From Alteromonas naphthalenivorans (lineage in GTDB: Bacteria; Pseudomonadota; Gammaproteobacteria; Enterobacterales; Alteromonadaceae), in assembly GCF_000213655.1 (NCBI RefSeq), contig NC_015554.1, positions 3,534,001 to 3,598,000 of the forward strand: 64,000 bases of DNA, read 5' to 3'. Shown here in pieces: positions 1-64,000 of this stretch. Under the pieces are notes generated by a model, which was not told the DNA's origin, did not search any database, and was given only the letters and a program-made list of their open reading frames with translations. Position 1 is the first letter of the stretch; each line of letters starts with the position of its first letter. The position numbers and the translations under genes were made by a program.

Positions 1-2
1 AT

Positions 3-686
3 AAGTTTTCAGATCGACTTCATATCAAAATTGAGGCTTTGCCAGCGTTTCGAACCAAAGCCTTCCACTCGTTGGTGAGTATGAGTGTTATTGCCTCAGT
101 CGAGTATTTGTTAAGTTACATTGAAGAAGTTGAAGGCATTCGCGCCAACATAATGCCGTCAGTTCATGATGAAATAACCGATAAAAAGCCTGAAGAACAG
201 TTAAATCTCAAGTTGAGACATTGGCTTGGCAAAGATCCAGAAAGCGCCATCATCAAAACAATTGCATACTTGCGGTTACGAAGAAACCATATTGCTCATG
301 TTCGAGAAGAAATGAGTGATGGTTATCGCTCACTGATAAAGAATGACTCTAATCACCTCAACACATACTGGGCAAAGCAATCAACAAAATTGAATGGCTT
401 TGACTTCTCCAAAAAAACTTATGATGAATTTGAAGTAAATGATGTATTTGCATTGATAAACCTTTCAAGAGTTTGTATGCGAGAGATTGATTCTTTGGTG
501 TTGTCTACTATTTCAGAAGAGTCTATTGCAAGCTATGAACTACCTAGGTTTCTTGCAAATAAAAAGCTAAATGGTTTAACTGTCGAAGTTAAATCTCGAA
601 AGTTTGCCGCGTTTCTACAGCATCAATACGGTAAAAAGATGTCCTGTGCGGATGCTTTGCTCAGAGATCACATGGAAAATGCCTAA
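3..686 (+). CDS. Cassette 1: HEPN-like hypothetical protein, 5' end outside window
   Basis: The frame is open from the first bases of the window, so the gene is truncated on the left; a TTG at 39 would give 215 residues, but nothing marks it as the true start. The product is hydrophilic and appears helical. It contains an R-x4-H motif (RNHIAH, about residues 82-87 from the TTG) of the kind found in HEPN ribonuclease or abortive-infection proteins. That is a motif resemblance, not a family assignment. The stop codon lies inside the R'' half-site of attC1, which marks this as an integron cassette gene. Cellular role unknown. Confidence 0.7.
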   Translation, partial: KFSDRLHIKIEALPAFRTKAFHSLVSMSVIASVEYLLSYIEEVEGIRANIMPSVHDEITDKKPEEQLNLKLRHWLGKDPESAIIKTIAYLRLRRNHIAHVREEMSDGYRSLIKNDSNHLNTYWAKQSTKLNGFDFSKKTYDEFEVNDVFALINLSRVCMREIDSLVLSTISEESIASYELPRFLANKKLNGLTVEVKSRKFAAFLQHQYGKKMSCADALLRDHMENA

Positions 687-755
687 CAAGTCAATCAACT
701 TCGCGCCTACGGCGCCGGACGCAGCGAAGCTGCGCCGGTTATTGAGGCGTTAGAA
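681..755 (+). repeat. attC1 recombination site
   Basis: R'' GCCTAAC (681-687) and core GTTAGAA (749-755), 75 bp. It is the shortest attC here, with a simple inner stem around GCGCCGGACGCAGC / GCTGCGCCGG, and lacks the long central block of the others. The core ends in A rather than the consensus pyrimidine. Confidence 0.85.
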
Positions 756-1168
756 GGCGTCAGCCTAAACTGCGTTTGGCTTTATAAAAATTCCAGTTCA
801 ACCGCCCTCACCTGCTGTATCAAAATCGCCCTGGCTTTTGGTGGTTTTAACTTCGCCGCATTAACTTCAAAGGTCGCGCAATAGGCGCTTTATCGCCAAG
901 TTCTTAATTCAATTTAGCAAGCGCCATTGCACTTGGTAGCTCAAATGGCGGCTTGCTCTAGTCAAATCACCAACATTACTCCATTGGCATTTTACTTGTT
1001 TGCTTTAACAATCAATCGTATGCTGGCTTTATTAGTTTTTAGAACTTCCAAAGGTAAAGGCTCTGCTTCTAACAAAGCGCTTAAGCCACTCCCTTCGGTC
1101 GCTGGGACGCCTATACGCGGGGCGGCTTCGCCATTATGCCCCACGCATCTGCGCCCCTTAGCTTAAAG
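750..1168 (+). other. Cassette 2: ORF-less cassette, copy 1
   Basis: The body before attC2 is 317 bp and holds no convincing gene. The only long frame (927-1166) runs into the attC and is not conserved as a protein in the second copy. The body is repeated, with many substitutions and the same 317-bp length, at 2054-2370. A stem-loop GCAAGCGCCATT / AATGGC-G-GCTTGC (917-956) is partly kept in both copies. This suggests a structural RNA, a regulatory cassette or simply a duplicated spacer. No promoter or function can be shown from sequence alone. Confidence 0.7.
917..956 (+). other. Stem-loop in ORF-less cassette, copy 1
   Basis: GCAAGC GCCATT (917-928) pairs with AATGGC G GCTTGC (944-956), with one bulged G and a 15-nt loop. 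The outer GCAAGC/GCTTGC arms are retained in the second copy at 2220-2259, where the inner stem is weaker. Confidence 0.5.
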
Positions 1169-1174
1169 TTAGGC
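1067..1174 (+). repeat. attC2 recombination site
   Basis: R'' TTCTAAC (1067-1073), core GTTAGGC (1168-1174), 108 bp. The outer arms AACAAAGCGC / TTAGCTTAAAGTT and the central GGGGCGGCTTCGCC block are present. Confidence 0.95.
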
Positions 1175-1556
1175 GTCATTTACTTACAGCATTAAAATGT
1201 GGGTTCAGTCGTGACATTCCGGCATATAGGTTGTTTCGCTAGGTTGTCTTTACGGCTTGCTTTTTCGGTAGTTTCAGTAGCTTTACACCGCAACGCCAAC
1301 ACTCAACATCACCAGTTTTCTAAACTCGCTCTTTTATCCAGCAATACCGTTAACATCTAGCTTTTCGCACAGGGTTGTTTTATCTTAATTTCAATAATTT
1401 AAATACGCGGTCTAATCGGCTAGTGGTGGCAGCAAAGCTGCGTACTTTCAGTTGTACGCCTAACAAAACGCTGTTGGCACTCCCTTCGGTCGCTGGGACG
1501 CAAACACGGGGCCGCTTCGCGATTATAGCCCCGTGCCTGCGCCCCAAAGCTTAAAG
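1169..1556 (+). other. Cassette 3: ORF-less cassette
   Basis: The 289-bp body between attC2 and attC3 has no open frame of 60 codons or more on either strand and no credible start with a ribosome-binding site. Two adjacent small hairpins precede attC3: GCAGC-AAA-GCTGC (1429-1441) and CGTAC...GTACG (1441-1458). The second overlaps the first base of the R'' site. It is not similar to cassettes 2 and 5. Confidence 0.6.
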
Positions 1557-1562
1557 TTATAC
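1458..1562 (+). repeat. attC3 recombination site
   Basis: R'' GCCTAAC (1458-1464), core GTTATAC (1556-1562), 105 bp. The central stem is GGGGCCGCTTCGCG...TAGCCCCG, a variant of the common block. Confidence 0.95.
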
Positions 1563-1580
1563 ATTCTCAAGGAATAGGTT

Positions 1581-1940
1581 ATTTTAATTAAAGCGATAAA
1601 GAGCCAACTTAACCTGAAACCGTACTTTTATGAAAAGTCGGCGAAAGTTGGTACTACCGGGTGTATTTTGGGAGGAGTCATAGCTTATTTATTGTTTATG
1701 AAAGCTCTACCAATGTTCGGTGTAGACCTTGATATTCCATTAAAGGAATATAGCGATCAAATAGTGTACTCGGTTTTTGCTTTTGGCATTCTGTTACTAT
1801 TTTGCTGTATATATTTACTTTGTTCACTTTGCGCAGCAGTTTACTTTTATCCCATGGTTAAGAACGGCAACCTAGGGGCAGATGATTATTTTAATATTGT
1901 TTTCAAAAGTCAGTACCCGACTCATTGGCAGCGAATGTAG
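1581..1940 (+). CDS. Cassette 4: small two-TM membrane protein, non-ATG start
   Basis: No ATG opens this frame. The frame is open back to 1578. A GGA-containing purine stretch (1570-1574) lies at normal distance from an ATT at 1581, giving about 119 residues. A TTG at 1668 would give 90 residues but would cut into the first membrane helix (residues about 25-48). A second hydrophobic segment follows at about residues 62-90. The C-terminal tail is polar. Function unknown. The start choice is uncertain; the original ATG may have been lost by mutation. It is the only gene between attC3 and attC4. Confidence 0.5.
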   Translation: MLIKAIKSQLNLKPYFYEKSAKVGTTGCILGGVIAYLLFMKALPMFGVDLDIPLKEYSDQIVYSVFAFGILLLFCCIYLLCSLCAAVYFYPMVKNGNLGADDYFNIVFKSQYPTHWQRM

Positions 1941-1950
1941 GCAACCGAAT

Positions 1951-2059
1951 GTATAACAAAAAAATCAAGTTCGCCCGCTGCGCGGGCTGGGACGCATACA
2001 CGCAGGGCGGCTTCGCCATTATGCCCCACGCGTCTGCGCCCCTTATTTAAAAGTTAGAA
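1951..2059 (+). repeat. attC4 recombination site
   Basis: R'' GTATAAC (1951-1957), core GTTAGAA (2053-2059), 109 bp. It belongs to the subtype with the arm AACAAAAAAATCAAGTTCGC and a CCCGCTGCGCGGG stem, shared with attC9 and attC13. Confidence 0.95.
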
Positions 2060-2472
2060 GGCGTCAGCCTAAACTACATTTGGCTTTATAAAAATATCAG
2101 TTCAACCACCCTATTCTGTTGTTTCCAACATCGCCCAAGCTTTGGTAGTTTTAATGTCACCGCGCTTACTTCAAAGGTTGCGCAATAGGCGCTTTACCAA
2201 CAAGTTCTTATTTTACCCGGCAAGCGCCATTGCACTCGGCAACTCATAGGGCGGCTTGCTTCAGTCAAGTCAATACCATCACTGCGCTGTTGTTTTACTT
2301 GTTTGTGTTAATAATCAATCGTATGCTGACTTTATTAGTTTTTTAACTAGGCCAAAGGAACAGGCTCTGCTTCTAACAAAGCGCTCAAGTCACTCCCTTC
2401 GGTCGTTCGGACGCATTTACGCGGGGCGGCTTCGCCATTATGCCCCACGCAACTGCGCCGCTTAGCTTAAAG
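2054..2472 (+). other. Cassette 5: ORF-less cassette, copy 2
   Basis: Second, diverged copy of cassette 2. The 317-bp body (2054-2370) aligns end to end with 750-1066, sharing TTAGAAGGCGTCAGCCTAAA at its start and AATCAATCGTATGCTG near its end. Differences fall at all codon positions, and the frame open in copy 1 ends in a stop in copy 2 before the attC. This argues against a protein. The copies are separated by two unrelated cassettes, so this is not a simple tandem duplication. Confidence 0.7.
2220..2259 (+). other. Stem-loop in ORF-less cassette, copy 2
   Basis: GCAAGC GCC (2220-2228) pairs with GGC G GCTTGC (2250-2259). The outer stem is the same as in copy 1 (917-956), while the inner ATT/AAT pairing is lost. 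Confidence 0.45.
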
Positions 2473-2478
2473 TTAGGT
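2371..2478 (+). repeat. attC5 recombination site
   Basis: R'' TTCTAAC (2371-2377), core GTTAGGT (2472-2478), 108 bp. It is closely similar to attC2, as expected for the duplicated ORF-less cassette. Confidence 0.95.
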
Positions 2479-2486
2479 TTTCATTT

Positions 2487-2771
2487 ATGCCTATTAAGAT
2501 ATCTGATCATTTAAACAAAGATGACAATGGAAAAAGCACACATATAGCGTGGCTTTTACCAGATAACTGGCGACTACCAGATCAGATGAAAGCACTTGAG
2601 AGTTGGTTGCGAGAAAATCAAAATTTATCCCCAGGTGAATATTCAGCAGATATTGGCTTCTCACCAAGGGAAGACGCCTTGGGTGGTGGAGGTAAAGTAT
2701 CGATTGAATCCATGGAAATCATGCTTCGTTTGGGGTTGGAACTCTATTTGTCAGAGTACCCAGAGGACTAG
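2487..2771 (+). CDS. Cassette 6: unrecognised small protein, family shared with cassette 11
   Basis: 94 residues, ATG start nine bases after the AGG of the attC5 core GTTAGGT, which may serve as its ribosome-binding site. The protein is soluble. It shares a clear pattern with the gene at 5170-5436: MPI at the start, then WxLPxQxxALExWL, a YxADxGF segment, a GGG stretch, and an RLGxxLYLSEY ending. I do not recognise the family. Two diverged members in one array suggest repeated capture or an old duplication. The cytoplasmic role is unknown. It is not a truncated version of the other copy, since both ends align. Confidence 0.85.
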   Translation: MPIKISDHLNKDDNGKSTHIAWLLPDNWRLPDQMKALESWLRENQNLSPGEYSADIGFSPREDALGGGGKVSIESMEIMLRLGLELYLSEYPED

Positions 2772-2786
2772 GATGTTTAACCACAA

Positions 2787-2894
2787 ACCTAACAACTCAA
2801 TAAACTCACTCACTACGTTCGCTGGGACGCATACACGCGGGGCGGCTTCGCCATTATGCCCCACATGTCTGCGCCCGTTATTGAAAAGTTATGT
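2787..2894 (+). repeat. attC6 recombination site
   Basis: R'' ACCTAAC (2787-2793), core GTTATGT (2888-2894), 108 bp. Subtype with arms AACAACTCAATAAAC / TTATTGAAAAGTT, shared with attC8 and attC12. Confidence 0.95.
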
Positions 2895-2928
2895 CCCGCT
2901 CTAAAATGACTTCAAATGGAAATTCAAC

Positions 2929-3345
2929 ATGGAAATAAAGACCTTTGCAAAAGGCTCCTGTAATTGTGGTGGAGTAACGTTCTTAGTCACTGTTCCAATA
3001 GATAGCGTTTTTATTTGTCATTGCTCAATTTGCAGAAAATCAACGGGTAGTGGCGGTATTGCTGTTACTGTTGTTCCTACAAATTCGCTTGTCATAGAAA
3101 CAGGACAAGACTTAATTCAAGCTTGGGAAAAACCGAACCATGATTGGCTTACAAACTTCTGTAAAAAGTGTGGTTCACCCGTTCCAGGAAAGAACGATGA
3201 AGAGAACTCTTATATTCCTGTAAGCCTTTTGGATTCTGGTTACGAAAACTTGGAGGTAAAACATCATCTCTTCGTGGACTCAAAAGCAAGTTGGGAAGAA
3301 ATTGGTAAAACAGGTACACAACACAAAGGGGCTTTCGGTGTGTAA
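2929..3345 (+). CDS. Cassette 7: GFA-family zinc protein
   Basis: 138 residues with the zinc ligand pattern of the GFA (glutathione-dependent formaldehyde-activating enzyme-like / CENP-V) fold: CxCGG at residues 11-15, CxCxxCRK at 30-37 and CxxCGSP at 78-84. Length is normal for the family. Most members have no proven substrate, so an S-hydroxymethylglutathione role is only a family-level guess. The ATG at 2929 follows 35 bases of cassette leader. It is the sole gene between attC6 and attC7. A second, more diverged GFA-like gene is at 5990-6412. Confidence 0.9.
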   Translation: MEIKTFAKGSCNCGGVTFLVTVPIDSVFICHCSICRKSTGSGGIAVTVVPTNSLVIETGQDLIQAWEKPNHDWLTNFCKKCGSPVPGKNDEENSYIPVSLLDSGYENLEVKHHLFVDSKASWEEIGKTGTQHKGAFGV

Positions 3346-3357
3346 TATGAGTTCAAG

Positions 3358-3462
3358 ACATAACAAAGCGCTAAACTCGCTCCCTTCGGTCGCTGGGACA
3401 GTAACGCAGCGGCGCTTCGCGATTATGCCGCTACGTCACTGCCCGTTAGCTTAGTGTTATGT
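3358..3462 (+). repeat. attC7 recombination site
   Basis: R'' ACATAAC (3358-3364), core GTTATGT (3456-3462), 105 bp. The outer arms are AACAAAGCGCTAAAC / GTTAGCTTAGTGTT and the central stem is the variant GCGGCGCTTCGCG. Confidence 0.95.
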
Positions 3463-3480
3463 GCTTAAAGGTGTAAGCAG

Positions 3481-3927
3481 ATGAAAAAGGTTTTAAATGG
3501 ATTTCTACTAGGATTGGGATTTTCGATTGCTTTTGCATTGTTCATGACCATTTGGGCTATAACAGCTCAACCTAGAATCGAAGCCATGTTCGAAGAATCG
3601 TATAGCAAAGTAAAATCTGATTTCGATTCTTCTTTTATTGATAGCATGGGTTTAAAAATCGATAAAACTGTGATTCAAGACCAATCAGTTTTAATAAACT
3701 ACAAAGTTAATAATATTGGTTCAGGTCTGGCGTCGCTATACTCCGTGAGATTCACCTTGAAAGCTTCAAATGGTCAATTTATGGGTAACTGCGACCATCA
3801 AATACCTGAGGCTTTTACTAATAATAACTTTATTTTTCTTTCAGTTCGCTGTTCGGATCTGCAGCTTCCAGCTAACGAGTTTGACGTTGCCATTGCTTCG
3901 GTTATTAAAAACCGACAACAATTTTAA
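3481..3927 (+). CDS. Cassette 8: membrane-anchored hypothetical protein
   Basis: 148 residues. One N-terminal hydrophobic helix (about residues 5-29) serves as a signal anchor, followed by a likely periplasmic domain. That domain ends in a beta-rich part containing NYKVNNIGSG, which recalls FxLyC/DUF-type extracellular beta-sandwich domains but is not diagnostic. There are two cysteines, at about residues 102 and 123. The ATG lies 18 bases after the attC7 core. I do not recognise the family; the role is probably at the cell envelope. Confidence 0.85.
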   Translation: MKKVLNGFLLGLGFSIAFALFMTIWAITAQPRIEAMFEESYSKVKSDFDSSFIDSMGLKIDKTVIQDQSVLINYKVNNIGSGLASLYSVRFTLKASNGQFMGNCDHQIPEAFTNNNFIFLSVRCSDLQLPANEFDVAIASVIKNRQQF

Positions 3928-3966
3928 TTTACAGTAAGTTTAAATCGAAGGTTGAGTTTTGAACGC

Positions 3967-4074
3967 ACATAACAACTCAATAAACTCACTCACTTTGTTC
4001 GCTGGGACCCATACACGTAGGGCGGCTTCGCCATTATGCCCCACGTGTCTGTGCCCGTTATTGAAAAGTTATAT
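3967..4074 (+). repeat. attC8 recombination site
   Basis: R'' ACATAAC (3967-3973), core GTTATAT (4068-4074), 108 bp. Same arm subtype as attC6 and attC12. Confidence 0.95.
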
Positions 4075-4076
4075 GC

Positions 4077-4577
4077 CTATCGCAGCTCAAAAGCTTTTCT
4101 TAAAAAAGAAAGTAATCCCGACTGATTAATTGAAGAATAGACCGCCATTACCACGCCCACAGTTACTGGAATTGATGTAAAAATTATCGTACCTGCAATG
4201 TCATGATTTGCTGATATCATTGAAAGCGAGATAAAAAGCACCACGTATACCAAAACCATAGGAAGAACAACCCCGCCCTGAAGCCCGTGCAGGATACATT
4301 CAAAATCCTCTAGGTTTTTCGCTTTCCAAAATAGACTAAACAGCAAACCGACACCTGCAAGCAGTAACCAAAAGACAATGTATATAAACAAATGATCACC
4401 ACAGTCATCAACAATGCTTGATTTCCATTTATCCAGTGCTCCTGCGAGGGAGGCAGTCCAAACCAAATAAGTAAGCTTCGTCACTACAAATATTGTTCTC
4501 TTATTTTTTTCTCTGAACTGCTTCAACCAATTACCTATCAAAATATTCGTTCCCTTTTTGAAAAAGGCGGTTAGCAT
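4077..4577 (-). CDS. Cassette 9: inverted cassette gene, multi-TM membrane protein
   Basis: 166 residues on the strand opposite to the cassette direction. About four hydrophobic segments (residues about 33-47, 66-87, 103-121, 128-147) make it an inner-membrane protein of unknown function. The ATG (4575-4577) lies at the edge of attC9 R'', so any ribosome-binding site would fall inside the attC; no clear one is seen. A downstream TTG after AAAAAGGGAA is an alternative start. The stop is three bases from attC8. In this orientation the gene cannot be read from an upstream integron promoter and would need its own, which would lie within attC9. Confidence 0.7.
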   Translation of the reverse strand: MLTAFFKKGTNILIGNWLKQFREKNKRTIFVVTKLTYLVWTASLAGALDKWKSSIVDDCGDHLFIYIVFWLLLAGVGLLFSLFWKAKNLEDFECILHGLQGGVVLPMVLVYVVLFISLSMISANHDIAGTIIFTSIPVTVGVVMAVYSSINQSGLLSFLRKAFELR

Positions 4578-4690
4578 ATAACAAATAAATTAAGTTCGCC
4601 CGCTACGCGGGCTGGGACGCAAACATGTGGGCTGCTCACTTCGTTCGGAATTTAGCCCACACGTCTGCGCCCCTTATTTAAAAGTTAGCT
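4576..4690 (+). repeat. attC9 recombination site
   Basis: R'' ATATAAC (4576-4582), core GTTAGCT (4684-4690), 115 bp. The central stem GTGGGCTGCTCACTTCGTTC...TTTAGCCCACACG differs from the common block. Confidence 0.93.
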
Positions 4691-4706
4691 GCCTTTGGAA
4701 ATATTC

Positions 4707-5051
4707 ATGGATGTAATAGATATAAAAACATTTGTTCCGAGTAAGGATTACGAGGTTTCGAAATCTTTCTACTCGGAAATTGGATTCAAATCAGAATACG
4801 TAACCGATGACCTCACGCTTTTTGAAAACGGAGATTGCCTTTTCTTTTTACAGCGCTTCTACAATGAAGAACTTGCCAAAAACTTTATGTTGCAAATATG
4901 CGTTTCAGACATCTACGATGCGCATGAGATATGTTCTAATTCGGAAAGTAAATCCAAGATCACGCCAATACAACAAGAGTCTTGGGGTAAAGTGTTTTAT
5001 TTATGGGGACCAGCAGGTGAGCTGTTGCATATTACGCAGTTGGGCAGCTAA
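4707..5051 (+). CDS. Cassette 10: VOC (glyoxalase/bleomycin-resistance) family protein
   Basis: 114 residues from the ATG at 4707, which has GGAA (4697-4700) at good spacing; an upstream in-frame TTG at 4695 is less likely. The fold pattern is that of a single VOC unit: FVPSKDYEVSKSFYSEIGF at the start, a DLTLFENGDCLFFLQRF strand pair, a second half ending WGKVFYLWGPAGELLHIT. Such proteins act as dimers on small molecules with a metal at the fold centre; the substrate cannot be read. The stop codon overlaps attC10 R''. Confidence 0.88.
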   Translation: MDVIDIKTFVPSKDYEVSKSFYSEIGFKSEYVTDDLTLFENGDCLFFLQRFYNEELAKNFMLQICVSDIYDAHEICSNSESKSKITPIQQESWGKVFYLWGPAGELLHITQLGS

Positions 5052-5153
5052 CAAAACGCTCAAGCCACTCCCTTCGGTCGCTGGGACGCCAATACGCGGG
5101 GCGGCTGCGCCATTATGCCCCACGTATCTGCGCCACTTAGCTTAAAGTTAGGT
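5046..5153 (+). repeat. attC10 recombination site
   Basis: R'' AGCTAAC (5046-5052), core GTTAGGT (5147-5153), 108 bp. Arms as in attC2 and attC5. The central loop reads GGCTGCGCC rather than GGCTTCGCC. Confidence 0.95.
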
Positions 5154-5169
5154 ATACAAGGAAGGTTCA

Positions 5170-5436
5170 GTGCCAATTTATGTCAAAGTAGATGGTTCAG
5201 GTGAAAAATTAGCTCACCTTGCAGAAGGTGATTGGGAATTACCATCTCAGATAGAAGCACTAGAATTCTGGCTTCTCACAAATCCTCTCAATCTCGCACC
5301 AGCAAAGTACATAGCAGATCTTGGTTTTACTGTAAGAAAGAATGCATGTGGTGGCGGGGCAATATTGTCACCAGAAGCAATGTCTATAATGGGGCGTCTA
5401 GGTATCAAGCTGTACTTATCAGAGTACGGTGAGTAA
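5170..5436 (+). CDS. Cassette 11: unrecognised small protein, paralogue of cassette 6
   Basis: 88 residues, GTG start with AAGGAAGG just upstream (5158-5165). It aligns with the product of 2487-2771 over nearly all its length (WxLPxQxxALExWL, YxADxGF, GGG, RLGxxLYLSEY), with roughly 45-50 percent of residues the same over the last 70 positions by eye. Soluble, no signal peptide, family not recognised. A minus-strand frame (5247-5462) over the same bases has no supporting start and is an overlap artefact. Confidence 0.85.
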   Translation: MPIYVKVDGSGEKLAHLAEGDWELPSQIEALEFWLLTNPLNLAPAKYIADLGFTVRKNACGGGAILSPEAMSIMGRLGIKLYLSEYGE

Positions 5437-5441
5437 TGTAT

Positions 5442-5558
5442 ACCTAACAAACGCATTAACACTCGCTGCGCTCGCTAGGGACAAAAATACGTAGGCTCCC
5501 TGCGCTTCGCTTGGTATTGTAGCCTACGTATTTTTGCCCGTTATGCGGGCCGTTATGT
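5442..5558 (+). repeat. attC11 recombination site, divergent
   Basis: R'' ACCTAAC (5442-5448), core GTTATGT (5552-5558), 117 bp. The inner stem is a perfect 16-bp inverted repeat, CAAAAATACGTAGGCT (5482-5497) with its complement at 5521-5536. A second core-like GTTATGC lies 12 bases inside (5540-5546). The common GGGGCGGCTTCGCC block is absent. Confidence 0.85.
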
Positions 5559-5575
5559 AGCAAAGGGAATTCAAA

Positions 5576-5854
5576 ATGAAGCATTCTGAAGAACAGCTTT
5601 TTAAAGCCGTAGATGAAATTTTGTTTTACCTATGGGACCCTCTCGATTGCAAGGAAATACCAGCTGCGAGAGACGAATACCGTTCATATGTACCCAAGGT
5701 TCTTGATTATCTCACCTCTGATAACAACGAAGAAAAAATAGCAAAGTACCTCGCTGGTTTAGAGATAAATTCAATGGGAAGAAGTGTCGCTTCACAAAAT
5801 TCAATTGAAATCGCAAGAATACTTATCGAAGCAAAGGATTGGTGTTTTGGGTAA
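5576..5854 (+). CDS. Cassette 12: small acidic hypothetical protein
   Basis: 92 residues, ATG preceded by AAAGGGAA (5561-5568). The sequence begins with a helical segment containing VDEILFYLWDPLDC, then ARDEYRSYVPKVLDYL and a helical C terminus ending AKDWCFG. The WDP...EY...V..L layout recalls DUF1871-like small proteins, but I cannot confirm that. It is soluble with no signal peptide. It is the sole gene between attC11 and attC12 and is unrelated to the neighbouring cassettes. Confidence 0.85.
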   Translation: MKHSEEQLFKAVDEILFYLWDPLDCKEIPAARDEYRSYVPKVLDYLTSDNNEEKIAKYLAGLEINSMGRSVASQNSIEIARILIEAKDWCFG

Positions 5855-5857
5855 GCT

Positions 5858-5965
5858 ACATAACAACTCAATAAACTCACTCACTTCGTTCGTTGGGACG
5901 CATACACGCAGGGCCGCTTCGCCATTATGCCCTACGTGCCTGCGCCCGTTATTGAAAAGTTATGT
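5858..5965 (+). repeat. attC12 recombination site
   Basis: R'' ACATAAC (5858-5864), core GTTATGT (5959-5965), 108 bp. Same arm subtype as attC6 and attC8. Confidence 0.95.
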
Positions 5966-5989
5966 GCAGGTTTAATTTATGAGGGTTAA

Positions 5990-6412
5990 ATGGATTATTT
6001 CTCTTCATGCTCATGCGAAGCCGTTCGCGTAAAACTATCACTTCCTAGGTCAATCGAAAGCTATCAACCTAGAGAATGTGACTGCGACTTTTGTAAGCAT
6101 CATAGTCTTGCGTACATATCAGATCCGCTTGGAAAGTTAAGCGTTAACTCAAGTGCCTCAGTCAATTTTTTAAAGCAAGGTTCAGAACAAGCCTCCTTTA
6201 TTCAATGTTCTAGATGCAACCAAGTCGTGGCGGTTTTTTACGATGCAGAAAAAGTTAAAAAAGGTGCTGTATCCGCTACTCTATTTGCCAATCGTCATTC
6301 TTTCAATGAATATCAAACCACTTCACCTAAATTGTTGAGTTCGGCAGATAGACGTGAGCGTTGGGGTAATTTATGGTTAACTGTGGTTTTAGAAATAAGC
6401 GAAAACACATAA
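5990..6412 (+). CDS. Cassette 13: divergent GFA-like zinc protein
   Basis: 140 residues, ATG with GAGGG six bases upstream. Cysteine pairs at residues 7/9 (CSC), 30/32/35 (CDCDFC) and 73/76 (CSRC) follow the spacing of the GFA zinc fold, but the usual CxCG and CRK/CGS residues are replaced. Catalytic behaviour may therefore differ from the family, or the protein may be structural. It is distinct from the GFA gene at 2929-3345, so the array has captured the fold twice. The stop codon lies in attC13 R''. Confidence 0.8.
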   Translation: MDYFSSCSCEAVRVKLSLPRSIESYQPRECDCDFCKHHSLAYISDPLGKLSVNSSASVNFLKQGSEQASFIQCSRCNQVVAVFYDAEKVKKGAVSATLFANRHSFNEYQTTSPKLLSSADRRERWGNLWLTVVLEISENT

Positions 6413-6515
6413 CAAAAAAATCAAGTTCGCCCGCTGCGCGGGCTGGGACGCAAACATGCGGGGCGGCTTCGCCATTATGCCCCACACGTCTGCGCCCCTT
6501 ATTTAAAAGTTAGGT
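6407..6515 (+). repeat. attC13 recombination site
   Basis: R'' ACATAAC (6407-6413), core GTTAGGT (6509-6515), 109 bp. Same subtype as attC4. Confidence 0.95.
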
Positions 6516-6518
6516 GCT

Positions 6519-6890
6519 ATGAAGGAAAAACTATATCCGGTTGTCGTATTGCTATTGATTGGAGCTTTGCTGGTTTTCGCTTTCTTTAATAACGGTCGCA
6601 GCTATTTTATTCTTGAACTTCACGGCATGGATGATTTAGAGATTAGCAATATCATTGTGGAGGGCCCTGACTTTACTACTGGCTTTTACATGACTGCACA
6701 AGTTAAAAAAGAAATGAGTGTATTCAAAATTAATGTGGATAGTCCGATCAATGAAGGGACCGCTACAATTACCATAAATATAGAAAACAGTTCCCCTCTC
6801 GTCTTATCGAACATGCCATTTAAAAATGGCAAAACAATCTATATCAGCCTAAGTGGTGGCAACTTAAACTATGTTAAAGCACACTGGTAA
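6519..6890 (+). CDS. Cassette 14: membrane-anchored hypothetical protein
   Basis: 123 residues. The ATG is only three bases past the attC13 core GTTAGGT, so the core AGG at five-base spacing is the best available ribosome-binding site. One hydrophobic N-terminal helix (residues about 6-23) precedes a likely periplasmic beta-rich domain with several acidic strands. There are no cysteines and no lipobox. The family is not recognised and an envelope location is inferred only from the helix. Confidence 0.85.
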   Translation: MKEKLYPVVVLLLIGALLVFAFFNNGRSYFILELHGMDDLEISNIIVEGPDFTTGFYMTAQVKKEMSVFKINVDSPINEGTATITINIENSSPLVLSNMPFKNGKTIYISLSGGNLNYVKAHW

Positions 6891-6901
6891 TTTTAAAACG
6901 C

Positions 6902-6992
6902 ACCTAACAAACAAATGTTGGGGACACAAACACGCGGGCTCTGCTTCGCAGTATAGCCCACGCGTTTGTGCCACCAAATTAGGGCGTTAGGT
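6902..6992 (+). repeat. attC14 recombination site, short form
   Basis: R'' ACCTAAC (6902-6908), core GTTAGGT (6986-6992), 91 bp. The inner stem pairs GGGACACAAACACGCGGGCT with AGCCCACGCGTTTGTGCC around a CTGCTTCGCAG hairpin. It is shorter than its neighbours. Confidence 0.9.
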
Positions 6993-6999
6993 GTCAGGG

Positions 7000-7356
7000 A
7001 TGAAAACGATATTACTGTCATTTATTGTCATTGTGTTAGCTGGGTGTACATCAGTCGCCAAACCTACTATCCATCTGCATTCCAACGGAATTAACGAAGC
7101 AAAGCTAACCAGCCTAAGAACCAAGTTAGAAAAAAGTGGGTATACAGTAATCAATAGCAATCAAGACTTTTCTCATTTCTTGTTTACGCCGCTCATAGTT
7201 GTTCCAAAAAACTCTAAACTCAATACACCAGAGCTTCGACAACAAATAACCGACACTTTAGGCTCTATACCAATTGTAAAACGTGGTAACTTTAAAAATC
7301 ATAAGTATTCGGTCGGCCATATTGGTGTGTATCTTCGAGCAAACAATGCCACCTAA
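7000..7356 (+). CDS. Cassette 15: small predicted lipoprotein
   Basis: 118 residues from the ATG at 7000. The N terminus is a lipoprotein signal peptide with lipobox LAGC (cysteine at residue 16 from this ATG). The mature part is short and basic, with a helix containing LTSLRTKLEKSGYTV and no recognised domain. AGGTG of the attC14 core (6989-6993) lies at workable distance as ribosome-binding site; a GTG at 6991 is inside the core and unlikely. The stop overlaps attC15 R''. Confidence 0.85.
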   Translation: MKTILLSFIVIVLAGCTSVAKPTIHLHSNGINEAKLTSLRTKLEKSGYTVINSNQDFSHFLFTPLIVVPKNSKLNTPELRQQITDTLGSIPIVKRGNFKNHKYSVGHIGVYLRANNAT

Positions 7357-7460
7357 CAAAAAAATTAAGTCACTCACTTCGTTCGCTGGGACGCATACAT
7401 GCGGGGCGGCTTCGCCATTATGCCCCACATGCCTGCGCCCCTTATTTAAAAGCGTTAGCT
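7351..7460 (+). repeat. attC15 recombination site
   Basis: R'' ACCTAAC (7351-7357), core GTTAGCT (7454-7460), 110 bp. The stop codon of the reverse antitoxin gene (7455-7457) is part of the core. Confidence 0.95.
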
Positions 7461-7676
7461 GCCAAAATGTGAATCAAGCTTATCTAGAAGTTCCAAACCT
7501 TTATTTTTGTCTCCAGTAGCAGCAATCGCCTTAAATCTTACCTCAGTATCAAATTCAGCTATCGCTTGCGTAGACAATTCTTCTATCAATTTGTTTAAGC
7601 TCAACTTTTTATGCGCTGCCAAAGCCTTCAATCGATTATGCTTATCGTCTGGTAAACGTACAGTTAAAGTGGACAT
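7455..7676 (-). CDS. Cassette 16: ribbon-helix-helix antitoxin
   Basis: 73 residues with the short N-terminal RHH pattern STLTVRLPDDKHNRLKALA then an amphipathic helix LSLNKLIEELSTQAIAEF, as in CopG/HicB-type DNA-binding antitoxins. The C-terminal part is charged and would wrap the toxin. Its ATG follows the toxin stop by one base (TAA-T-ATG on the minus strand), so the two genes are co-translated with the toxin first. The protein would neutralise the PIN toxin and repress the operon. The stop codon is supplied by the attC15 core. Confidence 0.88.
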   Translation of the reverse strand: MSTLTVRLPDDKHNRLKALAAHKKLSLNKLIEELSTQAIAEFDTEVRFKAIAATGDKNKGLELLDKLDSHFGS

Positions 7677-7677
7677 A

Positions 7678-8100
7678 TTAAACTCCTCTCAAATAATCTT
7701 CAGGCGCTAACACTTTCAAACCATCAAATTGTAATTCCGCATTTCTCAGGTCTTTTAGGTTATTCGTAATAATGCTCTCGGCATTTCCTGCCACTGCAAG
7801 CTCTATAAGAAAGTTATCGCCTTCATCTTTTAAATTTGGCCGCCACAAATAATGTATCTGCACCCATTCGCAAACACTAAAAAATGCTGCTAGCAACTCG
7901 CTCACTTCGTCCTCAGTAAGCGGGCACAATTCTTTAATTTTGTCTCGCTTGCTTACTGCTTCGTACTCCAAGAATAAGGTCGTGCTAATCAGCGGCTTTA
8001 AATCCCCCAACAAGCATTGCCTTATCACTTCTCGGGCTGGCCCTGTTTTGCCAATCAGGGCGCTAATAAGTACACTGGTGTCAATAACTACTTTATTCAT
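7678..8100 (-). CDS. Cassette 16: PIN-domain ribonuclease toxin
   Basis: 140 residues of the PIN_3/COG1569 type ('putative toxin-antitoxin system toxin component, PIN family'). The acidic pattern is visible: VVIDTSVLISAL (Asp 7), FLEYE (about residue 45), a DEGDNFLIELA segment (about 93-103) and an ITNNLKDL stretch. By family it would be a Mg-dependent RNase blocking translation when free. The pair lies opposite to cassette direction with its own promoter at the cassette 3' side, the common arrangement for TA cassettes in large chromosomal integrons, where they are thought to stabilise arrays. Confidence 0.9.
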   Translation of the reverse strand: MNKVVIDTSVLISALIGKTGPAREVIRQCLLGDLKPLISTTLFLEYEAVSKRDKIKELCPLTEDEVSELLAAFFSVCEWVQIHYLWRPNLKDEGDNFLIELAVAGNAESIITNNLKDLRNAELQFDGLKVLAPEDYLRGV

Positions 8101-8148
8101 GGTTTACATGCTAGCGTATATGCTATCATTTTTCAATTTGACAATGGC
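8101..8148 (-). promoter_or_regulatory. Promoter/operator of the toxin-antitoxin cassette
   Basis: Read on the minus strand, TTGTCA and TATACG are 18 bp apart, upstream of the toxin ATG. The + strand has direct repeats ATGCTA at 8108-8113 and 8120-8125, 12 bp apart, overlapping a GCTAGC palindrome: a plausible RHH antitoxin operator over the -10 region. Inference from pattern only. Confidence 0.5.
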
Positions 8149-8155
8149 AGCTAAC
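8149..8155 (+). repeat. attC16 left fragment (R'')
   Basis: AGCTAAC, the R'' half-site closing the toxin-antitoxin cassette. The rest of an attC resumes at 9731, after an IS110-family element. Confidence 0.8.
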
Positions 8156-8160
8156 ACATA

Positions 8161-8169
8161 TGAGCCTCC
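8161..8169 (+). repeat. Element A sub-terminal inverted repeat, left
   Basis: TGAGCCTCC, five bases from the attC junction; complement of 9713-9721. Confidence 0.8.
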
Positions 8170-8602
8170 GGGCTGTCAATGAAAAAAGATAGCCCTTTGA
8201 CCACTATTTCAAGATCAATACCGTTGCCTTTTTAGAACTCGTTTACTTCGTCTGTCATGGCTGATGTTAGGCAAATTGCCTACGTCAAACACATATAGAG
8301 GCTCTTGTTGTTGCGCTTTTCAATTCCTTTTGACTGGCAACGGCACTAGACATTCATCGGTTAACCTTCCTCTGTCCTATTCAAATCTAAGTGGCTGTAT
8401 CGACCAGTTAGTATCAGGTTCAGTGAAGGTGTAAGCAAATTCGTAAAAAGGTAGAGATGCGCAACGGGGACACGTCTAATCAAACCAACAGGTTTTGGCA
8501 TTTCGGTATATTTATCGATGCTGCTTTGGCAGACTATTGCGCGATAAATGAGATACTCACCATTAAACCAGTTAGACTTTTAAGCTCATGCCACCGTGCG
8601 AC
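8170..8602 (-). ncRNA. Candidate bridge/seek RNA region of element A
   Basis: About 430 bp with no gene between the transposase stop and the element end. IS1111-group elements are known to encode their guide RNA on this side. Two segments resemble halves of the attC R'' side read on the minus strand: GCGCTTT (8313-8319) and TGTTAGGC (8265-8272). Both are short and could be chance. A GGGCT...AGCCC hairpin lies at 8170-8194. A forward frame at 8457-8660 has no ribosome-binding site and is not considered a gene. Confidence 0.4.
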
Positions 8603-9652
8603 TTACCCGTTTAAAAAGCGTTCTTCATCGAATACCTGCTGGTTCTTCAACATAAAGTAAGTACATCGCCCGATTTTATGGGCTAGTGCAGATAAAGCCT
8701 TCGCCTTGCTCATTCTCTTTTGCAGCTTGGCTAGATATCGTTTGGCGTTGTCATTACCCTTGAGGTATAACACCGCTGCTTCACTAAATGCCCATTTTAA
8801 ATGTGCATTGCCAATCTTATTCCCCTGCGTACCATGTGTTTTACCGGCCGATTCTGCTTTGCATTTTACTAACCGTGAATACGAAGCAAACTTCTGAACT
8901 GTTGGAAACCGCTCAATATCGCCAACTTCATACAAAATGGTAAGGGCTAGAATTTTCCCGATACCTGGAAACGACTTAAGAATATGTAAATCTGTTGCAC
9001 AGTGTGTTTGTGCCTGAGTCTTTACATAATGTTCAATTTTGTAGAGCTCACTCACCATTGTTTCGATTATATTTAGATTTAAATCCATGCTCTTTTGCAC
9101 AGCTTCGTCTGGAAAAAAGTGACGCATCTTTTCTCTATCAGGTGAGTTTCTTAAATCTAACCGAGTTTCTAGTGCGGGTAAGTTGTATTGACTGACTGTG
9201 CTGGCAACATGCGCTTTCAGTTGAGCACTCATTCTCATTATGTGGGTGCGACGGCGAAGCGCATCTCGAATAGAGCGATGCTCCTTTGAATAAGCATGCG
9301 CGAGTGGGAAGTTCCCACCGCGCATTAGCTTCGCTATTTTTAGTGCGTCAATTTTGTCGTTCTTCGTTTTACCGGCATGAATGGCCTTCATATAAAGCGC
9401 ATGGCCAAGAATGAAATCAATATTATGCTCTTCACAAAAGTCGGATACCCAATACCAGCAGTGCATACATTCAACACCAACAACAATATTGCCCAGATAT
9501 GGCTTTAAAAGCGCTAACAGTTTGTCGGGTGAATCATCGATTTTTTCGTGAACGAGAATGTTGTTTTCATTATCAATAATGCAGACATAAAGCAGTCTGG
9601 TGTGAAGATCGATTCCACAATAGTACGGATGTGTATTAGTATAAAAGTTCAT
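8603..9652 (-). CDS. IS110-family transposase, element A
   Basis: 349 residues. The N-terminal DEDD RuvC-like domain shows CGIDLHTRLLYVC (first Asp about residue 14), a GVEC motif with the Glu, and KNDKIDALKIAKL supplying the last acidic residues. The C-terminal Transposase_20 domain carries LKSFPGIGKILALTIL and a small-residue region with the conserved Ser typical of this family. GGGAG eight bases before the ATG supports the start. It would act with a guide RNA to catalyse excision and insertion through a circular intermediate. No frameshift is seen, so it may be active. Confidence 0.93.
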   Translation of the reverse strand: MNFYTNTHPYYCGIDLHTRLLYVCIIDNENNILVHEKIDDSPDKLLALLKPYLGNIVVGVECMHCWYWVSDFCEEHNIDFILGHALYMKAIHAGKTKNDKIDALKIAKLMRGGNFPLAHAYSKEHRSIRDALRRRTHIMRMSAQLKAHVASTVSQYNLPALETRLDLRNSPDREKMRHFFPDEAVQKSMDLNLNIIETMVSELYKIEHYVKTQAQTHCATDLHILKSFPGIGKILALTILYEVGDIERFPTVQKFASYSRLVKCKAESAGKTHGTQGNKIGNAHLKWAFSEAAVLYLKGNDNAKRYLAKLQKRMSKAKALSALAHKIGRCTYFMLKNQQVFDEERFLNG

Positions 9653-9712
9653 TGAGTTTTCTCCCTTGGTTTGGTCGCCTATTAGGATAAACTCAGTTTA
9701 TGCTGATAGGGA

Positions 9713-9721
9713 GGAGGCTCA
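9713..9721 (+). repeat. Element A sub-terminal inverted repeat, right
   Basis: GGAGGCTCA, complement of 8161-8169, nine bases from the resumed attC sequence. Confidence 0.8.
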
Positions 9722-9730
9722 ATGATTATC

Positions 9731-9827
9731 AAGGCGCTAAACTCGCTCACTGCGTTCGCTGGGACGCCTATACGCGGGGCGGCTTCGCCATTATGCCTCA
9801 CATGCCTGCGCCCCTTATTTAAAAGTT
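9731..9827 (+). repeat. attC16 body between two insertion sequences
   Basis: 97 bp starting AAGGCGCTAAACTCGC, containing the standard central block GGGGCGGCTTCGCC and ending TTTAAAAGTT. With AGCTAAC (8149-8155) in front and ATGT (11408-11411) behind it makes a 108-bp attC, the commonest length in this array. The L'' and L' arms pair less well than in intact sites, so the two halves could come from different sites joined by deletion. Confidence 0.85.
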
Positions 9828-9831
9828 GGTA

Positions 9832-9840
9832 TGACTCCCT
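9832..9840 (+). repeat. Element B sub-terminal inverted repeat, left
   Basis: TGACTCCCT, four bases inside the core junction; complement of 11391-11399. Confidence 0.85.
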
Positions 9841-10143
9841 TTGTCAACCCTGAACGAGTGCTTCCCTGACATTCTTTCAGTCCATAATTAGCTTTATTTT
9901 TCGCTCATAATAAATGAACTAACGCACCGGATGAGGCAGTAATGTCGTCGGTTAGTATGCTGGTATTCGTAGGTTACTCATTCGTTGAATGAGCAGAGCT
10001 GACCTTACATGTTCCGCCGTAGCACCTTCTCATCAGTCTATGCTCGTGGGTCAATCACGGTTAAGTGATTGCCATCATAACTTTTTCGTAGGTTGTGCCA
10101 CATCCCGCGGCCTGATCCGAATGCGTTAGCTCAAACTCGTTTG
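9841..10143 (-). ncRNA. Candidate bridge/seek RNA region of element B
   Basis: About 300 bp without a gene downstream of the transposase, with several stem-loops: CTCATTCG-TTGAATGAG near 10000 and CAATCAC-N6-GTGATTG (10052-10071). Next to the second stem, CATAACTTTT (10076-10085) matches the complement of the attC 3' end AAAAGTTATG across the exact element B insertion point. As RNA from the minus strand it would read AAAAGUUAUG and could pair with one target strand. This is what the guide of an RNA-programmed IS1111-group element should look like, but it is inference. Confidence 0.55.
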
Positions 10144-11298
10144 TCATGCAGGTACTCTACTTAACCGTAATTTTGGATTAACCGGTGTGAGTACCACTTC
10201 CTTTGCAATAGCCCAGATGTATGCCGCCATTTCCCTGGCTATCGCGGTAATGATCAAGTTGTAGTGCTTACCTTTTTTACTCATGCGCTGATAGCGTTTG
10301 CACAGACGCAGCTGGGCTTTCCAGGCGATATCAACAATGTCTTTGGGTAAGCCTTCTTGCCTTAACTGTAATTCGGTAGAGACATTTGCTGGATACCGAT
10401 AGCTATGCGCACCTTCAATCAGTAAACGCCTTGCTCTGCCGTTGCCGGCTTTGGTAATGGCTCCTAAGTGTCGCTTTCCACCTGATGATTGTTCACTGGG
10501 AACTAAGCCCAGATAAGCCATGAGCTTTCTTGGGTGGTCGAAGCGATGTAGATCACCGAGTTCCGCCACAACACCAACGGCGACTAATAATCGAACACCG
10601 CGCATCGCTTGAATGGCTTTCACTACTGGATAATAACGCCATTGGTGAACGTGGTGAGTTAATTCATTATCTAGCCTTTCCAGTCGACGGATACGCTCTT
10701 CTATGGTTTGCAATTGTTCCTGCAAAACTATTTGCTGCGCCGGATGAGGCAATATCAATTCTGTAAGCCAGCGAAGGTGCTTCTTCGACCAGTTAGCAGT
10801 GCCTTCATAGCGTATGTTGTTGCGAAGCAGTAACGCTTTAAGCTGGTACTTGGCTTCTTTTAAATCTTTCATTGCCGCTTCACGAGCACGGGATAAATCC
10901 CGAACGGCTTCGTCCTCAGGCTCGGGCACATATATGGGCGTGAGATCTTCAGACTTTAGTGACCTAACGAGTTTAAGCGCATCTCGGCGGTCAGTCTTAA
11001 TTCGTTCTCCAGGCTTTTTGGGAATAAGAGACGGAGCCACGACATAGCAACAATGCCCTAAACTTGTTATCAGCCGATAAATCCAGTAGCCACAAGGCCC
11101 AGCTTCATATACGACGTGAAGTGTTGCACCAGGATATTTAGATTCAAACTGCCGGAGCAGCTTTTTTACACTAGCTTTTGATGAAGGTATCCGTCCGTAG
11201 TGAACAGGGCTGGCACCACGTTGCTCCTCACAATAAGCTACTTCATGGAACTCTTTATGCGTATCCAACCCGATAAAAATCATGCTATGTTTGTTCAT
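10144..11298 (-). CDS. IS110-family transposase, element B
   Basis: 384 residues from the ATG at 11298, which has GGAGG five bases upstream; an upstream TTG at 11310 is less likely. The N-terminal DEDD domain shows FIGLDTHKEFHEV, VYEAGPCGYW and KTDRRDALKLVRSL. The C-terminal Transposase_20 domain shows AMRGVRLLVAVGVVAELGD and the LGLVPSEQSSGGKRHLGAITKAGN signature with its conserved Ser. Length and motifs are standard for IS110/IS1111 and the frame is intact. It shares little beyond family motifs with the element A enzyme. Confidence 0.95.
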   Translation of the reverse strand: MNKHSMIFIGLDTHKEFHEVAYCEEQRGASPVHYGRIPSSKASVKKLLRQFESKYPGATLHVVYEAGPCGYWIYRLITSLGHCCYVVAPSLIPKKPGERIKTDRRDALKLVRSLKSEDLTPIYVPEPEDEAVRDLSRAREAAMKDLKEAKYQLKALLLRNNIRYEGTANWSKKHLRWLTELILPHPAQQIVLQEQLQTIEERIRRLERLDNELTHHVHQWRYYPVVKAIQAMRGVRLLVAVGVVAELGDLHRFDHPRKLMAYLGLVPSEQSSGGKRHLGAITKAGNGRARRLLIEGAHSYRYPANVSTELQLRQEGLPKDIVDIAWKAQLRLCKRYQRMSKKGKHYNLIITAIAREMAAYIWAIAKEVVLTPVNPKLRLSRVPA

Positions 11299-11390
11299 GC
11301 TAGCCTCCAAATTGATTTAGTATTGAACAAACTAATTATGGCTCTGGCTGAAAAGTTAACCCACGAAAATGCGGGGGCTAGCACTTTTAC

Positions 11391-11399
11391 AGGGAGTCA
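11391..11399 (+). repeat. Element B sub-terminal inverted repeat, right
   Basis: AGGGAGTCA, complement of 9832-9840, eight bases before the restored core bases ATGT. Confidence 0.85.
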
Positions 11400-11407
11400 T
11401 TGTGTCT

Positions 11408-11411
11408 ATGT
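11408..11411 (+). repeat. attC16 right fragment (end of core)
   Basis: ATGT, which completes GTTATGT with the GTT at 9825-9827. No further attC follows, so this is the right end of the recognisable array. Confidence 0.6.
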
Positions 11412-11441
11412 AGTAAAGTAAATTTTAAGGAAGTAGAGAAT

Positions 11442-11672
11442 ATGCCTGAATGGGGAAAGACTGCGACGTGGTTAATGTTAGTTACTGCTATCGTAGTGTT
11501 TTTGGCTGCTGTATTTGTAGTTGGTTCAACGATTGGGAGGCTATTCATATTAGGGGCTATTGAACTATCCATTCCCCAAATCGGAATCATTTGTGCTGGG
11601 GTCACTTCTGTTTCTGTTTTTGTACGTTGCGTTAAAAAATTGGAAGGTCGGGTAAAGAACGTGGGTGTGTAA
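11442..11672 (+). CDS. Small two-TM hypothetical protein at array end
   Basis: 76 residues, ATG preceded by AAGGAAG (11427-11433). Two hydrophobic helices (residues about 8-28 and 41-60) with a short basic C terminus. It lies just after the last core site, so it is either a terminal cassette whose attC has been lost or the first chromosomal gene beyond the array. No attC is found after its stop. Family not recognised. A minus-strand frame over the same bases lacks a start signal. Confidence 0.75.
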   Translation: MPEWGKTATWLMLVTAIVVFLAAVFVVGSTIGRLFILGAIELSIPQIGIICAGVTSVSVFVRCVKKLEGRVKNVGV

Positions 11673-11825
11673 CATGCCACTTTATAAACAGCATGGATAT
11701 AAAATTCAGTGGGTTTAACACGGGTATTCTAAAACAGATTGTAAGTAAAGTACTGCTAATAAGGTTTTCAAAATGGGCAATGAAAGTCATAACATGCACC
11801 TGCATTCATACTCACTAAGGTAGTT

Positions 11826-12077
11826 ATGAGTATTGAAAAACCAACAATTTGGGGGAATGGTTCATACAAGCCTTCAGCTAAATGTCCTCAATGCGCATTG
11901 ATAATGCACCTCAAAAACCAATGCCCACACTGTCATTATTGGTTAACTGATTTTGAAAAGCGGAAGCAGCAATACTTTTGGAAACAACAAAAGAGAGCTT
12001 CAATTCTAAAAGGTATTGTACTATTTCCTGCATTGCTCTTATTGTTGTACGTGGTTTTTACGTTATTTCTATACTGA
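11826..12077 (+). CDS. Zinc-ribbon protein with C-terminal membrane helix
   Basis: 83 residues. CPQC (residues 19-22) and CPHC (33-36) form a likely single zinc ribbon at the N terminus, followed by a basic segment KRKQQYFWKQQKRAS and one C-terminal transmembrane helix (residues about 61-82). TAAGGTAGTT upstream gives a ribosome-binding site. Cytosolic face with tail anchor inferred. Function unknown. It is followed 35 bases later by another small membrane protein, possibly co-transcribed. Confidence 0.8.
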   Translation: MSIEKPTIWGNGSYKPSAKCPQCALIMHLKNQCPHCHYWLTDFEKRKQQYFWKQQKRASILKGIVLFPALLLLLYVVFTLFLY

Positions 12078-12112
12078 GATAGCTATTTTGTATATTCACG
12101 CAAGGATGTTCC

Positions 12113-12325
12113 ATGAATATTAGTGTAAATTTCATTTATATCGTTTTAATAGTTTTCTCCATCGCTCCAACCATCCTGTCTGTTTTTCTAGCTCGAAAAC
12201 AAAAGCGCTCAATGTGGATTGCGGGTCTGGTCACTTTTTTTCTTGGCCTGTTCACATGGATAGGTAGTTGGATTTATCTTGGTGTTATGAATCTCATGCC
12301 TCCCAAACATGCAGCTAGTGAGTAG
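12113..12325 (+). CDS. Small two-TM hypothetical membrane protein
   Basis: 70 residues, ATG after CAAGGATG (12101-12108). The layout is an N-terminal helix (about 6-24), a short basic loop ARKQKRSMWIAG, and a second helix (about 33-59), which resembles small superinfection-immunity-like or YqaE-like proteins but is not diagnostic. Likely inner membrane. The gene is close behind the zinc-ribbon gene on the same strand; no terminator is seen between them. Confidence 0.75.
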   Translation: MNISVNFIYIVLIVFSIAPTILSVFLARKQKRSMWIAGLVTFFLGLFTWIGSWIYLGVMNLMPPKHAASE

Positions 12326-12474
12326 CCGTATAGCATCGCGCTCAACGTTTTACATGACCACATGAGCAAACCATTTGAGCACACGTCAATACGCCTTACA
12401 CTTCGGCGTCTATCGGGCTAAAAAAGAGTGATAATTTTGCTTAGGTGAGTTATTGAAATATAGAAAGGATTAGA

Positions 12475-12963
12475 ATGGTTACCCTGAGAGACTTCAATCA
12501 AAACGATATTGATAGGTTAGTGCACATCTTAAATGATGAGGCGGTCACCAAGTTTCTTTCTACTAAAATCCCTAATCCTTATACAAAAGAGGATGCGGCT
12601 TGGTGGGTTAATGAGGGCAGTCAATCTGGCATCATTAAAGCCATTTCTTACGACGATGTTTTAGTTGGTTGCATTGGCGTTAATCGAGGGCAGTTTGAAT
12701 ACGAGCGTTCTGGTGAGGTTGGCTATTGGCTTGATAAGCGCTATTGGCGTAAGGGCATAACAGCCGAGGCTATTCGGCAAATATCTGACTTTGTATTTAC
12801 CCATACCAATATCGTGAGACTGTTTGGCGCTGTGTTTGCGGGTAACCACGCCTCTATGCAGTTGCTTTTGAAATCAGGCTTTAGCGAAGAAGCTATACTG
12901 AAAAAAGCCATTTATAAAAATGGAGGTTTTTACGACAAGCATGTTTTCGCGAAATTGAACTAG
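12475..12963 (+). CDS. GNAT-family N-acetyltransferase (RimJ/RimL-like)
   Basis: 162 residues, ATG after AAAGGAT (12463-12469). The acetyl-CoA site motif is visible as the GYWLDKRYWRKGITAEAIRQISDFVF stretch (about residues 81-106, interrupted here for length), with the VRLFGAVFAGNHASMQLLLKSGF signature near 120. These match ribosomal-protein or small-molecule acetyltransferases of the RimJ/RimL type. The substrate is unknown. It stands alone on the + strand with an intergenic region on either side. Confidence 0.9.
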   Translation: MVTLRDFNQNDIDRLVHILNDEAVTKFLSTKIPNPYTKEDAAWWVNEGSQSGIIKAISYDDVLVGCIGVNRGQFEYERSGEVGYWLDKRYWRKGITAEAIRQISDFVFTHTNIVRLFGAVFAGNHASMQLLLKSGFSEEAILKKAIYKNGGFYDKHVFAKLN

Positions 12964-13207
12964 ATTCATTACTGACTTTTTAACGCTATGTATAGTTAAA
13001 GAGCGCTTCTCAGGTAAAACCATAAAAGCTGTAGGGAAATAAAACACTTCTTTTAATACATCCCTAGCGAGCATATATCTCAGCCTTCGTTCAAGTAACA
13101 ATATGATAACAACATGGGCTAATCACACGTAGTGATGGTATAAATAGAAATATTGTCACTGCGAGCGCCGGTGTGCTCGCCAATAACTTAAAAATTAAGG
13201 TGCTATT

Positions 13208-13312
13208 GTGGACTTTTTACTCAATATTTTAATTTCAGTTGGGTTTGTTATTTTTATCATTTTTATTGTCGGGTTGATGGCGGCAAAGAAGCTAAATTCG
13301 AAACAAGATTAA
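13208..13312 (+). CDS. 34-residue single-TM membrane peptide
   Basis: GTG start seven bases after AAGG (13197-13200), stop TAA at 13310-13312. The product is one long hydrophobic helix (residues about 4-25) followed by a basic tail AAKKLNSKQD, the typical form of a small inner-membrane protein with the C terminus in the cytoplasm. It occupies the otherwise empty 400-bp gap between the acetyltransferase and the oxygenase gene. No homologue known to me; support is the ribosome-binding site and composition. Confidence 0.55.
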   Translation: MDFLLNILISVGFVIFIIFIVGLMAAKKLNSKQD

Positions 13313-13362
13313 CGGAGGCTCCCTCCCCCGTTATTACTGCTACTTATTGATAGATACCGCAC

Positions 13363-14274
13363 TTAAAAAGGCGCAAATTTATCTTGCGGTTGAGATGGTA
13401 CTGTCCACCTTTCAAGGGCATCAACATCAACGCTTTTTACACTTTGTGGTGGCATTTGACCGCGATTACCATACAACCAGAGTACGAAGTTGGTTCTTTC
13501 GCCACTGGTGATAGGCTGTGCCGCATGCGGTACGTTTCCACGGTGAAGCATAGCGCTGCCAGGCGTAAACGTTAGTGGGTTTACTTTCCCTGCTTTTACA
13601 TCATAAAAATCCACTGTCGAACCCGTAAATGTTTCACCCGGAACGTTTAGATTAATATTTAACGTTACTGCTGACGCGTCGGTATGCGGTCTTATCGACG
13701 TATCGGTATTTGGCTGATAATGAATTGAAAAGCCAAAGGTTTGCGCGTCGTATCCCATAATTTCCGGAAACAACAATCGAGCGATAGGGCGCATATATGT
13801 GTCTAGCATAGTGCGATAAAACGCTTGGAAACTTGGCGCAGCCAAATAACCTTCTGAACGCTTATCTAGCATGGCACCACGGCGATTTAATACTATGCCG
13901 TACGGCGGTCTTAGTGCAATTTTGGCATCCCACACTTTTTCAAGATAGGCGCGTAACTCAACCAGCCTTTCAGGGTCGAAGAATTGGAATTGATACACGT
14001 CAGGTGATACCTCTTCTAATAGCGCTTTCACCTCTGTTTCTTTTTCAGGATTTTCCCACGCTTGCGTGACTGCGCTGCGTAATTTGGCATCTAGTAAAGA
14101 ATCATCAAGGGTGAATAGGTTGTCTTTTTCACTGGCTTCCCACTCGCTCCACGCGTTGCTAAGCAACTCGTTATTTGAACTCCAAAACTGTTGCACGGAT
14201 GGCGCACGATGAAGCATAGCCTCGCGGCTTGGTAAATCTAAAGCACGTGCTTGCTGTAATTGAGTAAATGTCAT
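13363..14274 (-). CDS. 2-oxoglutarate/Fe(II)-dependent oxygenase
   Basis: 303 residues. The C-terminal double-stranded beta-helix carries the iron ligands H197-x-D199 (RPHTDAS) and a distal His in the LHRGNVPHA segment (H244 or H250), followed by R260 in GERTNFVLW for 2-oxoglutarate. This is the prolyl-4-hydroxylase-like layout. The N-terminal half is helical and unassigned, so the substrate (protein side chain or small molecule) cannot be named. Cytoplasmic, no signal peptide. It stands alone on the minus strand. Confidence 0.88.
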   Translation of the reverse strand: MTFTQLQQARALDLPSREAMLHRAPSVQQFWSSNNELLSNAWSEWEASEKDNLFTLDDSLLDAKLRSAVTQAWENPEKETEVKALLEEVSPDVYQFQFFDPERLVELRAYLEKVWDAKIALRPPYGIVLNRRGAMLDKRSEGYLAAPSFQAFYRTMLDTYMRPIARLLFPEIMGYDAQTFGFSIHYQPNTDTSIRPHTDASAVTLNINLNVPGETFTGSTVDFYDVKAGKVNPLTFTPGSAMLHRGNVPHAAQPITSGERTNFVLWLYGNRGQMPPQSVKSVDVDALERWTVPSQPQDKFAPF

Positions 14275-14522
14275 AATAAATTATCTCCAATGGCAAAATG
14301 GGGGACAGGCGTTGTATTTCAAACCGAGCCCCAAACCTATGCCTATAATCTATTACACCTGATTTAGTTAAAAAATGCGGCTATTCTGGAAACAGAATTT
14401 AGATTTAGAAGATAATCAAGAATGGATATTCGCTGCGATGATTTGCGATTTTAGCTTCAGTATGGTTTCCACCAGCGGTGTTAGTGAACTACATCGAATA
14501 GTTTTGGAAAAGGAGCATACCA

Positions 14523-15182
14523 ATGAAGTTTCTTATTTTTTTAGGCACTGTTCGGGATAGCACGCCACCTAGGCCCGCTCGTTTTGGAGAACGTGTGGCA
14601 AAAGCGGTAATGGCCTGTTTGCAGCTTCGTTACAACGAGCATGATGTAGAATTGATAGACCCATTAGATTATCCCTTAGACGCTATTTTTAAGCCCCATT
14701 TTGCCTATGCCAAAGGTAAGGCGCCTGCCGAACTAAATACATTGGCCGAAAAAATTGCCAATTGTGATGGCTATGTCATGGTTAGCCCCGAGTACAATCA
14801 CTCTATGAGCCCTGCCCTTGCTAATTTACTTAATCACTTCGGTAGTTCATTATTTGCTTACAAGCCTAGTGCTATTGTCACTTATTCAGCTGGCCAATGG
14901 GGTGGTATGCGGGCAGCGGTAGGCATGCGTACTTTTTTGTCTGAGTTAGGCTGCTTGCCAGTATCGGCTATGATTCATATTCCCAAGGCGCAACAAGTAT
15001 TCGAAGAGAATGGTGAGATGTGTTCAGGGGAAGACCCGTCTTCGTGGTTTGATTACTTTGCTCGTACTTTGAATCAATTGATGTGGTGGGCAGAAGCAGC
15101 TAAGCGCCATAGTGAAGACGTTAACCCCCATGAGGTGATTAAAAACTTTAATACCGCACCGTCAGAGCGCGATGCGCCCTAA
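14523..15182 (+). CDS. NADPH-dependent FMN reductase family protein
   Basis: 219 residues, AAAGGAG upstream of the ATG. Flavodoxin-like fold: the phosphate-binding loop is LGTVRDSTPPRP (residues 7-18) and the flavin contact SPEYNHSMSPALANLLN (about 92-108) is the family signature. Members reduce FMN, quinones or azo/chromate compounds with NAD(P)H; which one applies here is unknown. The extended C terminus is not part of the core fold. A frame at 14375-14560 that overlaps the start has no support. Confidence 0.92.
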   Translation: MKFLIFLGTVRDSTPPRPARFGERVAKAVMACLQLRYNEHDVELIDPLDYPLDAIFKPHFAYAKGKAPAELNTLAEKIANCDGYVMVSPEYNHSMSPALANLLNHFGSSLFAYKPSAIVTYSAGQWGGMRAAVGMRTFLSELGCLPVSAMIHIPKAQQVFEENGEMCSGEDPSSWFDYFARTLNQLMWWAEAAKRHSEDVNPHEVIKNFNTAPSERDAP

Positions 15183-15338
15183 GGTAAAGAGCGCAATCGG
15201 GGCAAATTACCCAACCAGCACGTTGACGTGCTTTTAATTTGAGTTACTGCCGGTAAGTATGACGAAACCTATCTACATCGCTTTAGCTTTGCTGTATAAC
15301 AAGCCTCTTCTTACCTTGTCGAGCGCACAGGAAACAAA

Positions 15339-15593
15339 ATGAAAATATTAATACGTAATTTAGACAGACAAACTACACAAGAAGAGCTTGCGAGTTTATT
15401 CGAAGCTTTCGGTTCTGTGCAGTCTTGCACCATTGTGGTTGATGAAAAGAGCGGTGCCTCTAAAGGCTTTGGATTTGTAGAAATGCCTAAGCCAGGTGAA
15501 GCTAAAGCGGCCATTAAGTCGTTAAACAATCATGCGTTAGGCGATGCGAATATCCGCGTTAAGAAAGCAGAAGATAAACCCGAAACAAAGTAA
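15339..15593 (+). CDS. RRM-domain RNA-binding protein
   Basis: 84 residues, essentially one RNA-recognition motif: RNP2 ILIRNL (residues 3-8) and RNP1 KGFGFVEM (about 46-53), followed by a short charged tail. GGAAAC precedes the ATG. Such single-RRM proteins in gammaproteobacteria and cyanobacteria are often cold-induced; a 150-bp leader upstream leaves room for such control but no element is identified. Cytoplasmic. Confidence 0.95.
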   Translation: MKILIRNLDRQTTQEELASLFEAFGSVQSCTIVVDEKSGASKGFGFVEMPKPGEAKAAIKSLNNHALGDANIRVKKAEDKPETK

Positions 15594-15698
15594 ATCCGAT
15601 ACGAAGAAAATAGTGGTAGTGCAAACCCTCCAGCATTGGTTCTCATTTTAAGTGGGATCTATATCAAGCTGGGGTCATATAAAGAAGTGAAGGTATGT

Positions 15699-16184
15699 AT
15701 GAATATAGAAATCATAAAAGCAGATTATTTTGACGACGCACATAAGCAAGCTATTCCTTATTTGCTAAACGAATATGCGAAAGATCCTATGGGCGGCGCT
15801 GAGGCACTTTCTAAACATACCTACGACAACTTAGTCGATAAACTCTCTACACTACCCCATGCCTTTAGTATTCTTGCTTATGTTGACGGCAAACCCGCTG
15901 GGCTAATAAATTGCTTTGAAGCATTTTCTACTTTTGCCTGCAAACCACTTATTAATACTCACGATATCGCTGTGTTGCCAGCGTTCCGTGGTTTAGGGCT
16001 TAGCCAAAAAATGTTAGATAAAGTAGAGGAAATAGCGCTAGAGAAAGGCTGCTGCAAGATTACCTTAGAAGTATTAAGTAATAACACAGTGGCAAAATCG
16101 GCCTATGAAAAGTTTGGCTTTACCAGCTATGAACTGGCGGAAGGTGAAGGCCACGCGCTATTTTGGCAAAAGAAGCTAGGATAG
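15699..16184 (+). CDS. GNAT-family N-acetyltransferase
   Basis: 161 residues from the ATG at 15699 (GAAGG just upstream); a longer frame from 15636 has no ribosome-binding site. The acetyl-CoA loop is VLPAFRGLGLSQKML (about residues 90-104) and the C-terminal motif reads NNTVAKSAYEKFGF. Alone among predicted enzymes here it resembles small-molecule acetyltransferases without a clear substrate. A 60-residue membrane protein follows after seven bases and may be co-transcribed. Confidence 0.9.
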   Translation: MNIEIIKADYFDDAHKQAIPYLLNEYAKDPMGGAEALSKHTYDNLVDKLSTLPHAFSILAYVDGKPAGLINCFEAFSTFACKPLINTHDIAVLPAFRGLGLSQKMLDKVEEIALEKGCCKITLEVLSNNTVAKSAYEKFGFTSYELAEGEGHALFWQKKLG

Positions 16185-16191
16185 CCTAAAC

Positions 16192-16374
16192 GTGGAAAAC
16201 GCACTTTTAATTATAACCACCGTGGTAGTTGGCCTAATTTGCGCCACGGCACTTATATTAGGCGCTATAGACTTACTTGCTAGGGCGTCTGAAATAGGGG
16301 TGAAAGGGCTTGTTCTTTACGTGTTGTGCTGGCTCTTGTTAAGCCCATTTATTGCAGCAGTTTCATTGCTGTAG
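16192..16374 (+). CDS. Small two-TM membrane protein
   Basis: 60 residues, GTG start, AGGA ten bases upstream overlapping the end of the acetyltransferase gene. Two hydrophobic helices (about 4-26 and 38-59) cover nearly the whole protein. Function unknown. Close spacing suggests translation from the acetyltransferase mRNA. Confidence 0.65.
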   Translation: MENALLIITTVVVGLICATALILGAIDLLARASEIGVKGLVLYVLCWLLLSPFIAAVSLL

Positions 16375-16476
16375 GCTTTTACGTACTGTACAAGATAGTT
16401 GCACTTGCCTTCACAAAACGCACGCCATCGTAACTTGCCGCGCCTAGCTCAGTCTTAGCCAAACCTAAGTTCCAGC

Positions 16477-17739
16477 CTAGCCCCACTTCCACCAAACAAA
16501 CAGCAGTAAAAAGCCAAACAAATACACCAAGCCTACATAGCTAAGCAATGTTACCCACCAGCTGGCTTTTGCATCTTCATGCAGCGAAGCACTTTTTACC
16601 AAACGATGATTTAGCCATGCAAACATGGGCGTGGTAACAAAGGCCAGTGTCATAGCAAAGCCTAACATGGCCAGCAGCGCAGATTTGAAAAACAGTACGA
16701 TACTAAAACTAATGGCTGCCATAGCCAGTAGCACGGGAACGAATACTGCGTCACGCGCCATTTTCTTTGGTAATACCAACGAAATGGCTTCGGCAATCAC
16801 GCGGGCATAGCCATCATAAACGGTTAATGCCGACCCGAATATACAAAGAAAGGCTACCACGGCAATAAGCCAGTGTGCCCAATCGCCAATGGTATTGGCG
16901 TAAAGGCTAACTAATTGCTGGGAAAAGCCTATACCGCCTGTTGCAAGTGTTTCGCCACTTCCGTGTAATACCAATGCGCCTAAGCCTAAAAAAAGTAAGG
17001 CTAGAATGGTGGTCACCGCATAACCTAGGTTAAAGTCGAACAAGGCATTTTTTGGCGTTACTGGTTGGTTTTGGCACTGGCGCCTTAACCATAACGACGT
17101 GATGCTAGATATCTCTATTGGTGCGGGCATCCACCCCATAGTGACCACTAAAAACCCTACGGTCGCGAGCGTCCAGGGTGATGGTGATTCAAAGCTAGGT
17201 GGCCTAGGCTCTAAATTCACCACTGCGGCGCAAAAGGCAGCGACGGTAGCCAACACCAGCACCCCCATGATGGCTTTTGCCACCCCTTCAAGGGCTTCAA
17301 AATGCCCTGCTAGCAATATAAACAGTATAGCCCCTAAAATAGCGGCCGACGCGATGGCAATAGAGACATTGAAAGGCAAAAAATAAGACAACAAACTTGC
17401 AGCAAATAACAAAAGTGCGGCGGCATTCACCACTGAAGCCAAGGCATTTAGGCACAATGCCACAATTAAATAACCCTTACCCATCTTATGGTAACCGAAC
17501 TGCAAGGTTTGCCTAGTACTGATGGTATAGCTAACGCCTGCACGGAAAAAAGGGTACTTTAAAACGTTAACCGCCAGAATAAGTACCACCAACTGCCAAC
17601 CGAATTTTGCACCAGCTTGGGTGGAGGCAACAAGATGGCTTCCGCCAACGGCGGCAGTGGCCATTAGAACGCCTGGGCCAAGTAACTGCACCATGCGCAT
17701 GAAGCGTTGATAATGTGTGAGTGAAGTACTGTCGCTCAA
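16477..17739 (-). CDS. Nramp-like transporter with altered metal-site motifs
   Basis: 420 residues with about 11 transmembrane helices. The GPGVLMATAAVGGSHLVAST (TM1) and GWMPAPIEISS (TM6) segments align with the two unwound helices of Nramp transporters. The metal-binding Asp-Pro-Gly-Asn of canonical Nramp is replaced by Gly-Gly-Ser-His and the TM6 MPH by MPA. Classical Mn/Fe transport is therefore doubtful; Nramp-related proteins with other substrates (Mg, Al or organic) are known. Inner membrane. It lies immediately downstream of a porin gene on the same strand, with a 114-bp gap. Confidence 0.85.
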   Translation of the reverse strand: MSDSTSLTHYQRFMRMVQLLGPGVLMATAAVGGSHLVASTQAGAKFGWQLVVLILAVNVLKYPFFRAGVSYTISTRQTLQFGYHKMGKGYLIVALCLNALASVVNAAALLLFAASLLSYFLPFNVSIAIASAAILGAILFILLAGHFEALEGVAKAIMGVLVLATVAAFCAAVVNLEPRPPSFESPSPWTLATVGFLVVTMGWMPAPIEISSITSLWLRRQCQNQPVTPKNALFDFNLGYAVTTILALLFLGLGALVLHGSGETLATGGIGFSQQLVSLYANTIGDWAHWLIAVVAFLCIFGSALTVYDGYARVIAEAISLVLPKKMARDAVFVPVLLAMAAISFSIVLFFKSALLAMLGFAMTLAFVTTPMFAWLNHRLVKSASLHEDAKASWWVTLLSYVGLVYLFGFLLLFVWWKWG

Positions 17740-17853
17740 TCTTTTCCCTTAATCGCAAACTGCTAGAAGCGGTTACGGAGTATACCTATTCCCGTCACAA
17801 AATTGCGAGCTTCCAACAGTATTAGATTAAAATGAGTAAGAATTAGTACTTAT

Positions 17854-19311
17854 TTAAAACGTATATAGCGCGCCGGTAAATACAAACTGGCTATCATCAG
17901 GGTAATCCCCTCGCTCGAAGCCGTCGCCTTTCAGCAGATAAGCCGCACCAATAGCTAGCCTAAGTGAAGGTTTTACCTCCCAACGCCATCTTGCTTCTAA
18001 CTGTTGCCCAATGAAGTTATCTACAGACTCTGGGGCTTTTTGATACCACATGGCCTTATAGCTCACCATGATATTATGTTCTTTCGAAGGTTTGGTCACA
18101 CTTCTCGCGCCCACTGTGTATAAGTTTTTTCGGGGCATAGCCTGATAAACATCTGTTGGGCCAAAATCGAAACGTCTTACACCATAAAGGCTATCAAAGT
18201 CGGTAATGGTATTATCTGCGCTATCATTGTCGCCGCTAATCGCGTCTATTTCCGCCCTTAGAAAGGTAAAGTCAGTGATTTTTTTACCCAAATTAGCGTG
18301 CACCATCCAGCTTTCTACATCTAGCTCAGTAGTATCACTTGCACTTGCGGTTTGGTGTGACGTGCCGGTTTGCCCAATCACTTCAATATTGGCTTTCCAT
18401 AACTCTGCAAACGGTTTGGTGTACTCAACGGCAAGTGTATATAGGTCACGATTTTTCGTGGCAAGTTTTTCAGAGTCTTCCTCTTTCAACCAGTAACTGT
18501 GAAAATTCACGTTTTTATCTGGTGAAGTGACATATAAACCAAAGAACTCACGCTCACTGTAGCTTTTATCAAAAGCCCGTTCTGCGTCGGCCACTGCCCC
18601 GCTGTCGCTGGGTAATCGACTGACTGGCAGCAAGTAAAAACCACGGATGTTCCAATCGCTAACTTGATAATCTACCAGTACCCCATCGAATGCATTTTTG
18701 GTATTGCGGTACACGCCTTGTCCTATCAGCCTTCGACTGCCGTGATCAAAGGTAACTCGTCCCGCCGTAATACCTTTTAAATATTGACTGTTTTGGGGCG
18801 TATAACGAGCGAAAAACTGTAAGGGTTCTAGCGTATTCACCTGCGCTGATTTTAACGTGGGGTCATTATCATCTAGCCATACGCGGGAGTCGGCTAACTC
18901 AAGGGTTACATTGAACACATCCCAATTAGCCTGTGCTTTCACTAACAGGCGAGATGAAACTCGTCGATTTACTTGGGCTCTATCTTCACTGGATGAAGGA
19001 AAAATAGGGTTATTGAGGTGTTCGTATTTAAGTCTATAAGAGCCGCTAATATCAAATCTGGGGGCTTGGGCTTTCAAGGTCTGAGGTTTCAATGTCTGAG
19101 TTTTCAAGGTCTGAGTTTTCAAACTGTCAGCAGAACTGCTATTTTGGCTAGACGTAACACTTACTTCTGGAATGGGCTCTGCGCTGGCATTGGCATTGGC
19201 ATTGGCGGAAAACGCGAATGCGGCAGCCACAACAGTGCAGGGTAAAAAAAGATAAAACGCAACATTCTTAACTGGGTTTAGCCACCCATTTATACTACTG
19301 CATGTATACAT
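17854..19311 (-). CDS. Alginate-export-type outer-membrane porin
   Basis: 485 residues. N-terminal signal region, then a repetitive linker (LKTQT units, residues about 64-83), then a beta-barrel of the Alginate_exp (AlgE-like) type: starts FDISGSYRLKYEHL, contains AGRVTFDHGSRRLIGQGVYRNTKNAFDG, and ends with an aromatic TF for BAM recognition. These porins pass anionic or other small solutes across the outer membrane; the substrate is unknown. Alternating Asn-Ala residues after the signal are coded by a hexanucleotide repeat. Pairing with the Nramp-like gene downstream is possible but unproven. Confidence 0.88.
   Translation of the reverse strand: MYTCSSINGWLNPVKNVAFYLFLPCTVVAAAFAFSANANANASAEPIPEVSVTSSQNSSSADSLKTQTLKTQTLKPQTLKAQAPRFDISGSYRLKYEHLNNPIFPSSSEDRAQVNRRVSSRLLVKAQANWDVFNVTLELADSRVWLDDNDPTLKSAQVNTLEPLQFFARYTPQNSQYLKGITAGRVTFDHGSRRLIGQGVYRNTKNAFDGVLVDYQVSDWNIRGFYLLPVSRLPSDSGAVADAERAFDKSYSEREFFGLYVTSPDKNVNFHSYWLKEEDSEKLATKNRDLYTLAVEYTKPFAELWKANIEVIGQTGTSHQTASASDTTELDVESWMVHANLGKKITDFTFLRAEIDAISGDNDSADNTITDFDSLYGVRRFDFGPTDVYQAMPRKNLYTVGARSVTKPSKEHNIMVSYKAMWYQKAPESVDNFIGQQLEARWRWEVKPSLRLAIGAAYLLKGDGFERGDYPDDSQFVFTGALYTF
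19071..19130. repeat. 15-bp tandem repeat in the porin gene
   Basis: Four units of 15 bp of the form TTTCAAGGTCTGAGT, the last diverged, coding for LKTQT-type pentapeptides in the linker before the barrel. In frame, so unit gain or loss would only change linker length. Confidence 0.85.
19185..19202. repeat. Hexanucleotide repeat (TGGCAT)x3 in the porin gene
   Basis: Three perfect TGGCAT units coding Asn-Ala pairs just after the signal peptide. Confidence 0.85.
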
Positions 19312-19500
19312 TTACTGCTCTCTCGCTGGTTTTCCGCCGCTTTGGCAATGCTTATAGCTTGGTTAAAATACCAATTGGCAGACTAATCATTGAGCATATT
19401 CTCAACGCCTGAAGTATATATGTGCATTGAAAACTTTCCTTATATCTTTGGTATACACAGAGAGTAAATATATGTTTTACCTCACTTTTAGCTCACAAAA

Positions 19501-19525
19501 AAAGAGAGCAAGCTCTCTTTTTTAA
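19501..19525 (-). terminator. Hairpin terminator after the solute-binding-protein gene
   Basis: AAAGAGAGC pairs with GCTCTCTTT around a very short loop, with runs of A before and T after. It can stop the porin/solute-binding transcript that ends at 19580. Confidence 0.7.
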
Positions 19526-19579
19526 TAAAACTCTGGTATAGCCTTTGCCGGTTATCTCATTGTCGCAAGTACTAAACCG

Positions 19580-20377
19580 TTAGCGCCTGTCAAAGTTAAC
19601 CGGCTTTTTAGGATCTTGGTAAAAACCGTCTTTTAACAACCGTTTAAAGCGAGTTAGTTTCCCTTCTAATGTTAGTTCTTCTAAGCCTTTGTTGAAAAGC
19701 TCAATAAGAAGCCTGTCGTCATTTCTCCCCTTTGCTACCAGTAAATGCGTGGTGACGGTAGAGATAAACGGGTCGATAGTCATTACCGCTTGGCGCTGCT
19801 CGTTAGTGAAGTCGCGTTGAAGTAAATACCAACCAGTTAAATCATCGATGGGAAACAAATCAATTTCCCCACTCACTAAGGCTTCAAGGTTCTCTTTATC
19901 TGTAGCGTAGGTGGTTACCGAAGGGGTATTTTCAATATAAGCGGCCAACTCGTTATTGTACAAATAGCCTTCTGTCACCCCCATTTTTTTGTCTTTAAGT
20001 TCGTCAAAACTCGACCATGACGCTATGTCAGATTTTGAATTAACATAAAATACTAAGCTTTCGGCAGTGATAGGGTCGCTGTGCCAGAATTTCTCGCCTC
20101 TAGCGCGCACAAAATTACCGTACGACAGTGCATCAAATTCGCCATTCAATGTGGCTTCTACCGCTTCATCCCACGGCATTGAGACAAATTCAACCACCAC
20201 TCCGGTTTCTAAAAAAGCCTGTGAAATAATGTGGTTAATATAGCCGTTGTGCTCCATCTCTGAAGAGGTGTAAGGTGCATATTCAGTGGTAGCAATCTTA
20301 ATTTTTAGCCAGGCATGCCCCCAGCTTTGCAGTGGGACTAACGCCAAAAGTAGTGTGAAAATAGCTAATAAACGCAT
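19580..20377 (-). CDS. Periplasmic family-3 solute-binding protein
   Basis: 265 residues with a signal peptide (residues 1-20, cleaved near SWGHA). The SBP_bac_3 pattern is present: IKIATTEYAPYTSSE near the start, a central GVTEGYLYNNEL hinge segment and ALVSGEIDLFPIDDL. Such proteins bind amino acids or similar ligands, or act as sensors, in the periplasm. No permease or ATPase gene is adjacent, so it may be an orphan receptor. It lies nine bases behind a porin gene and is probably co-transcribed with it. Confidence 0.88.
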   Translation of the reverse strand: MRLLAIFTLLLALVPLQSWGHAWLKIKIATTEYAPYTSSEMEHNGYINHIISQAFLETGVVVEFVSMPWDEAVEATLNGEFDALSYGNFVRARGEKFWHSDPITAESLVFYVNSKSDIASWSSFDELKDKKMGVTEGYLYNNELAAYIENTPSVTTYATDKENLEALVSGEIDLFPIDDLTGWYLLQRDFTNEQRQAVMTIDPFISTVTTHLLVAKGRNDDRLLIELFNKGLEELTLEGKLTRFKRLLKDGFYQDPKKPVNFDRR

Positions 20378-20386
20378 AATCTTCCC

Positions 20387-21505
20387 TTAGAAATAGATAC
20401 CTAAATTAATATTCAATCTGTGTGTTGTTTCTTGTCGACCACCTAGGTCTAAGCCCACGCCTGGACCGCCAGAAAACCACATATTTTTCCCTTGAATACT
20501 ATCTACATAAACAAACAATTTGTCCCAGCCAAAACTACAGCCATTTATCCACTGCGATGAATCTCGGCCTGACGCTTCGTCACCCTGCGCCACACTGTAC
20601 TCGGTATAACACGTAAGTGAGTTAATACGGGTGAATTTATAAGGTACGGAATACACCAAATTCGCCGAATATGTCGACCCATCGGCAGCCGCTAAGAATG
20701 GAAAGGTAAATGCAGAAAGCGAAATTCTATCGGTCGCTTGGCCTTCCGGTGCAGCTAAGTCGTACTCGTAATCAATGTATTGTAGTTCTACTTTAAAATC
20801 ACCTTGCTGATGACGAACGTGAACGGCGTAAGCCGTCATGTCACCCTCTTCTAGTGTATCTAAATTTAATATATCGCCATATTGGTAAGACACACCAATG
20901 TCGGTAGTACTCCTAGGCAGCAGCTTCGCGGTATAGTTTGCACGTAAGTTGTATTGCCCATCTTCTTGGTTACGAAACTCACCATCATCGGCCACATCGA
21001 ATGAGTAACGGCCAAATTCAGCGGCATCGTTATATTCATCATTCATGAAGTAAGCAGCTTGAAAGTCCCAATTACCGTAATCATGATTTATCTTAATACC
21101 GGCTTCATAGTCATCTTCAAAGCCTAAGTAGTAATTTACCGAAAACCAGAAGTTGTTTGAACCAAAGGGCTGTAAGCCGAAAGGAGTTTGGGTGATACCT
21201 GCGGTAATGTCGGTCGATTCGTCCCAATGGTAGGTAAGTTCGGCAAAGCGAATAGTGTCGAAATCGGTATTCTCGTACCATCGGTATTCTGCTTTATAGC
21301 TAAACTGATCTGACTCGCCAGCGACACCTAACTTAATAGATTCAAATTCGAATCCATCTCTTATCTCAGGTAGCTGCCAGTCTTGGTGTCCATAGTTAAC
21401 CCGTACGTGGCCACTCAGCGTAAAAGGAAGCTCATCTGCCTGCACTGCTAAGGAGTTAGTGCCTAGTAGCGCGGCTAAGGAAAGTAGTGGAAGTTGTCTG
21501 TTCAT
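20387..21505 (-). CDS. Outer-membrane porin
   Basis: 372 residues from the ATG at 21505, with AGGA six bases upstream; a longer start at 21544 would put extra residues before the signal peptide MNRQLPLLSLAALLGTNSLA. The barrel has repeated aromatic and acidic strands (SGHVRVNYGHQDW, FSYKAEYRWYENTDFD) and ends LNINLGIYF with a terminal Phe. It resembles phosphate-selective or general 16-strand porins. It is the first gene of a two-gene unit with the solute-binding protein; together they may handle one solute, which cannot be named. Confidence 0.85.
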   Translation of the reverse strand: MNRQLPLLSLAALLGTNSLAVQADELPFTLSGHVRVNYGHQDWQLPEIRDGFEFESIKLGVAGESDQFSYKAEYRWYENTDFDTIRFAELTYHWDESTDITAGITQTPFGLQPFGSNNFWFSVNYYLGFEDDYEAGIKINHDYGNWDFQAAYFMNDEYNDAAEFGRYSFDVADDGEFRNQEDGQYNLRANYTAKLLPRSTTDIGVSYQYGDILNLDTLEEGDMTAYAVHVRHQQGDFKVELQYIDYEYDLAAPEGQATDRISLSAFTFPFLAAADGSTYSANLVYSVPYKFTRINSLTCYTEYSVAQGDEASGRDSSQWINGCSFGWDKLFVYVDSIQGKNMWFSGGPGVGLDLGGRQETTHRLNINLGIYF

Positions 21506-21723
21506 TCCTTGTCCTAATGTCAGTTTACTCACAATGTGATGCACTCCATCATGGAAACCATTACTGTGATATATATTCCTTCAGTACAAATTATATAGAG
21601 TGAACCTTACAAAAAGATCATTGTCGTACACGAAATATGTAAAGCGCATTTGTCGATGAAGTACATTTCATTTGCGTTAAATAGTCGGTAATATTTCACA
21701 AAATTTACGTAAAACAAGATTCT

Positions 21724-22125
21724 ATGCAGCATCACATTTCAGCTATTACCTTCCTTGTAGACAATTACGACAGTGCTATTGCCTATTTCACCCAAACCCT
21801 TAATTTTTCACTTACCGAAGACAGAGATAAAGGGGAAGGATCGCGCTTTGTATTAGTCACACCGAAAGGCAGTGCGACGTCACTCTTGTTAGCTAAAGCT
21901 AAATCGGACGAAGATAAAGCGATGATTGGAAAGCAAGCTGGGGGTAAAGTTTTTATGATTTTACATACCGATGACTTTTGGCGCGATCATCAATCAATGT
22001 GTGATAAAGGCGTTGAATTTTTAGAAACGCCGCGAGAAGAAGCTTACGGTACAGTAGCTATTTTTAAAGATTGTTTTGGCAATAAGTGGGATTTACTTCA
22101 GCCTGCGCCTGCCAACCTTAATTAG
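21724..22125 (+). CDS. VOC (glyoxalase) family protein
   Basis: 133 residues. The pattern FLVDNYDSAIAYFTQTLNF at the start and a C-terminal YGTVAIFKDCFGNKWDLLQP with the metal-ligand Glu replaced by Asp or absent follow the VOC superfamily. It is close to the YraH/lactoylglutathione-lyase-like group common in proteobacteria. The substrate is unknown. Cytoplasmic. A small membrane-protein gene begins 28-37 bases later. Confidence 0.9.
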   Translation: MQHHISAITFLVDNYDSAIAYFTQTLNFSLTEDRDKGEGSRFVLVTPKGSATSLLLAKAKSDEDKAMIGKQAGGKVFMILHTDDFWRDHQSMCDKGVEFLETPREEAYGTVAIFKDCFGNKWDLLQPAPANLN

Positions 22126-22153
22126 GTGTAACTACACCCTCTGGAGATTTGTT

Positions 22154-22465
22154 TTGTCCCCCATGAAGCGTTCAATCATTACCGACATTGTGGCTATATT
22201 AGCCATTGCGATACTCATTGCAACGGCGTTTTATGGGCTTGAAGCCAGAAAAGAAGTTATCTATTTATGTGATAACTTTACGCCAGGGGTATCGAAAAAT
22301 AGTGTTGAACGACAATTAAATACCACCAATTTACTGGTATGGGATACCGAATTTTTAGCGGTTGGTAGCCGAATAGTGGCCTATAGCCCGCTAAACTTCG
22401 GCTACATGCACTGCCGTGTTGAATTCAACAGACAAGACATTGTGGTGTTTTCAGTGGTGGAATAA
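22154..22465 (+). CDS. Small membrane-anchored hypothetical protein
   Basis: 103 residues from a TTG at 22154 (six bases after GGAGA, 22143-22147) or 100 from the ATG at 22163, whose spacing to GGAGA is too long. One N-terminal transmembrane helix (about residues 8-26 from the ATG) is followed by a periplasmic domain with two cysteines, ILCD-like near 38 and MHC near 85, that could form a disulphide. Family not recognised. Confidence 0.7.
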   Translation: MSPMKRSIITDIVAILAIAILIATAFYGLEARKEVIYLCDNFTPGVSKNSVERQLNTTNLLVWDTEFLAVGSRIVAYSPLNFGYMHCRVEFNRQDIVVFSVVE

Positions 22466-22656
22466 CCCATTTTTCGCTCAGAAATAGTGCAATATTTACA
22501 AGTCAGCAACTTACCGTTTACTCTGCGGTTAAAAGTCGTAAAGCTGTGCGTACCAATAGATTTTAAGCTAAGCATGTTATCTAACCACAGCCCTGTATAC
22601 CCTATCAGCGTAAACGTATAATTACAGCGTGTCTTATCAACTAAGAATCGCCACTT

Positions 22657-23346
22657 ATGCAAAACTCCAATCACAGTGTTATCGAAGATATCTTTGCATT
22701 AGTTAGTGCCGGATTATTCGTGGCGTTTGGTGTATTTCTATTCCAATCACAAGATTTGATGGTGGGTGGCGCTGCGGGTATCGCATTGCTGGGGACTTAC
22801 GCAATTGATATGGACTTTGGTGTTCTATTTTTCCTCATTAACTTGCCATTTTATACCCTAGCGTGGACTCGCATCAGCAAGCGCTTCACATTGAATACAT
22901 TTATTTCTGTGACCACGGTATCAGTCTTAACTGAGCAGATCCCAGCCTTCGTCGACATTTCTAGCATTGATCCTATTTTTGCTGCCATTTTTGGTGGCTT
23001 GCTTATAGGCGTGGGCATGCTGATTATGTTCAGACATAGCTCTAGTTTAGGCGGCTTGGGTATTTTAGCGTTTTACCTGCAGTCTCGATTTAATGTGCGC
23101 GCAGGTACATTTCAACTTACGGTAGACAGCGTTATTCTGCTTTGCGGGCTTTTCTTTATTCCATGGCATTTAGTGCTTATTTCGATTCTAGCCGCGTTCT
23201 GCTTAAATATGGTCATTTCGTTAAACCATCGCCCAGAACGTTATATACCTGCGAATAAAGAGAGTGAAAAGTCGCCTGAAAAAAAGGGGTCTAGCGTGCA
23301 GTCGTGTGCAACAGTAAACACTAATCTACACGCTCAAAACAACTAG
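22657..23346 (+). CDS. YitT-family membrane protein
   Basis: 229 residues with about five or six transmembrane helices and the YitT (DUF161) signature: GVFLFQSQDLMVGGAAGIALLG, NLPFYTLAWTRI, and GIGVGMLIMFRHSSSLGGLGILA-type glycine-rich helix. The cytoplasmic tail (about residues 190-229) is charged and low in complexity. Family members are inner-membrane proteins without an established transport activity. A strong terminator follows at 23382. Confidence 0.88.
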   Translation: MQNSNHSVIEDIFALVSAGLFVAFGVFLFQSQDLMVGGAAGIALLGTYAIDMDFGVLFFLINLPFYTLAWTRISKRFTLNTFISVTTVSVLTEQIPAFVDISSIDPIFAAIFGGLLIGVGMLIMFRHSSSLGGLGILAFYLQSRFNVRAGTFQLTVDSVILLCGLFFIPWHLVLISILAAFCLNMVISLNHRPERYIPANKESEKSPEKKGSSVQSCATVNTNLHAQNN

Positions 23347-23381
23347 TCTGTTAATTTTTCGCCTGCGCTAAACGTAAAAAA

Positions 23382-23407
23382 CCCGGCCATATCAATGCCG
23401 GGTTTTT
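23382..23407 (+). terminator. Intrinsic terminator after yitT-like gene
   Basis: CCCGGC (23382-23387) pairs with GCCGGG (23397-23402), flanked by A6 and followed by TTTTT. Confidence 0.9.
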
Positions 23408-23696
23408 ATATTATTCCTAACGTAACGCTTTGTATCCTTGTCGCTACCCTACTGCTTTTTTCTGCACAGGCTTAAACGGTCGACTTACTAGTCCTCGATT
23501 CACCCTAGGGCGAGAAAACGAAGTACGCATACAAACCTCACTTACGTGATATACCCACAACAGTCGAAGATGAAATATTCATCTCAATACTGAAAGTGGG
23601 ACGTTAGTATAGGCACAAGCGAGTGAAAAACACCCCATTGTTTCGGTGAATGGTCATTCATCAGCGCATTTACAAGAATGTAAACTACTGTAAGTG
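23408..23696. other. Gene-free interval between the yitT-like gene and alr
   Basis: With the terminator before it, the interval is about 350 bp. No frame with a ribosome-binding site, no RNA gene and no repeat was seen. Both flanking genes end here (convergent). Confidence 0.6.
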
Positions 23697-24764
23697 CTAG
23701 CGATATTTCACTATGCGAGGTACACGGGCTGATACTCGGGTTAACAATTCGTAATCTATGCTATCTGCAGCTTCTGCCACCTCGTTAATAGGTACATTCT
23801 CACCCCAAAGTTCTACCCTATCGCCAATGTTAACGTTCGAAATATGGGTAACGTCGATGGTGATCATGTCCATAGACACACGCCCTGCTAGGCCAGCGCG
23901 CTCGCCGTTTACGGCAACAGGCGTACCGTTAGGGCAATGCCTTGGGTAACCATCAGCATAACCAATACCTACCGTAGCAATGCGGCTATCTTTTTGTGCC
24001 ACCCAGTTTTGACCGTAACCAACCGACTCGCCTTTTGGCACATCGCGAAGGGCAATAATACTAGAACGTAACGTCATGGTAGGGGCTAATGCCACATTGG
24101 CCGTATTTGGCTGGCCGCCGTAAACCGCAATGCCTAGGCGGTTCCAATCGCCACGGCTTTGTGGCCATTCAATGGTGGCCGGAGAATTGGCGATACTGAC
24201 AGGAAGCGCTAACTGTGTAGCTATCTGTAAAAACGCACTAAGTTGCTTCTGCGTGAAGTCGTTACTGGTGTCGTCTGCACAGGCTAAATGAGTAACTAGC
24301 ACGGTATCTTGCGTAATAAGCGACGCATATTGCTTAACAATACTCGGTAGCGTGTTCAGCACGAAACCCAACCGATGCATACCACTGTCGGCTTTTAGCC
24401 AAATAGTAGGCCGACGGTCTTCAGGGCAGGCTAACATCCATTCTAATTGCGCTTGATTGTGCATTACTAGAATACAGCCATGTGATGCAGCCATAGCGCA
24501 CTCTTTAGCTTGGTGTGCACCTTCTAACACTACGATAGGCGCTGTTATCCCTGCCTCTCTAAGTGCAATAGCTTCTTCAATAATTGCCACTGCAAACCGA
24601 GGGGATACATGTTGTAGAATACGTGAAACGTTAACTGCACCATGCCCATAAGCATCTGCTTTTACCACCGCCATAGAACGGCTTGTAGGGGCTAATTCTG
24701 CTAATAGTTTAAAGTTACTTAAAATAGCATCAGCGTGAATAATGGCTTGGGTTTGACGGCTCAC
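23697..24764 (-). CDS. alr: Alanine racemase
   Basis: 355 residues, standard length. The PLP-binding Lys is in AVVKADAYGHG (K34-35 region) and the catalytic Tyr is in VGIGYADGYPR near residue 258. The N-terminal TIM barrel and C-terminal beta domain are complete, ending TRVSARVPRIVKYR. It supplies D-alanine for peptidoglycan from L-alanine, in the cytoplasm. It is divergent from murQ, sharing the 306-bp intergenic region with that salvage operon, so a common link to wall turnover is plausible. Confidence 0.97.
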   Translation of the reverse strand: MSRQTQAIIHADAILSNFKLLAELAPTSRSMAVVKADAYGHGAVNVSRILQHVSPRFAVAIIEEAIALREAGITAPIVVLEGAHQAKECAMAASHGCILVMHNQAQLEWMLACPEDRRPTIWLKADSGMHRLGFVLNTLPSIVKQYASLITQDTVLVTHLACADDTSNDFTQKQLSAFLQIATQLALPVSIANSPATIEWPQSRGDWNRLGIAVYGGQPNTANVALAPTMTLRSSIIALRDVPKGESVGYGQNWVAQKDSRIATVGIGYADGYPRHCPNGTPVAVNGERAGLAGRVSMDMITIDVTHISNVNIGDRVELWGENVPINEVAEAADSIDYELLTRVSARVPRIVKYR

Positions 24765-24966
24765 AGTAAACAGATAATCCTTTGTATTTGCATAGGGGCA
24801 GAGTGTATCACGAGTTGAATGAAATCGAATTCTCGGTACACAAATTTATGAACGCACGTACGAACTATGCTTCTGTTATCTTTTGCCCTATGGAGCACGC
24901 CTTGTTGGTTTGCGCCTCTCTGGTTTACGCTACAGGTTCGCCACATTATAATGCGTTGTAAATATG

Positions 24967-25043
24967 GTTAATTTGCTCTTACACATATATGCAAATTCAG
25001 TATGCTAGCCAAGACCTCCAGCATGAATGTATAGCAAATTAAC
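24967..25043 (+). promoter_or_regulatory. Inverted-repeat operator pair at the murQ promoter
   Basis: GTTAATTTGCT (24967-24977) and its exact complement AGCAAATTAAC (25033-25043) flank a likely promoter (TTACAC at 24979, TATGCT at 25001, 16-bp spacer). A third half-site GCAAATT (24991-24997) lies in the spacer. This looks like a repressor site, perhaps for a MurR- or LacI-type regulator not present in this window. Pattern-based inference. Confidence 0.5.
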
Positions 25044-25070
25044 TCCCATTGTCTTTCGTAAGGTATCACC

Positions 25071-26012
25071 ATGCAGCCCACCGACTCATCACGCAGTATT
25101 CACCACCTCGCTAAAGATTTAGAACGGGTAGTGTCTGAAGGGCGAAACCCCAATACTGTAGATATTGATACCCTTTCCACAGAAGGAATGCTGGCGCGAA
25201 TTAATCATGAAGACGCCAAAGTTGCCCCAAGTGTGGCAACCGAAATTCCTGCCATCGCCAAAGTGGTAAACGCCGCTGCACAAAGCATCGCAAAAGGCGG
25301 GCGACTCATTTATATAGGCGCGGGCACCAGTGGCAGGCTAGGTATTTTAGATGCAGCTGAATGTCGGCCAACCTTCAGTGTGCCAGATGGGGTTGTAATC
25401 GGCATTATTGCTGGCGGCGAACGAGCGGTTTTACACGCAGTTGAAGGGGCAGAAGATAATCGAGAAGCCGGCAAGCAAGATGTTATTAATATTACGCTTA
25501 GTCAACACGACACACTGGTTGGGTTGTCAGCAAGTGGGCGCACGCCTTATGTTTCAGGCGCCCTTGCGTATGCGCAATCTATTGGCGCGGCTACTGCGGC
25601 TATAGCCTGTAGCCCAAACTCGGCCATATTTGAACATGCCGATATTGCCATTTGCCCAGTGGTGGGCCCCGAGGCACTTACCGGTTCAACAAGAATGAAA
25701 TCTGGCACTGCGCAAAAGCTGGTACTTAACATGATAAGTACCGCTACCATGATCAAGCTGGGCAAAACCTTTGAAAACTTAATGGTGGATGTCAACGCAA
25801 CTAACGAAAAGCTAAAAGCCCGCGCCCTACGCATTGTGATGCAAGCCACTGAATGTAATGAACACGACGCCGCTACCGCGCTAAAAGCATCGAACAACAA
25901 TGCAAAGCTGGCTATCTTAATGGTGCTAACGGGGGCTAATGCCGACGACGCGGCTAAACAATTGGTGGCCAGCAATGGCTATTTGCGTCACGCTGTAAAA
26001 CAACCGCTTTAA
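25071..26012 (+). CDS. murQ: N-acetylmuramic acid 6-phosphate etherase
   Basis: 313 residues. The SIS domain carries IYIGAGTSGRLGILDAAECRP and the PDGVVIGIIAGGERAV segment typical of MurQ, and the C-terminal helical domain is complete. It cleaves the lactyl ether of MurNAc-6-phosphate, giving GlcNAc-6-phosphate and D-lactate, in the cytoplasm. First gene of a probable operon with the NamZ-type gene (16-bp gap) and the D-2-hydroxyacid dehydrogenase. No MurNAc kinase or PTS gene is in the window. Confidence 0.97.
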   Translation: MQPTDSSRSIHHLAKDLERVVSEGRNPNTVDIDTLSTEGMLARINHEDAKVAPSVATEIPAIAKVVNAAAQSIAKGGRLIYIGAGTSGRLGILDAAECRPTFSVPDGVVIGIIAGGERAVLHAVEGAEDNREAGKQDVINITLSQHDTLVGLSASGRTPYVSGALAYAQSIGAATAAIACSPNSAIFEHADIAICPVVGPEALTGSTRMKSGTAQKLVLNMISTATMIKLGKTFENLMVDVNATNEKLKARALRIVMQATECNEHDAATALKASNNNAKLAILMVLTGANADDAAKQLVASNGYLRHAVKQPL

Positions 26013-26028
26013 AAGGCCACCTTCATAA

Positions 26029-27408
26029 ATGCCTATCAAGTCGCTACTTACATTCGTTTTGCTATTAAGCGCTGCTATTACTTTTAGTACGCCAGGCTAT
26101 GCCAAAGTTCATGAGGAGGCTGACGTTGCCGAACGTAGGTTACAAGTGGGCGCAGCGCAATTTGAAGAATACTTGCCTTTACTTGAAGGCAAACGAGTCA
26201 CACTGGTAGTTAACCAAAGCTCGATTATAAAAAACTCAACGATAAAAAGCTCGGGTGTAAAAAACAGTTCGTTGGAGCCTATTCACTTAGTCGACGCGTT
26301 GCTAAGTCGTGATATCAATGTGGTGAGTATTATGTCGCCCGAACATGGCTTTCGCGGCAAGGCGGGAGCGGGTGAAAAAATAGATAACGATGTTGATGCT
26401 AAAACGGGTCTTCCTATTCACTCCCTTTACGGTAAAACGAAAAAGCCAACGGACGACATGTTAGCCAATACCGATATTTTGGTGTTCGACATTCAAGATG
26501 TAGGGGTGCGTTTTTATACGTATTTAAGTACCTTACATTACGTGCTGGAGGCCGCTGCTCAGGCGCATATTCCTGTCATAGTATTAGATAGGCCCAACCC
26601 TAATGGCACCTTTACTGATGGCCCTATTTTACAGCCTGATTATGTATCGTTTGTAGGCATGCACGCCATTCCTGTATTGCACGGCATGACGTTAGGCGAG
26701 CTCGCATTAATGATAGTGGGTGAACAGTGGATTGCGACCGATGCCATTGATGCGAAACAGCCAGCGCAGCAGCAATCTAAGTCGCTGGCGCATCAAACCA
26801 AGCAGCAGGCGCTGTTAACGGTTATTCCCGTGGCAAATTATCATAAACAAATGCCTTACTCTCTGCCTGTTGCCCCCAGCCCGAATCTACCTACTGATGC
26901 TGCCATTGCCTTATACCCCACCCTTTGCTTTTTTGAAGGCACGGACGTAAGTGTAGGAAGAGGTACACCGCTTCCTTTTCAACTTATCGGCCACCCTGTG
27001 GTAGCGCTTGGCGATGAAAGTATAGACGTAGCTGCTAACCAAGCAGCACCATCGCCTAAACACAATAACACTACCCTGAAGGCTTCATTAATGACTCAAG
27101 CCCTTGTTTCCGGGTTAGATATTGAGGTACTACTTAGCGCTTATGCTCAGTTTAAAGAACAAGGCATCACCTTTTTCACTCGCCCAGATTTTTTCGATAA
27201 ATTAGCCGGTACGGATTCACTCCGCCAGGCCATTATCGCAGGGAAAACCAGCAAGCAAATACAAGCAAGCTGGGCTGAAGGCTTAGCCACATTTAAACAA
27301 CTTCGCGCCCCCTATTTGCTATATCCGGCAACGGCTTCTGAATTACCTAGCGAAGGAAAAGGCGGCGTTAACACTATCAATATGAAAGCAGAAACGCATC
27401 ATGAATAA
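26029..27408 (+). CDS. namZ: NamZ-type exo-N-acetylmuramidase (DUF1343/GH171)
   Basis: 459 residues with a signal peptide (cleavage near GYAKV, residue 25). The DUF1343 signatures VVNQSS, MSPEHGFRG, PIHSLYG, FDIQDVGVRFYTYLSTLHYVLEAA, VLDRPNPNG and FEGTDVSVGRGT are all present, with expected length except for an insert at residues 65-79 made of three five-residue repeats. The Bacillus member removes non-reducing-end MurNAc from muropeptides. Here it would act in the periplasm, feeding MurQ after uptake and phosphorylation. Its end overlaps the next gene by eight bases. Confidence 0.9.
   Translation: MPIKSLLTFVLLLSAAITFSTPGYAKVHEEADVAERRLQVGAAQFEEYLPLLEGKRVTLVVNQSSIIKNSTIKSSGVKNSSLEPIHLVDALLSRDINVVSIMSPEHGFRGKAGAGEKIDNDVDAKTGLPIHSLYGKTKKPTDDMLANTDILVFDIQDVGVRFYTYLSTLHYVLEAAAQAHIPVIVLDRPNPNGTFTDGPILQPDYVSFVGMHAIPVLHGMTLGELALMIVGEQWIATDAIDAKQPAQQQSKSLAHQTKQQALLTVIPVANYHKQMPYSLPVAPSPNLPTDAAIALYPTLCFFEGTDVSVGRGTPLPFQLIGHPVVALGDESIDVAANQAAPSPKHNNTTLKASLMTQALVSGLDIEVLLSAYAQFKEQGITFFTRPDFFDKLAGTDSLRQAIIAGKTSKQIQASWAEGLATFKQLRAPYLLYPATASELPSEGKGGVNTINMKAETHHE
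26221..26265. repeat. 15-bp tandem repeat in namZ
   Basis: Three 15-bp units (TCGATTATAAAAAAC and two variants) coding SIIKN, STIKS and SGVKN, in a stretch where the family normally has no insert. Confidence 0.85.
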
Positions 27409-30400
27409 CCATAACGGGAAGGGAAAAGCCAAGACCGAACAGGTAGTGCATAACGCAACTAATAACTTTCATGCCTTTTTAACGGGCATTAGTGAATGGT
27501 TAGCGCCTGAAAATATTATTGGCGATAAACCTAGGCTAATTGCCCTTGCTACTGACGCCAGCTTTTACACCAAAATTCCTAAGTTAGTCATAAAAGTGCC
27601 GAGTATTCACGTTATGTGCCGCGTATTAGCAATGGCAAATCGCTTAAATATTGCCCTGACATTTCGAGCGGCGGGCACCAGTTTATCTGGTCAAGCAATT
27701 ACAGACTCGGTATTGGTCATGCTAACCCCAGATTGGCAACAGTATGAGGTAATAGATAACGGCGAAGCAATATCATTAGCGCCAGGGGTTATTGGCGCAA
27801 AAGCGAATCGAATATTGGCAGGCTATGGCCGAAAAATTGGGCCAGATCCGGCTTCGATTAACGCCTGTAAAGTGGGCGGCATTGCAGCGAATAATGCATC
27901 GGGCATGTGCTGTGGGGTGAAAAACAACTCGTATCACACTCTGCGTCACATTCACGTATTGTTGCCCGACGGCAGTGAAGTCAATACCGCTGATGCACAA
28001 AGCATTTCCGCGTTTGAGCAAAGCCATAGTGTATTGTTAGCCTCTCTTGCTGCGCTTCGCAACTCGCTACTAGCGAATACAGCATTGACTGAAAAAGTAC
28101 GCTATCAATATCGCCTTAAAAATACTATGGGGTATGGCCTCAACGCCTTACTTGATTATGACAACCCGCTAGATATTTTTACACACCTAATGATTGGTTC
28201 AGAAGGTACATTGGGCTTCATTGCTAACATTACCTACAACACCGTACCTTTGCCTCGGGCGCGAGAAACCGGGTTGTATTTATTTGAAAACTTCAAAGAC
28301 GCTTGTGCAGTTATTCCTGCGCTAAAAGCCTGTGATGTAGATGCTGTAGAGTTGATGGACGCCAGAGCATTGCGCGCCGTTGCGCCGTTGCTAGACAAGG
28401 TGGTGGTTAGCAAACGCAATATTAGCAATCCAGATGCTGTTGCCCTACTTATTGACGTGGGTGCCCCGTCACAGGCTGAACTAGATAGTACGCTTAAGAC
28501 GGTGCGCAAAATTTTAACCCAGCCAACAGTGGGTATAAGTAAAGAATATGAGCACCCACCTAAACAAGAGCATAAGCAAGAGCAGAAGCAAGGCCAGCCT
28601 CTGCAAGATTTTACCGCAGAGCCCAACATCATCGAAAACTTGTGGAGCATTCGAAAAGGGCTATTTCCCGCAGTAGGCGCAGTAAGGCCCACTGGTACCA
28701 CGGTCATTATTGAAGACGTGGCCTTTCCATTAGAAAGTTTGGCCGATGGGTTAAATGCGTTAGTCGCCTTATTCGAAAAACACGATTACCACGACGGCAT
28801 TATTTTTGGTCATGCACTCGATGGCAATGTGCACTTTGTGTTTAGCCAAGGTTTCAATACCCCAAATGAAATCAACCGCTATCAGGCCTTTATGGCCGAT
28901 ATAAGCGTGCTAGTGACACAGCGCTTTGCGGGGAGCTTAAAGGCCGAGCATGGAACGGGGCGTAATATGGCGCCGTTTCTTACTGCACAATGGGGTGATG
29001 AAGGTGTGGCGTTAATGCGCGCGCTAAAAGACATTATCGATCCTAAGGGTATTTTAAACCCAGGGGTTATTTTAAATGACGACCCTCAAGCGCATATTAC
29101 TCACCTTAAGCCGATGCCTGCAGTACAAGACACGGTAGATGCCTGTATTGAGTGCGGCTTTTGTGAGCCTCAGTGCCCCTCGCTTAATTATACGTTGTCG
29201 CCCCGTCAACGTATTGCATTAAAGCGCCGACAAACGTCTTTGACAGAACCTGCGGCTGTTAATGAAATTAACGAAGCGTTTTCACACCTAGCCGTAGATA
29301 GCTGTGCAGCAACGGGGCTATGCGCTAGCGCTTGTCCGGTAGGCATTGATACTGGGCAGTGGATAAAACAAATACGTGGCCAGCGTACTAGAGGTTCTGC
29401 GACCAAATTAGTCAGTGATCTTGCCGCTAAACATACCGATAAGGCGTTATCAATTGCACGTTTTTCACTAAACATCGGCCATAAAGTAAAAGGGGTAATT
29501 GGCGAAAAGGCATTTAATTCTATTACAGGTGCACTACATTTACCCCAGCTTCATAGTGCTGTTCCCCAAGCTTCGCAATATAACAAAAATACTTCGCAGT
29601 ATAAAAACGAACCAGATTTTAACGCTACTACTCACGCTAATGAAACAGCTTCTGAAGCACATAAAGCGACTGAAAAAGAAGCTGGGTACATCGCCGAGTT
29701 ACCTACCCATTTAGGGCAGCAAAACTGTTCTGAGAATACCGCTGGGAAAGTGACTGAGAAAATGGCTAGGAAAGCGCTTTCTGAGGCGCTTTCTCAGACG
29801 GTTTCAAAAGTAGTTTACATGGTAAGTTGCCCAAGCAAAGTTTTCGGTGGCAACGCTAATGAAAAAAGTGTTATTCAGGCTGTGGTCTCTTTGTGTGAAA
29901 AAGCCAACGTGGAAGTGGTGTTCTCTAGCGCAAAAGACCATTGTTGTGGCCAGCCTTGGGATAGTGAAGGTGAAGCAATCACCGCGAGAGATAAACTCGC
30001 GGCGTGGACACAAGAAGTTTACACACTTTCAGAACAAGGACGCTGGCCTGTCATCATTGACAACAGCGCTTGTGCTTATAACGTAACTTCAAAAAACACC
30101 AACAACTCAGACTTCAACAAAATAGAGATATTGGAAGTTAGCAAGTATTTACTTCAGTACATTTCACCTCGGGTAAAGGTGGTTAAAACAGATGCCCCTA
30201 CAATGCTTCATATTGGATGTTCAAGTACTAAGCTAGATTCAGGGGTTGCTATTAACGCGTTGACGAACCTTTGTACTTCAAACGTTATTGTTCCTACTGA
30301 CATCACCTGTTGCGGCTTTGCGGGTACTAAGGGCTTCACTAATCCGGGTTTGAACCAAAGTGCACTGGCACCGCTTGCCAGTCAGGTGCCTGAAGATTGT

Positions 30401-30514
30401 TATAGAGGGGTATCGAATAGCGCAACCTGCGCGATTGGTTTAAGCCTGCACAGTGGGGTGATTTATTCACACATCGCGGTGCTGCTCGACGAGGTCAGCC
30501 AGCCGCTTTTCTAA
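27401..30514 (+). CDS. FAD/Fe-S D-2-hydroxyacid (probably D-lactate) dehydrogenase
   Basis: 1,037 residues. In order: FAD_binding_4 (about 55-215, RAAGTSLSGQAITDS and GPDPASINACKVGGIAANNASGM), FAD-oxidase C domain (to about 560, KAEHGTGRNMAPF), two 4Fe-4S sets (CIECGFCEPQCPS and CAATGLCASACPVG), then CCG cysteine-rich domains (DHCCGQPWD, TCCGFAGTKGF). This is the Dld-II/YdiJ layout; YdiJ relatives oxidise D-lactate or D-2-hydroxyglutarate and pass electrons to quinone. Directly behind murQ and namZ, D-lactate from MurQ is the likely substrate. Two low-complexity linkers (about 384-402 and 700-790) are unusual. Confidence 0.88.
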   Translation: MNNHNGKGKAKTEQVVHNATNNFHAFLTGISEWLAPENIIGDKPRLIALATDASFYTKIPKLVIKVPSIHVMCRVLAMANRLNIALTFRAAGTSLSGQAITDSVLVMLTPDWQQYEVIDNGEAISLAPGVIGAKANRILAGYGRKIGPDPASINACKVGGIAANNASGMCCGVKNNSYHTLRHIHVLLPDGSEVNTADAQSISAFEQSHSVLLASLAALRNSLLANTALTEKVRYQYRLKNTMGYGLNALLDYDNPLDIFTHLMIGSEGTLGFIANITYNTVPLPRARETGLYLFENFKDACAVIPALKACDVDAVELMDARALRAVAPLLDKVVVSKRNISNPDAVALLIDVGAPSQAELDSTLKTVRKILTQPTVGISKEYEHPPKQEHKQEQKQGQPLQDFTAEPNIIENLWSIRKGLFPAVGAVRPTGTTVIIEDVAFPLESLADGLNALVALFEKHDYHDGIIFGHALDGNVHFVFSQGFNTPNEINRYQAFMADISVLVTQRFAGSLKAEHGTGRNMAPFLTAQWGDEGVALMRALKDIIDPKGILNPGVILNDDPQAHITHLKPMPAVQDTVDACIECGFCEPQCPSLNYTLSPRQRIALKRRQTSLTEPAAVNEINEAFSHLAVDSCAATGLCASACPVGIDTGQWIKQIRGQRTRGSATKLVSDLAAKHTDKALSIARFSLNIGHKVKGVIGEKAFNSITGALHLPQLHSAVPQASQYNKNTSQYKNEPDFNATTHANETASEAHKATEKEAGYIAELPTHLGQQNCSENTAGKVTEKMARKALSEALSQTVSKVVYMVSCPSKVFGGNANEKSVIQAVVSLCEKANVEVVFSSAKDHCCGQPWDSEGEAITARDKLAAWTQEVYTLSEQGRWPVIIDNSACAYNVTSKNTNNSDFNKIEILEVSKYLLQYISPRVKVVKTDAPTMLHIGCSSTKLDSGVAINALTNLCTSNVIVPTDITCCGFAGTKGFTNPGLNQSALAPLASQVPEDCYRGVSNSATCAIGLSLHSGVIYSHIAVLLDEVSQPLF
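28562..28597. repeat. 12-bp tandem repeat in the dehydrogenase gene
   Basis: Three 12-bp units (AAACAAGAGCAT, AAGCAAGAGCAG, AAGCAAGGCCAG) coding KQEH, KQEQ, KQGQ at residues 388-399, in frame. Confidence 0.85.
29770..29781. repeat. Palindrome GAAAGCGCTTTC, copy 1
   Basis: Perfect 12-bp palindrome within the linker of the dehydrogenase gene. The same 12-mer occurs at 32287-32298 and 32356-32367. Confidence 0.6.
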
Positions 30515-31543
30515 CGTCGCTTTGTGTGTTTTCAACTGTTCTTTTTCGTCACCCTCTGCGGTCTCAAGTTGCTTGCTGATAGCCACAATTTGCTCGGCTA
30601 ATCCTTCTCGATTTTTCTCGTGCTGCTCAGCCTCTTCCGCTTTATCAAAAATGATGGCCTCGGGATTAGTTTCCTCATCTTCCTGAGAAGCAGCTGCCTC
30701 TTTTGATGAGCCAGGTTGCCGAGGAATCATTTGCACACCGTCTACTTGAGGCCGCTGATTTATGAAGGTCGGTGAGACAATTTCAATGCCCGTGTTATGC
30801 AATGCATCAAGCACCGATTTGTGTAATCGCGAGCGCGCACTTAGCATGCTTTTCACTTCTTTAAGCAAGCCTGCAACTCGGTAGCTTACCGAGAAATCTC
30901 CTAAGGAGATCACTTGAACGAAAGGGTCTTCTAATTCAGCATTGGCCGCTGCAGTTAGTAAGTGCTTCTCAACCTCTGAATGGTGAATATCGTATCCTAA
31001 ACTTAAATCAACCGAGACAATCGCACCTGAGGCACGTGTTACTCTCACCGGTGTGTTCACCATTAGGGTGTTTGAAAAAGCAATTAACTCACGAGTTTCG
31101 GTTTGAATTTCCGTATCTAGTAAGCCCATCTCAGCTACCCTTCCGCTGTAATCTTCTACGCGAATAAAGTCTCCCACTTTGAACGGTTTATTTACCCGTA
31201 ATACCAAACCCGCCATCAAATTTCCCACCATGGTGGTAGATGAAAACGCGATGACACCGGATAACAAAACGCCAATTAAGGCGATCACCTGATTGCGCGT
31301 ACTTTCGTTCACCGGAAGTGCCATGGAGATGACGACCAAACCTACAATAGTAAGTACTAACAAAGTAACTTGGCGTGGCAATTTTTCTTCACTGGTTAAG
31401 TGAGATTGTCGCGCAAGTAGCACGTAATGAAGTGCACCTAGCCCCAATACCACCAGTACAATTGCTAGTACTAGCGGAATAAAAGGCATGAGAAAAGCCA
31501 CCACTGTATCCACACTGAAACTCCATTTTATTCTTATTGCCAA
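30467..31543 (-). CDS. MscS-family mechanosensitive channel
   Basis: 358 residues. Three N-terminal transmembrane helices (about 12-41, 60-78, 88-112), with TM3 and the beta domain showing GLVLRVNKPFKVGDFIRVEDYSGRV, the MscS pore-to-vestibule signature. The C-terminal part carries a long charged coiled-coil tail (about 290-358) not found in E. coli MscS. Inner membrane, osmotic release or small-solute efflux. Its last 48 bases overlap the convergent dehydrogenase gene. Confidence 0.92.
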   Translation of the reverse strand: MAIRIKWSFSVDTVVAFLMPFIPLVLAIVLVVLGLGALHYVLLARQSHLTSEEKLPRQVTLLVLTIVGLVVISMALPVNESTRNQVIALIGVLLSGVIAFSSTTMVGNLMAGLVLRVNKPFKVGDFIRVEDYSGRVAEMGLLDTEIQTETRELIAFSNTLMVNTPVRVTRASGAIVSVDLSLGYDIHHSEVEKHLLTAAANAELEDPFVQVISLGDFSVSYRVAGLLKEVKSMLSARSRLHKSVLDALHNTGIEIVSPTFINQRPQVDGVQMIPRQPGSSKEAAASQEDEETNPEAIIFDKAEEAEQHEKNREGLAEQIVAISKQLETAEGDEKEQLKTHKATLEKRLADLVEQHRDV

Positions 31544-31707
31544 GTCACACTTAACTTAGTGTTTCGCCGTATGGCGTCGTATTTTTACGTTACTTTGTTT
31601 TTAGTTTGTTAGCACGAATCACTGTAAACCACTAAACTTAATTATTTATTATCAATAATTTACACGCAACATCGATTATTTGAATTTCTACTAACTGGCC
31701 GGCGCTA

Positions 31708-31731
31708 TAACACTAACACTAACACTAACAC
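31708..31731. repeat. Hexanucleotide repeat (TAACAC)x4
   Basis: Four perfect units directly after, and touching, the stop codon of the GH3 gene. Confidence 0.9.
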
Positions 31732-33593
31732 TACTCAGATGCGCCGCTCCACTGAACAGGCACATAGTCGTTGGGTCTGTTCAGGCCTAATATGGTTTCT
31801 ATTAGAGCATCAAAAATAGGGCTATATATCTCACTATCTACGTTGTAACTGAATGTAGCAATAGCGATATCGGTGTGCGGCTGCATTTCTTTAGCTATAT
31901 AGGGCATACGAAGCGGCACTAAAACCGTGGTAAGCCCTTGTTTTTTAGCTTGTTGCAAGGCTGATTTAGTAAATCTATGCACATCATCTAGCGGTGCCCT
32001 TGAAGCCATCGCTTCTTCATTATCGAAGCCTTTCATCTCATAAACGGCATGTTGCGGTGAGATATCCCCCACGATTAACAGGTCAGCTTGCTTCAATGCA
32101 TATTCGAAGGTGGCTTTGTTTGGCAGCTTAGTAAGCGGCAGGCAAGCCATTCTCAGCGTGGGCGCAATACTAGTCAAACTTTTTTCAAGCGCTAAACACC
32201 TAAGCGCATCAGGCATTAACGCCAGCCAGGTTTTCTGAGTAACAGGGAGTTTTTCGGCGCCATAAAGTGATGTGATCGCCGCCCTAGAAAGCGCTTTCTC
32301 AATTTGAATATTACGTGTTTTTTTAACATTATTCTGTACGTCTGAAACCCGCCAGGAAAGCGCTTTCTCAGCGTACCTATTCAGGCTAAATTTAGCTTTA
32401 AGCAACGCAATGCGTTGTACGGAAGTTGCAAGCTGTGTTGAGGGAACTTCACCACTGCTTATTCGCTTACTTACCTTGCCCATTAATGCAGCAAACATGT
32501 TGATATCTTGTGGTGTTCTAATGGTGAACGGCATTAAGGCAATGTCGGCACCCGCTTGATAGGCTTTTATCATGGCATCTTCTGGTGAGAAGTATTTAGC
32601 AATGCCCGCCATATCTAATGCATCGGTAACAACCACGCCTTGGTAACCCAGCTCGTTTCGCAATACATCATGGAGAATCTTACGTGACAAGGTTGCAGGA
32701 ATGGTCATCTCCCTCCCCTGTTTGTCTTTGACGGTAGTGCTATCTAATGATGGGTATTGGATATGCGCACTCATCAACATACCTGGCGGGTTTCCACCGC
32801 TGATAATTCGGCTAAAAGGTAATAGGTCACCTTTTAGCGCTTGCGCTTTTGAATGCTTAACGTTGGGCAGGCTGGTGTGGCTATCTGTTTGTGTATCGCC
32901 ATGACCAGGAAAATGTTTAATAGCACTTATTACACCGCTTGATTGCAACCCATCTACAAACGATTGCCCTAGCACCGCAACATCGCTAGGTGTTTCGCCA
33001 AAACTACGTACATTAATGACTGGGTTTTTAGGTTCACTGTTAATGTCTACAGACGGGGCGAAATTTGTATTTATCCCTAAGGAGCTCAAACTACTTCCAA
33101 TGCCCTTCGCTACGTTTTCGGAAAAAGCAGTGCCGTGCTGATAATAGCTTGCCCCTATTGCCAAATTTCCGGGGAAAGGCGCGAGCATAGAAGAAGGCAA
33201 GCGAGCCACTCTTCCCCCTTCCTGGTCTACAGCAATAAATAGCGGTGGCAGCTTCGCTTTTGCCATGGCCTGTTGCATGGCGTAATTCAACTCTATTAGC
33301 TGCTTGTTGGTTTTAATATTTTCAGAAAATAAGATAACGCCACCAATATTGTGGGTGATGAGTAAGTCTTTAAGCGCATTTGGTAGCGTGGTTACCGGCT
33401 TTTTACATGCTTTCGAGCTAGTGCCATCATCGCAGTAGAATCGAAAATCTAGAATGATTTTTTGGCCAAGAGATTTTTTTATCTGTTCATGCTGGTTTGA
33501 TTGGTTCGCATAAGTACTAGGCAACAGTAAAATGCATAGACTAAATAAAAAAACGCGAGATAAAACGGTTGCTAACGAGGGAATAAGGCGCAA
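31731..33593 (-). CDS. Secreted GH3 beta-N-acetylglucosaminidase (NagZ-like)
   Basis: 620 residues with signal peptide (cleaved near TYANQ). The GH3 TIM barrel has the NagZ catalytic loop IKHFPGHGDTQTDSHTSLP (about residues 225-243) and the nucleophile Asp in VVTDALDMAGI. The extra C-terminal domain (about 400-620) gives the length of the two-domain Bacillus NagZ rather than the short cytoplasmic E. coli enzyme. It would remove GlcNAc from muropeptides in the periplasm or outside, complementing the NamZ-type enzyme. Two copies of GAAAGCGCTTTC lie in its coding sequence. Confidence 0.9.
   Translation of the reverse strand: MRLIPSLATVLSRVFLFSLCILLLPSTYANQSNQHEQIKKSLGQKIILDFRFYCDDGTSSKACKKPVTTLPNALKDLLITHNIGGVILFSENIKTNKQLIELNYAMQQAMAKAKLPPLFIAVDQEGGRVARLPSSMLAPFPGNLAIGASYYQHGTAFSENVAKGIGSSLSSLGINTNFAPSVDINSEPKNPVINVRSFGETPSDVAVLGQSFVDGLQSSGVISAIKHFPGHGDTQTDSHTSLPNVKHSKAQALKGDLLPFSRIISGGNPPGMLMSAHIQYPSLDSTTVKDKQGREMTIPATLSRKILHDVLRNELGYQGVVVTDALDMAGIAKYFSPEDAMIKAYQAGADIALMPFTIRTPQDINMFAALMGKVSKRISSGEVPSTQLATSVQRIALLKAKFSLNRYAEKALSWRVSDVQNNVKKTRNIQIEKALSRAAITSLYGAEKLPVTQKTWLALMPDALRCLALEKSLTSIAPTLRMACLPLTKLPNKATFEYALKQADLLIVGDISPQHAVYEMKGFDNEEAMASRAPLDDVHRFTKSALQQAKKQGLTTVLVPLRMPYIAKEMQPHTDIAIATFSYNVDSEIYSPIFDALIETILGLNRPNDYVPVQWSGASE
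32287..32298. repeat. Palindrome GAAAGCGCTTTC, copy 2
   Basis: Identical 12-bp palindrome inside the GH3 gene, coding part of EKALS on the minus strand. Confidence 0.6.
32356..32367. repeat. Palindrome GAAAGCGCTTTC, copy 3
   Basis: Third identical copy, 58 bp from copy 2, again coding EKALS in the GH3 gene. Confidence 0.6.
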
Positions 33594-33922
33594 ATAAGAT
33601 CCTAGGTAATTATAGATTTTTTAACAGTTAACGGTGTACTTATAACGATAAGTTAAGCTTTGATACGCATAATAATTGCCATAGTATCAAAAACCAATGC
33701 ATACAGAATAAATACGTGTCATTCTGTGGAATTAACCGTGTGCTCTGCGGTACGCTAGTCGCTATTGCTCATAGTAATGAATATGAATGGCTAATAGATG
33801 TGCAGTTTACTAGCAAGTCGATGGTTTCACATTCTCGAACATCGACGTTTCGATTTAGTATCAACGTACAAGCTCAGATATTCGCTCTTTAAGCGAATGG
33901 CAGTATTTCACAATAATAAAGT
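33594..33922. other. Divergent intergenic region, GH3 gene / NhaC-like gene
   Basis: About 330 bp serving as upstream region for both genes. The only structure noted is a hairpin ATTCGCT-N5-AGCGAAT (33880-33898) in the leader of the antiporter gene. No small gene with a ribosome-binding site was seen. Confidence 0.55.
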
Positions 33923-35311
33923 ATGGAAAGTAGTATGGATTGGGTATCAATTATCCCCCCATTGGTTGCGATCATTGTCGTATTCTGGAAAAAAGAAGTT
34001 ATCTTGGCATTGCTATTAGCGGTGCTGTGCTCTGAAGCACTTATTTTGTTAACTGCAAGCCCCGCCACCAGCTTTCTTGCTCCAATAAATGCTATAGAAC
34101 GCGTAGTCGATACCGCTTCCAGCCCAGGTAATACCCGAGTCATTCTATTTTCTGTATTAGTAGGCGCGCTATTAGCATTTATTCGCGACTCTGGCGGAGT
34201 AACGGCTACGGTTAACTACTTAGTTGGTAAAGGGGTAGCCAAGAATAAGAAACAGGTTGGCAGCCTGACTATGTTTACCGGTATCGCAGTATTCATTGAA
34301 TCGAATTTGAGTGTGTTAACGGCGGGGATCTTTGCTCGAGGTTTATTTGACCGCTTCGGCATGAGCCGCGCTCGCTTAGCTTATATTATCGATTCCACCA
34401 GCGCACCAGTATGCATACTCATTTTACTTAATGGTTGGGGAGCGTTCATATTAAGCTTGCTCGACACTTACGAGCTACCAGCATCTTCAGCCTCAATATT
34501 ATGGGGCAGCGTGTTCTTTAACTTCTACGCTATTTTTACCTTGCTAATTGTGGCTTACACCATAGCCGCAGACAAAGTGCACGGCCCATTGGCAGTGGAA
34601 GAGAAAACCCTATCGAAGACAGACATTCCGCAACAAACTGAAACCGCCACTAAAGCGCGTTATATGTTAGTGCCATTGCTAACGATGGTATTCAGCATGG
34701 TGGGCTTTATGTTTTGGACTGGTAACGGCACCTTGTCTGAAGGTAGCGGCAGTAAATCTGTGCTTTATGCCACGGCACTTGCCACCGCTATCGCTTATGG
34801 CCTTTTACTTTGGCACAAACGATTCACTCACAAAGAAGCCGTAGAGATTGGCTTTAAAGGTATGGGCGAATTACTACCACTGGTCACCATTGTTTTGCTT
34901 TCTCTTACCTTGGGCAATAGCTTAAAAGACTTAGGCACAGGTGTATTTGTGGCAGGCGTGGTAGGTGAATACCTTCCCCTTGTTTTCATCGTGCCTATGT
35001 TGTTTATTGCAGGGGCGGTGATGTCCTTTACCACCGGCACATCATGGGGCACCTTCGCGATTCTTATTCCCATCGGAGTGCCATTAATTCAAACCCTTGG
35101 ATTACCCCCTTCTTTGGTTGTTGCAGCCATTCTAGGTGGCGGAATTTTTGGTGACCATTGTTCGCCTATTTCCGATACCACGGCCGTGTCGTCATTAGCC
35201 GCAGGCTGTGATGTATTAACCCATGTAAAAACCCAGTTTCCTTACGCGCTTGTGGCGGGCGGGTTGACCTTGGTGGGTTATCTTATTGCTAGCATTATTA
35301 TGATTGGCTAG
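33923..35311 (+). CDS. NhaC-family Na+/H+ antiporter
   Basis: 462 residues, about 11-12 transmembrane helices. NhaC-type motifs: GALLAFIRDSGGV, TGIAVFIESNLSVLTAGI, IDSTSAPVCILI, and FTTGTSWGTFAILIPIGVPL with GGGIFGDHCSPISDTT near the end. The family exchanges Na+ for H+, or in some members amino or organic acids; the SPISDTT motif is typical. An ATG four codons later (33935) has a better placed GGAA and may be the real start. Inner membrane. The next gene, a gamma-glutamyltransferase, follows after 90 bp. Confidence 0.92.
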   Translation: MESSMDWVSIIPPLVAIIVVFWKKEVILALLLAVLCSEALILLTASPATSFLAPINAIERVVDTASSPGNTRVILFSVLVGALLAFIRDSGGVTATVNYLVGKGVAKNKKQVGSLTMFTGIAVFIESNLSVLTAGIFARGLFDRFGMSRARLAYIIDSTSAPVCILILLNGWGAFILSLLDTYELPASSASILWGSVFFNFYAIFTLLIVAYTIAADKVHGPLAVEEKTLSKTDIPQQTETATKARYMLVPLLTMVFSMVGFMFWTGNGTLSEGSGSKSVLYATALATAIAYGLLLWHKRFTHKEAVEIGFKGMGELLPLVTIVLLSLTLGNSLKDLGTGVFVAGVVGEYLPLVFIVPMLFIAGAVMSFTTGTSWGTFAILIPIGVPLIQTLGLPPSLVVAAILGGGIFGDHCSPISDTTAVSSLAAGCDVLTHVKTQFPYALVAGGLTLVGYLIASIIMIG

Positions 35312-35401
35312 CGTGAATTACGACAAGCTTGCGCTAGGTCTATTTTTCACAATTCTGATAATAAGTTTTATTTAAGTTTCTCAATTTTAAGGAGTTAGGC
35401 A

Positions 35402-37075
35402 GTGTTGAAGAAAACGTTTTTTCTATTCTCATTTGTATTTCTGACAGCATGTAGTCAAACAGGCGTTGAAGTAACGCAAACTCAACAGCAAGCCGTCGCG
35501 ATGCCCGATACTTTTAGTGCCGACGCCGCATATGCTGTTTTAGAAGACGGCGGTAATGCGGTAGATGCTGCCATTACGGCGCAGTTTGTGCTGGCAGTGA
35601 CTTTACCTGAAGCAGGTAATGTGGGCGGCGGAGGCTTTATGACCATTGCGTTTGAAGGCATCACTGACTTTCTTGATTACCGTGAAATGGCACCGTCTGA
35701 TGCACACCGAGATATGTACTTGGATGACGAGGGGGATGTGAAACCTTACGAATCACTTTTTGGCGCGAAAGCAGCAGGTATTCCAGGCACGGTTGCCGGT
35801 ATGTGGGCTGCCCATCAGAAATACGGCAGTTTGCCGTGGAGTCGCTTAGTAGCACCTGCGGTTGAACTTGCTGAAAATGGCTTTTTAGTGCCTGAAAAAC
35901 TTGCTAGCAACATCACTCGATATTTAGCTCGTACCCGCGAACAAGGATTAAACAGCAACTTTGCTAGTTACTTTGAACAAGCTAAAGCCAATACAATATT
36001 CAAGCAACCTGAATTAGCCACTACGTTAAAGGCGATTCAACAGCATGGCCAAGATGGGTTTTACCAAGGCGAGGTTGCTGAGAAAATTGTTTCCTTTATG
36101 CAAGAAAACGGTGGGCTAATTAACCACACCGACCTTGCGGCTTATAAAGCCGTATGGCGTAAACCTCTTGAACTGAATTGGCAAGGGTTCACACTAGTTA
36201 CAGCACCACCACCAAGTTCAGGCGGCGTGGCGGTAGCCCAGTGGATTGGTATGCTTGAAAGCTATGGAAGCAATCATACACTGCCAGATCATAACAGCGC
36301 GGAATACCTGCATGTTATGTCTGAAATTGGTAAACGTGTATTTGCAGATAGAGCAGAATACTTAGGCGATCCTGACTTTGTTGAAGTCCCTGTAGCTAAG
36401 CTTGTTGCTCCTGATTATATCAAAGCCCGCGCTGCGCTTATTCAACCCAATAGTATTTCAGACACGCCAAGTGTTAAACCTGGCTTGAAAGAAAGTGAAG
36501 ATACCACCCACTTTTCTATTATGGATAAATGGGGCAATGCTATTGCTAACACCACCACCATTAACCTTACCTTTGGTAGCGGCGTGGTAGTAACGGGTGC
36601 AGGGTTCTTGCTTAATGATGAGATGGATGATTTTAGTGCTAAGCCTGGCGTGCCTAATTTCTTTGGTGCTGTTGGCGGTGAAGCGAATGCCATTTCGCCT
36701 TATAAGCGCATGCTATCTTCAATGACACCTACCCTAGTAACACAAGGCGGTGATGTGGTTTTAGCAACCGGCTCGCCTGGTGGCACAACCATTATTTCGT
36801 CGGTAGCACAGTCGTTATTAAACGCATTATTGTTTGATTTTGATGCCAAAAAATCTGCTAACGCTCCCCGCTTTCACCACCAATTACTGCCTAAAGATAC
36901 TATTCGTGTTCACCCGGGGTTTGACGAGTCAACATTGGCTGAATTAACTGACATGGGCTACACCATAGATGCCCGCCGCTTTGGAGATGTGCATTTAATT
37001 AAGCGCACCTCACAAGGTGTAGAGGCCGCTTCTGAAGCAAGTGGTCGCGGTAAAAGTATAGTGTCTGCACGCTAA
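35402..37075 (+). CDS. ggt: Gamma-glutamyltransferase, lipoprotein-like
   Basis: 557 residues, GTG-type start after AAGGAG. A lipobox-like FLTACS ends the signal peptide, so it may be an exported lipoprotein. The Ntn-hydrolase signature with the self-processing Thr is DTTHFSIMDKWGNAIANTTTIN (near residue 367) and substrate contacts are in NVGGGGFM and LATGSPGGTTI. It hydrolyses or transfers gamma-glutamyl groups (glutathione, gamma-peptides) in the periplasm. Next to wall-salvage genes a role on gamma-linked muropeptide products is conceivable, but glutathione use is the default. Confidence 0.93.
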   Translation: MLKKTFFLFSFVFLTACSQTGVEVTQTQQQAVAMPDTFSADAAYAVLEDGGNAVDAAITAQFVLAVTLPEAGNVGGGGFMTIAFEGITDFLDYREMAPSDAHRDMYLDDEGDVKPYESLFGAKAAGIPGTVAGMWAAHQKYGSLPWSRLVAPAVELAENGFLVPEKLASNITRYLARTREQGLNSNFASYFEQAKANTIFKQPELATTLKAIQQHGQDGFYQGEVAEKIVSFMQENGGLINHTDLAAYKAVWRKPLELNWQGFTLVTAPPPSSGGVAVAQWIGMLESYGSNHTLPDHNSAEYLHVMSEIGKRVFADRAEYLGDPDFVEVPVAKLVAPDYIKARAALIQPNSISDTPSVKPGLKESEDTTHFSIMDKWGNAIANTTTINLTFGSGVVVTGAGFLLNDEMDDFSAKPGVPNFFGAVGGEANAISPYKRMLSSMTPTLVTQGGDVVLATGSPGGTTIISSVAQSLLNALLFDFDAKKSANAPRFHHQLLPKDTIRVHPGFDESTLAELTDMGYTIDARRFGDVHLIKRTSQGVEAASEASGRGKSIVSAR

Positions 37076-37091
37076 ATCATGCTGTTGTTGT

Positions 37092-37115
37092 AGCGCTTTC
37101 ACCTATGAAAGCGCT
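37092..37115 (+). terminator. Hairpin between ggt and the VOC gene
   Basis: AGCGCTTTCA (37092-37101) pairs perfectly with TGAAAGCGCT (37106-37115), loop CCTA. It lacks a T-run, so it may be a weak bidirectional terminator between convergent genes or a protein-binding site; its arms resemble the GAAAGCGCTTTC palindrome. Confidence 0.5.
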
Positions 37116-37131
37116 CACGGCTCAATACAGG

Positions 37132-37557
37132 CTAATCAGTCGCAAATAACTGTTCGATAGCGGCAAATGCTTTGAACTCCAGCGCATTACCGCAATAGTC
37201 CATAAAGAACATAGTGGCTTGTTCTCCTGGCTGGTCTTTAAACCGAATATACGGCTCAATAACAAACTCTATATCGGCGGCACTTACTTTGTCAGCCAAT
37301 GCCTGCCATTGAGACATTTCGAGCACCACGCCAAAATGCGGAACTGGTACAGCATGGCTATCTACCCCATTATGGGAAGGGGGTGAAGGCATTTTCTCAA
37401 CGCAATGGGTGACCAACTGATGACCGAAGAAATTCCAATTAATCCATTGGCTATCACTACGCCCTTTTTCACAGCCTAATAGTTCGCCATAAAAGGCCTC
37501 TGCATTGGCAAGGTTACTGACGGGTATTGCTAGATGAAACGGCTGCGCCATGGTCAC
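37132..37557 (-). CDS. VOC (glyoxalase) family protein
   Basis: 141 residues. HLAIPVSNLANAEAFYGELLGC at the start and FFMDYCGNALEFKAF at the end are the paired VOC half-motifs, with His, Glu metal-ligand positions present (HLAIPV, ALEFK). Members include dioxygenases and lyases acting on small molecules. Three bases behind the aldehyde dehydrogenase gene on the same strand, so co-transcribed and perhaps acting on a related aldehyde or glutathione adduct. Confidence 0.9.
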   Translation of the reverse strand: MTMAQPFHLAIPVSNLANAEAFYGELLGCEKGRSDSQWINWNFFGHQLVTHCVEKMPSPPSHNGVDSHAVPVPHFGVVLEMSQWQALADKVSAADIEFVIEPYIRFKDQPGEQATMFFMDYCGNALEFKAFAAIEQLFATD

Positions 37558-37560
37558 GTC

Positions 37561-38967
37561 CTATAAGAATTTCTTCAATAACGATAGTTTGAATTTAGAA
37601 AATGGCGCATAACGTACGGGAGCATCTAAAGCGAAGGCCCGCTTCATTACGGTCTTAACATGGCTAAAGGTATCAAACCCAGCTTGGCCGTGATAACTGC
37701 CCATGCCGCTATTACCCACGCCGCCAAAAGGAAGCTCTGGGTTAGTCATGAAAATCATCGTGTCGTTGGTACACACACTGCCCGAGCTGGTTTTTTCAAT
37801 GATATTATTAAGTGCTTTATCGTCATCACTGAACGCATACAGCGCTAGTGGTTTTGGCCTATCGTTGATAAACCCGATAGCTTCGTCGATAGAGGCGACG
37901 GGCACTATGGGTAAAATAGGTCCGAATATCTCTTCTTGCATGATTGCGCTGTCTTTCGCGGGGTCGAGCACCAAGGTGGGTGTCATCGCAGGTCGCGCTT
38001 CGTTGATATCGCCACCATAAACTACGTTAACCCCATCTAAGTACCCTTGCAGGCGATGCAAGTGGCGAGTATTGATGATATTGCCATAGTCTTTTGACGA
38101 AAAAGGATTTTTACCGAACTGGGATTTAAGCTCTTTCTTAATGGCGTCTATTAGCTTTTGTTCAAAACCTTTCACTACTAGCACGTAGTCAGGCGCAATA
38201 CAGGTTTGCCCTGCATTCATCCACTTACCCCAAACGATTCGACGCGCGGTAATTTTCAAGTTGGTGCTGCTATCAACAATACAGGGGCTTTTACCGCCAA
38301 GTTCCAGCGTAACAGGGGTTAGATGCCTAGCGGCTGCAGACATGACAATTTTGCCAACCGCTTCGCCGCCAGTGTAGAAAATATGATCCCATTTACACGC
38401 AAGTAACGCCGACGATTCTTCCTTCCCGCCCTCAATCACTTCTACACATGAAGTATCCATGTACTGGGGGATGAGTTTTGCCACAATCGTTGAGGTTTCA
38501 ACGGCCAGCTCGGACGGCTTTAAGACCGCGCAATTACCCGCTGCTAGTGCTGCTATGTAAGGCGCTAGCAACAACTGAAGGGGGTAGTTCCATGCGCCTA
38601 TGATAAGCACTGTGCCCAAGGGCTCTGGTTGCTGAAAGCTTTTACCCGGCCACGCAATAAGTGGGGTGGATACCTTACGAGGCTGCATCCATTTATTTAA
38701 ATGCTTTAGGGTATGCTTAATATCCGATAGCAAAAAGCCATGTTCAGCCACGTAGGCTTCACTTTCACTTTTGCCTAAATCTTGATGAAGTGCATGTAGA
38801 ATATCTTTCTCATTTTCAATCAGCAGGCGCTTTAGCGCCTCTAATTGGCTCTTACGCCATTCTAGTGAGCGGGTTTTGCCAGATTTAAAACTAGTTTGAA
38901 GCGAGGCCACCGTATCAAGAAAGCAAATGCTGGGTTCTACGGCGTGAAGCGTTGGTTGACTAGACAT
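37561..38967 (-). CDS. Aldehyde dehydrogenase (fatty/coniferyl aldehyde type)
   Basis: 468 residues from the ATG at 38967, which has AGGTGGA at proper distance; a start four codons earlier is possible. The catalytic Cys is in NAGQTCIAPDY and the general-base Glu in ELGGKSPCIV. EEIFGPILPIV and the C-terminal NDTMIFMTNPELPFGGVGNSGMG follow the short class-3-like ALDH group (CalB, AlkH-like) that lacks the usual long oligomerisation tail. It oxidises medium or aromatic aldehydes with NAD(P)+. The C terminus is basic and hydrophobic, perhaps membrane associated. Confidence 0.93.
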   Translation of the reverse strand: MSSQPTLHAVEPSICFLDTVASLQTSFKSGKTRSLEWRKSQLEALKRLLIENEKDILHALHQDLGKSESEAYVAEHGFLLSDIKHTLKHLNKWMQPRKVSTPLIAWPGKSFQQPEPLGTVLIIGAWNYPLQLLLAPYIAALAAGNCAVLKPSELAVETSTIVAKLIPQYMDTSCVEVIEGGKEESSALLACKWDHIFYTGGEAVGKIVMSAAARHLTPVTLELGGKSPCIVDSSTNLKITARRIVWGKWMNAGQTCIAPDYVLVVKGFEQKLIDAIKKELKSQFGKNPFSSKDYGNIINTRHLHRLQGYLDGVNVVYGGDINEARPAMTPTLVLDPAKDSAIMQEEIFGPILPIVPVASIDEAIGFINDRPKPLALYAFSDDDKALNNIIEKTSSGSVCTNDTMIFMTNPELPFGGVGNSGMGSYHGQAGFDTFSHVKTVMKRAFALDAPVRYAPFSKFKLSLLKKFL

Positions 38968-39143
38968 AATACATTCCACCTACATATGAAGACTGTTGAC
39001 CTGCTGGGATTTAAATTCAGGTTCAGGGGCAATCGAATAAGCTGTTATTCATCTTATAGTAATGAGGGCGATAAAACACAACACAATTATTTTGTTAACT
39101 AATGTTTAATTATTACCTCATTATCAGTTTACTGCCTACACAA

Positions 39144-39180
39144 AAAAGCCCGGAACTTAAAAAAGTACCGGGCTTTTAAA
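39144..39180 (-). terminator. Intrinsic terminator after purA
   Basis: AAAAGCCCGG (39144-39153) pairs with CCGGGCTTTT (39168-39177), giving a strong stem and U-run on the purA strand; also usable from the other side. Confidence 0.9.
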
Positions 39181-39203
39181 GTGCCTAACCAGGCGGGGTT
39201 AGT

Positions 39204-40505
<1,302 letters not shown>

Positions 40506-40675
40506 TCATATTGTGTAAGAAAATTAGGCGGGGATTCTATCAAAAATTCATACCCTTTATCATCTGTTTTATGCGCAAAAATACGCCAGTTATTGCAGAT
40601 TTATGGACTTTTTCAGTCTGAACCTCGCTAACCATCTGTATATTCGAACTATTTTTAGTTACTCATTCAAGCCTA

Positions 40676-40858
40676 TTAAGACAAGTAAAAAAGGCAAACC
40701 ACACCGATGACAACTAAAACACCGCCGGTTTGGCGTAATTGATTGGTCGGCATCTGACTTATTTGCAATAAATATAAGCGCCAGCGCGTAGGAAATAACA
40801 AAGGGCCAATTCCCTCTACAATAAGCACTATTGCTAGCGCGGGCCAAAGCCAGTCCAT
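40676..40858 (-). CDS. yjeT: DUF2065 (YjeT-like) small membrane protein
   Basis: 60 residues from the ATG at 40858, chosen because GAGG lies six bases upstream and because the family begins MDWLWPALA-like; longer frames to 40909 lack this. Two transmembrane helices (about 2-20 and 38-58) with the LVIEGIGPLLFP family signature (here IVEGIGPLLFP). Inner membrane, function unknown. In E. coli the gene sits between hflC and purA, so its place upstream of purA supports the call. Confidence 0.85.
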   Translation of the reverse strand: MDWLWPALAIVLIVEGIGPLLFPTRWRLYLLQISQMPTNQLRQTGGVLVVIGVVCLFYLS

Positions 40859-41141
40859 TATATACCTCATTGTTTTATTTAAATTATTGTCACCTAAACC
40901 CTGTAACATACCATAAAGCGTACTAGCAGCTAGCGGCGCTTAAGGTAATTACGTAAGCATAGTAATCACTCATCAGAGAATACGGCACACATAAATACCT
41001 TATTTTGCTAACCTAATGGTTATTCGAGTGTTTAATATTCAACCTACTGAAATTTTTCACTTTTTCTAACGCAAAATAGTGCAAAAAATCTATCATCTGC
41101 TATATGTAAAGTATTGCACTTAATCACACGGAAACAAATTC

Positions 41142-41567
41142 ATGCGTTTTCCCAAATATGGAAATTATGCGTTAGATATCTCTGGGAATGTATTGGAAGT
41201 GTTTGCTACGGGCGCGTGGAATTTAAAAACCGCTGAAGCCTTTTCTGAAGAAATGCATGACCTAGTGGACAGGTTCGAAGATAAACCATGGGGCGCTATT
41301 CTAGATGGCCGCAGATGGGTATTGTCTACACCAGATACACAACAAGTCGTCATTGACGCTATTAAATATAGCATTACTAAAGGGCTACGACGCTCTGCCT
41401 ATGTGTTAGACACCGGCATGGTAAAGCGCGCGCAGCTAGAATATACCCACCCTGCCAAAGAAAGAGACTTTAATCTTCAAGGTTATGAAAGAAACTACTT
41501 CCAGCACTATTTCTCAGCGCTTAATTGGCTAGACAAAGAAGGCTTTTCACCTATAGCCAAAACGTAA
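41142..41567 (+). CDS. Hypothetical soluble protein, SpoIIAA/STAS-like
   Basis: 141 residues. The pattern of a small alpha/beta domain is visible: VLEVFATGAWNLKTAEAFSEEMHDLVDRF, then PWGAILDGRRWVLSTPD and a second GLRRSAYVLDTG helix-strand unit, which resembles STAS-like or SpoIIAA-like lipid- or partner-binding domains. No catalytic motif. Cytoplasmic. It stands alone between purA and the cnoX-like gene, converging on the latter. Confidence 0.75.
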   Translation: MRFPKYGNYALDISGNVLEVFATGAWNLKTAEAFSEEMHDLVDRFEDKPWGAILDGRRWVLSTPDTQQVVIDAIKYSITKGLRRSAYVLDTGMVKRAQLEYTHPAKERDFNLQGYERNYFQHYFSALNWLDKEGFSPIAKT

Positions 41568-41595
41568 GGGCACATAAGCGCCCTTACATTCAATG

Positions 41596-42465
41596 TTAAT
41601 AAAGCAAGCTGTAGACCTTGCGTCTATATTCAGATTTGAGCGCATCACCGTCGGTTAATGCATTAATCATATCCAGCATTATTTTACGTGCATCCCCAAA
41701 GCCTAGCTCTTTTTTAAGTACGCTTAGCAACAAGGATAACGCCTCTTCCGATTTATTAGCTTGGTGTAACTGCACAGCCAAATCCACTTTAAGTTGTAAG
41801 TCATCTGGATTAGCCGCTACCGACGCCTGCAATTGGCGAATTTCAGGTGTATCTGCTGCCTGTTCAGCAAGTTCTATTTTACCGTTAAGGGTATTATAAC
41901 GCGCATCTTGATCGACTAACTTAATCTCGTCCAACATGGCTTTGGCCTGTGTTATCGACCCTGTCTCAATGTAGCAATCAATAACCATATACTTGGCATT
42001 GATGTTGTCAGGGCTCATCTCTAAAACTTGTTTCGCATTCGATAAGCCTTCTACATAATCGCCCCGTTGAATAGCTTGTCCTGCCGCCGCAAGAAAATCA
42101 TCTTCTGGATTAGGTAGGTACTTAGCTAGCATCTCACGAATTTGCGCTTCGGGTTGCACACCCGCAAAGCCATCTACAGGTTGACCGTTTTGCACGACCA
42201 TCACGGTCGGCAAACTACGGATACCAAATTGGCCTGCAACTTCCTGCTGCGTTTCGCAGTCTACTTTGGCAAGAATAAGGTGTTCGGCATACTCTCCTGC
42301 TATCTTTTCTAAGATAGGCAGTAAATCTTTACATGGCTCACACCAGTCTGCCCAAAAATCAATAAGCACTAGCTTTTCTTGTGATGCTTCTAAGATAACT
42401 TGCTGAAAATTCTCAACAGTAATATCAACGATAGTTGCCGCATTGTTCGCAACAAGATTGTCCAT
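41596..42465 (-). CDS. cnoX: CnoX/YbbN-type thioredoxin with TPR domain
   Basis: 289 residues. An N-terminal thioredoxin domain with WADWCEPCKDL (active-site CEPC near residues 37-40) and cis-Pro SLPTVMV is followed by a C-terminal TPR region from about 125, as in the E. coli chaperedoxin CnoX, where the site is SQHC. Here both cysteines are present, so it may keep true oxidoreductase activity. Family role: protects substrates of GroEL and DnaK from overoxidation in the cytoplasm. Confidence 0.92.
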   Translation of the reverse strand: MDNLVANNAATIVDITVENFQQVILEASQEKLVLIDFWADWCEPCKDLLPILEKIAGEYAEHLILAKVDCETQQEVAGQFGIRSLPTVMVVQNGQPVDGFAGVQPEAQIREMLAKYLPNPEDDFLAAAGQAIQRGDYVEGLSNAKQVLEMSPDNINAKYMVIDCYIETGSITQAKAMLDEIKLVDQDARYNTLNGKIELAEQAADTPEIRQLQASVAANPDDLQLKVDLAVQLHQANKSEEALSLLLSVLKKELGFGDARKIMLDMINALTDGDALKSEYRRKVYSLLY

Positions 42466-42640
42466 AACGTGGGCCTTTTAAAACATTTATTTTCTGACAA
42501 TGAATATGGGGTAACTGATAGCAAAAAACAACCGCTACAAAAAATCGGCAACAATGTCGTATTCACGACATACTTACCTTGGCTGGCGTGTTAATTTGTT
42601 GTTAACTCACGCATAACGATACTCACTGGAGGGCTACGTC

Positions 42641-42970
42641 ATGGCTACCGAGTCAAACGTTCAAACTCAATTTCAATCTTTTAGCGAGTTCTATCCTTAT
42701 TACCTTGCAGAACATGCCAATTTAACCTGTAGAAAATTACACTTTATTGGTTCTTGGTTAGTGTTAGGTGTCATCGCCAGCAGCTTAATTACGAGTAACT
42801 TCGCATTGTTATGGCTGATCCCAGTAGTAGGCTACGGCTTTGCGTGGGTGGGGCATTTCTTTTATGAGAAAAATAGGCCTGCGACTTTTCGCCACCCGCT
42901 TTATAGCCTGCTGGGAGACTGGGTGATGTTTAAAGACATTCTAATAGGTAAAGTAAGTCTTAGCGCTTAG
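42641..42970 (+). CDS. DUF962 / Mpo1-like membrane protein
   Basis: 109 residues, GGAGGG before the ATG. The family pattern is clear: FYPYYLAEHANLTCRKLHFIGSW with conserved His residues, two central helices, and GHFFYEKNRPATFRHPLYSLLGDW. Yeast Mpo1 is an Fe-dependent dioxygenase acting on 2-hydroxy fatty acids; whether bacterial members share the activity is unproven. Inner membrane. A bidirectional terminator follows. Confidence 0.92.
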   Translation: MATESNVQTQFQSFSEFYPYYLAEHANLTCRKLHFIGSWLVLGVIASSLITSNFALLWLIPVVGYGFAWVGHFFYEKNRPATFRHPLYSLLGDWVMFKDILIGKVSLSA

Positions 42971-43010
42971 CAACTGTAAAACCCTATCATCTAATCGGTA
43001 CAAGAAACAA

Positions 43011-43057
43011 AAAAGCCAGACGCACACAGTGAAGTGACACCCAGTACGCTGGCTTTT
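43011..43057. terminator. Bidirectional terminator, DUF962 gene / PQQ dehydrogenase gene
   Basis: AAAAGCCAG (43011-43019) pairs with CTGGCTTTT (43049-43057) around a 29-base loop, between converging genes. Confidence 0.75.
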
Positions 43058-43119
43058 GAAATTTTAGTCTCAGTATCTAGCCGTTTTCAACACGGCAGAA
43101 ATAAGGCTACGCCACTCAT

Positions 43120-44253
43120 TTACTTAGCAGGGGTAAGCTTTAACACTTTGCCGTTGGTGGCATCGGTTAGTAAATAGATAGCGCCGTTAGGTCCAACTTC
43201 TACATCACGAATACGGGCTTGGTTATCACGCACATATTCATGCTGCTCACCAGGCTTACCGCCATCCATCTCGATACGTCGTAAGTGAGTGAACTTTAAC
43301 GAGCCTACTAACAAATCTCCGTTCCACTGTGGAAACAAGTCACCTTGGTAGAAGGTCATACCGCTTGGTGCAATAGAAGGGTCCCAGTAAAGTACTGGTT
43401 GTTCCATGCCATCCATATGCGTTTTATCACTGATAATGTCGCCGCTGTAATCAATACCATAGGTAATGACGGGCCAACCGTAGTTTGCACCTTTCGACAG
43501 CAAGTTAACTTCATCACCGCCCTTTGGCCCGTGTTCCATTGCCCATACTTCACCCGTTTCTGGGTGAATGGTAATGCCTTGAACATTTCGATGGCCGTAA
43601 CTATAAATTTCAGGCGCTTTACCGTCAGTAAAAGGGTTATCGCTAGGCACACTGCCATCGCGGTTAATTCGCACAATAGTACCGAAATGGTTATCGGTAT
43701 TTTGCGCTTCCTTCATATATTTATAACGGTCGCCCAAGGTGATAAACAATTGCTTGTTCGCATCAAACGCTAAGCGACAACCAAAATGAAAGCCATTATC
43801 AATAAGTGGCGCGGCACTAAAGATAGTTTCTACATTTGCCAGCGCGTTACCACTTAGTGTTGCTTTGGCAACGCTACTGCTGCTTCCGCCTTCACCCGGC
43901 TGGCTAAAACAAAAGTAAACCGTGTTATTAGCTTCAAACTCAGGGTCGATAGCAATATCTAACATACCGCCTTGATTATTCGCTTCTACCTCAGGCACAT
44001 TTGATAAGCGCGGCGATAGTTCACCGGATTGACTTAGGCGCCTAATACCCCCCTCTCGCTCGGTAATCAGCATGTCGCCGTTAGGGAGGAAGGTCATCCC
44101 CCAAGGGTGAACTAATCCTTGTGCTAATTCAGTAACGACAAGGTTTTCATCTGTTGGTGTTTTAGCATCTGCTTGTTGCGAAAACGCTGGCTGAGTTGCC
44201 CCAGCCAGCGTTAATGTACAAACAGACAGCACGTTTATCATAGTGCGTGTCAT
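43120..44253 (-). CDS. Soluble PQQ-dependent aldose dehydrogenase (YliI/Asd type)
   Basis: 377 residues with a signal peptide (cleaved near AFSQQ). A six-bladed propeller pattern with family motifs GLVHPWGMTFLPNGDMLITEREG, FHFGCRLAFD, GHRNVQGITIHPETGEVWAMEHGPKGGDEVN and NYGWPVITYG is visible. It oxidises aldose sugars in the periplasm with PQQ, passing electrons onward; no PQQ synthesis gene lies here. The dps gene ends just upstream on the same strand (29-bp gap), so readthrough is possible. Confidence 0.92.
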   Translation of the reverse strand: MTRTMINVLSVCTLTLAGATQPAFSQQADAKTPTDENLVVTELAQGLVHPWGMTFLPNGDMLITEREGGIRRLSQSGELSPRLSNVPEVEANNQGGMLDIAIDPEFEANNTVYFCFSQPGEGGSSSSVAKATLSGNALANVETIFSAAPLIDNGFHFGCRLAFDANKQLFITLGDRYKYMKEAQNTDNHFGTIVRINRDGSVPSDNPFTDGKAPEIYSYGHRNVQGITIHPETGEVWAMEHGPKGGDEVNLLSKGANYGWPVITYGIDYSGDIISDKTHMDGMEQPVLYWDPSIAPSGMTFYQGDLFPQWNGDLLVGSLKFTHLRRIEMDGGKPGEQHEYVRDNQARIRDVEVGPNGAIYLLTDATNGKVLKLTPAK

Positions 44254-44282
44254 AATTTATCCGCCGTGAAGTATATTCCGGC

Positions 44283-44756
44283 TTATTTTGCCAACATTGC
44301 GCGAAGCATCCAAGCAGACTTTTCGTGAACGCGCATACGGTCGCCAATCAATGCAGCAGAAGATTCATCATCTGCGTCTTGCGCTAACTTAAGTGAATCA
44401 CGTGATGTTTTAACCACTTGCTCATGACCATGGGTAAGTAACGCCACCATTTCTGATGCTTCAGGTACACCTTCCACTTCATCAATTGCACTTAATTCCG
44501 CGAATGATTTGTAAGTACCTGGCGCTGAAACACCCAGTGTACGAATACGTTCAGCAATTTCATCTACGGCTTCTGCAAGCTCTGTGTATTGCTCTTCGAA
44601 CATCAAATGTAGTTGTCTAAATTGTGGACCTTCTACATTCCAATGGAAGTTATGGGTTTGTAGGTAAAGCGTGTAAGAATCTGCTAATAGTTTTTTAAGG
44701 CCTTCAGCCACTGCATTACGATCTTCTTCTGAAATGCCGATATCAATCTTGCTCAT
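44283..44756 (-). CDS. dps: Dps-family DNA-protection miniferritin
   Basis: 157 residues. Ferroxidase ligands are present in [39 protein letters not shown] (His and Asp/Glu, about residues 35-72). The four-helix ferritin-like fold is complete. It stores iron and protects DNA from peroxide as a dodecamer. GGAGAG precedes the ATG. Upstream AT-rich DNA may hold an OxyR or sigma-S promoter, but no site is identified. Confidence 0.96.
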
Positions 44757-44895
44757 ATATCTCTCCTTGGGTTAGCAACTAATTCACTAATTTAGAATTG
44801 GAAATACCATTCAAATGTTACCTTAATGATACTCTAAGAATATTGATTTGGATTATAATTTTAACGATTGTACACATCTACTTTGACGATTCACT

Positions 44896-45381
44896 TCAGT
44901 GATGATGCTGATGGCCTGCATCTTTACCCATTCCTTTAACCGGTAATTCAACGGTGTAGTCAGCGGCGGAATCAAAAGACAAGGTCAATGACACACTGCT
45001 TCCTTCAACCAGTCCTTTTTCTAATCCCAACAACATCACGTGATACCCGCCAGGCGCAAAAGAAAGCGAGTCATTTGGCGCTATGACTATTCCTTCTTTT
45101 ACTTCTCGCATACGCATCATGTCATCATTCATTTCGGTGGTATGAATTTGCGCGTCGCTGGCAATATCACTGCTGACCGTAACGCCCGTTATTTTAGTCG
45201 GTGTTTCGCTTTGATTATGCAAAGTGAAATAAAGTGCTGCAGATTGTGCCATTGGAAACGTAGCGCGGGCGTAACCGTCACTAATAGAAATAGGGTGCGT
45301 TGCTTGAACACTGCACGCCGACAGCGCAAACATAAACAGGGCGAGTAACTTAAAGGGTAAAGAATGAGTAATAGGTGTCAT
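44896..45381 (-). CDS. PCuAC-type periplasmic copper chaperone
   Basis: 161 residues with a signal peptide ending at a possible lipobox LSAC. The copper site H(M)-x10-M-x21-H-x-M is visible as IHTTEM...MMRM and GGYHVML, and the tail ends in a His cluster (HQHHH). It carries Cu(I) to the CuA or CuB site of cytochrome oxidase in the periplasm; a SCO partner is not in the window. Single gene. Confidence 0.93.
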   Translation of the reverse strand: MTPITHSLPFKLLALFMFALSACSVQATHPISISDGYARATFPMAQSAALYFTLHNQSETPTKITGVTVSSDIASDAQIHTTEMNDDMMRMREVKEGIVIAPNDSLSFAPGGYHVMLLGLEKGLVEGSSVSLTLSFDSAADYTVELPVKGMGKDAGHQHHH

Positions 45382-45579
45382 ACCGCTGCTTCCAAAAAAA
45401 GTTGGCTGCTAGTGTACGGTAGGTTTATTCAATAAAGAAGAGAATATAGAAAATCTGGAGATGTATCCCGAAAGGGAAAACTATAACAACGAAGCTAACC
45501 TAGAAAACGCTAGGTCAAAACATTGTATGAAGGCCTTAATGTGAAAGACCATAACGTGAAAGACCCTACTGTGAGAGAA

Positions 45580-45655
<76 letters not shown>

Positions 45656-45716
45656 ACACTTTTCACACCCGCTGGGTTAACAGCGGATGCGTATAATAGC
45701 CACAATTAAAAGGTTG

Positions 45717-46853
45717 TCAACCTTTTAAACGTTTTGCCTCGCCAATCAGTTTCGGAAAGTACTCTAATGGCAAATATTGACTCAAATCGTGTAATTTTTC
45801 GCCCAATTTTGTGTAGCTGTCAGTAGTCACATTAATATGACCCATCTTGCGTTTTTCGCGCACCGACTTTCCATACCAGTGCAGATGACTGCCATCAATA
45901 CTCAAAAGTTCTCTTGAGAAACTGCTGCAGCCAATAATATTAATCATTGCGCTTGGGCCAATAGCCGATGTGTCACCCAAAGGTAAACCACAAATGGCAC
46001 GAAGATGATTTTCAAATTGACTGGTTACTGCTCCCGATTGACTCCAATGACCAGAATTATGCACTCTTGGCGCAAGTTCATTAACCAAGAGTTCATCACC
46101 ACACTGAAATAATTCCACCGCTAACACGCCGACATAGTCCATGCCTTCAGCCAGTTTCACGAAAATATCGTGCGCTTTGGCTTGAAGTGCATCGTCCACG
46201 TGGGTAGCAGGGGCAACCGACACATGAAGTTGGCCTTGATAATGTAAGTTTTCAGCAAGCGGGTAAGTGCGTACATCACCCTGCTTATTGCGTACCCCAA
46301 TTAATGAAAGCTCACGTTCAAAAGGCACCATCTTCTCTACCACAAGAGGCACTTTCTCTAAATTTAAGGTAGCTAAAGCCCGTTTAAGTTCAGGCAACTC
46401 TTCTTTATTGGCTAATCGCCATTGACCGTAACCATCGTAGCCATCACGACTGGATTTTAGAATGAGTTTTTCACCAAGCGTTTCAATGCATTCATCAAGC
46501 TGTTCTAGGTGAGTAACAATGCGGTGCGCACTGTTAGCGACCTTCATGCCCTCAAGCAATGCTTTCTCTCGCACTCTATCGGCACCGACTAAAATGCTTT
46601 CAATGCTGGGCATTAACTTACCCGTTTTAGTAGCTTCTTCAAGCAGGTGCTCTGGCACGTGCTCAAATTCAACCGTGAGTGCATCAGCACCTTCTAAGGC
46701 TTGATCTAAGGAAGTATCTAAAGGGCTTTTACTTACAGGGTGCACGACAGTATCGTTGTTTACGTCGACAGCCTGCACTTCAATGCCAAGCGGACTGCCC
46801 GCCAAATACATCATTTGCGCCAATTGGCCTGCACCGTAAACGACTACTCTCAT
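45717..46853 (-). CDS. purK: N5-carboxyaminoimidazole ribonucleotide synthase
   Basis: 378 residues. ATP-grasp enzyme: [13 protein letters not shown] at the start, [19 protein letters not shown] and [31 protein letters not shown] in the metal/ATP site. It makes N5-CAIR from AIR, ATP and bicarbonate in purine synthesis. Its start overlaps the end of purE by four bases, so the genes are translationally coupled. Confidence 0.97.
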
Positions 46854-47344
46854 TCGTCAAGCTCCAAAGTATTGCTAGAAGCCAATACTGTTTCAGTCTG
46901 CTGCTTTCGAAAGGCAATAACCGCATCGCGCACATTCGTATCTTGCAATGCCACCACTTGCGCTGCTAGCAAACCTGCATTGGCTGCACCCGCTTCGCCG
47001 ATGGCTAATGTGCCAACCGCAACGCCTTTGGGCATTTGTACAATTGATAACAGGGAATCAAGACCACTTAATGCTTTAGACTTTACTGGACAACCGAATA
47101 CTGGCAAGTGCGTGTGCGCAGCAATCATTCCCGGTAAGTGTGCTGCACCACCTGCGCCAGCAATAATGGCACTAAAGCCTTCATCTGCTGCCCCTTCGGC
47201 AAATTCAACCAACAAGTTTGGCGTTCTGTGTGCTGACACCACTTTTGCGTCGAATTCAACACCAAACGACTTCAGCATTTTTGCTGCTTGTTGCATGGTG
47301 GGCCAGTCTGAGGTTGAGCCCATAACTATTGCGACTTTTGCCAT
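46850..47344 (-). CDS. purE: N5-CAIR mutase
   Basis: 164 residues. The class I PurE signature is complete: [18 protein letters not shown] at the start, SAHRTP (active-site His) near residue 39 and [15 protein letters not shown]. It rearranges N5-CAIR to CAIR and acts as an octamer. First gene of purEK. A + strand frame of about 200 codons over it is an antisense artefact. Confidence 0.98.
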
Positions 47345-47585
47345 CTAGAAATCCTCTGAGATAGGTAAATTGGATAACCGGAAAAGCCCGCGATTGTAGC
47401 CTAAATCGCCAACAAATCCCACATATTAGCCGTAAGTGATCTGGCAAGGCCTTCATTTTCGTAAAACCCCTATATAATTACAAATAGTTAATCCTTCCAG
47501 TGCCACTTGGTATTCTTTATGACTACCTTTTTCACTTGGCTGGTTGTCGGCCTTCATAAGGCTAAGGTAAACAGAGGTATCGATA

Positions 47586-48863
47586 ATGTCGAAAGCACAT
47601 CAAACAGACGTAATTGATGACGCAATTAAAGAAGTACAGGTTGTAGTATCAGATTTTCTCAATCGAGAAGCCGCGCCTGGCATTTTACTGATGATTGCTA
47701 CTGTACTGGCACTTATCATTGCTAACTCCCCTCTTAATCACCTATACGACCAATTAATTAGCCTTCCAGTGCAAATTTCAGCGGGCACGTGGGCAATTGA
47801 TAAACCCTTATTGTTATGGATTAACGACGGCTTTATGGCCGTTTTCTTCTTTCATGTTGGATTAGAGTTAAAACGTGAAATATGTGAAGGCGAGTTATCA
47901 AATCCTAAAGACATTGTTTTACCTGCCACCGGTGCGATTGGTGGCATGCTTTTACCTGCTCTGATTTACGTAGGCATTAACTGGGATAACCCTGTGGCCA
48001 TTGCCGGTTGGGCAATTCCAGCGGCAACCGACATTGCCTTTGCATTGGGTATTTTGGCGTTATTAGGAAGTCGAGTACCCACTAGCCTTAAGATTTTCTT
48101 AGTCACCTTAGCCATTATTGATGATATTGGCGCTATTGTGATAATTGCGCTTTTCTATACTAACCACATCACTATGGGGGCGCTGTTAGTGGCAGCGGCG
48201 TGCTTACTGCTGTTGTGGCAAATGAACAGACGAAATGTAGTGGATATTCCCGCCTATATGATGGTAGGTATTATATTGTGGGTAGCCATGCTCAAATCTG
48301 GGGTGCATGCTACGCTAGCAGGTGTGATATTAGCGGCTTTTATCCCTATGCGAGACAGTAGGGATGAAACCTATTCACCGGTTACGCGCTTAGAACATAG
48401 CTTGAATAGCACGGTAAGTTTCGCCATTTTACCCCTTTTTGCTTTCGCTAATGCAGGAATAAGCTTCGGTAATATTAGCCCCGAGGGTATTTTCCACCCC
48501 GTTACTTTTGGCATATTTTTAGGCCTAGTACTCGGTAAGCAGGTTGGTGTATTTGGTTTTTGTTATCTGATGATTAAACTCAAGCTAGCGACCTTGCCTG
48601 ATGACCTTAACTTAAAACATATTTACGGTTGTGCCCTGCTGTGTGGTGTGGGCTTTACCATGAGCTTATTTATTGGTGGTTTGGCTTTTGAAGAAACCGG
48701 TATTAATCAGATTTTTGATGAGCGAGTAGGTATTTTGGCCGGGTCAGTTGTATCAGCAATCTTGGGTTACATTGTATTGTATTTCGTAGGCAATAAACCG
48801 GTTAACAATGAAGGTAAGATAGCCTCAAACGCGAGCAAGCTCACGGGCAATACTGTCGATTAA
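47586..48863 (+). CDS. nhaA: NhaA Na+/H+ antiporter
   Basis: 425 residues, AGGTATC-rich leader before the ATG. About 12 helices; the ion-binding Asp pair is in LAIIDDIGAIVIIALFY (near residue 180), the N-terminal LLLWINDGFMAVFFFHVGLELKREI signature and the C-terminal LLCGVGFTMSLFIGGLAF are present. It expels Na+ in exchange for 2 H+ at alkaline pH, suited to marine life. Its last 39 bases overlap the convergent sensor-kinase gene. Confidence 0.97.
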   Translation: MSKAHQTDVIDDAIKEVQVVVSDFLNREAAPGILLMIATVLALIIANSPLNHLYDQLISLPVQISAGTWAIDKPLLLWINDGFMAVFFFHVGLELKREICEGELSNPKDIVLPATGAIGGMLLPALIYVGINWDNPVAIAGWAIPAATDIAFALGILALLGSRVPTSLKIFLVTLAIIDDIGAIVIIALFYTNHITMGALLVAAACLLLLWQMNRRNVVDIPAYMMVGIILWVAMLKSGVHATLAGVILAAFIPMRDSRDETYSPVTRLEHSLNSTVSFAILPLFAFANAGISFGNISPEGIFHPVTFGIFLGLVLGKQVGVFGFCYLMIKLKLATLPDDLNLKHIYGCALLCGVGFTMSLFIGGLAFEETGINQIFDERVGILAGSVVSAILGYIVLYFVGNKPVNNEGKIASNASKLTGNTVD

Positions 48864-51638
48864 TACCTGCTTCCTAATTGGCTTGCTTAAATGTGCATTC
48901 ATACCCGCGGCTAAACATGCCGCTTTATCATCTGCATAAGCATTTGCCGTTAGTGCGATAATGATTACTTTGTCTTTATTTTTAGCTTGTTGCCGAATGT
49001 GTTTCGAGGCAGTCAGCCCGTCCATAACGGGCATTTGGTAATCCATCAAAATGACATCAAACGCATGACGCTTTGCGGCTTCAATCGCTTCCATACCGTT
49101 TTTAGCCCTGAAGCGCTTAACGCCAACAGAGCCAAGCATATCCATTACAATATCGGCATTTACATCGTTGTCTTCAGCAAGCAATACCCGTAATGTACTT
49201 GGTAAAGACTGTATTTTTAAATTGGAGGAAGCTTCTTGCGCTTCGCCTTTCTCACACGGAAAACTAAAACAAAACGTGGTTCCCGTGCCTTCATTGCTGT
49301 CAACTGAAATACTGCCACCAAGTAGCTCCACTAAGCCCTTTGTGATGGCTAAGCCCAATCCAGTTCCACCATAATCACGGGTTATAGTGGCATCTGCCTG
49401 TTCAAATTGATCGAATATACTCTCTATTTTTTTTGCAGATATGCCAATGCCCGAATCAATAACCGAACAAGAGAGCTCGCCTTGTCTGTATTTGGCCTCA
49501 ACCAAAATGGTGCCTTGGTGAGTAAACTTAATTGCATTACTGACCAGGTTATTAATGATTTGACTAAGCTTACCACCATCAGTAATGACCGCTTTTGGCA
49601 CACTTTCATCAATATTAACGTTAATCGAAATGCCCTTCTTACTAGCACTTCGCTCATATAGCACACTACATGCATCGATAGTTTGCGCGACGGAAACACT
49701 ACGCTTATCTAGCAACATTTTACCAGATTCAATTTTTGACCAATCTAAGATGCTATCAAGGATCATTAATAGGTAGCTGGCAGAAGTCGAAATCGTTTCC
49801 GTTCTATGACGTGCCCCGTCAGGTAAGGGTAACTCCATCATTAATTCACACGATCCAATAATGCCGTTCATTGGAGTACGTATTTCATGGCTCATATTGG
49901 CTAAAAATTGGGTTTTAGCCACGCTTGCCGCTTTTGCTTCTTCAAGCGCCTTAGCTAAATGTCGCGTTTTCTCTTCTATCTTATTTTCTAAGCTATGGTT
50001 GAACTCAGCAAGCTCTACGTTCAACGTTTGTTCTTTGACGCGGGCAAATTCAAGGGCTTTAAATGCATCAACTAGGTGCCCTTCCAAGCTGCTGAACTCG
50101 TCATTAAGTGAAGCGAGTTCCTGTATATGCAACGTACTCCCCACCAAGTTAGGCTCTCTACGCACTTCTGAGGGCGTAAAATTGGCAATATAACGTATAA
50201 GCCCGCGAATAGGAGACTCAATCATTCGTGCCACCACAGAGCCCATGAATGTACCAAATACAGACAAGACAAGTAGCAACAATAAATCAGTCAACAAATA
50301 CTCACTCATTAGCAACAACAAACGTCGATAATCGTAATAATAGCTAACCTGCCAATTTGCAGTGGGCAGCTGCCCCTGCAGCCTCAACCACTGCTTGTTA
50401 AGCGGTCCGTCTTCAATTTTTATATCACACTCACCTTCGCACAAATACGAAGGTGCTTTGTTCAGTGGTTTTAAGCCTAGCTCTGATGATGCGTAAATAA
50501 CCTCGCCTTTTGCATCTTCGAGCAAAAGCGAAAACCCATCGAGATTAAGGGCATCTACTGAAGAGAAGCTGCGTAAAGATAATGAGCCCTCCACGATACC
50601 AATAGGCACGCCATACTCATTTATAATAGGTGAAGACATGGCAACAATAGCATCGTTTCCAAACCCTTGGCCTTGAAAAACATTAGACAGGTATGGCCCG
50701 CTTGTTTCCATTGCCCGGGAAAAATAAGGCCGGTAAGCCACATTTGCAGCCCCAGCTGCCTGTGCTTTATTTAGCAGCCCAGGTGGGTAGGAATGGGTTA
50801 TATTCCCACTTTCATCAGCCACTAAGAAAGTGATGAATTCAGGATAGTGCGCGGCTAAAACTGAAAGTTGATTGTTGCTAGCCTCTTCTAATTTTTCAAT
50901 TGCATAGGGCGTAGACAGTGACTGCGAGGCAACAGCTATCGCTTTTTGGTGTTGCCCAATAAAATCGGACAACTGTTGCTCTAATACCGCAACGCGTTGT
51001 TGCATGTAGCGAATGATTTGTGCTTCTTGATCGTCTTGATAAAGTGCCACAGATAAATACACCACCGCCATGGAGGCGGCAAAAAAACAACCTGAGAAGA
51101 AATAACTGAACAGGAAATGCAGTGAAACTTTTTCTTTTGAACCTGTATTAGTGTGTTTAAGCCCTTTATTCGCAAGAAAAACAAAATGCCCAGAGATAAG
51201 CCCAAACACGCCGCTTACCCAAGTAACAAGCACGCCAGAAAACATCATCGTTGGCTGGTCGGCTTCGTAAAGCGCGTGCTCTAATAATAAAATGGGGAGG
51301 AAAATAAGTGACCAAAAACCAGCACCAACTTTAATGACTCGGCTCAGGGATTTTTTATATCCAAATAAACTTACTACGATAGGCAGTAAAGACAGGCTTT
51401 CTTTACCCACAATACTGCTGTGAGTTAGCCATAAGGGGACGCAGATAATTAACGCAATAGGGATTGCGACTATAGGAGGGAAGCGTAGTGCGGCGTATAC
51501 GCCAACCCCTACCCCGAATACAGCGATACCGCTGCTATCAAATGGCGGAGGCACTGCATTTAATGCAATACCTACAACCACTACAAGTAACAGGTGTAAT
51601 ACCAGAGATAACGACCACCGATGTTTATCGTACAACAA
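48825..51638 (-). CDS. Hybrid sensor histidine kinase with dCache-type sensor
   Basis: 937 residues. N-terminal block of about six to eight transmembrane helices (to about 200), then a periplasmic dCache-like sensor (about 215-435, PYLSNVFQGQGFGNDAIVAMSSPI), one more helix, a HAMP-like/coiled-coil part, HisKA with FLANMSHEIRTPMNG (phosphorylated His near residue 580), HATPase_c with GGTGLGLAITKGLVELLGG, and a receiver domain VLLAEDNDVNADI...ILMDYQMPVMDG (phosphoryl Asp near 866). A partner HPt or regulator is not adjacent. Signal unknown. Confidence 0.93.
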   Translation of the reverse strand: MLYDKHRWSLSLVLHLLLVVVVGIALNAVPPPFDSSGIAVFGVGVGVYAALRFPPIVAIPIALIICVPLWLTHSSIVGKESLSLLPIVVSLFGYKKSLSRVIKVGAGFWSLIFLPILLLEHALYEADQPTMMFSGVLVTWVSGVFGLISGHFVFLANKGLKHTNTGSKEKVSLHFLFSYFFSGCFFAASMAVVYLSVALYQDDQEAQIIRYMQQRVAVLEQQLSDFIGQHQKAIAVASQSLSTPYAIEKLEEASNNQLSVLAAHYPEFITFLVADESGNITHSYPPGLLNKAQAAGAANVAYRPYFSRAMETSGPYLSNVFQGQGFGNDAIVAMSSPIINEYGVPIGIVEGSLSLRSFSSVDALNLDGFSLLLEDAKGEVIYASSELGLKPLNKAPSYLCEGECDIKIEDGPLNKQWLRLQGQLPTANWQVSYYYDYRRLLLLMSEYLLTDLLLLLVLSVFGTFMGSVVARMIESPIRGLIRYIANFTPSEVRREPNLVGSTLHIQELASLNDEFSSLEGHLVDAFKALEFARVKEQTLNVELAEFNHSLENKIEEKTRHLAKALEEAKAASVAKTQFLANMSHEIRTPMNGIIGSCELMMELPLPDGARHRTETISTSASYLLMILDSILDWSKIESGKMLLDKRSVSVAQTIDACSVLYERSASKKGISINVNIDESVPKAVITDGGKLSQIINNLVSNAIKFTHQGTILVEAKYRQGELSCSVIDSGIGISAKKIESIFDQFEQADATITRDYGGTGLGLAITKGLVELLGGSISVDSNEGTGTTFCFSFPCEKGEAQEASSNLKIQSLPSTLRVLLAEDNDVNADIVMDMLGSVGVKRFRAKNGMEAIEAAKRHAFDVILMDYQMPVMDGLTASKHIRQQAKNKDKVIIIALTANAYADDKAACLAAGMNAHLSKPIRKQVLIDSIARELARV

Positions 51639-51662
51639 CGCCCCCCACTGGCATCACCATGA

Positions 51663-52952
51663 TTAATGTTGCGCCATGTAATCTAACGTAAAGTTAGTCA
51701 GTAGTTTCACGCCTAACTTCATACCCGAATCGTCTACGTAAAATTCAGGTGTGTGGTGAGCAGGGCTATCTTGCTCGGAAACATCTAGAGGCTTACCACC
51801 TACCCACACGTACAAACCTGGTACTTTTTCTTGGAAAAAGGAAAAGTCTTCAGCACCGGTAACCGGCTTTGAAACGATGGCATTTTCAGCCCCTGCGGTA
51901 CGTTGTATGGTTGGCACCATGGCTTGCGTAAGTGCGGGATCGTTATAGGTAATGGGGTAGTAGTAATCTAAAGGAAGCGTAAGTTCGGCTTTTGCGCCCA
52001 TGCTCTCGGCGATAGCGTTCACTTTACGTGGAAGCGATTCGTAAATGTGTTCACGGGCCGCTTTATTTAGTGTGCGAATGGTGCCTACCATCTCCACTTC
52101 ATTGGGAATAATGTTAGAGCGGTTTCCACCATGAATTGAACCAATAGACACCACTGCTGCATCGTCAATAAGCTTAAGTTCACGGCTAACAATGGTTTGA
52201 ATAGACATGATCATTTGCGCCGCAGTGACCACTGGGTCGACACTTTTCCACGGGTATGCGCCGTGGGCTTGCTTACCATGAATAACAATTTTGAACGGGT
52301 CTACCGCAGCCATGGTGCCACCAGAATTGTAGCGCACTGTGCCTACATCAGTGTTCGAACTAATATGTAACCCGAAGATAACGTCTACATCAGGGTTTTT
52401 AAGTACCCCTTGTTTAACCATGACTTCAGCACCGCCGGTTTCACCAGCAGGTGCGCCTTCTTCAGCAGGTTGAAAGATAAACTTCACTTTACCTTTAAAT
52501 TCGCCTTTAATACTGGTCAGTATTTTTGCCGCCCCCATTAGCATGGCCATGTGCGTATCGTGTCCACATGCATGCATAACAGGCACTTCTTGGCCGTTAT
52601 ATTCACCCATTTGCGTAGAACGGTAGGACAAATCACCCTGTTCTTTAACCGGTAAGCCGTCCATATCTGCACGAAGTGCAACTACAGGGCCTGGTTTGCC
52701 GCTATCGAGTATTGCAACTACGCCAGTGCTGGCCACACCCGTTTCAACTTCTAGGCCTAGCGATGTTAGGTAGTTTGCTACGTATTTTGCAGTGTTAAAT
52801 TCGCGATTAGAAAGCTCAGGGAATTCGTGAAAGTGGTGGCGCCATTCAATAACGTCTGCTTCTACTTCCGTAGCCAATGCATCAACATCGACTTGTGCAA
52901 AGGCAAAAGTGGCAAAACTTGCCATTGCGAGCGAGATTAACTTTCGATACAT
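51663..52952 (-). CDS. Secreted M20 amidohydrolase (HipO/AmaA-like)
   Basis: 429 residues from the ATG at 52952, which begins a signal peptide MYRKLISLAMASFATFAFAQ; the frame extends to 53123 but without signal or ribosome-binding support. M20 aminoacylase motifs: RHHFHEFPELSNREF, ALRADMDGLPVKE, HACGHDTHMAMLMGAA, PAEEGAPAGETGGAEVM and a GAEDFSFF metal site near the end. It deacylates N-acyl amino acids or amides, probably in the periplasm. Single gene. Confidence 0.93.
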   Translation of the reverse strand: MYRKLISLAMASFATFAFAQVDVDALATEVEADVIEWRHHFHEFPELSNREFNTAKYVANYLTSLGLEVETGVASTGVVAILDSGKPGPVVALRADMDGLPVKEQGDLSYRSTQMGEYNGQEVPVMHACGHDTHMAMLMGAAKILTSIKGEFKGKVKFIFQPAEEGAPAGETGGAEVMVKQGVLKNPDVDVIFGLHISSNTDVGTVRYNSGGTMAAVDPFKIVIHGKQAHGAYPWKSVDPVVTAAQMIMSIQTIVSRELKLIDDAAVVSIGSIHGGNRSNIIPNEVEMVGTIRTLNKAAREHIYESLPRKVNAIAESMGAKAELTLPLDYYYPITYNDPALTQAMVPTIQRTAGAENAIVSKPVTGAEDFSFFQEKVPGLYVWVGGKPLDVSEQDSPAHHTPEFYVDDSGMKLGVKLLTNFTLDYMAQH

Positions 52953-53125
52953 AACATCTATTCCGTTGTAGAGTAAAACGCCAGAATAAACTATCTGGTA
53001 GCTAAATAACACGAGTACCAATTGCGGTGTGGCTTTTAAAAATAACTTATTTAATGGGCAGTGAACATTAGACAGAAGTATAATAAGAATTACTTCGATT
53101 AAGTGGGTGTGAAATTCGGACACAA

Positions 53126-53150
53126 AAAAAGCGCCCTTAGGCGCTTTTTC
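53126..53150 (-). terminator. Intrinsic terminator after rho
   Basis: AAAAAGCGCC (53126-53135) pairs with GGCGCTTTTT (53140-53149) around TTAG, just past the rho stop on the minus strand. Confidence 0.9.
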
Positions 53151-53162
53151 TATAAAAACGGG

Positions 53163-54428
53163 TTAGCTCTTTTGACGCTTCATGGCGTTGAAGAACTCAT
53201 CGTTAGTCTTAGTCATAGCGAGCTTATTAATAAGGAACTCTATGGCATCAATCTCTGACATCTCGTGCACAATTTTACGTAAGATCCACATTTTCTGCAG
53301 TTCTTCTTGTGACGTTAATAGCTCTTCGCGACGAGTACCTGAACGGTTGAAGTCGATAGCTGGGAATACACGCTTTTCAGCAATCTTACGATTTAAGTGT
53401 AATTCCATGTTACCGGTACCTTTAAACTCTTCATAGATAACCTCATCCATTTTAGAGCCAGTATCGATAAGTGCTGTTGCGATAATGGTTAAGCTACCGC
53501 CTTCTTCAACGTTACGTGCAGCACCAAAGAAACGCTTAGGCTTATGCAGTGCATTGGCATCAACACCACCGGTAAGTACTTTACCTGATGATGGGATAAC
53601 CGTGTTGTAAGCACGTGCTAAACGCGTAATTGAATCAAGCAAGATAACCACATCTTTTTTGTGCTCAACTAAGCGCTTCGCTTTTTCGATAACCATTTCA
53701 GCTACCTGAACGTGACGGCTTGCAGGTTCATCGAACGTTGAAGCAACCACTTCACCTTGTACAAGGCGATGCATTTCAGTTACTTCTTCTGGACGTTCAT
53801 CGATAAGCAATACCATCAATTCACATTCTGGGTGATTAGCTGCGATAGACTGGGCAATATTTTGCAGTAGTAATGTTTTACCTGCTTTTGGCGGCGCAAC
53901 AATAAGACCACGCTGGCCTCTACCGATTGGTGACGCTAAATCAAGTACACGAGCCGTGATATCTTCGGTTGAGCCATTACCACGCTCCATACGCAAGCGG
54001 TCGTTTGCGTGTAGAGGTGTAAGGTTTTCAAATAAAATTTTGTTTCGTGAGTTCTCTGGTTTATCAAAGTTTACTTCACGAATTTTAAGTAATGCGAAAT
54101 AACGCTCACTGTCTTTCGGAGGACGAATTTTTCCTGCGATAGTGTCGCCAGTTCGTAAGTTAAATCGACGAATTTGGCTTGGTGATACATAAATATCATC
54201 AGGCCCTGCTAAATACGAAGAGTCTGCTGACCGCAAGAAACCAAAACCGTCCTGTAAAATTTCCAGAACCCCGTCACCGAAAATATCTTCGCCGCCTTTC
54301 GCATGCGATTTCAGTATCGAGAATATGATGTCTTGTTTTCTAGCGCGAGCCATATTTTCCAGGCCCATTTCTTCGGACATGGCGACTAATTCGCTAATCG
54401 GTTTGTTCTTTAATTCTGTTAAATTCAT
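53163..54428 (-). CDS. rho: Transcription termination factor Rho
   Basis: 421 residues from the ATG at 54428, which matches the usual MNLTELKN start; an in-frame GTG at 54476 would add 16 residues and neither has a strong ribosome-binding site. N-terminal Rho domain with FGFLRS RNA-binding motif, P-loop APPKAGKT, Walker [17 protein letters not shown]-loop [20 protein letters not shown] and R-loop are present. Hexameric RNA helicase ending untranslated transcripts. It lies downstream of trxA, with a terminator between. Confidence 0.97.
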
Positions 54429-54660
54429 ACTGGTGGGTCTTTGTGCTTGGGGTTTGCTTACAGGACTGGTAGTCACTCTGTTCTAATTTTTGAATTGATT
54501 ATGCCTGAATAGAGGCTAAGCAGAATGCTGCTCGGGTGAGCGCTAAGGAAAAGTTAGCACTAAAATTAATCAACGTCCAGCGTTTTACTCGTCAATTGTT
54601 AAATAACTTGTATTCACACTGTTATAGGCGTTGTAACTGCTTATTTTCATCGGTAAATAA

Positions 54661-54690
54661 AAAACCGGCAGCTCGGCCACCGGTTTTTTC
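54661..54690 (-). terminator. Intrinsic terminator between trxA and rho
   Basis: AAAACCGG (54661-54668) and CCGGTTTT (54680-54687) pair around an 11-base loop, with U-run on the trxA strand. Confidence 0.9.
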
Positions 54691-54707
54691 TGTACGACTC
54701 TAATTTA

Positions 54708-55034
54708 CTAAAGGTTTTCGTTTAAGAACTCAGCTAGCTGAGTTTTAGATAACGCACCTACTTTCGTTGCCGCCACGTTACCATTTTTGAAAAGTAGTAA
54801 TGTAGGAATACCACGAATACCATATTTAGGTGGAGTTTCGTTATTTTCATCGACATTCAACTTGCCAACTGTTAACTTGCCTTCAAACTCGTTCGCAACT
54901 TCTTCTAAGATTGGCGCGATCATTTTACAGGGGCCACACCATTCGGCCCAAAAGTCAACCAGTACAGGACCTTCAGCATTGATAACATCTGCTTCGAATT
55001 TATCGTCAGATAACTGGATAATTTTGTCGCTCAT
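54708..55034 (-). CDS. trxA: Thioredoxin 1
   Basis: 108 residues from the ATG at 55034, with GGAG six bases upstream; a start four codons earlier is not preferred. Active site WCGPC at residues 32-36 and cis-Pro GIPTLLLF are present; length is exactly that of E. coli TrxA. General protein disulphide reductase of the cytoplasm. Divergent from rhlB, with rho behind it: the same neighbourhood as in E. coli. Confidence 0.98.
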
Positions 55035-55134
55035 TCTTTTCTCCATTTTTGGTCGGTCGCTGATTTGTTTCAGCTCTACCCATAAGTGTTATATAGAAAC
55101 CGTTTTTAATGCAAGCACTGATAAGCTATAAGCT

Positions 55135-56442
55135 ATGCCTACTCACTTAACTGATACTCATTTTTCCGACCTGCCGATTAATAGCAAGGTTGTTGACGCC
55201 TTAACGGCGGCAAATTTTAATAATTGTACACCAATACAGGCGTTATCTCTGCCTCCGTTGCTTGAAGGCTTAGATATTGCCGGACAAGCTCAAACGGGTA
55301 CAGGTAAAACCATTGCCTTCTTGGTAGCTACTTTTCATTATCTGCTAAGCAAAGCAGATAATGACGAGAACAGCAACTCAAAAGGACCTCGTGCCATCAT
55401 AATGGCGCCAACGAGAGAGTTAGCCGTTCAGATTTTCAACGATGCCAAACTGCTCAGTGAGCATACCGGTTTGTCGCTTGGATTAATTTATGGGGGCGAA
55501 GGTTACCAAAGTCAACGTGAAACCCTTGAAGAAGGGGTAGATATCATTATTGGTACGACAGGACGCATTCTGGATTATTATAAACAGAACGTGTTTACCT
55601 TGAATAATATTCAAGTTGCCGTACTTGATGAAGCCGATCGCATGTTCGATTTAGGCTTTATTAAAGATATCCGCTTTTTGTTCCGTCGCTTACCGCCTGC
55701 TACAGAACGTCTAAGTATGCTGTTTTCAGCTACACTTAGTTATCGCGTTCAAGAACTCGCTTATGAGCACATGAACAACCCAACTCACGTTCAAGTTGCG
55801 CCAGAGCAAACGACGGCGACAAGGGTCTCGCAAGAGCTATTCTACCCTTCAGATGATGACAAGATGCTGCTGCTTCTTTCGCTATTTGAAGAAGAATGGC
55901 CCGATAAAGCTATTGTGTTTGCTAACACCAAATACAGCTGTGAGCGCGTGACCGACTGGCTTACCGCCGATGGCCACCGTGTGGGCTTGTTAAGCGGCGA
56001 TGTACCACAGAAAAAACGCTTGGGTATTTTGGAAGACTTTACCAAAGGTAAGCTAGACATTTTAGTGGCTACGGATGTTGCCGCACGTGGCTTACATATT
56101 GATTCTGTCACCCATGTGTTTAACTACGACTTACCTGATGATGCAGAAGACTATGTTCACCGAATTGGTCGAACCGGTCGCGCTGGTCAAAGTGGAATAG
56201 CGATAAGTTTTGCGTGCGAAAAATACGCGATGAACTTGCCAGATATTGAAAAATATATTCAACATGCTATTCCTGTTACTGATTACGATGCGAGTGCTTT
56301 GCTTGATGATATAAATGCGCCTAAACCAAGACGCAGACGCACACCAAACACGAGAAACTCGTCTCGACGCGGCAACGGTAAAGGTCGTGGCAACAGCGGT
56401 GGAAATAGAGGTAAACCGTCTAACCGCGGAAACAGTAACTAA
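55135..56442 (+). CDS. rhlB: DEAD-box RNA helicase RhlB
   Basis: 435 residues. Q motif [17 protein letters not shown], motif I AQTGTGKT, motif [15 protein letters not shown], motif III SATL and motif [12 protein letters not shown] are all present. The C-terminal tail (about 395-435) is rich in Arg, Gly, Asn and Ser, typical of the RNA-binding RhlB extension. In enterobacteria it works in the RNA degradosome with RNase E. The gene overlaps nothing; gppA starts 13 bases later, so they are co-transcribed. Confidence 0.95.
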
Positions 56443-56455
56443 CATTCGAGACAAT

Positions 56456-57967
56456 ATGCAGGCAGAACTTCAACACGACTCTGAAAGCTATGGCGAGTAT
56501 TACGCCGCTGTAGACTTAGGCTCTAATAGCTTTCACATGGTCATTGTTCACGTAGTTAATGGTAGTGTTCAAATCATTGGCAAGGTGAAACAGAAAGTAC
56601 GTTTAGCGGCAGGGTTAGATGATGACTTTGCACTAGATGAAATGAGCATGGAGCGTGGTTGGCAGTGCCTGCAAACCTTTTCCGAACGGTTACAAGATAT
56701 TCCTCCCTCGAATATTAAGGTAGTGGCTACCGCTACCTTACGTCTTGCTACTAATGCCCAAGTGTTTATTGGGAAAGCCGAGCAAATTCTCAAGCATAAG
56801 CTCAACGTGATAAGCGGTGAGGAAGAAGCACGCCAGATTTATCTTGGCGTAGCCTATACCTCTGCGAATCAGGGTAATAGCTTAGTGATAGATATAGGCG
56901 GTGCCAGTACTGAAATTGTTATTGGCAACGACATGCAACCCATCCACTTAAAAAGTTTAGATATGGGCTGCGTGACCTTTATGGAACGCTATTTTGATGG
57001 CGGAAAGATCACTGCTGAAAACTTCGAAAAAGCCAAGCAAGCGGCGAAAGCATTACTTTTACCCGAAGCGGACGCCTTTCTTTGTTTTGATTGGGAAAAT
57101 TGCTTAGGTGCCTCTGGTACACCACAGGCCATCACTGAAATATTGGTGGCACAAGGCATTAGCGATTCAATACGACTTGATTACCTTTATCACTTAGAAA
57201 AACAATGTGTTGAATGTGGTGAAATTAACCAGCTTAACATTGAAGGTTTAGAAGAGAATCGCAAGGCTATTTTTCCTTCTGGCTTAGCCATTTTAATTAG
57301 TTTATTTGAAGCCTTAGCTATTCAAAATATGAATATTTCTGGTGGCGCACTTCGTGAAGGGCTTATTTACGGCATGTTAGATAACATGCAGGAAAATGAT
57401 CGTCGCCACCAAACGCTAAACCAGACGATGGCGCGTTACCATATCGATAAAGCCCAAGCGAATTCAGTTAAAAGTGTAGCAACCCAGCTGTGCTCGCAGT
57501 TATGTTCACAGCAAAATATTTGTCATCTTGATACCGAAGCTATTTTAGGTGCAGCGGCACTTCTCCATGAAACCGGCTTGCATATAGAGTATAAAAAGCA
57601 TCATGAGCATGGCGCTTACATTCTGTCTTTTATTGACTTGCCTGGCTTCACACGCTTGCAGCGCGCGGCTATTCGCGACCTTGTTGCCCATCATCGTTTA
57701 ACCATCCCCACTGATGCTTTTAGCAATTACCATGATGACTCACAACCTATGTTGTTGGGTTTACTCAGGCTATTGCGTATTTCTGTGGTGCTGTGTTTAC
57801 GAAGACAAAATAAGCATATCCCCCATGTAGACTTAGTCTGCGAGGGTGATAAATGGGAAATCTCCTTCCCTGATGGCTGGTTGAAAGCTCACCCGTTGAT
57901 TAACGCTGAATTGGCCAATGAAAGCTGGTTACAGCACAAAGCAGGCTGGGAACTCGTTTGTAAATAA
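56456..57967 (+). CDS. gppA: Exopolyphosphatase / pppGpp phosphohydrolase
   Basis: 503 residues from the ATG at 56456, 13 bases after rhlB; the frame extends upstream but inside rhlB. Ppx/GppA motifs: YAAVDLGSNSFHMVIVHV (phosphate loop), ATATLRLATNA, VIDIGGASTEIVIG, NISGGALREGLIYGML and the C-terminal HD-like domain with LHETG and AHH motifs. It removes a phosphate from pppGpp or polyphosphate. Its place after rhlB is conserved. Confidence 0.95.
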   Translation: MQAELQHDSESYGEYYAAVDLGSNSFHMVIVHVVNGSVQIIGKVKQKVRLAAGLDDDFALDEMSMERGWQCLQTFSERLQDIPPSNIKVVATATLRLATNAQVFIGKAEQILKHKLNVISGEEEARQIYLGVAYTSANQGNSLVIDIGGASTEIVIGNDMQPIHLKSLDMGCVTFMERYFDGGKITAENFEKAKQAAKALLLPEADAFLCFDWENCLGASGTPQAITEILVAQGISDSIRLDYLYHLEKQCVECGEINQLNIEGLEENRKAIFPSGLAILISLFEALAIQNMNISGGALREGLIYGMLDNMQENDRRHQTLNQTMARYHIDKAQANSVKSVATQLCSQLCSQQNICHLDTEAILGAAALLHETGLHIEYKKHHEHGAYILSFIDLPGFTRLQRAAIRDLVAHHRLTIPTDAFSNYHDDSQPMLLGLLRLLRISVVLCLRRQNKHIPHVDLVCEGDKWEISFPDGWLKAHPLINAELANESWLQHKAGWELVCK

Positions 57968-57991
57968 CCAGTGCAGCAAAGCAGCAAGAAT

Positions 57992-58029
57992 AAAAAAAGG
58001 GATGCGACCTTAAGTCGCATCCCTTTTTT
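57992..58029. terminator. Strong bidirectional terminator, gppA / hemB
   Basis: GGGATGCGAC pairs with GTCGCATCCC around CTTAA, with A7 before and T6 after. Confidence 0.95.
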
Positions 58030-58112
58030 GTTTTTAGCAACTGGCCTGTTGGCCTATATGCTTTCCTCTTTGTTTCTCTATTCGCTTTTCTCTTTGCTTT
58101 TCTGTCGCTGCG

Positions 58113-59114
<1,002 letters not shown>

Positions 59115-61022
59115 TTATCCTGAAATCGGTTTAAAGAGTACTTTGTTTCGTCCTGATTCTTTCGCAGCATAAAGCTGCTCATCAGCCAACCGAAGCAACG
59201 CCGCAGCATGATCTTCATCCGTGATAATACTGGTGGCCAGCCCTGCACTTATGGTTAGTTGTATTGCTTCTCCATCAAACATGATGGGAGATTTTTCGAT
59301 ACGATCGCGAATCGCTTCTACCACATGATAGGCGCCATCGCTGTCGGTATTCGGAAGAATAAGTGCAAATTCTTCCCCGCCTATTCGACATAAATCATCG
59401 GATAAACGAAGCAACATACCTTGAATAATGCCTGTTATATGAATAAGACAAGCATCTCCGCCAGCATGTCCGTATTTATCATTAATACGTTTAAAATGGT
59501 CAATATCGATGACTGCAATAGATAAAGGGGTTTGCTCGCGGCGACTCCGTCTGCCTTCTGATTTTAACTTTTTATCAAAGTGACGACGATTATTAATTCC
59601 AGTAAGCGGATCGATTGCCGTTAGGCGCTCTAGCTCTTGGTTAACTTCAGACAGCTCACGCAAGGTAATTTCAAGCTCTAACGTTCGCTCTTCGACTTTG
59701 TATTCTAAGTCATCTTGGTAACGCTTTTGCACTTCTAGTAAATCTTCTTTTGCCTTACTCGCCTGCTGCTCTTGTTCAAGGGCAAACGCTTGCGTGGTAA
59801 TGAGTTCATCGTAACTGTGGCTATAATTGATTGCCAAAATAAGGGCTAAAATCACTGTTTCGACGGTGCCAGCGATAATAAGTAAATAACTCGTAGAAAT
59901 ACCTAAATTTATTATATTCACGCTATCTAGGCTAACAACAAAGCCGCTAACCAATAAAAATAGCCACGCCACAGAGAAGTATCGAGCAATAGCCACGCCT
60001 TTAAAAGATAGCCAACCACCTATGAACATTGCGACAAACACAATTATCGCCAACATGACTAAATACAGCTTTATCGCGAATGGGTAAGGCAGCAATGTAC
60101 TCGTTAATATACAGACTCCAAATGCCCACGCTGCTACCTGGGATATTTTATCGACCAAAGGGCTAAATTCAGCAATAGGCAGTAAATGCCGGGAAAACAG
60201 TACGGCAAACAAAATCGTCGCATTACCAAAAATGAGTACCGCCTTACCCTGCAACCATACCTGCTCAGGCCATAAATAGGCATAGCCCAACCCCTGCAAT
60301 GAAGCCAAGGTTAAGCCTAAGCTCAGTGCGTAGCCGGTATAGAATAAAAACGAGCGATTTTTGGTAGTAAAAAATAAGAAGATATTGCTTATGGCCATGG
60401 CACATAGGAAGCCGAAAAATAGCCCTAGCGCTAGATTTTGGCTTGCTGCGTATTCTATAAATTCTCTTTCTTCCCACACCGCGATGGGCATGCGAATAGT
60501 GCCGCTAGATTCAACGCGAACCACTACGGTTTGCGGTTTAGCACTTAAGGGCAAGGAAAAAAGCGGCGTATTATTTGCGATGGGACGTACATCAAAGGCG
60601 AGGTTATCTCCCGCTTGGTAACGCACAATGGCTGAACTTGATGACGGCGGGTAAACCGCAACTTCCACACTATCTAGCAAAGCATAGTCAATCTCGAAAA
60701 GGTAACTGACTGCGCGGGAACTATCAGGCGTGACAACAAAAGAGAACCAATGTACGTCGCTGCTCATTCCTAAATTAACTGGCGACACCGTTGGCGTCCA
60801 CAGTGCTGGGGAGTTATCCGCGGTGTTATCAAGTACTGTTTCAAAAGTTAACCGTTCCTCGGGATCGCTAATAAAGGCTAGCTGAGAAATTCGGCTATTT
60901 GTGGTTCGCTCGGGCACTACACTTAGTGCAACAAACGCAAAAATCGATACCGCCACAACGGTAATAACGAAGAGATAAAGATCGTAGTTGCGAACCTCTT
61001 GACGATTTATGTGCATTACCAT
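59115..61022 (-). CDS. Membrane diguanylate cyclase with 7TMR-DISM sensor
   Basis: 635 residues. Signal-anchor helix, periplasmic 7TMR-DISMED2-like domain (about 45-185), seven transmembrane helices (about 195-395), coiled coil (about 405-460) and a GGDEF domain with the active-site form GGEEF (CRIGGEEFALILP) and an upstream RHFDKKL. It should make c-di-GMP in response to an outside ligand, possibly a carbohydrate. An RxxD inhibitory site is not obvious. An ATG two codons later is an alternative start. Its start overlaps the tatD stop by one base. Confidence 0.93.
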   Translation of the reverse strand: MVMHINRQEVRNYDLYLFVITVVAVSIFAFVALSVVPERTTNSRISQLAFISDPEERLTFETVLDNTADNSPALWTPTVSPVNLGMSSDVHWFSFVVTPDSSRAVSYLFEIDYALLDSVEVAVYPPSSSSAIVRYQAGDNLAFDVRPIANNTPLFSLPLSAKPQTVVVRVESSGTIRMPIAVWEEREFIEYAASQNLALGLFFGFLCAMAISNIFLFFTTKNRSFLFYTGYALSLGLTLASLQGLGYAYLWPEQVWLQGKAVLIFGNATILFAVLFSRHLLPIAEFSPLVDKISQVAAWAFGVCILTSTLLPYPFAIKLYLVMLAIIVFVAMFIGGWLSFKGVAIARYFSVAWLFLLVSGFVVSLDSVNIINLGISTSYLLIIAGTVETVILALILAINYSHSYDELITTQAFALEQEQQASKAKEDLLEVQKRYQDDLEYKVEERTLELEITLRELSEVNQELERLTAIDPLTGINNRRHFDKKLKSEGRRSRREQTPLSIAVIDIDHFKRINDKYGHAGGDACLIHITGIIQGMLLRLSDDLCRIGGEEFALILPNTDSDGAYHVVEAIRDRIEKSPIMFDGEAIQLTISAGLATSIITDEDHAAALLRLADEQLYAAKESGRNKVLFKPISG

Positions 61023-61801
61023 TAATCACTGATACAAAATAAACGACAAGTATTAGCATAACTGCTATCTCGCAATTTATCAGGGGCAACCTGCATTAGT
61101 TCGCTAATTTGTTCACCAATATGGGGTAATAGCGCAGGCTCGTTGTTACGTTTTCTTGGACGTAGGGTTTTGGGGAATAAGTAAGGGGCATCAGTTTCTA
61201 AAATGATACGTTCTAAGGGAATGGTTGGAATGGCACTACGAAGGGATTCTCCGCGCTTTTCATCGCATGCCCAGCCGGTAATACCAATATACAGCCCCAT
61301 GTCTAAATACGTAGTAAGCTGCGTGGTATCTCCTGTAAAACAATGGGCAATACCGCCGCTAAGAGACGGCAGCACCTTTTGCAGACAGGACACTTGTTGT
61401 TCAAACGCATCTCGCTCGTGAAGATACACTGGCAAGTTCAATTCTACCGCCAACGCTAATTGGGCCTCGAACACACTTATTTGAACATCTTGGGGAGAAA
61501 AGTTGCGATTAAAATCTAAACCACACTCGCCCACTGCCACTACGCCAGGCTCTTTTGCCATGCTTCTTAATCGCGCGTAATCACTTTCAACCACATCTTT
61601 AGCATTATGGGGGTGTATGCCTAAGGTATAGCTGCATACCTGCGGGAACTGCTGATGAAGTGCTGCTGCCGCATCCCACTCATTAGGGTGAGTGGTAATG
61701 ATACACAGCTTGGAAACACCGGCATCCAGAGCATTTGAAATAATCTCTTGAGGATTAAATCTGCGATCTAATAGATTAACGCCAGCGTCAAACCAGGGCA
61801 T
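61022..61801 (-). CDS. tatD: TatD-family deoxyribonuclease
   Basis: 259 residues. Metal ligands of the TatD TIM barrel: GVNLLDRRF at the start (usual HxH replaced by NLLDRR), GECGLDFNRNFSP, YLHERDAF, HCFTG and ETDAPYLFPK. The first His pair of the family, normally HCHL or TDSHCHL, is not seen, so metal binding at the N terminus is altered. Cytoplasmic 3'-5' exonuclease by family. It is one base downstream of the 177-residue gene. Confidence 0.92.
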   Translation of the reverse strand: MPWFDAGVNLLDRRFNPQEIISNALDAGVSKLCIITTHPNEWDAAAALHQQFPQVCSYTLGIHPHNAKDVVESDYARLRSMAKEPGVVAVGECGLDFNRNFSPQDVQISVFEAQLALAVELNLPVYLHERDAFEQQVSCLQKVLPSLSGGIAHCFTGDTTQLTTYLDMGLYIGITGWACDEKRGESLRSAIPTIPLERIILETDAPYLFPKTLRPRKRNNEPALLPHIGEQISELMQVAPDKLRDSSYANTCRLFCISD

Positions 61802-61802
61802 A

Positions 61803-62336
61803 TTATTTTACACGTTTTACTTTCATGCGTTTGTTAAGCCCTTCTTTTTTCAAATAGAAAGCACCTAATAATCCACGCTCAATGAGCACGGTTTCACCCT
61901 CTTTTACTTTCAATGTGGTATCTGTAGTTTGCTGCCAAACCGAACCGTTATCAAAGGTTAAAATGAGCTTACCCCGAGCGGTTTTCTTAATCTTAGTTAC
62001 CTTACCTGCGAATGTGTCGGCTAAGGTTTCGGTTTTTACTTTGTGCTCTAAACCAAACTGTTCGTCTTTAGGCGCTGGGGTTTTGCTTACCGGTGCTTCG
62101 CGGCGACGTTCAGAGGCAACAGTCGGTGTATTGCTAGGTATTGCTGCGGGTATACCCGCCTGAGTACCTGAGAGGCGGTTTACTTGCTTTTCTACGCGGT
62201 CATAACACACTAAACGTTGAAGGCTATTCTTAGTCTCGCTGCACTTAGCTAGTGCCTCGCCTACGGTTTCCGCTTGTGCTAAAAAGGCACTAAAAGGGAG
62301 CACACTTACTAGTAGTAATAATGCACGTTTGTTCAT
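61803..62336 (-). CDS. Secreted hypothetical protein in the tat operon
   Basis: 177 residues, signal peptide (cleaved near LAQAE). The mature start has a small C...RLVCYDRVEKQ motif (about 31-50) like that of VasI-type and related envelope proteins, then a Pro/Ser-rich linker and a C-terminal KKTARGKLILTFDNGSVWQQTTDTTLKVKEGE beta domain (quoted as segments). Family function unknown. It sits between tatC and tatD with one-base spacing to tatD, so it is part of that operon. Confidence 0.85.
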   Translation of the reverse strand: MNKRALLLLVSVLPFSAFLAQAETVGEALAKCSETKNSLQRLVCYDRVEKQVNRLSGTQAGIPAAIPSNTPTVASERRREAPVSKTPAPKDEQFGLEHKVKTETLADTFAGKVTKIKKTARGKLILTFDNGSVWQQTTDTTLKVKEGETVLIERGLLGAFYLKKEGLNKRMKVKRVK

Positions 62337-62362
62337 AGTAAATCCTTTGTTCTACTTAATTG

Positions 62363-63118
62363 TTATTCGATTTCAGTGCCAGTTTCTTCGTCGCTATTCC
62401 GGCGGCCTTTACCCGCATACAAACTGCCTACCACGACACCTATTTCAAACAGTATCCACATAGGAATAGCTAAGAGCGTTTGAGAAATAATATCTGGTGG
62501 CGTAAGTAACATGCCCACCACGAACGCACCAACTACCACATAGGGGCGTTTTGCTCGAAGTGACTTTGCATCGGTTACCCCTGTCCAGCACAGTAAGATA
62601 ATGGCAATGGGAATTTCAAATGAGACCCCAAAAGCAAAGAAGAGTTTCAATACAAAATTAAGATAACTAGAGATGTCGGTACTGACCGTAACACCTTCTG
62701 GTGCCACACTATTAAAGAACGCAAATGCGATAGGAAATACCACAAAATACGCAAATGCCATGCCCGCATAGAACAATAAAGTACTTGAGAGTAAAAGCGG
62801 CGCAACAAGCTTTTTCTCGTTACGATAAAGCCCCGGCGCAACAAAGCCCCATACTTGGTAAAGTACATAGGGAATAGCGATAAAGAATGACAACACCAGC
62901 GTAAGTTTAAACGGTGCGAAAAAAGGTGAGGCAACATCGGTAGCAATCATGCTAGCGTTTTCTGGCATAGAATCTAGCAACGGCAACGCGAGCCATTGAT
63001 AGAGGTCTTGCGAAAAGTACGCCAAACACAAAAATACCACCAGCACACTTAACAGTGCCTTTAGAATGCGGCTACGAAGCTCAATTAAATGAGATATTAA
63101 ATTGTTTGCGTCAGACAT
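62363..63118 (-). CDS. tatC: Twin-arginine translocase subunit TatC
   Basis: 251 residues, six transmembrane helices. [16 protein letters not shown] at the N terminus, the [37 protein letters not shown] first periplasmic segments and a late [22 protein letters not shown] are standard. It forms the receptor for twin-arginine signal peptides with TatB. One base after tatB. Confidence 0.97.
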
Positions 63119-63418
63119 TTACTGTTTTTTATATGGTTCCTGAACCGACTCAGCCGCTTTTTTAAGCTCATCAACACTTTGTTCAAGCTCTGGCGAGAGA
63201 TCTTTCAAGCCTTGCTGCTCAGCTTTCTTCAGGTTTTCGTGTAATTCGTGCACGCGCAACTGATGCTCAACTTCTTGCTTAAAGCCCGTTGCTGTATTTC
63301 GTACACTTCGAATAGTGTTAATGGTGGACCGCATGGCACCTGGCAAACGTTCTGGACCTAGTATCAACAAGGCCATCACACCAATTACCAATAGCTCCCA
63401 AAAGCCAATGTCAAACAT
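63119..63418 (-). CDS. tatB: Twin-arginine translocase subunit TatB
   Basis: 99 residues. N-terminal helix [26 protein letters not shown] with conserved Glu and GPERLP, then an amphipathic helix and a charged tail. It partners TatC in substrate binding. Its ATG overlaps the tatA stop by one base. Confidence 0.97.
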   Translation of the reverse strand: MFDIGFWELLVIGVMALLILGPERLPGAMRSTINTIRSVRNTATGFKQEVEHQLRVHELHENLKKAEQQGLKDLSPELEQSVDELKKAAESVQEPYKKQ

Positions 63419-63657
63419 CAGGATTTTTCTTTAACGTCGCTCTGCGTTTTCGTTGAAACAGTGTCAGCAGTATCATTGTCTTCTACCTGCTTCTTCTGCT
63501 CGAAATCGGCATCTTGTTCGTTTTCAGTTACTGCTTTTTTGAAGCCTTTGATTGCGCCACCTAAGTCGGTGCCAATCCCTTTCAAACGTTTTGTGCCAAA
63601 AAGTAAAACTACAATTACTAAGATAATGAGTAACTGCCAGATTCCAATACCGCCCAT
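63418..63657 (-). CDS. tatA: Twin-arginine translocase subunit TatA
   Basis: 79 residues. Helix [21 protein letters not shown] with the FG hinge, [20 protein letters not shown] amphipathic helix and an acidic tail. It forms the translocation pore. First gene of tatABC. GGAGAT precedes the ATG. Confidence 0.97.
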
Positions 63658-63836
63658 AAAAATAATCTCCGATACAACAGTAAGGACAGTATGCCACCCA
63701 AAGCGCTAGCTTTCACGTGAATATTTACGTGGATGAATAATCGTTGACGTTTATTATCACAACAAGCATCCTGATGGTAATTAACTGATACGGATATCAT
63801 TTCACCGCGTAATCGTTAGAGGGAGTTTGGGTTGTT

Positions 63837-64000
63837 ATGTTGTGTTTAGCAGTCTCATTGTGTTTATTGCTTACTGACCAGAGTGATAACCAGCCTATTC
63901 CTACCCATGAGGTAGTGAATAATGCACAAAACAATGTTGAACCTCACCAGCCTATGCAATGGTTTGATGTGTGGCAACGCAGCTTCACCGACTCTATGGA
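63837..64000 (+). CDS. Secreted protein, truncated by window end
   Basis: The frame from the ATG at 63837 is open to the window end (54 codons). GAGGGAG lies 12 bases upstream, a little far. The start is a short signal-like hydrophobic stretch followed by a polar segment and MQWFDVWQRSFTDSM. Divergent from tatA. The family is not recognised from this fragment. Confidence 0.6.
   Translation, partial: MLCLAVSLCLLLTDQSDNQPIPTHEVVNNAQNNVEPHQPMQWFDVWQRSFTDSM

Follow-up and report, generated by a model that had tools for sequence, protein, structure and literature searches.

The 64,000-nt window (the whole stretch of DNA analysed here) begins inside a cassette array whose attC sites belong to one family, and one of these sites is bracketed by two insertion sequences, element B and a second member of the IS110 superfamily, element A. 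How element B comes to sit directly after the GTT of an integron attC is the question that this locus raises. The sequence-only reading had proposed that a 10-nt string in the non-coding end of element B is a natural guide for a whole class of attC sites. This interpretation largely holds: guidance is supported by covariation over 126 insertions, whereas the 10-mer does not fit all attCs. We put the probability that element B is an RNA-guided insertion sequence directed to the 3′ ends of integron attCs at about 0.88. Coordinates of the features are collected in Table 1.

Table 1. Features of element B, its target attC and the neighbouring element A in the window; slashes mark insertion junctions.
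Feature	Position	Strand	Basis or remarks
Element B, full-length insertion sequence (1,580 bp)	9828..11407	-	ends from uninterrupted cassette boundaries in other genomes
DEDD transposase gene of element B, 384 aa	10144..11298	-	PF01548 E 1.5e-15, PF02371 E 5.4e-19; motif GLVPSEQSSG at residue 264
Downstream non-coding region with predicted guide RNA, 316 nt	9828..10143	-	conserved structured RNA, 48 aligned sequences
Left extension, 7 bp, AGACACA	11401-11407	-	outside left repeat
Left subterminal inverted repeat, ATGACTCCCT	11391..11400	-	sequence
Right subterminal inverted repeat, AGGGAGTCAT	9831..9840	-	perfect 10-bp partner of left repeat
Right extension, 3 bp, ACC	9828-9830	-	outside right repeat
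Candidate -35 box TTGACA of junction promoter	9842..9847	-	formed only when element ends abut; 17 nt from CACAAT (11404-11399)
Predicted seekRNA core, approximate, ends inferred	10012..10108	-	closing stem and hairpin with compensatory changes; size like published
Closing stem, 5′ arm GUGGCAC	10095..10101	-	pairs with 10019-10025; two-sided changes in 4/7 pairs
Guide 1 (top-strand guide), AAAAGUUAUG	10076..10085	-	pairs with target CAT/AACTTTT; first four bases covary with target, 126 insertions
Hairpin between the two guides	10052..10073	-	two-sided compensatory changes in 6/7 consensus pairs
Candidate guide 2 (bottom-strand guide), GCATAGAC, as RNA GCAUAGAC	10036..10043	-	3′ of guide 1, beyond hairpin
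Closing stem, 3′ arm GUGCUAC	10019..10025	-	partner of 10095-10101
attC interrupted by element B	9731..9827	+	3′ end AAAAGTT at 9821-9827; aligned with 11 other window attCs
Element A, second IS110-superfamily element	8156-9730	-	transposase 8603-9652; junction TAAC/AAG

The ends of element B were determined from loci in other genomes in which the cassette boundary is uninterrupted. The same genome carries an identical 1,580-bp copy (L082), and two of four matching loci elsewhere were readable at its site (L250 and L252); in both, the cassette is uninterrupted and reads GTGTGTAT/AAC. Cassettes homologous to that beside the window copy (73-75% identical) start GTTATGTA right after AAAA in L246 and L248. 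The stretch upstream of the cassette, common to these two genomes, is not an attC of the window kind, so this comparison confirms only the cassette side of the window junction; the AAAAGTT side was read off the interrupted attC itself. That upstream stretch may be an attI. From these boundaries element B runs as AGACACA...ATACC, inserted without target duplication. Its subterminal repeats are perfect over 10 bp and extend to 12 bp with one mismatch. The region downstream of the transposase gene had been described as gene-free, and this was borne out, with no open reading frame of at least 100 aa listed between the transposase stop and the end of the element.

Both PF01548 and PF02371 score above their curated cut-offs in the transposase, as expected of the IS110/IS1111 superfamily. 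Within it, element B has the subterminal repeats with 7-bp left and 3-bp right extensions, the long downstream non-coding region and, in the C-terminal domain, the motif GL-P----S(T)G that mark IS1111 elements, for which the available text of PMC11187229 gives the same extensions, repeats of usually 11-13 bp and no target duplication. Like IS1111-attC elements it occupies one end of attC in a fixed orientation: among the 129 insertions of its kind for which 7 nt or more of right flank could be read, 127 have a flank that starts with AAC, complementary to the attC GTT. The IS110 group is described as having its RNA mostly on the upstream side of the gene, with subterminal repeats of 2-3 bp (PMC11208160); element B, unlike IS621 and this group, has its predicted guide RNA downstream and a 10-bp repeat. 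Its transposase falls outside the 330-350 aa reported for IS1111 (PMC11187229). A protein database search with this transposase listed 120 close relatives. Four named transposases were compared, of which IS4321 alone is documented as IS1111: ISEc45, annotated as IS110-like on an E. coli plasmid, is the nearest (42.6% over 359 residues), and IS4321, IS5708 and ISShdy1 are 25-28% identical, IS4321 at 24.8% over 307 columns (E 3.8e-18, local alignment). Similarity to the solved IS621 transposase was also found (E 6.7e-05). Element B probably works like an IS1111-attC element, a placement made by anatomy. The founding papers on IS1111-attC elements are said to be Tetu & Holmes 2008 and Post & Hall 2009.

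The 10-nt match is exact: CATAACTTTT on the plus strand, which is AAAAGTTATG on the transposase-sense strand, is complementary to one target strand across the insertion point. As had been noted, the string also occurs in intact attCs of the window, exactly at 2884-2893 and 5955-5964 and as AAAAGTTATA at 4064-4073. The stem-loop reported beside it proved real, with compensatory changes in relatives. An alignment of 48 sequences (55 distinct sequences, minus eight with an altered closing stem or an insert, plus the window) gave an RNAalifold consensus of a closing stem (GUGGCAC/GUGYYAC), an inner hairpin and a short GUU helix. In this fold 97.9% of cells were paired and compensatory changes were seen in 92 cells, whereas shuffles gave 21.9 and slid versions no more than 22. 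Guide 1 lies between the closing stem and the hairpin. As a single sequence the fold is modestly stable (z -1.65), and Rfam gave no match at E<=1. Some relatives have the closing stem replaced or extended by another hairpin-like insert (L025, L034, L086, L087, L101, L136, L148, L149 and L177).

The RNA would contain two guides, of which the 10-mer is the first. CAUAGAC within candidate guide 2 corresponds to the left flank CAT plus the left end AGAC of the element, and the candidate varies little among relatives; in 6 of the 11 cases with CT at the end of its flank part, the left flank has CT at its end as well, against 19 of 102 otherwise (p 0.014), which lends weak support to a role as bottom-strand guide. 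The downstream end of element B very probably carries a short RNA guide that spells its integron site.

The check proposed earlier, whether homologous elements change guide with target, was run on relatives from three sources: a first scan of genome contigs, from which the best 80 among 195 relatives were taken; 395 family genomes, 53 of them with a match to the guide pattern (an upper figure, some matching by chance); and 59 genus genomes, 20 of them with a match. Removal of duplicates by flank and guide left 139 distinct insertions, 129 of them with at least 7 nt of right flank. One genome marked as belonging to the genus shares its insertion with the Alteromonas lipotrueiana record (L174 and L016). 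Outside the 126 analysed are the ten with shorter flanks, L060 with an N in the target, and L111 and L195, whose flank is not AAC. The row filter also demanded a core GTTA[T/G]G, other cores being excluded, a recognisable right end and a motif like guide 2; it dropped L115, a TGCC guide at GCCT with two of four matches and a shortened non-coding region. L006 gives two rows, possibly sharing a left flank through mis-assignment. Five apparent new guide alleles, CGATATTGTT, CGATTTAGTT, CGATAGCGTT, CGACCTTGTT and CGATGTGGTT (L105, L106, L117, L118 and L120), were dropped as chance hits because their surroundings lack element ends and RNA; as they came from matches among the 53 genomes, that number is an upper figure.

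Guide and target covary over the 126 insertions. The four guide bases before GUU are GGGC in 61, CGGC in 54, GGGT in six, AAAA in three, and GGAA and GGTC in one each; the GGGC counterpart of the guide, flank and target string AAAAGTTATG is GGGCGTTATG. Mean pairing between these bases and the target was 3.21 of 4, compared with 2.85 after shuffling (maximum 3.04 in 20,000), and every one of the four positions lay above its shuffles; four bases matched in 50 insertions, three in 56, two in 17 and one in three. AAAA guides stand at TTTT in 3/3 cases and all other guides in 0/123. An A at guide base 4 meets a target T in 4/4 insertions against 3/122 for other bases (Fisher 3.5e-6, a p that ignores relatedness), and where GGGC or CGGC guides lie at GCC targets continuing with C or G, guide base 1 corresponds to that base (odds ratio 13.5, p 2.4e-4, again ignoring relatedness). 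Among the 11 insertions with uncommon guides, six match at four bases and five at two or fewer; measured against GGGC, the element's own guide fits its site better in eight, equally in two and worse in one. The last-but-one base of guide 1 (GUUAGG or GUUAUG) does not track the flank in the 126 insertions.

The expectation that guides follow targets in homologues is upheld overall and fails in several copies. Besides L115, these are L013 and L024 (GGGT at TTCC), L018 (GGGT at ATGT), L020 (GGGT at ACTA), L096 (GGTC at GCCT, a site that GGGC would fit better), L034 and L155 with one-base matches (GGGC at TTTC and CGGC at ACTT), and L195. The last is a GGGT-guide copy with AGCATCC as its right flank in place of AAC. 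Donor flanks as well as target are reported to have to match the guide for movement (PMC11187229), so that poorly matched copies may be unable to move, or their guide may have changed since they inserted.

Such copies, a minority, and the near-universal AAC flank whatever the four guide bases would also suit a transposase, or a folded attC hairpin, that picks the site by itself, leaving the guide-like string as a relic or passenger without a targeting role. We consider this improbable, although it is the alternative that survives best, since it is the guide bases outside the invariant GUU that covary with the target, and since elements with closely related transposases can differ in both guide and site: L016 (AAAA at TTTT) and L010 (GGAA at TTCC) are 92% identical in the transposase region. 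The ISEc11 non-coding region, moreover, is described as needed for circle formation and transposition, its deletion having stopped circle formation (PMC11187229).

Covariation could also arise from common ancestry and local attC make-up, elements and attC types travelling together without guidance. The shuffles ignore relatedness, and on a transposase tree of 123 rows, along which the guide changes at least 17 times, there are five independent pairs for guide base 4: the target follows in 4.1, opposes in 0 and is unchanged in 0.9. The corresponding values are 0.9, 0 and 2.1 over three pairs for base 3, and 1.8, 0 and 0.2 over two pairs for base 2; for base 1 they are 3.7, 0.5 and 2.8 over seven pairs (G against the rest, target C) and 1.1, 0.3 and 3.6 over five (C against the rest, target G). 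None of these tests reaches p 0.05 in the median (p 0.06-0.5 for base 4), because the independent pairs are too few. The direction agrees with guidance and alone is not significant.

Against ancestry alone stand the sites at which GGGC-guide elements are not found and the coexistence of guide types on one chromosome. GGGC guides with a GTTATG core were found at TTTT in 0/30 insertions (from all genomes), although AAAA ends make up 48 of 85 attCs found by pattern in six genomes with GGGC guides; these six are those among the matches listed, from 20 genomes covered, and the pattern covers one subclass, with no GGGC end among the 85, so that it shows AAAA sites to be available, approximately, and not how frequent GGGC sites are. 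In this genome two identical AAAA-guide copies (element B and L082) lie in AAAAGTT attCs, and a copy 84% identical to element B (L083) carries a GGGC guide elsewhere, at GGGGCGTT; a further copy, L084, matches only in the left 308 bases. The full attC was observed for the window copy and L082, and the sites of L083 and the other relatives were judged from the flank. An attC model built from the window attCs found 63 sites in this genome: 18 of them have an AAAAGTT end, the two that house AAAA-guide copies among them, and three a GGGCGTT end; three further model sites were mis-split in the tally and belong to TAAA or TAGC, and the L083 site is not among the 63. These sites fall into three separate attC-rich regions of the chromosome (1.424-1.449 Mb, 1.937-1.970 Mb and the window), with single hits elsewhere. 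That the AAAA guide might be adapted to an attC population peculiar to its locality is made less likely by the frequency of AAAA ends in further genomes of the genus; for G377, the only other genome with an AAAA guide, the pattern yielded one site, with a GGAA end. On this evidence ancestry without guidance seems distinctly improbable.

A chance origin of the 10-nt match is practically negligible. In its favour, the string with at most one mismatch is not enriched in the whole window (8 found, 9.6 expected). Against it, the exact 10-mer is as rare by chance as had been supposed (when the 303-nt region was shuffled by dinucleotides, 19 of 20,000 trials had it on one strand or the other, and 87 of 20,000 had any of 18 junction-spanning ten-mers), holds a fixed position in a conserved RNA fold and belongs to a guide whose covariation contradicts chance. 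Taken alone the match is suggestive; the comparative data carry the case for an RNA-guided element.

Given the anatomy, junction, conserved RNA fold and guide-target covariation observed here, we infer a course of events in which pairing would drive the choice of site. Element B would excise as a circle, and its abutting ends would form a promoter, TTGACA-17 nt-CACAAT, of the kind described at the circle junction of related elements (PMC11187229). By a promoter pattern of our own making, TTGACA or TTGACG stands 17 nt before CAYAAT or a close variant at the joined ends of 123 of the 124 relatives with both ends readable, one of the 123 having TTAACG. Transcription would pass through the transposase gene into the downstream non-coding region, from which an RNA of about 90 nt would bind the transposase. 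In this RNA AAAAGUUAUG would pair with one target strand across the insertion point and GCAUAGAC with the other, on the left side, and the circle would be inserted after GTT without duplication.

Much of this has precedent. Siddiquee et al. 2024 showed seekRNAs for the attC-targeting ISKpn4 and ISPst6, whose transposases co-purify with RNAs, and predicted one for ISPa25; published seekRNAs are 82-96 nt (70-100 nt as class criterion), with the top-strand match 5′ of the bottom-strand match (PMC11187229). Compared by description, element B resembles these three in having its non-coding region downstream of the gene and the top-strand match 5′ of the candidate bottom-strand match, and differs from what the available text reports of them in that guide alleles vary with attC type in its clade (PMC11187229). 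With IS621, whose RNA loops pair with both target strands, it shares a DEDD recombinase and a guide RNA, predicted in element B (PMC11208160). Durrant et al. 2024 examined how guide and target covary in IS110 and predicted a bridge RNA for 93.0% of IS1111 elements, apparently at the right end (PMC11208160). The natural re-direction seen between ISEc11 and ISXne4 is similar in that close relatives carry different target-matching RNA segments; those two form a single pair whose targets largely differ (3 of 13 bp shared), whereas the element B clade shows many small changes within attC (PMC11187229).

Several relatives suggest that guide modules may have been exchanged through recombination. In a selected subset of rows the transposase of L016 is closest to that of L010 (0.918), which has another guide, whereas the part of its non-coding region that lies 3′ of the guide has its nearest match in L001 (0.939), L010 not being among the five nearest. 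L096 likewise shares 97.1% of its transposase with L008, from which its guide differs, and its non-coding region is closest to that of L030 (0.924), with L008 outside the five nearest in the selected subset. L136 has a chimeric guide RNA, its 5′ half of Alteromonas type and its 3′ half as in L086. The AAAA guides of L016 and of this genome may reflect separate origin or exchange. A wider picture, which we offer tentatively and at somewhat less than even odds, is that these elements represent natural guide alleles dividing among them the attC subclasses of marine gammaproteobacterial integrons, with guides swapped between transposase backbones by recombination in the non-coding region. Were it true, module exchange would explain how targets change despite the need for the donor flank to match the guide, and, with a distant element at the opposite attC end, integron arrays would be open to attack from either side.

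IS1111 elements that target attC and carry seekRNAs have been described before (PMC11187229). What is new here is a further such element and repeated natural changes of guide; in the open-licence literature we found no description of guide alleles following attC subclasses. The laboratory finding of programmable seekRNAs and bridge RNAs is thereby carried into natural populations, with guide alleles and matching target alleles within one genus and even one chromosome, and the matched, mismatched and mosaic copies of the clade are material for testing natural retargeting. The observations also bear on integrons, since attC sites may be disrupted and cassettes immobilised by such insertions, as has been suggested for ISPa21 (PMC11616780).

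Element A, at the opposite end of the same attC, is a distant relative of element B (23% identity over 244 residues). A guide was sought for it, and only 6-nt matches were found. Its right end was readable in 9 of 32 loci including the window, GTTA following in eight and ATTA in one (L207), and its left end in 10 of the 32, all preceded by TT. Beside it, at 7442-8155 of the window, is a cassette whose minus strand carries a PIN-domain gene (7678-8100), possibly part of a toxin-antitoxin pair.
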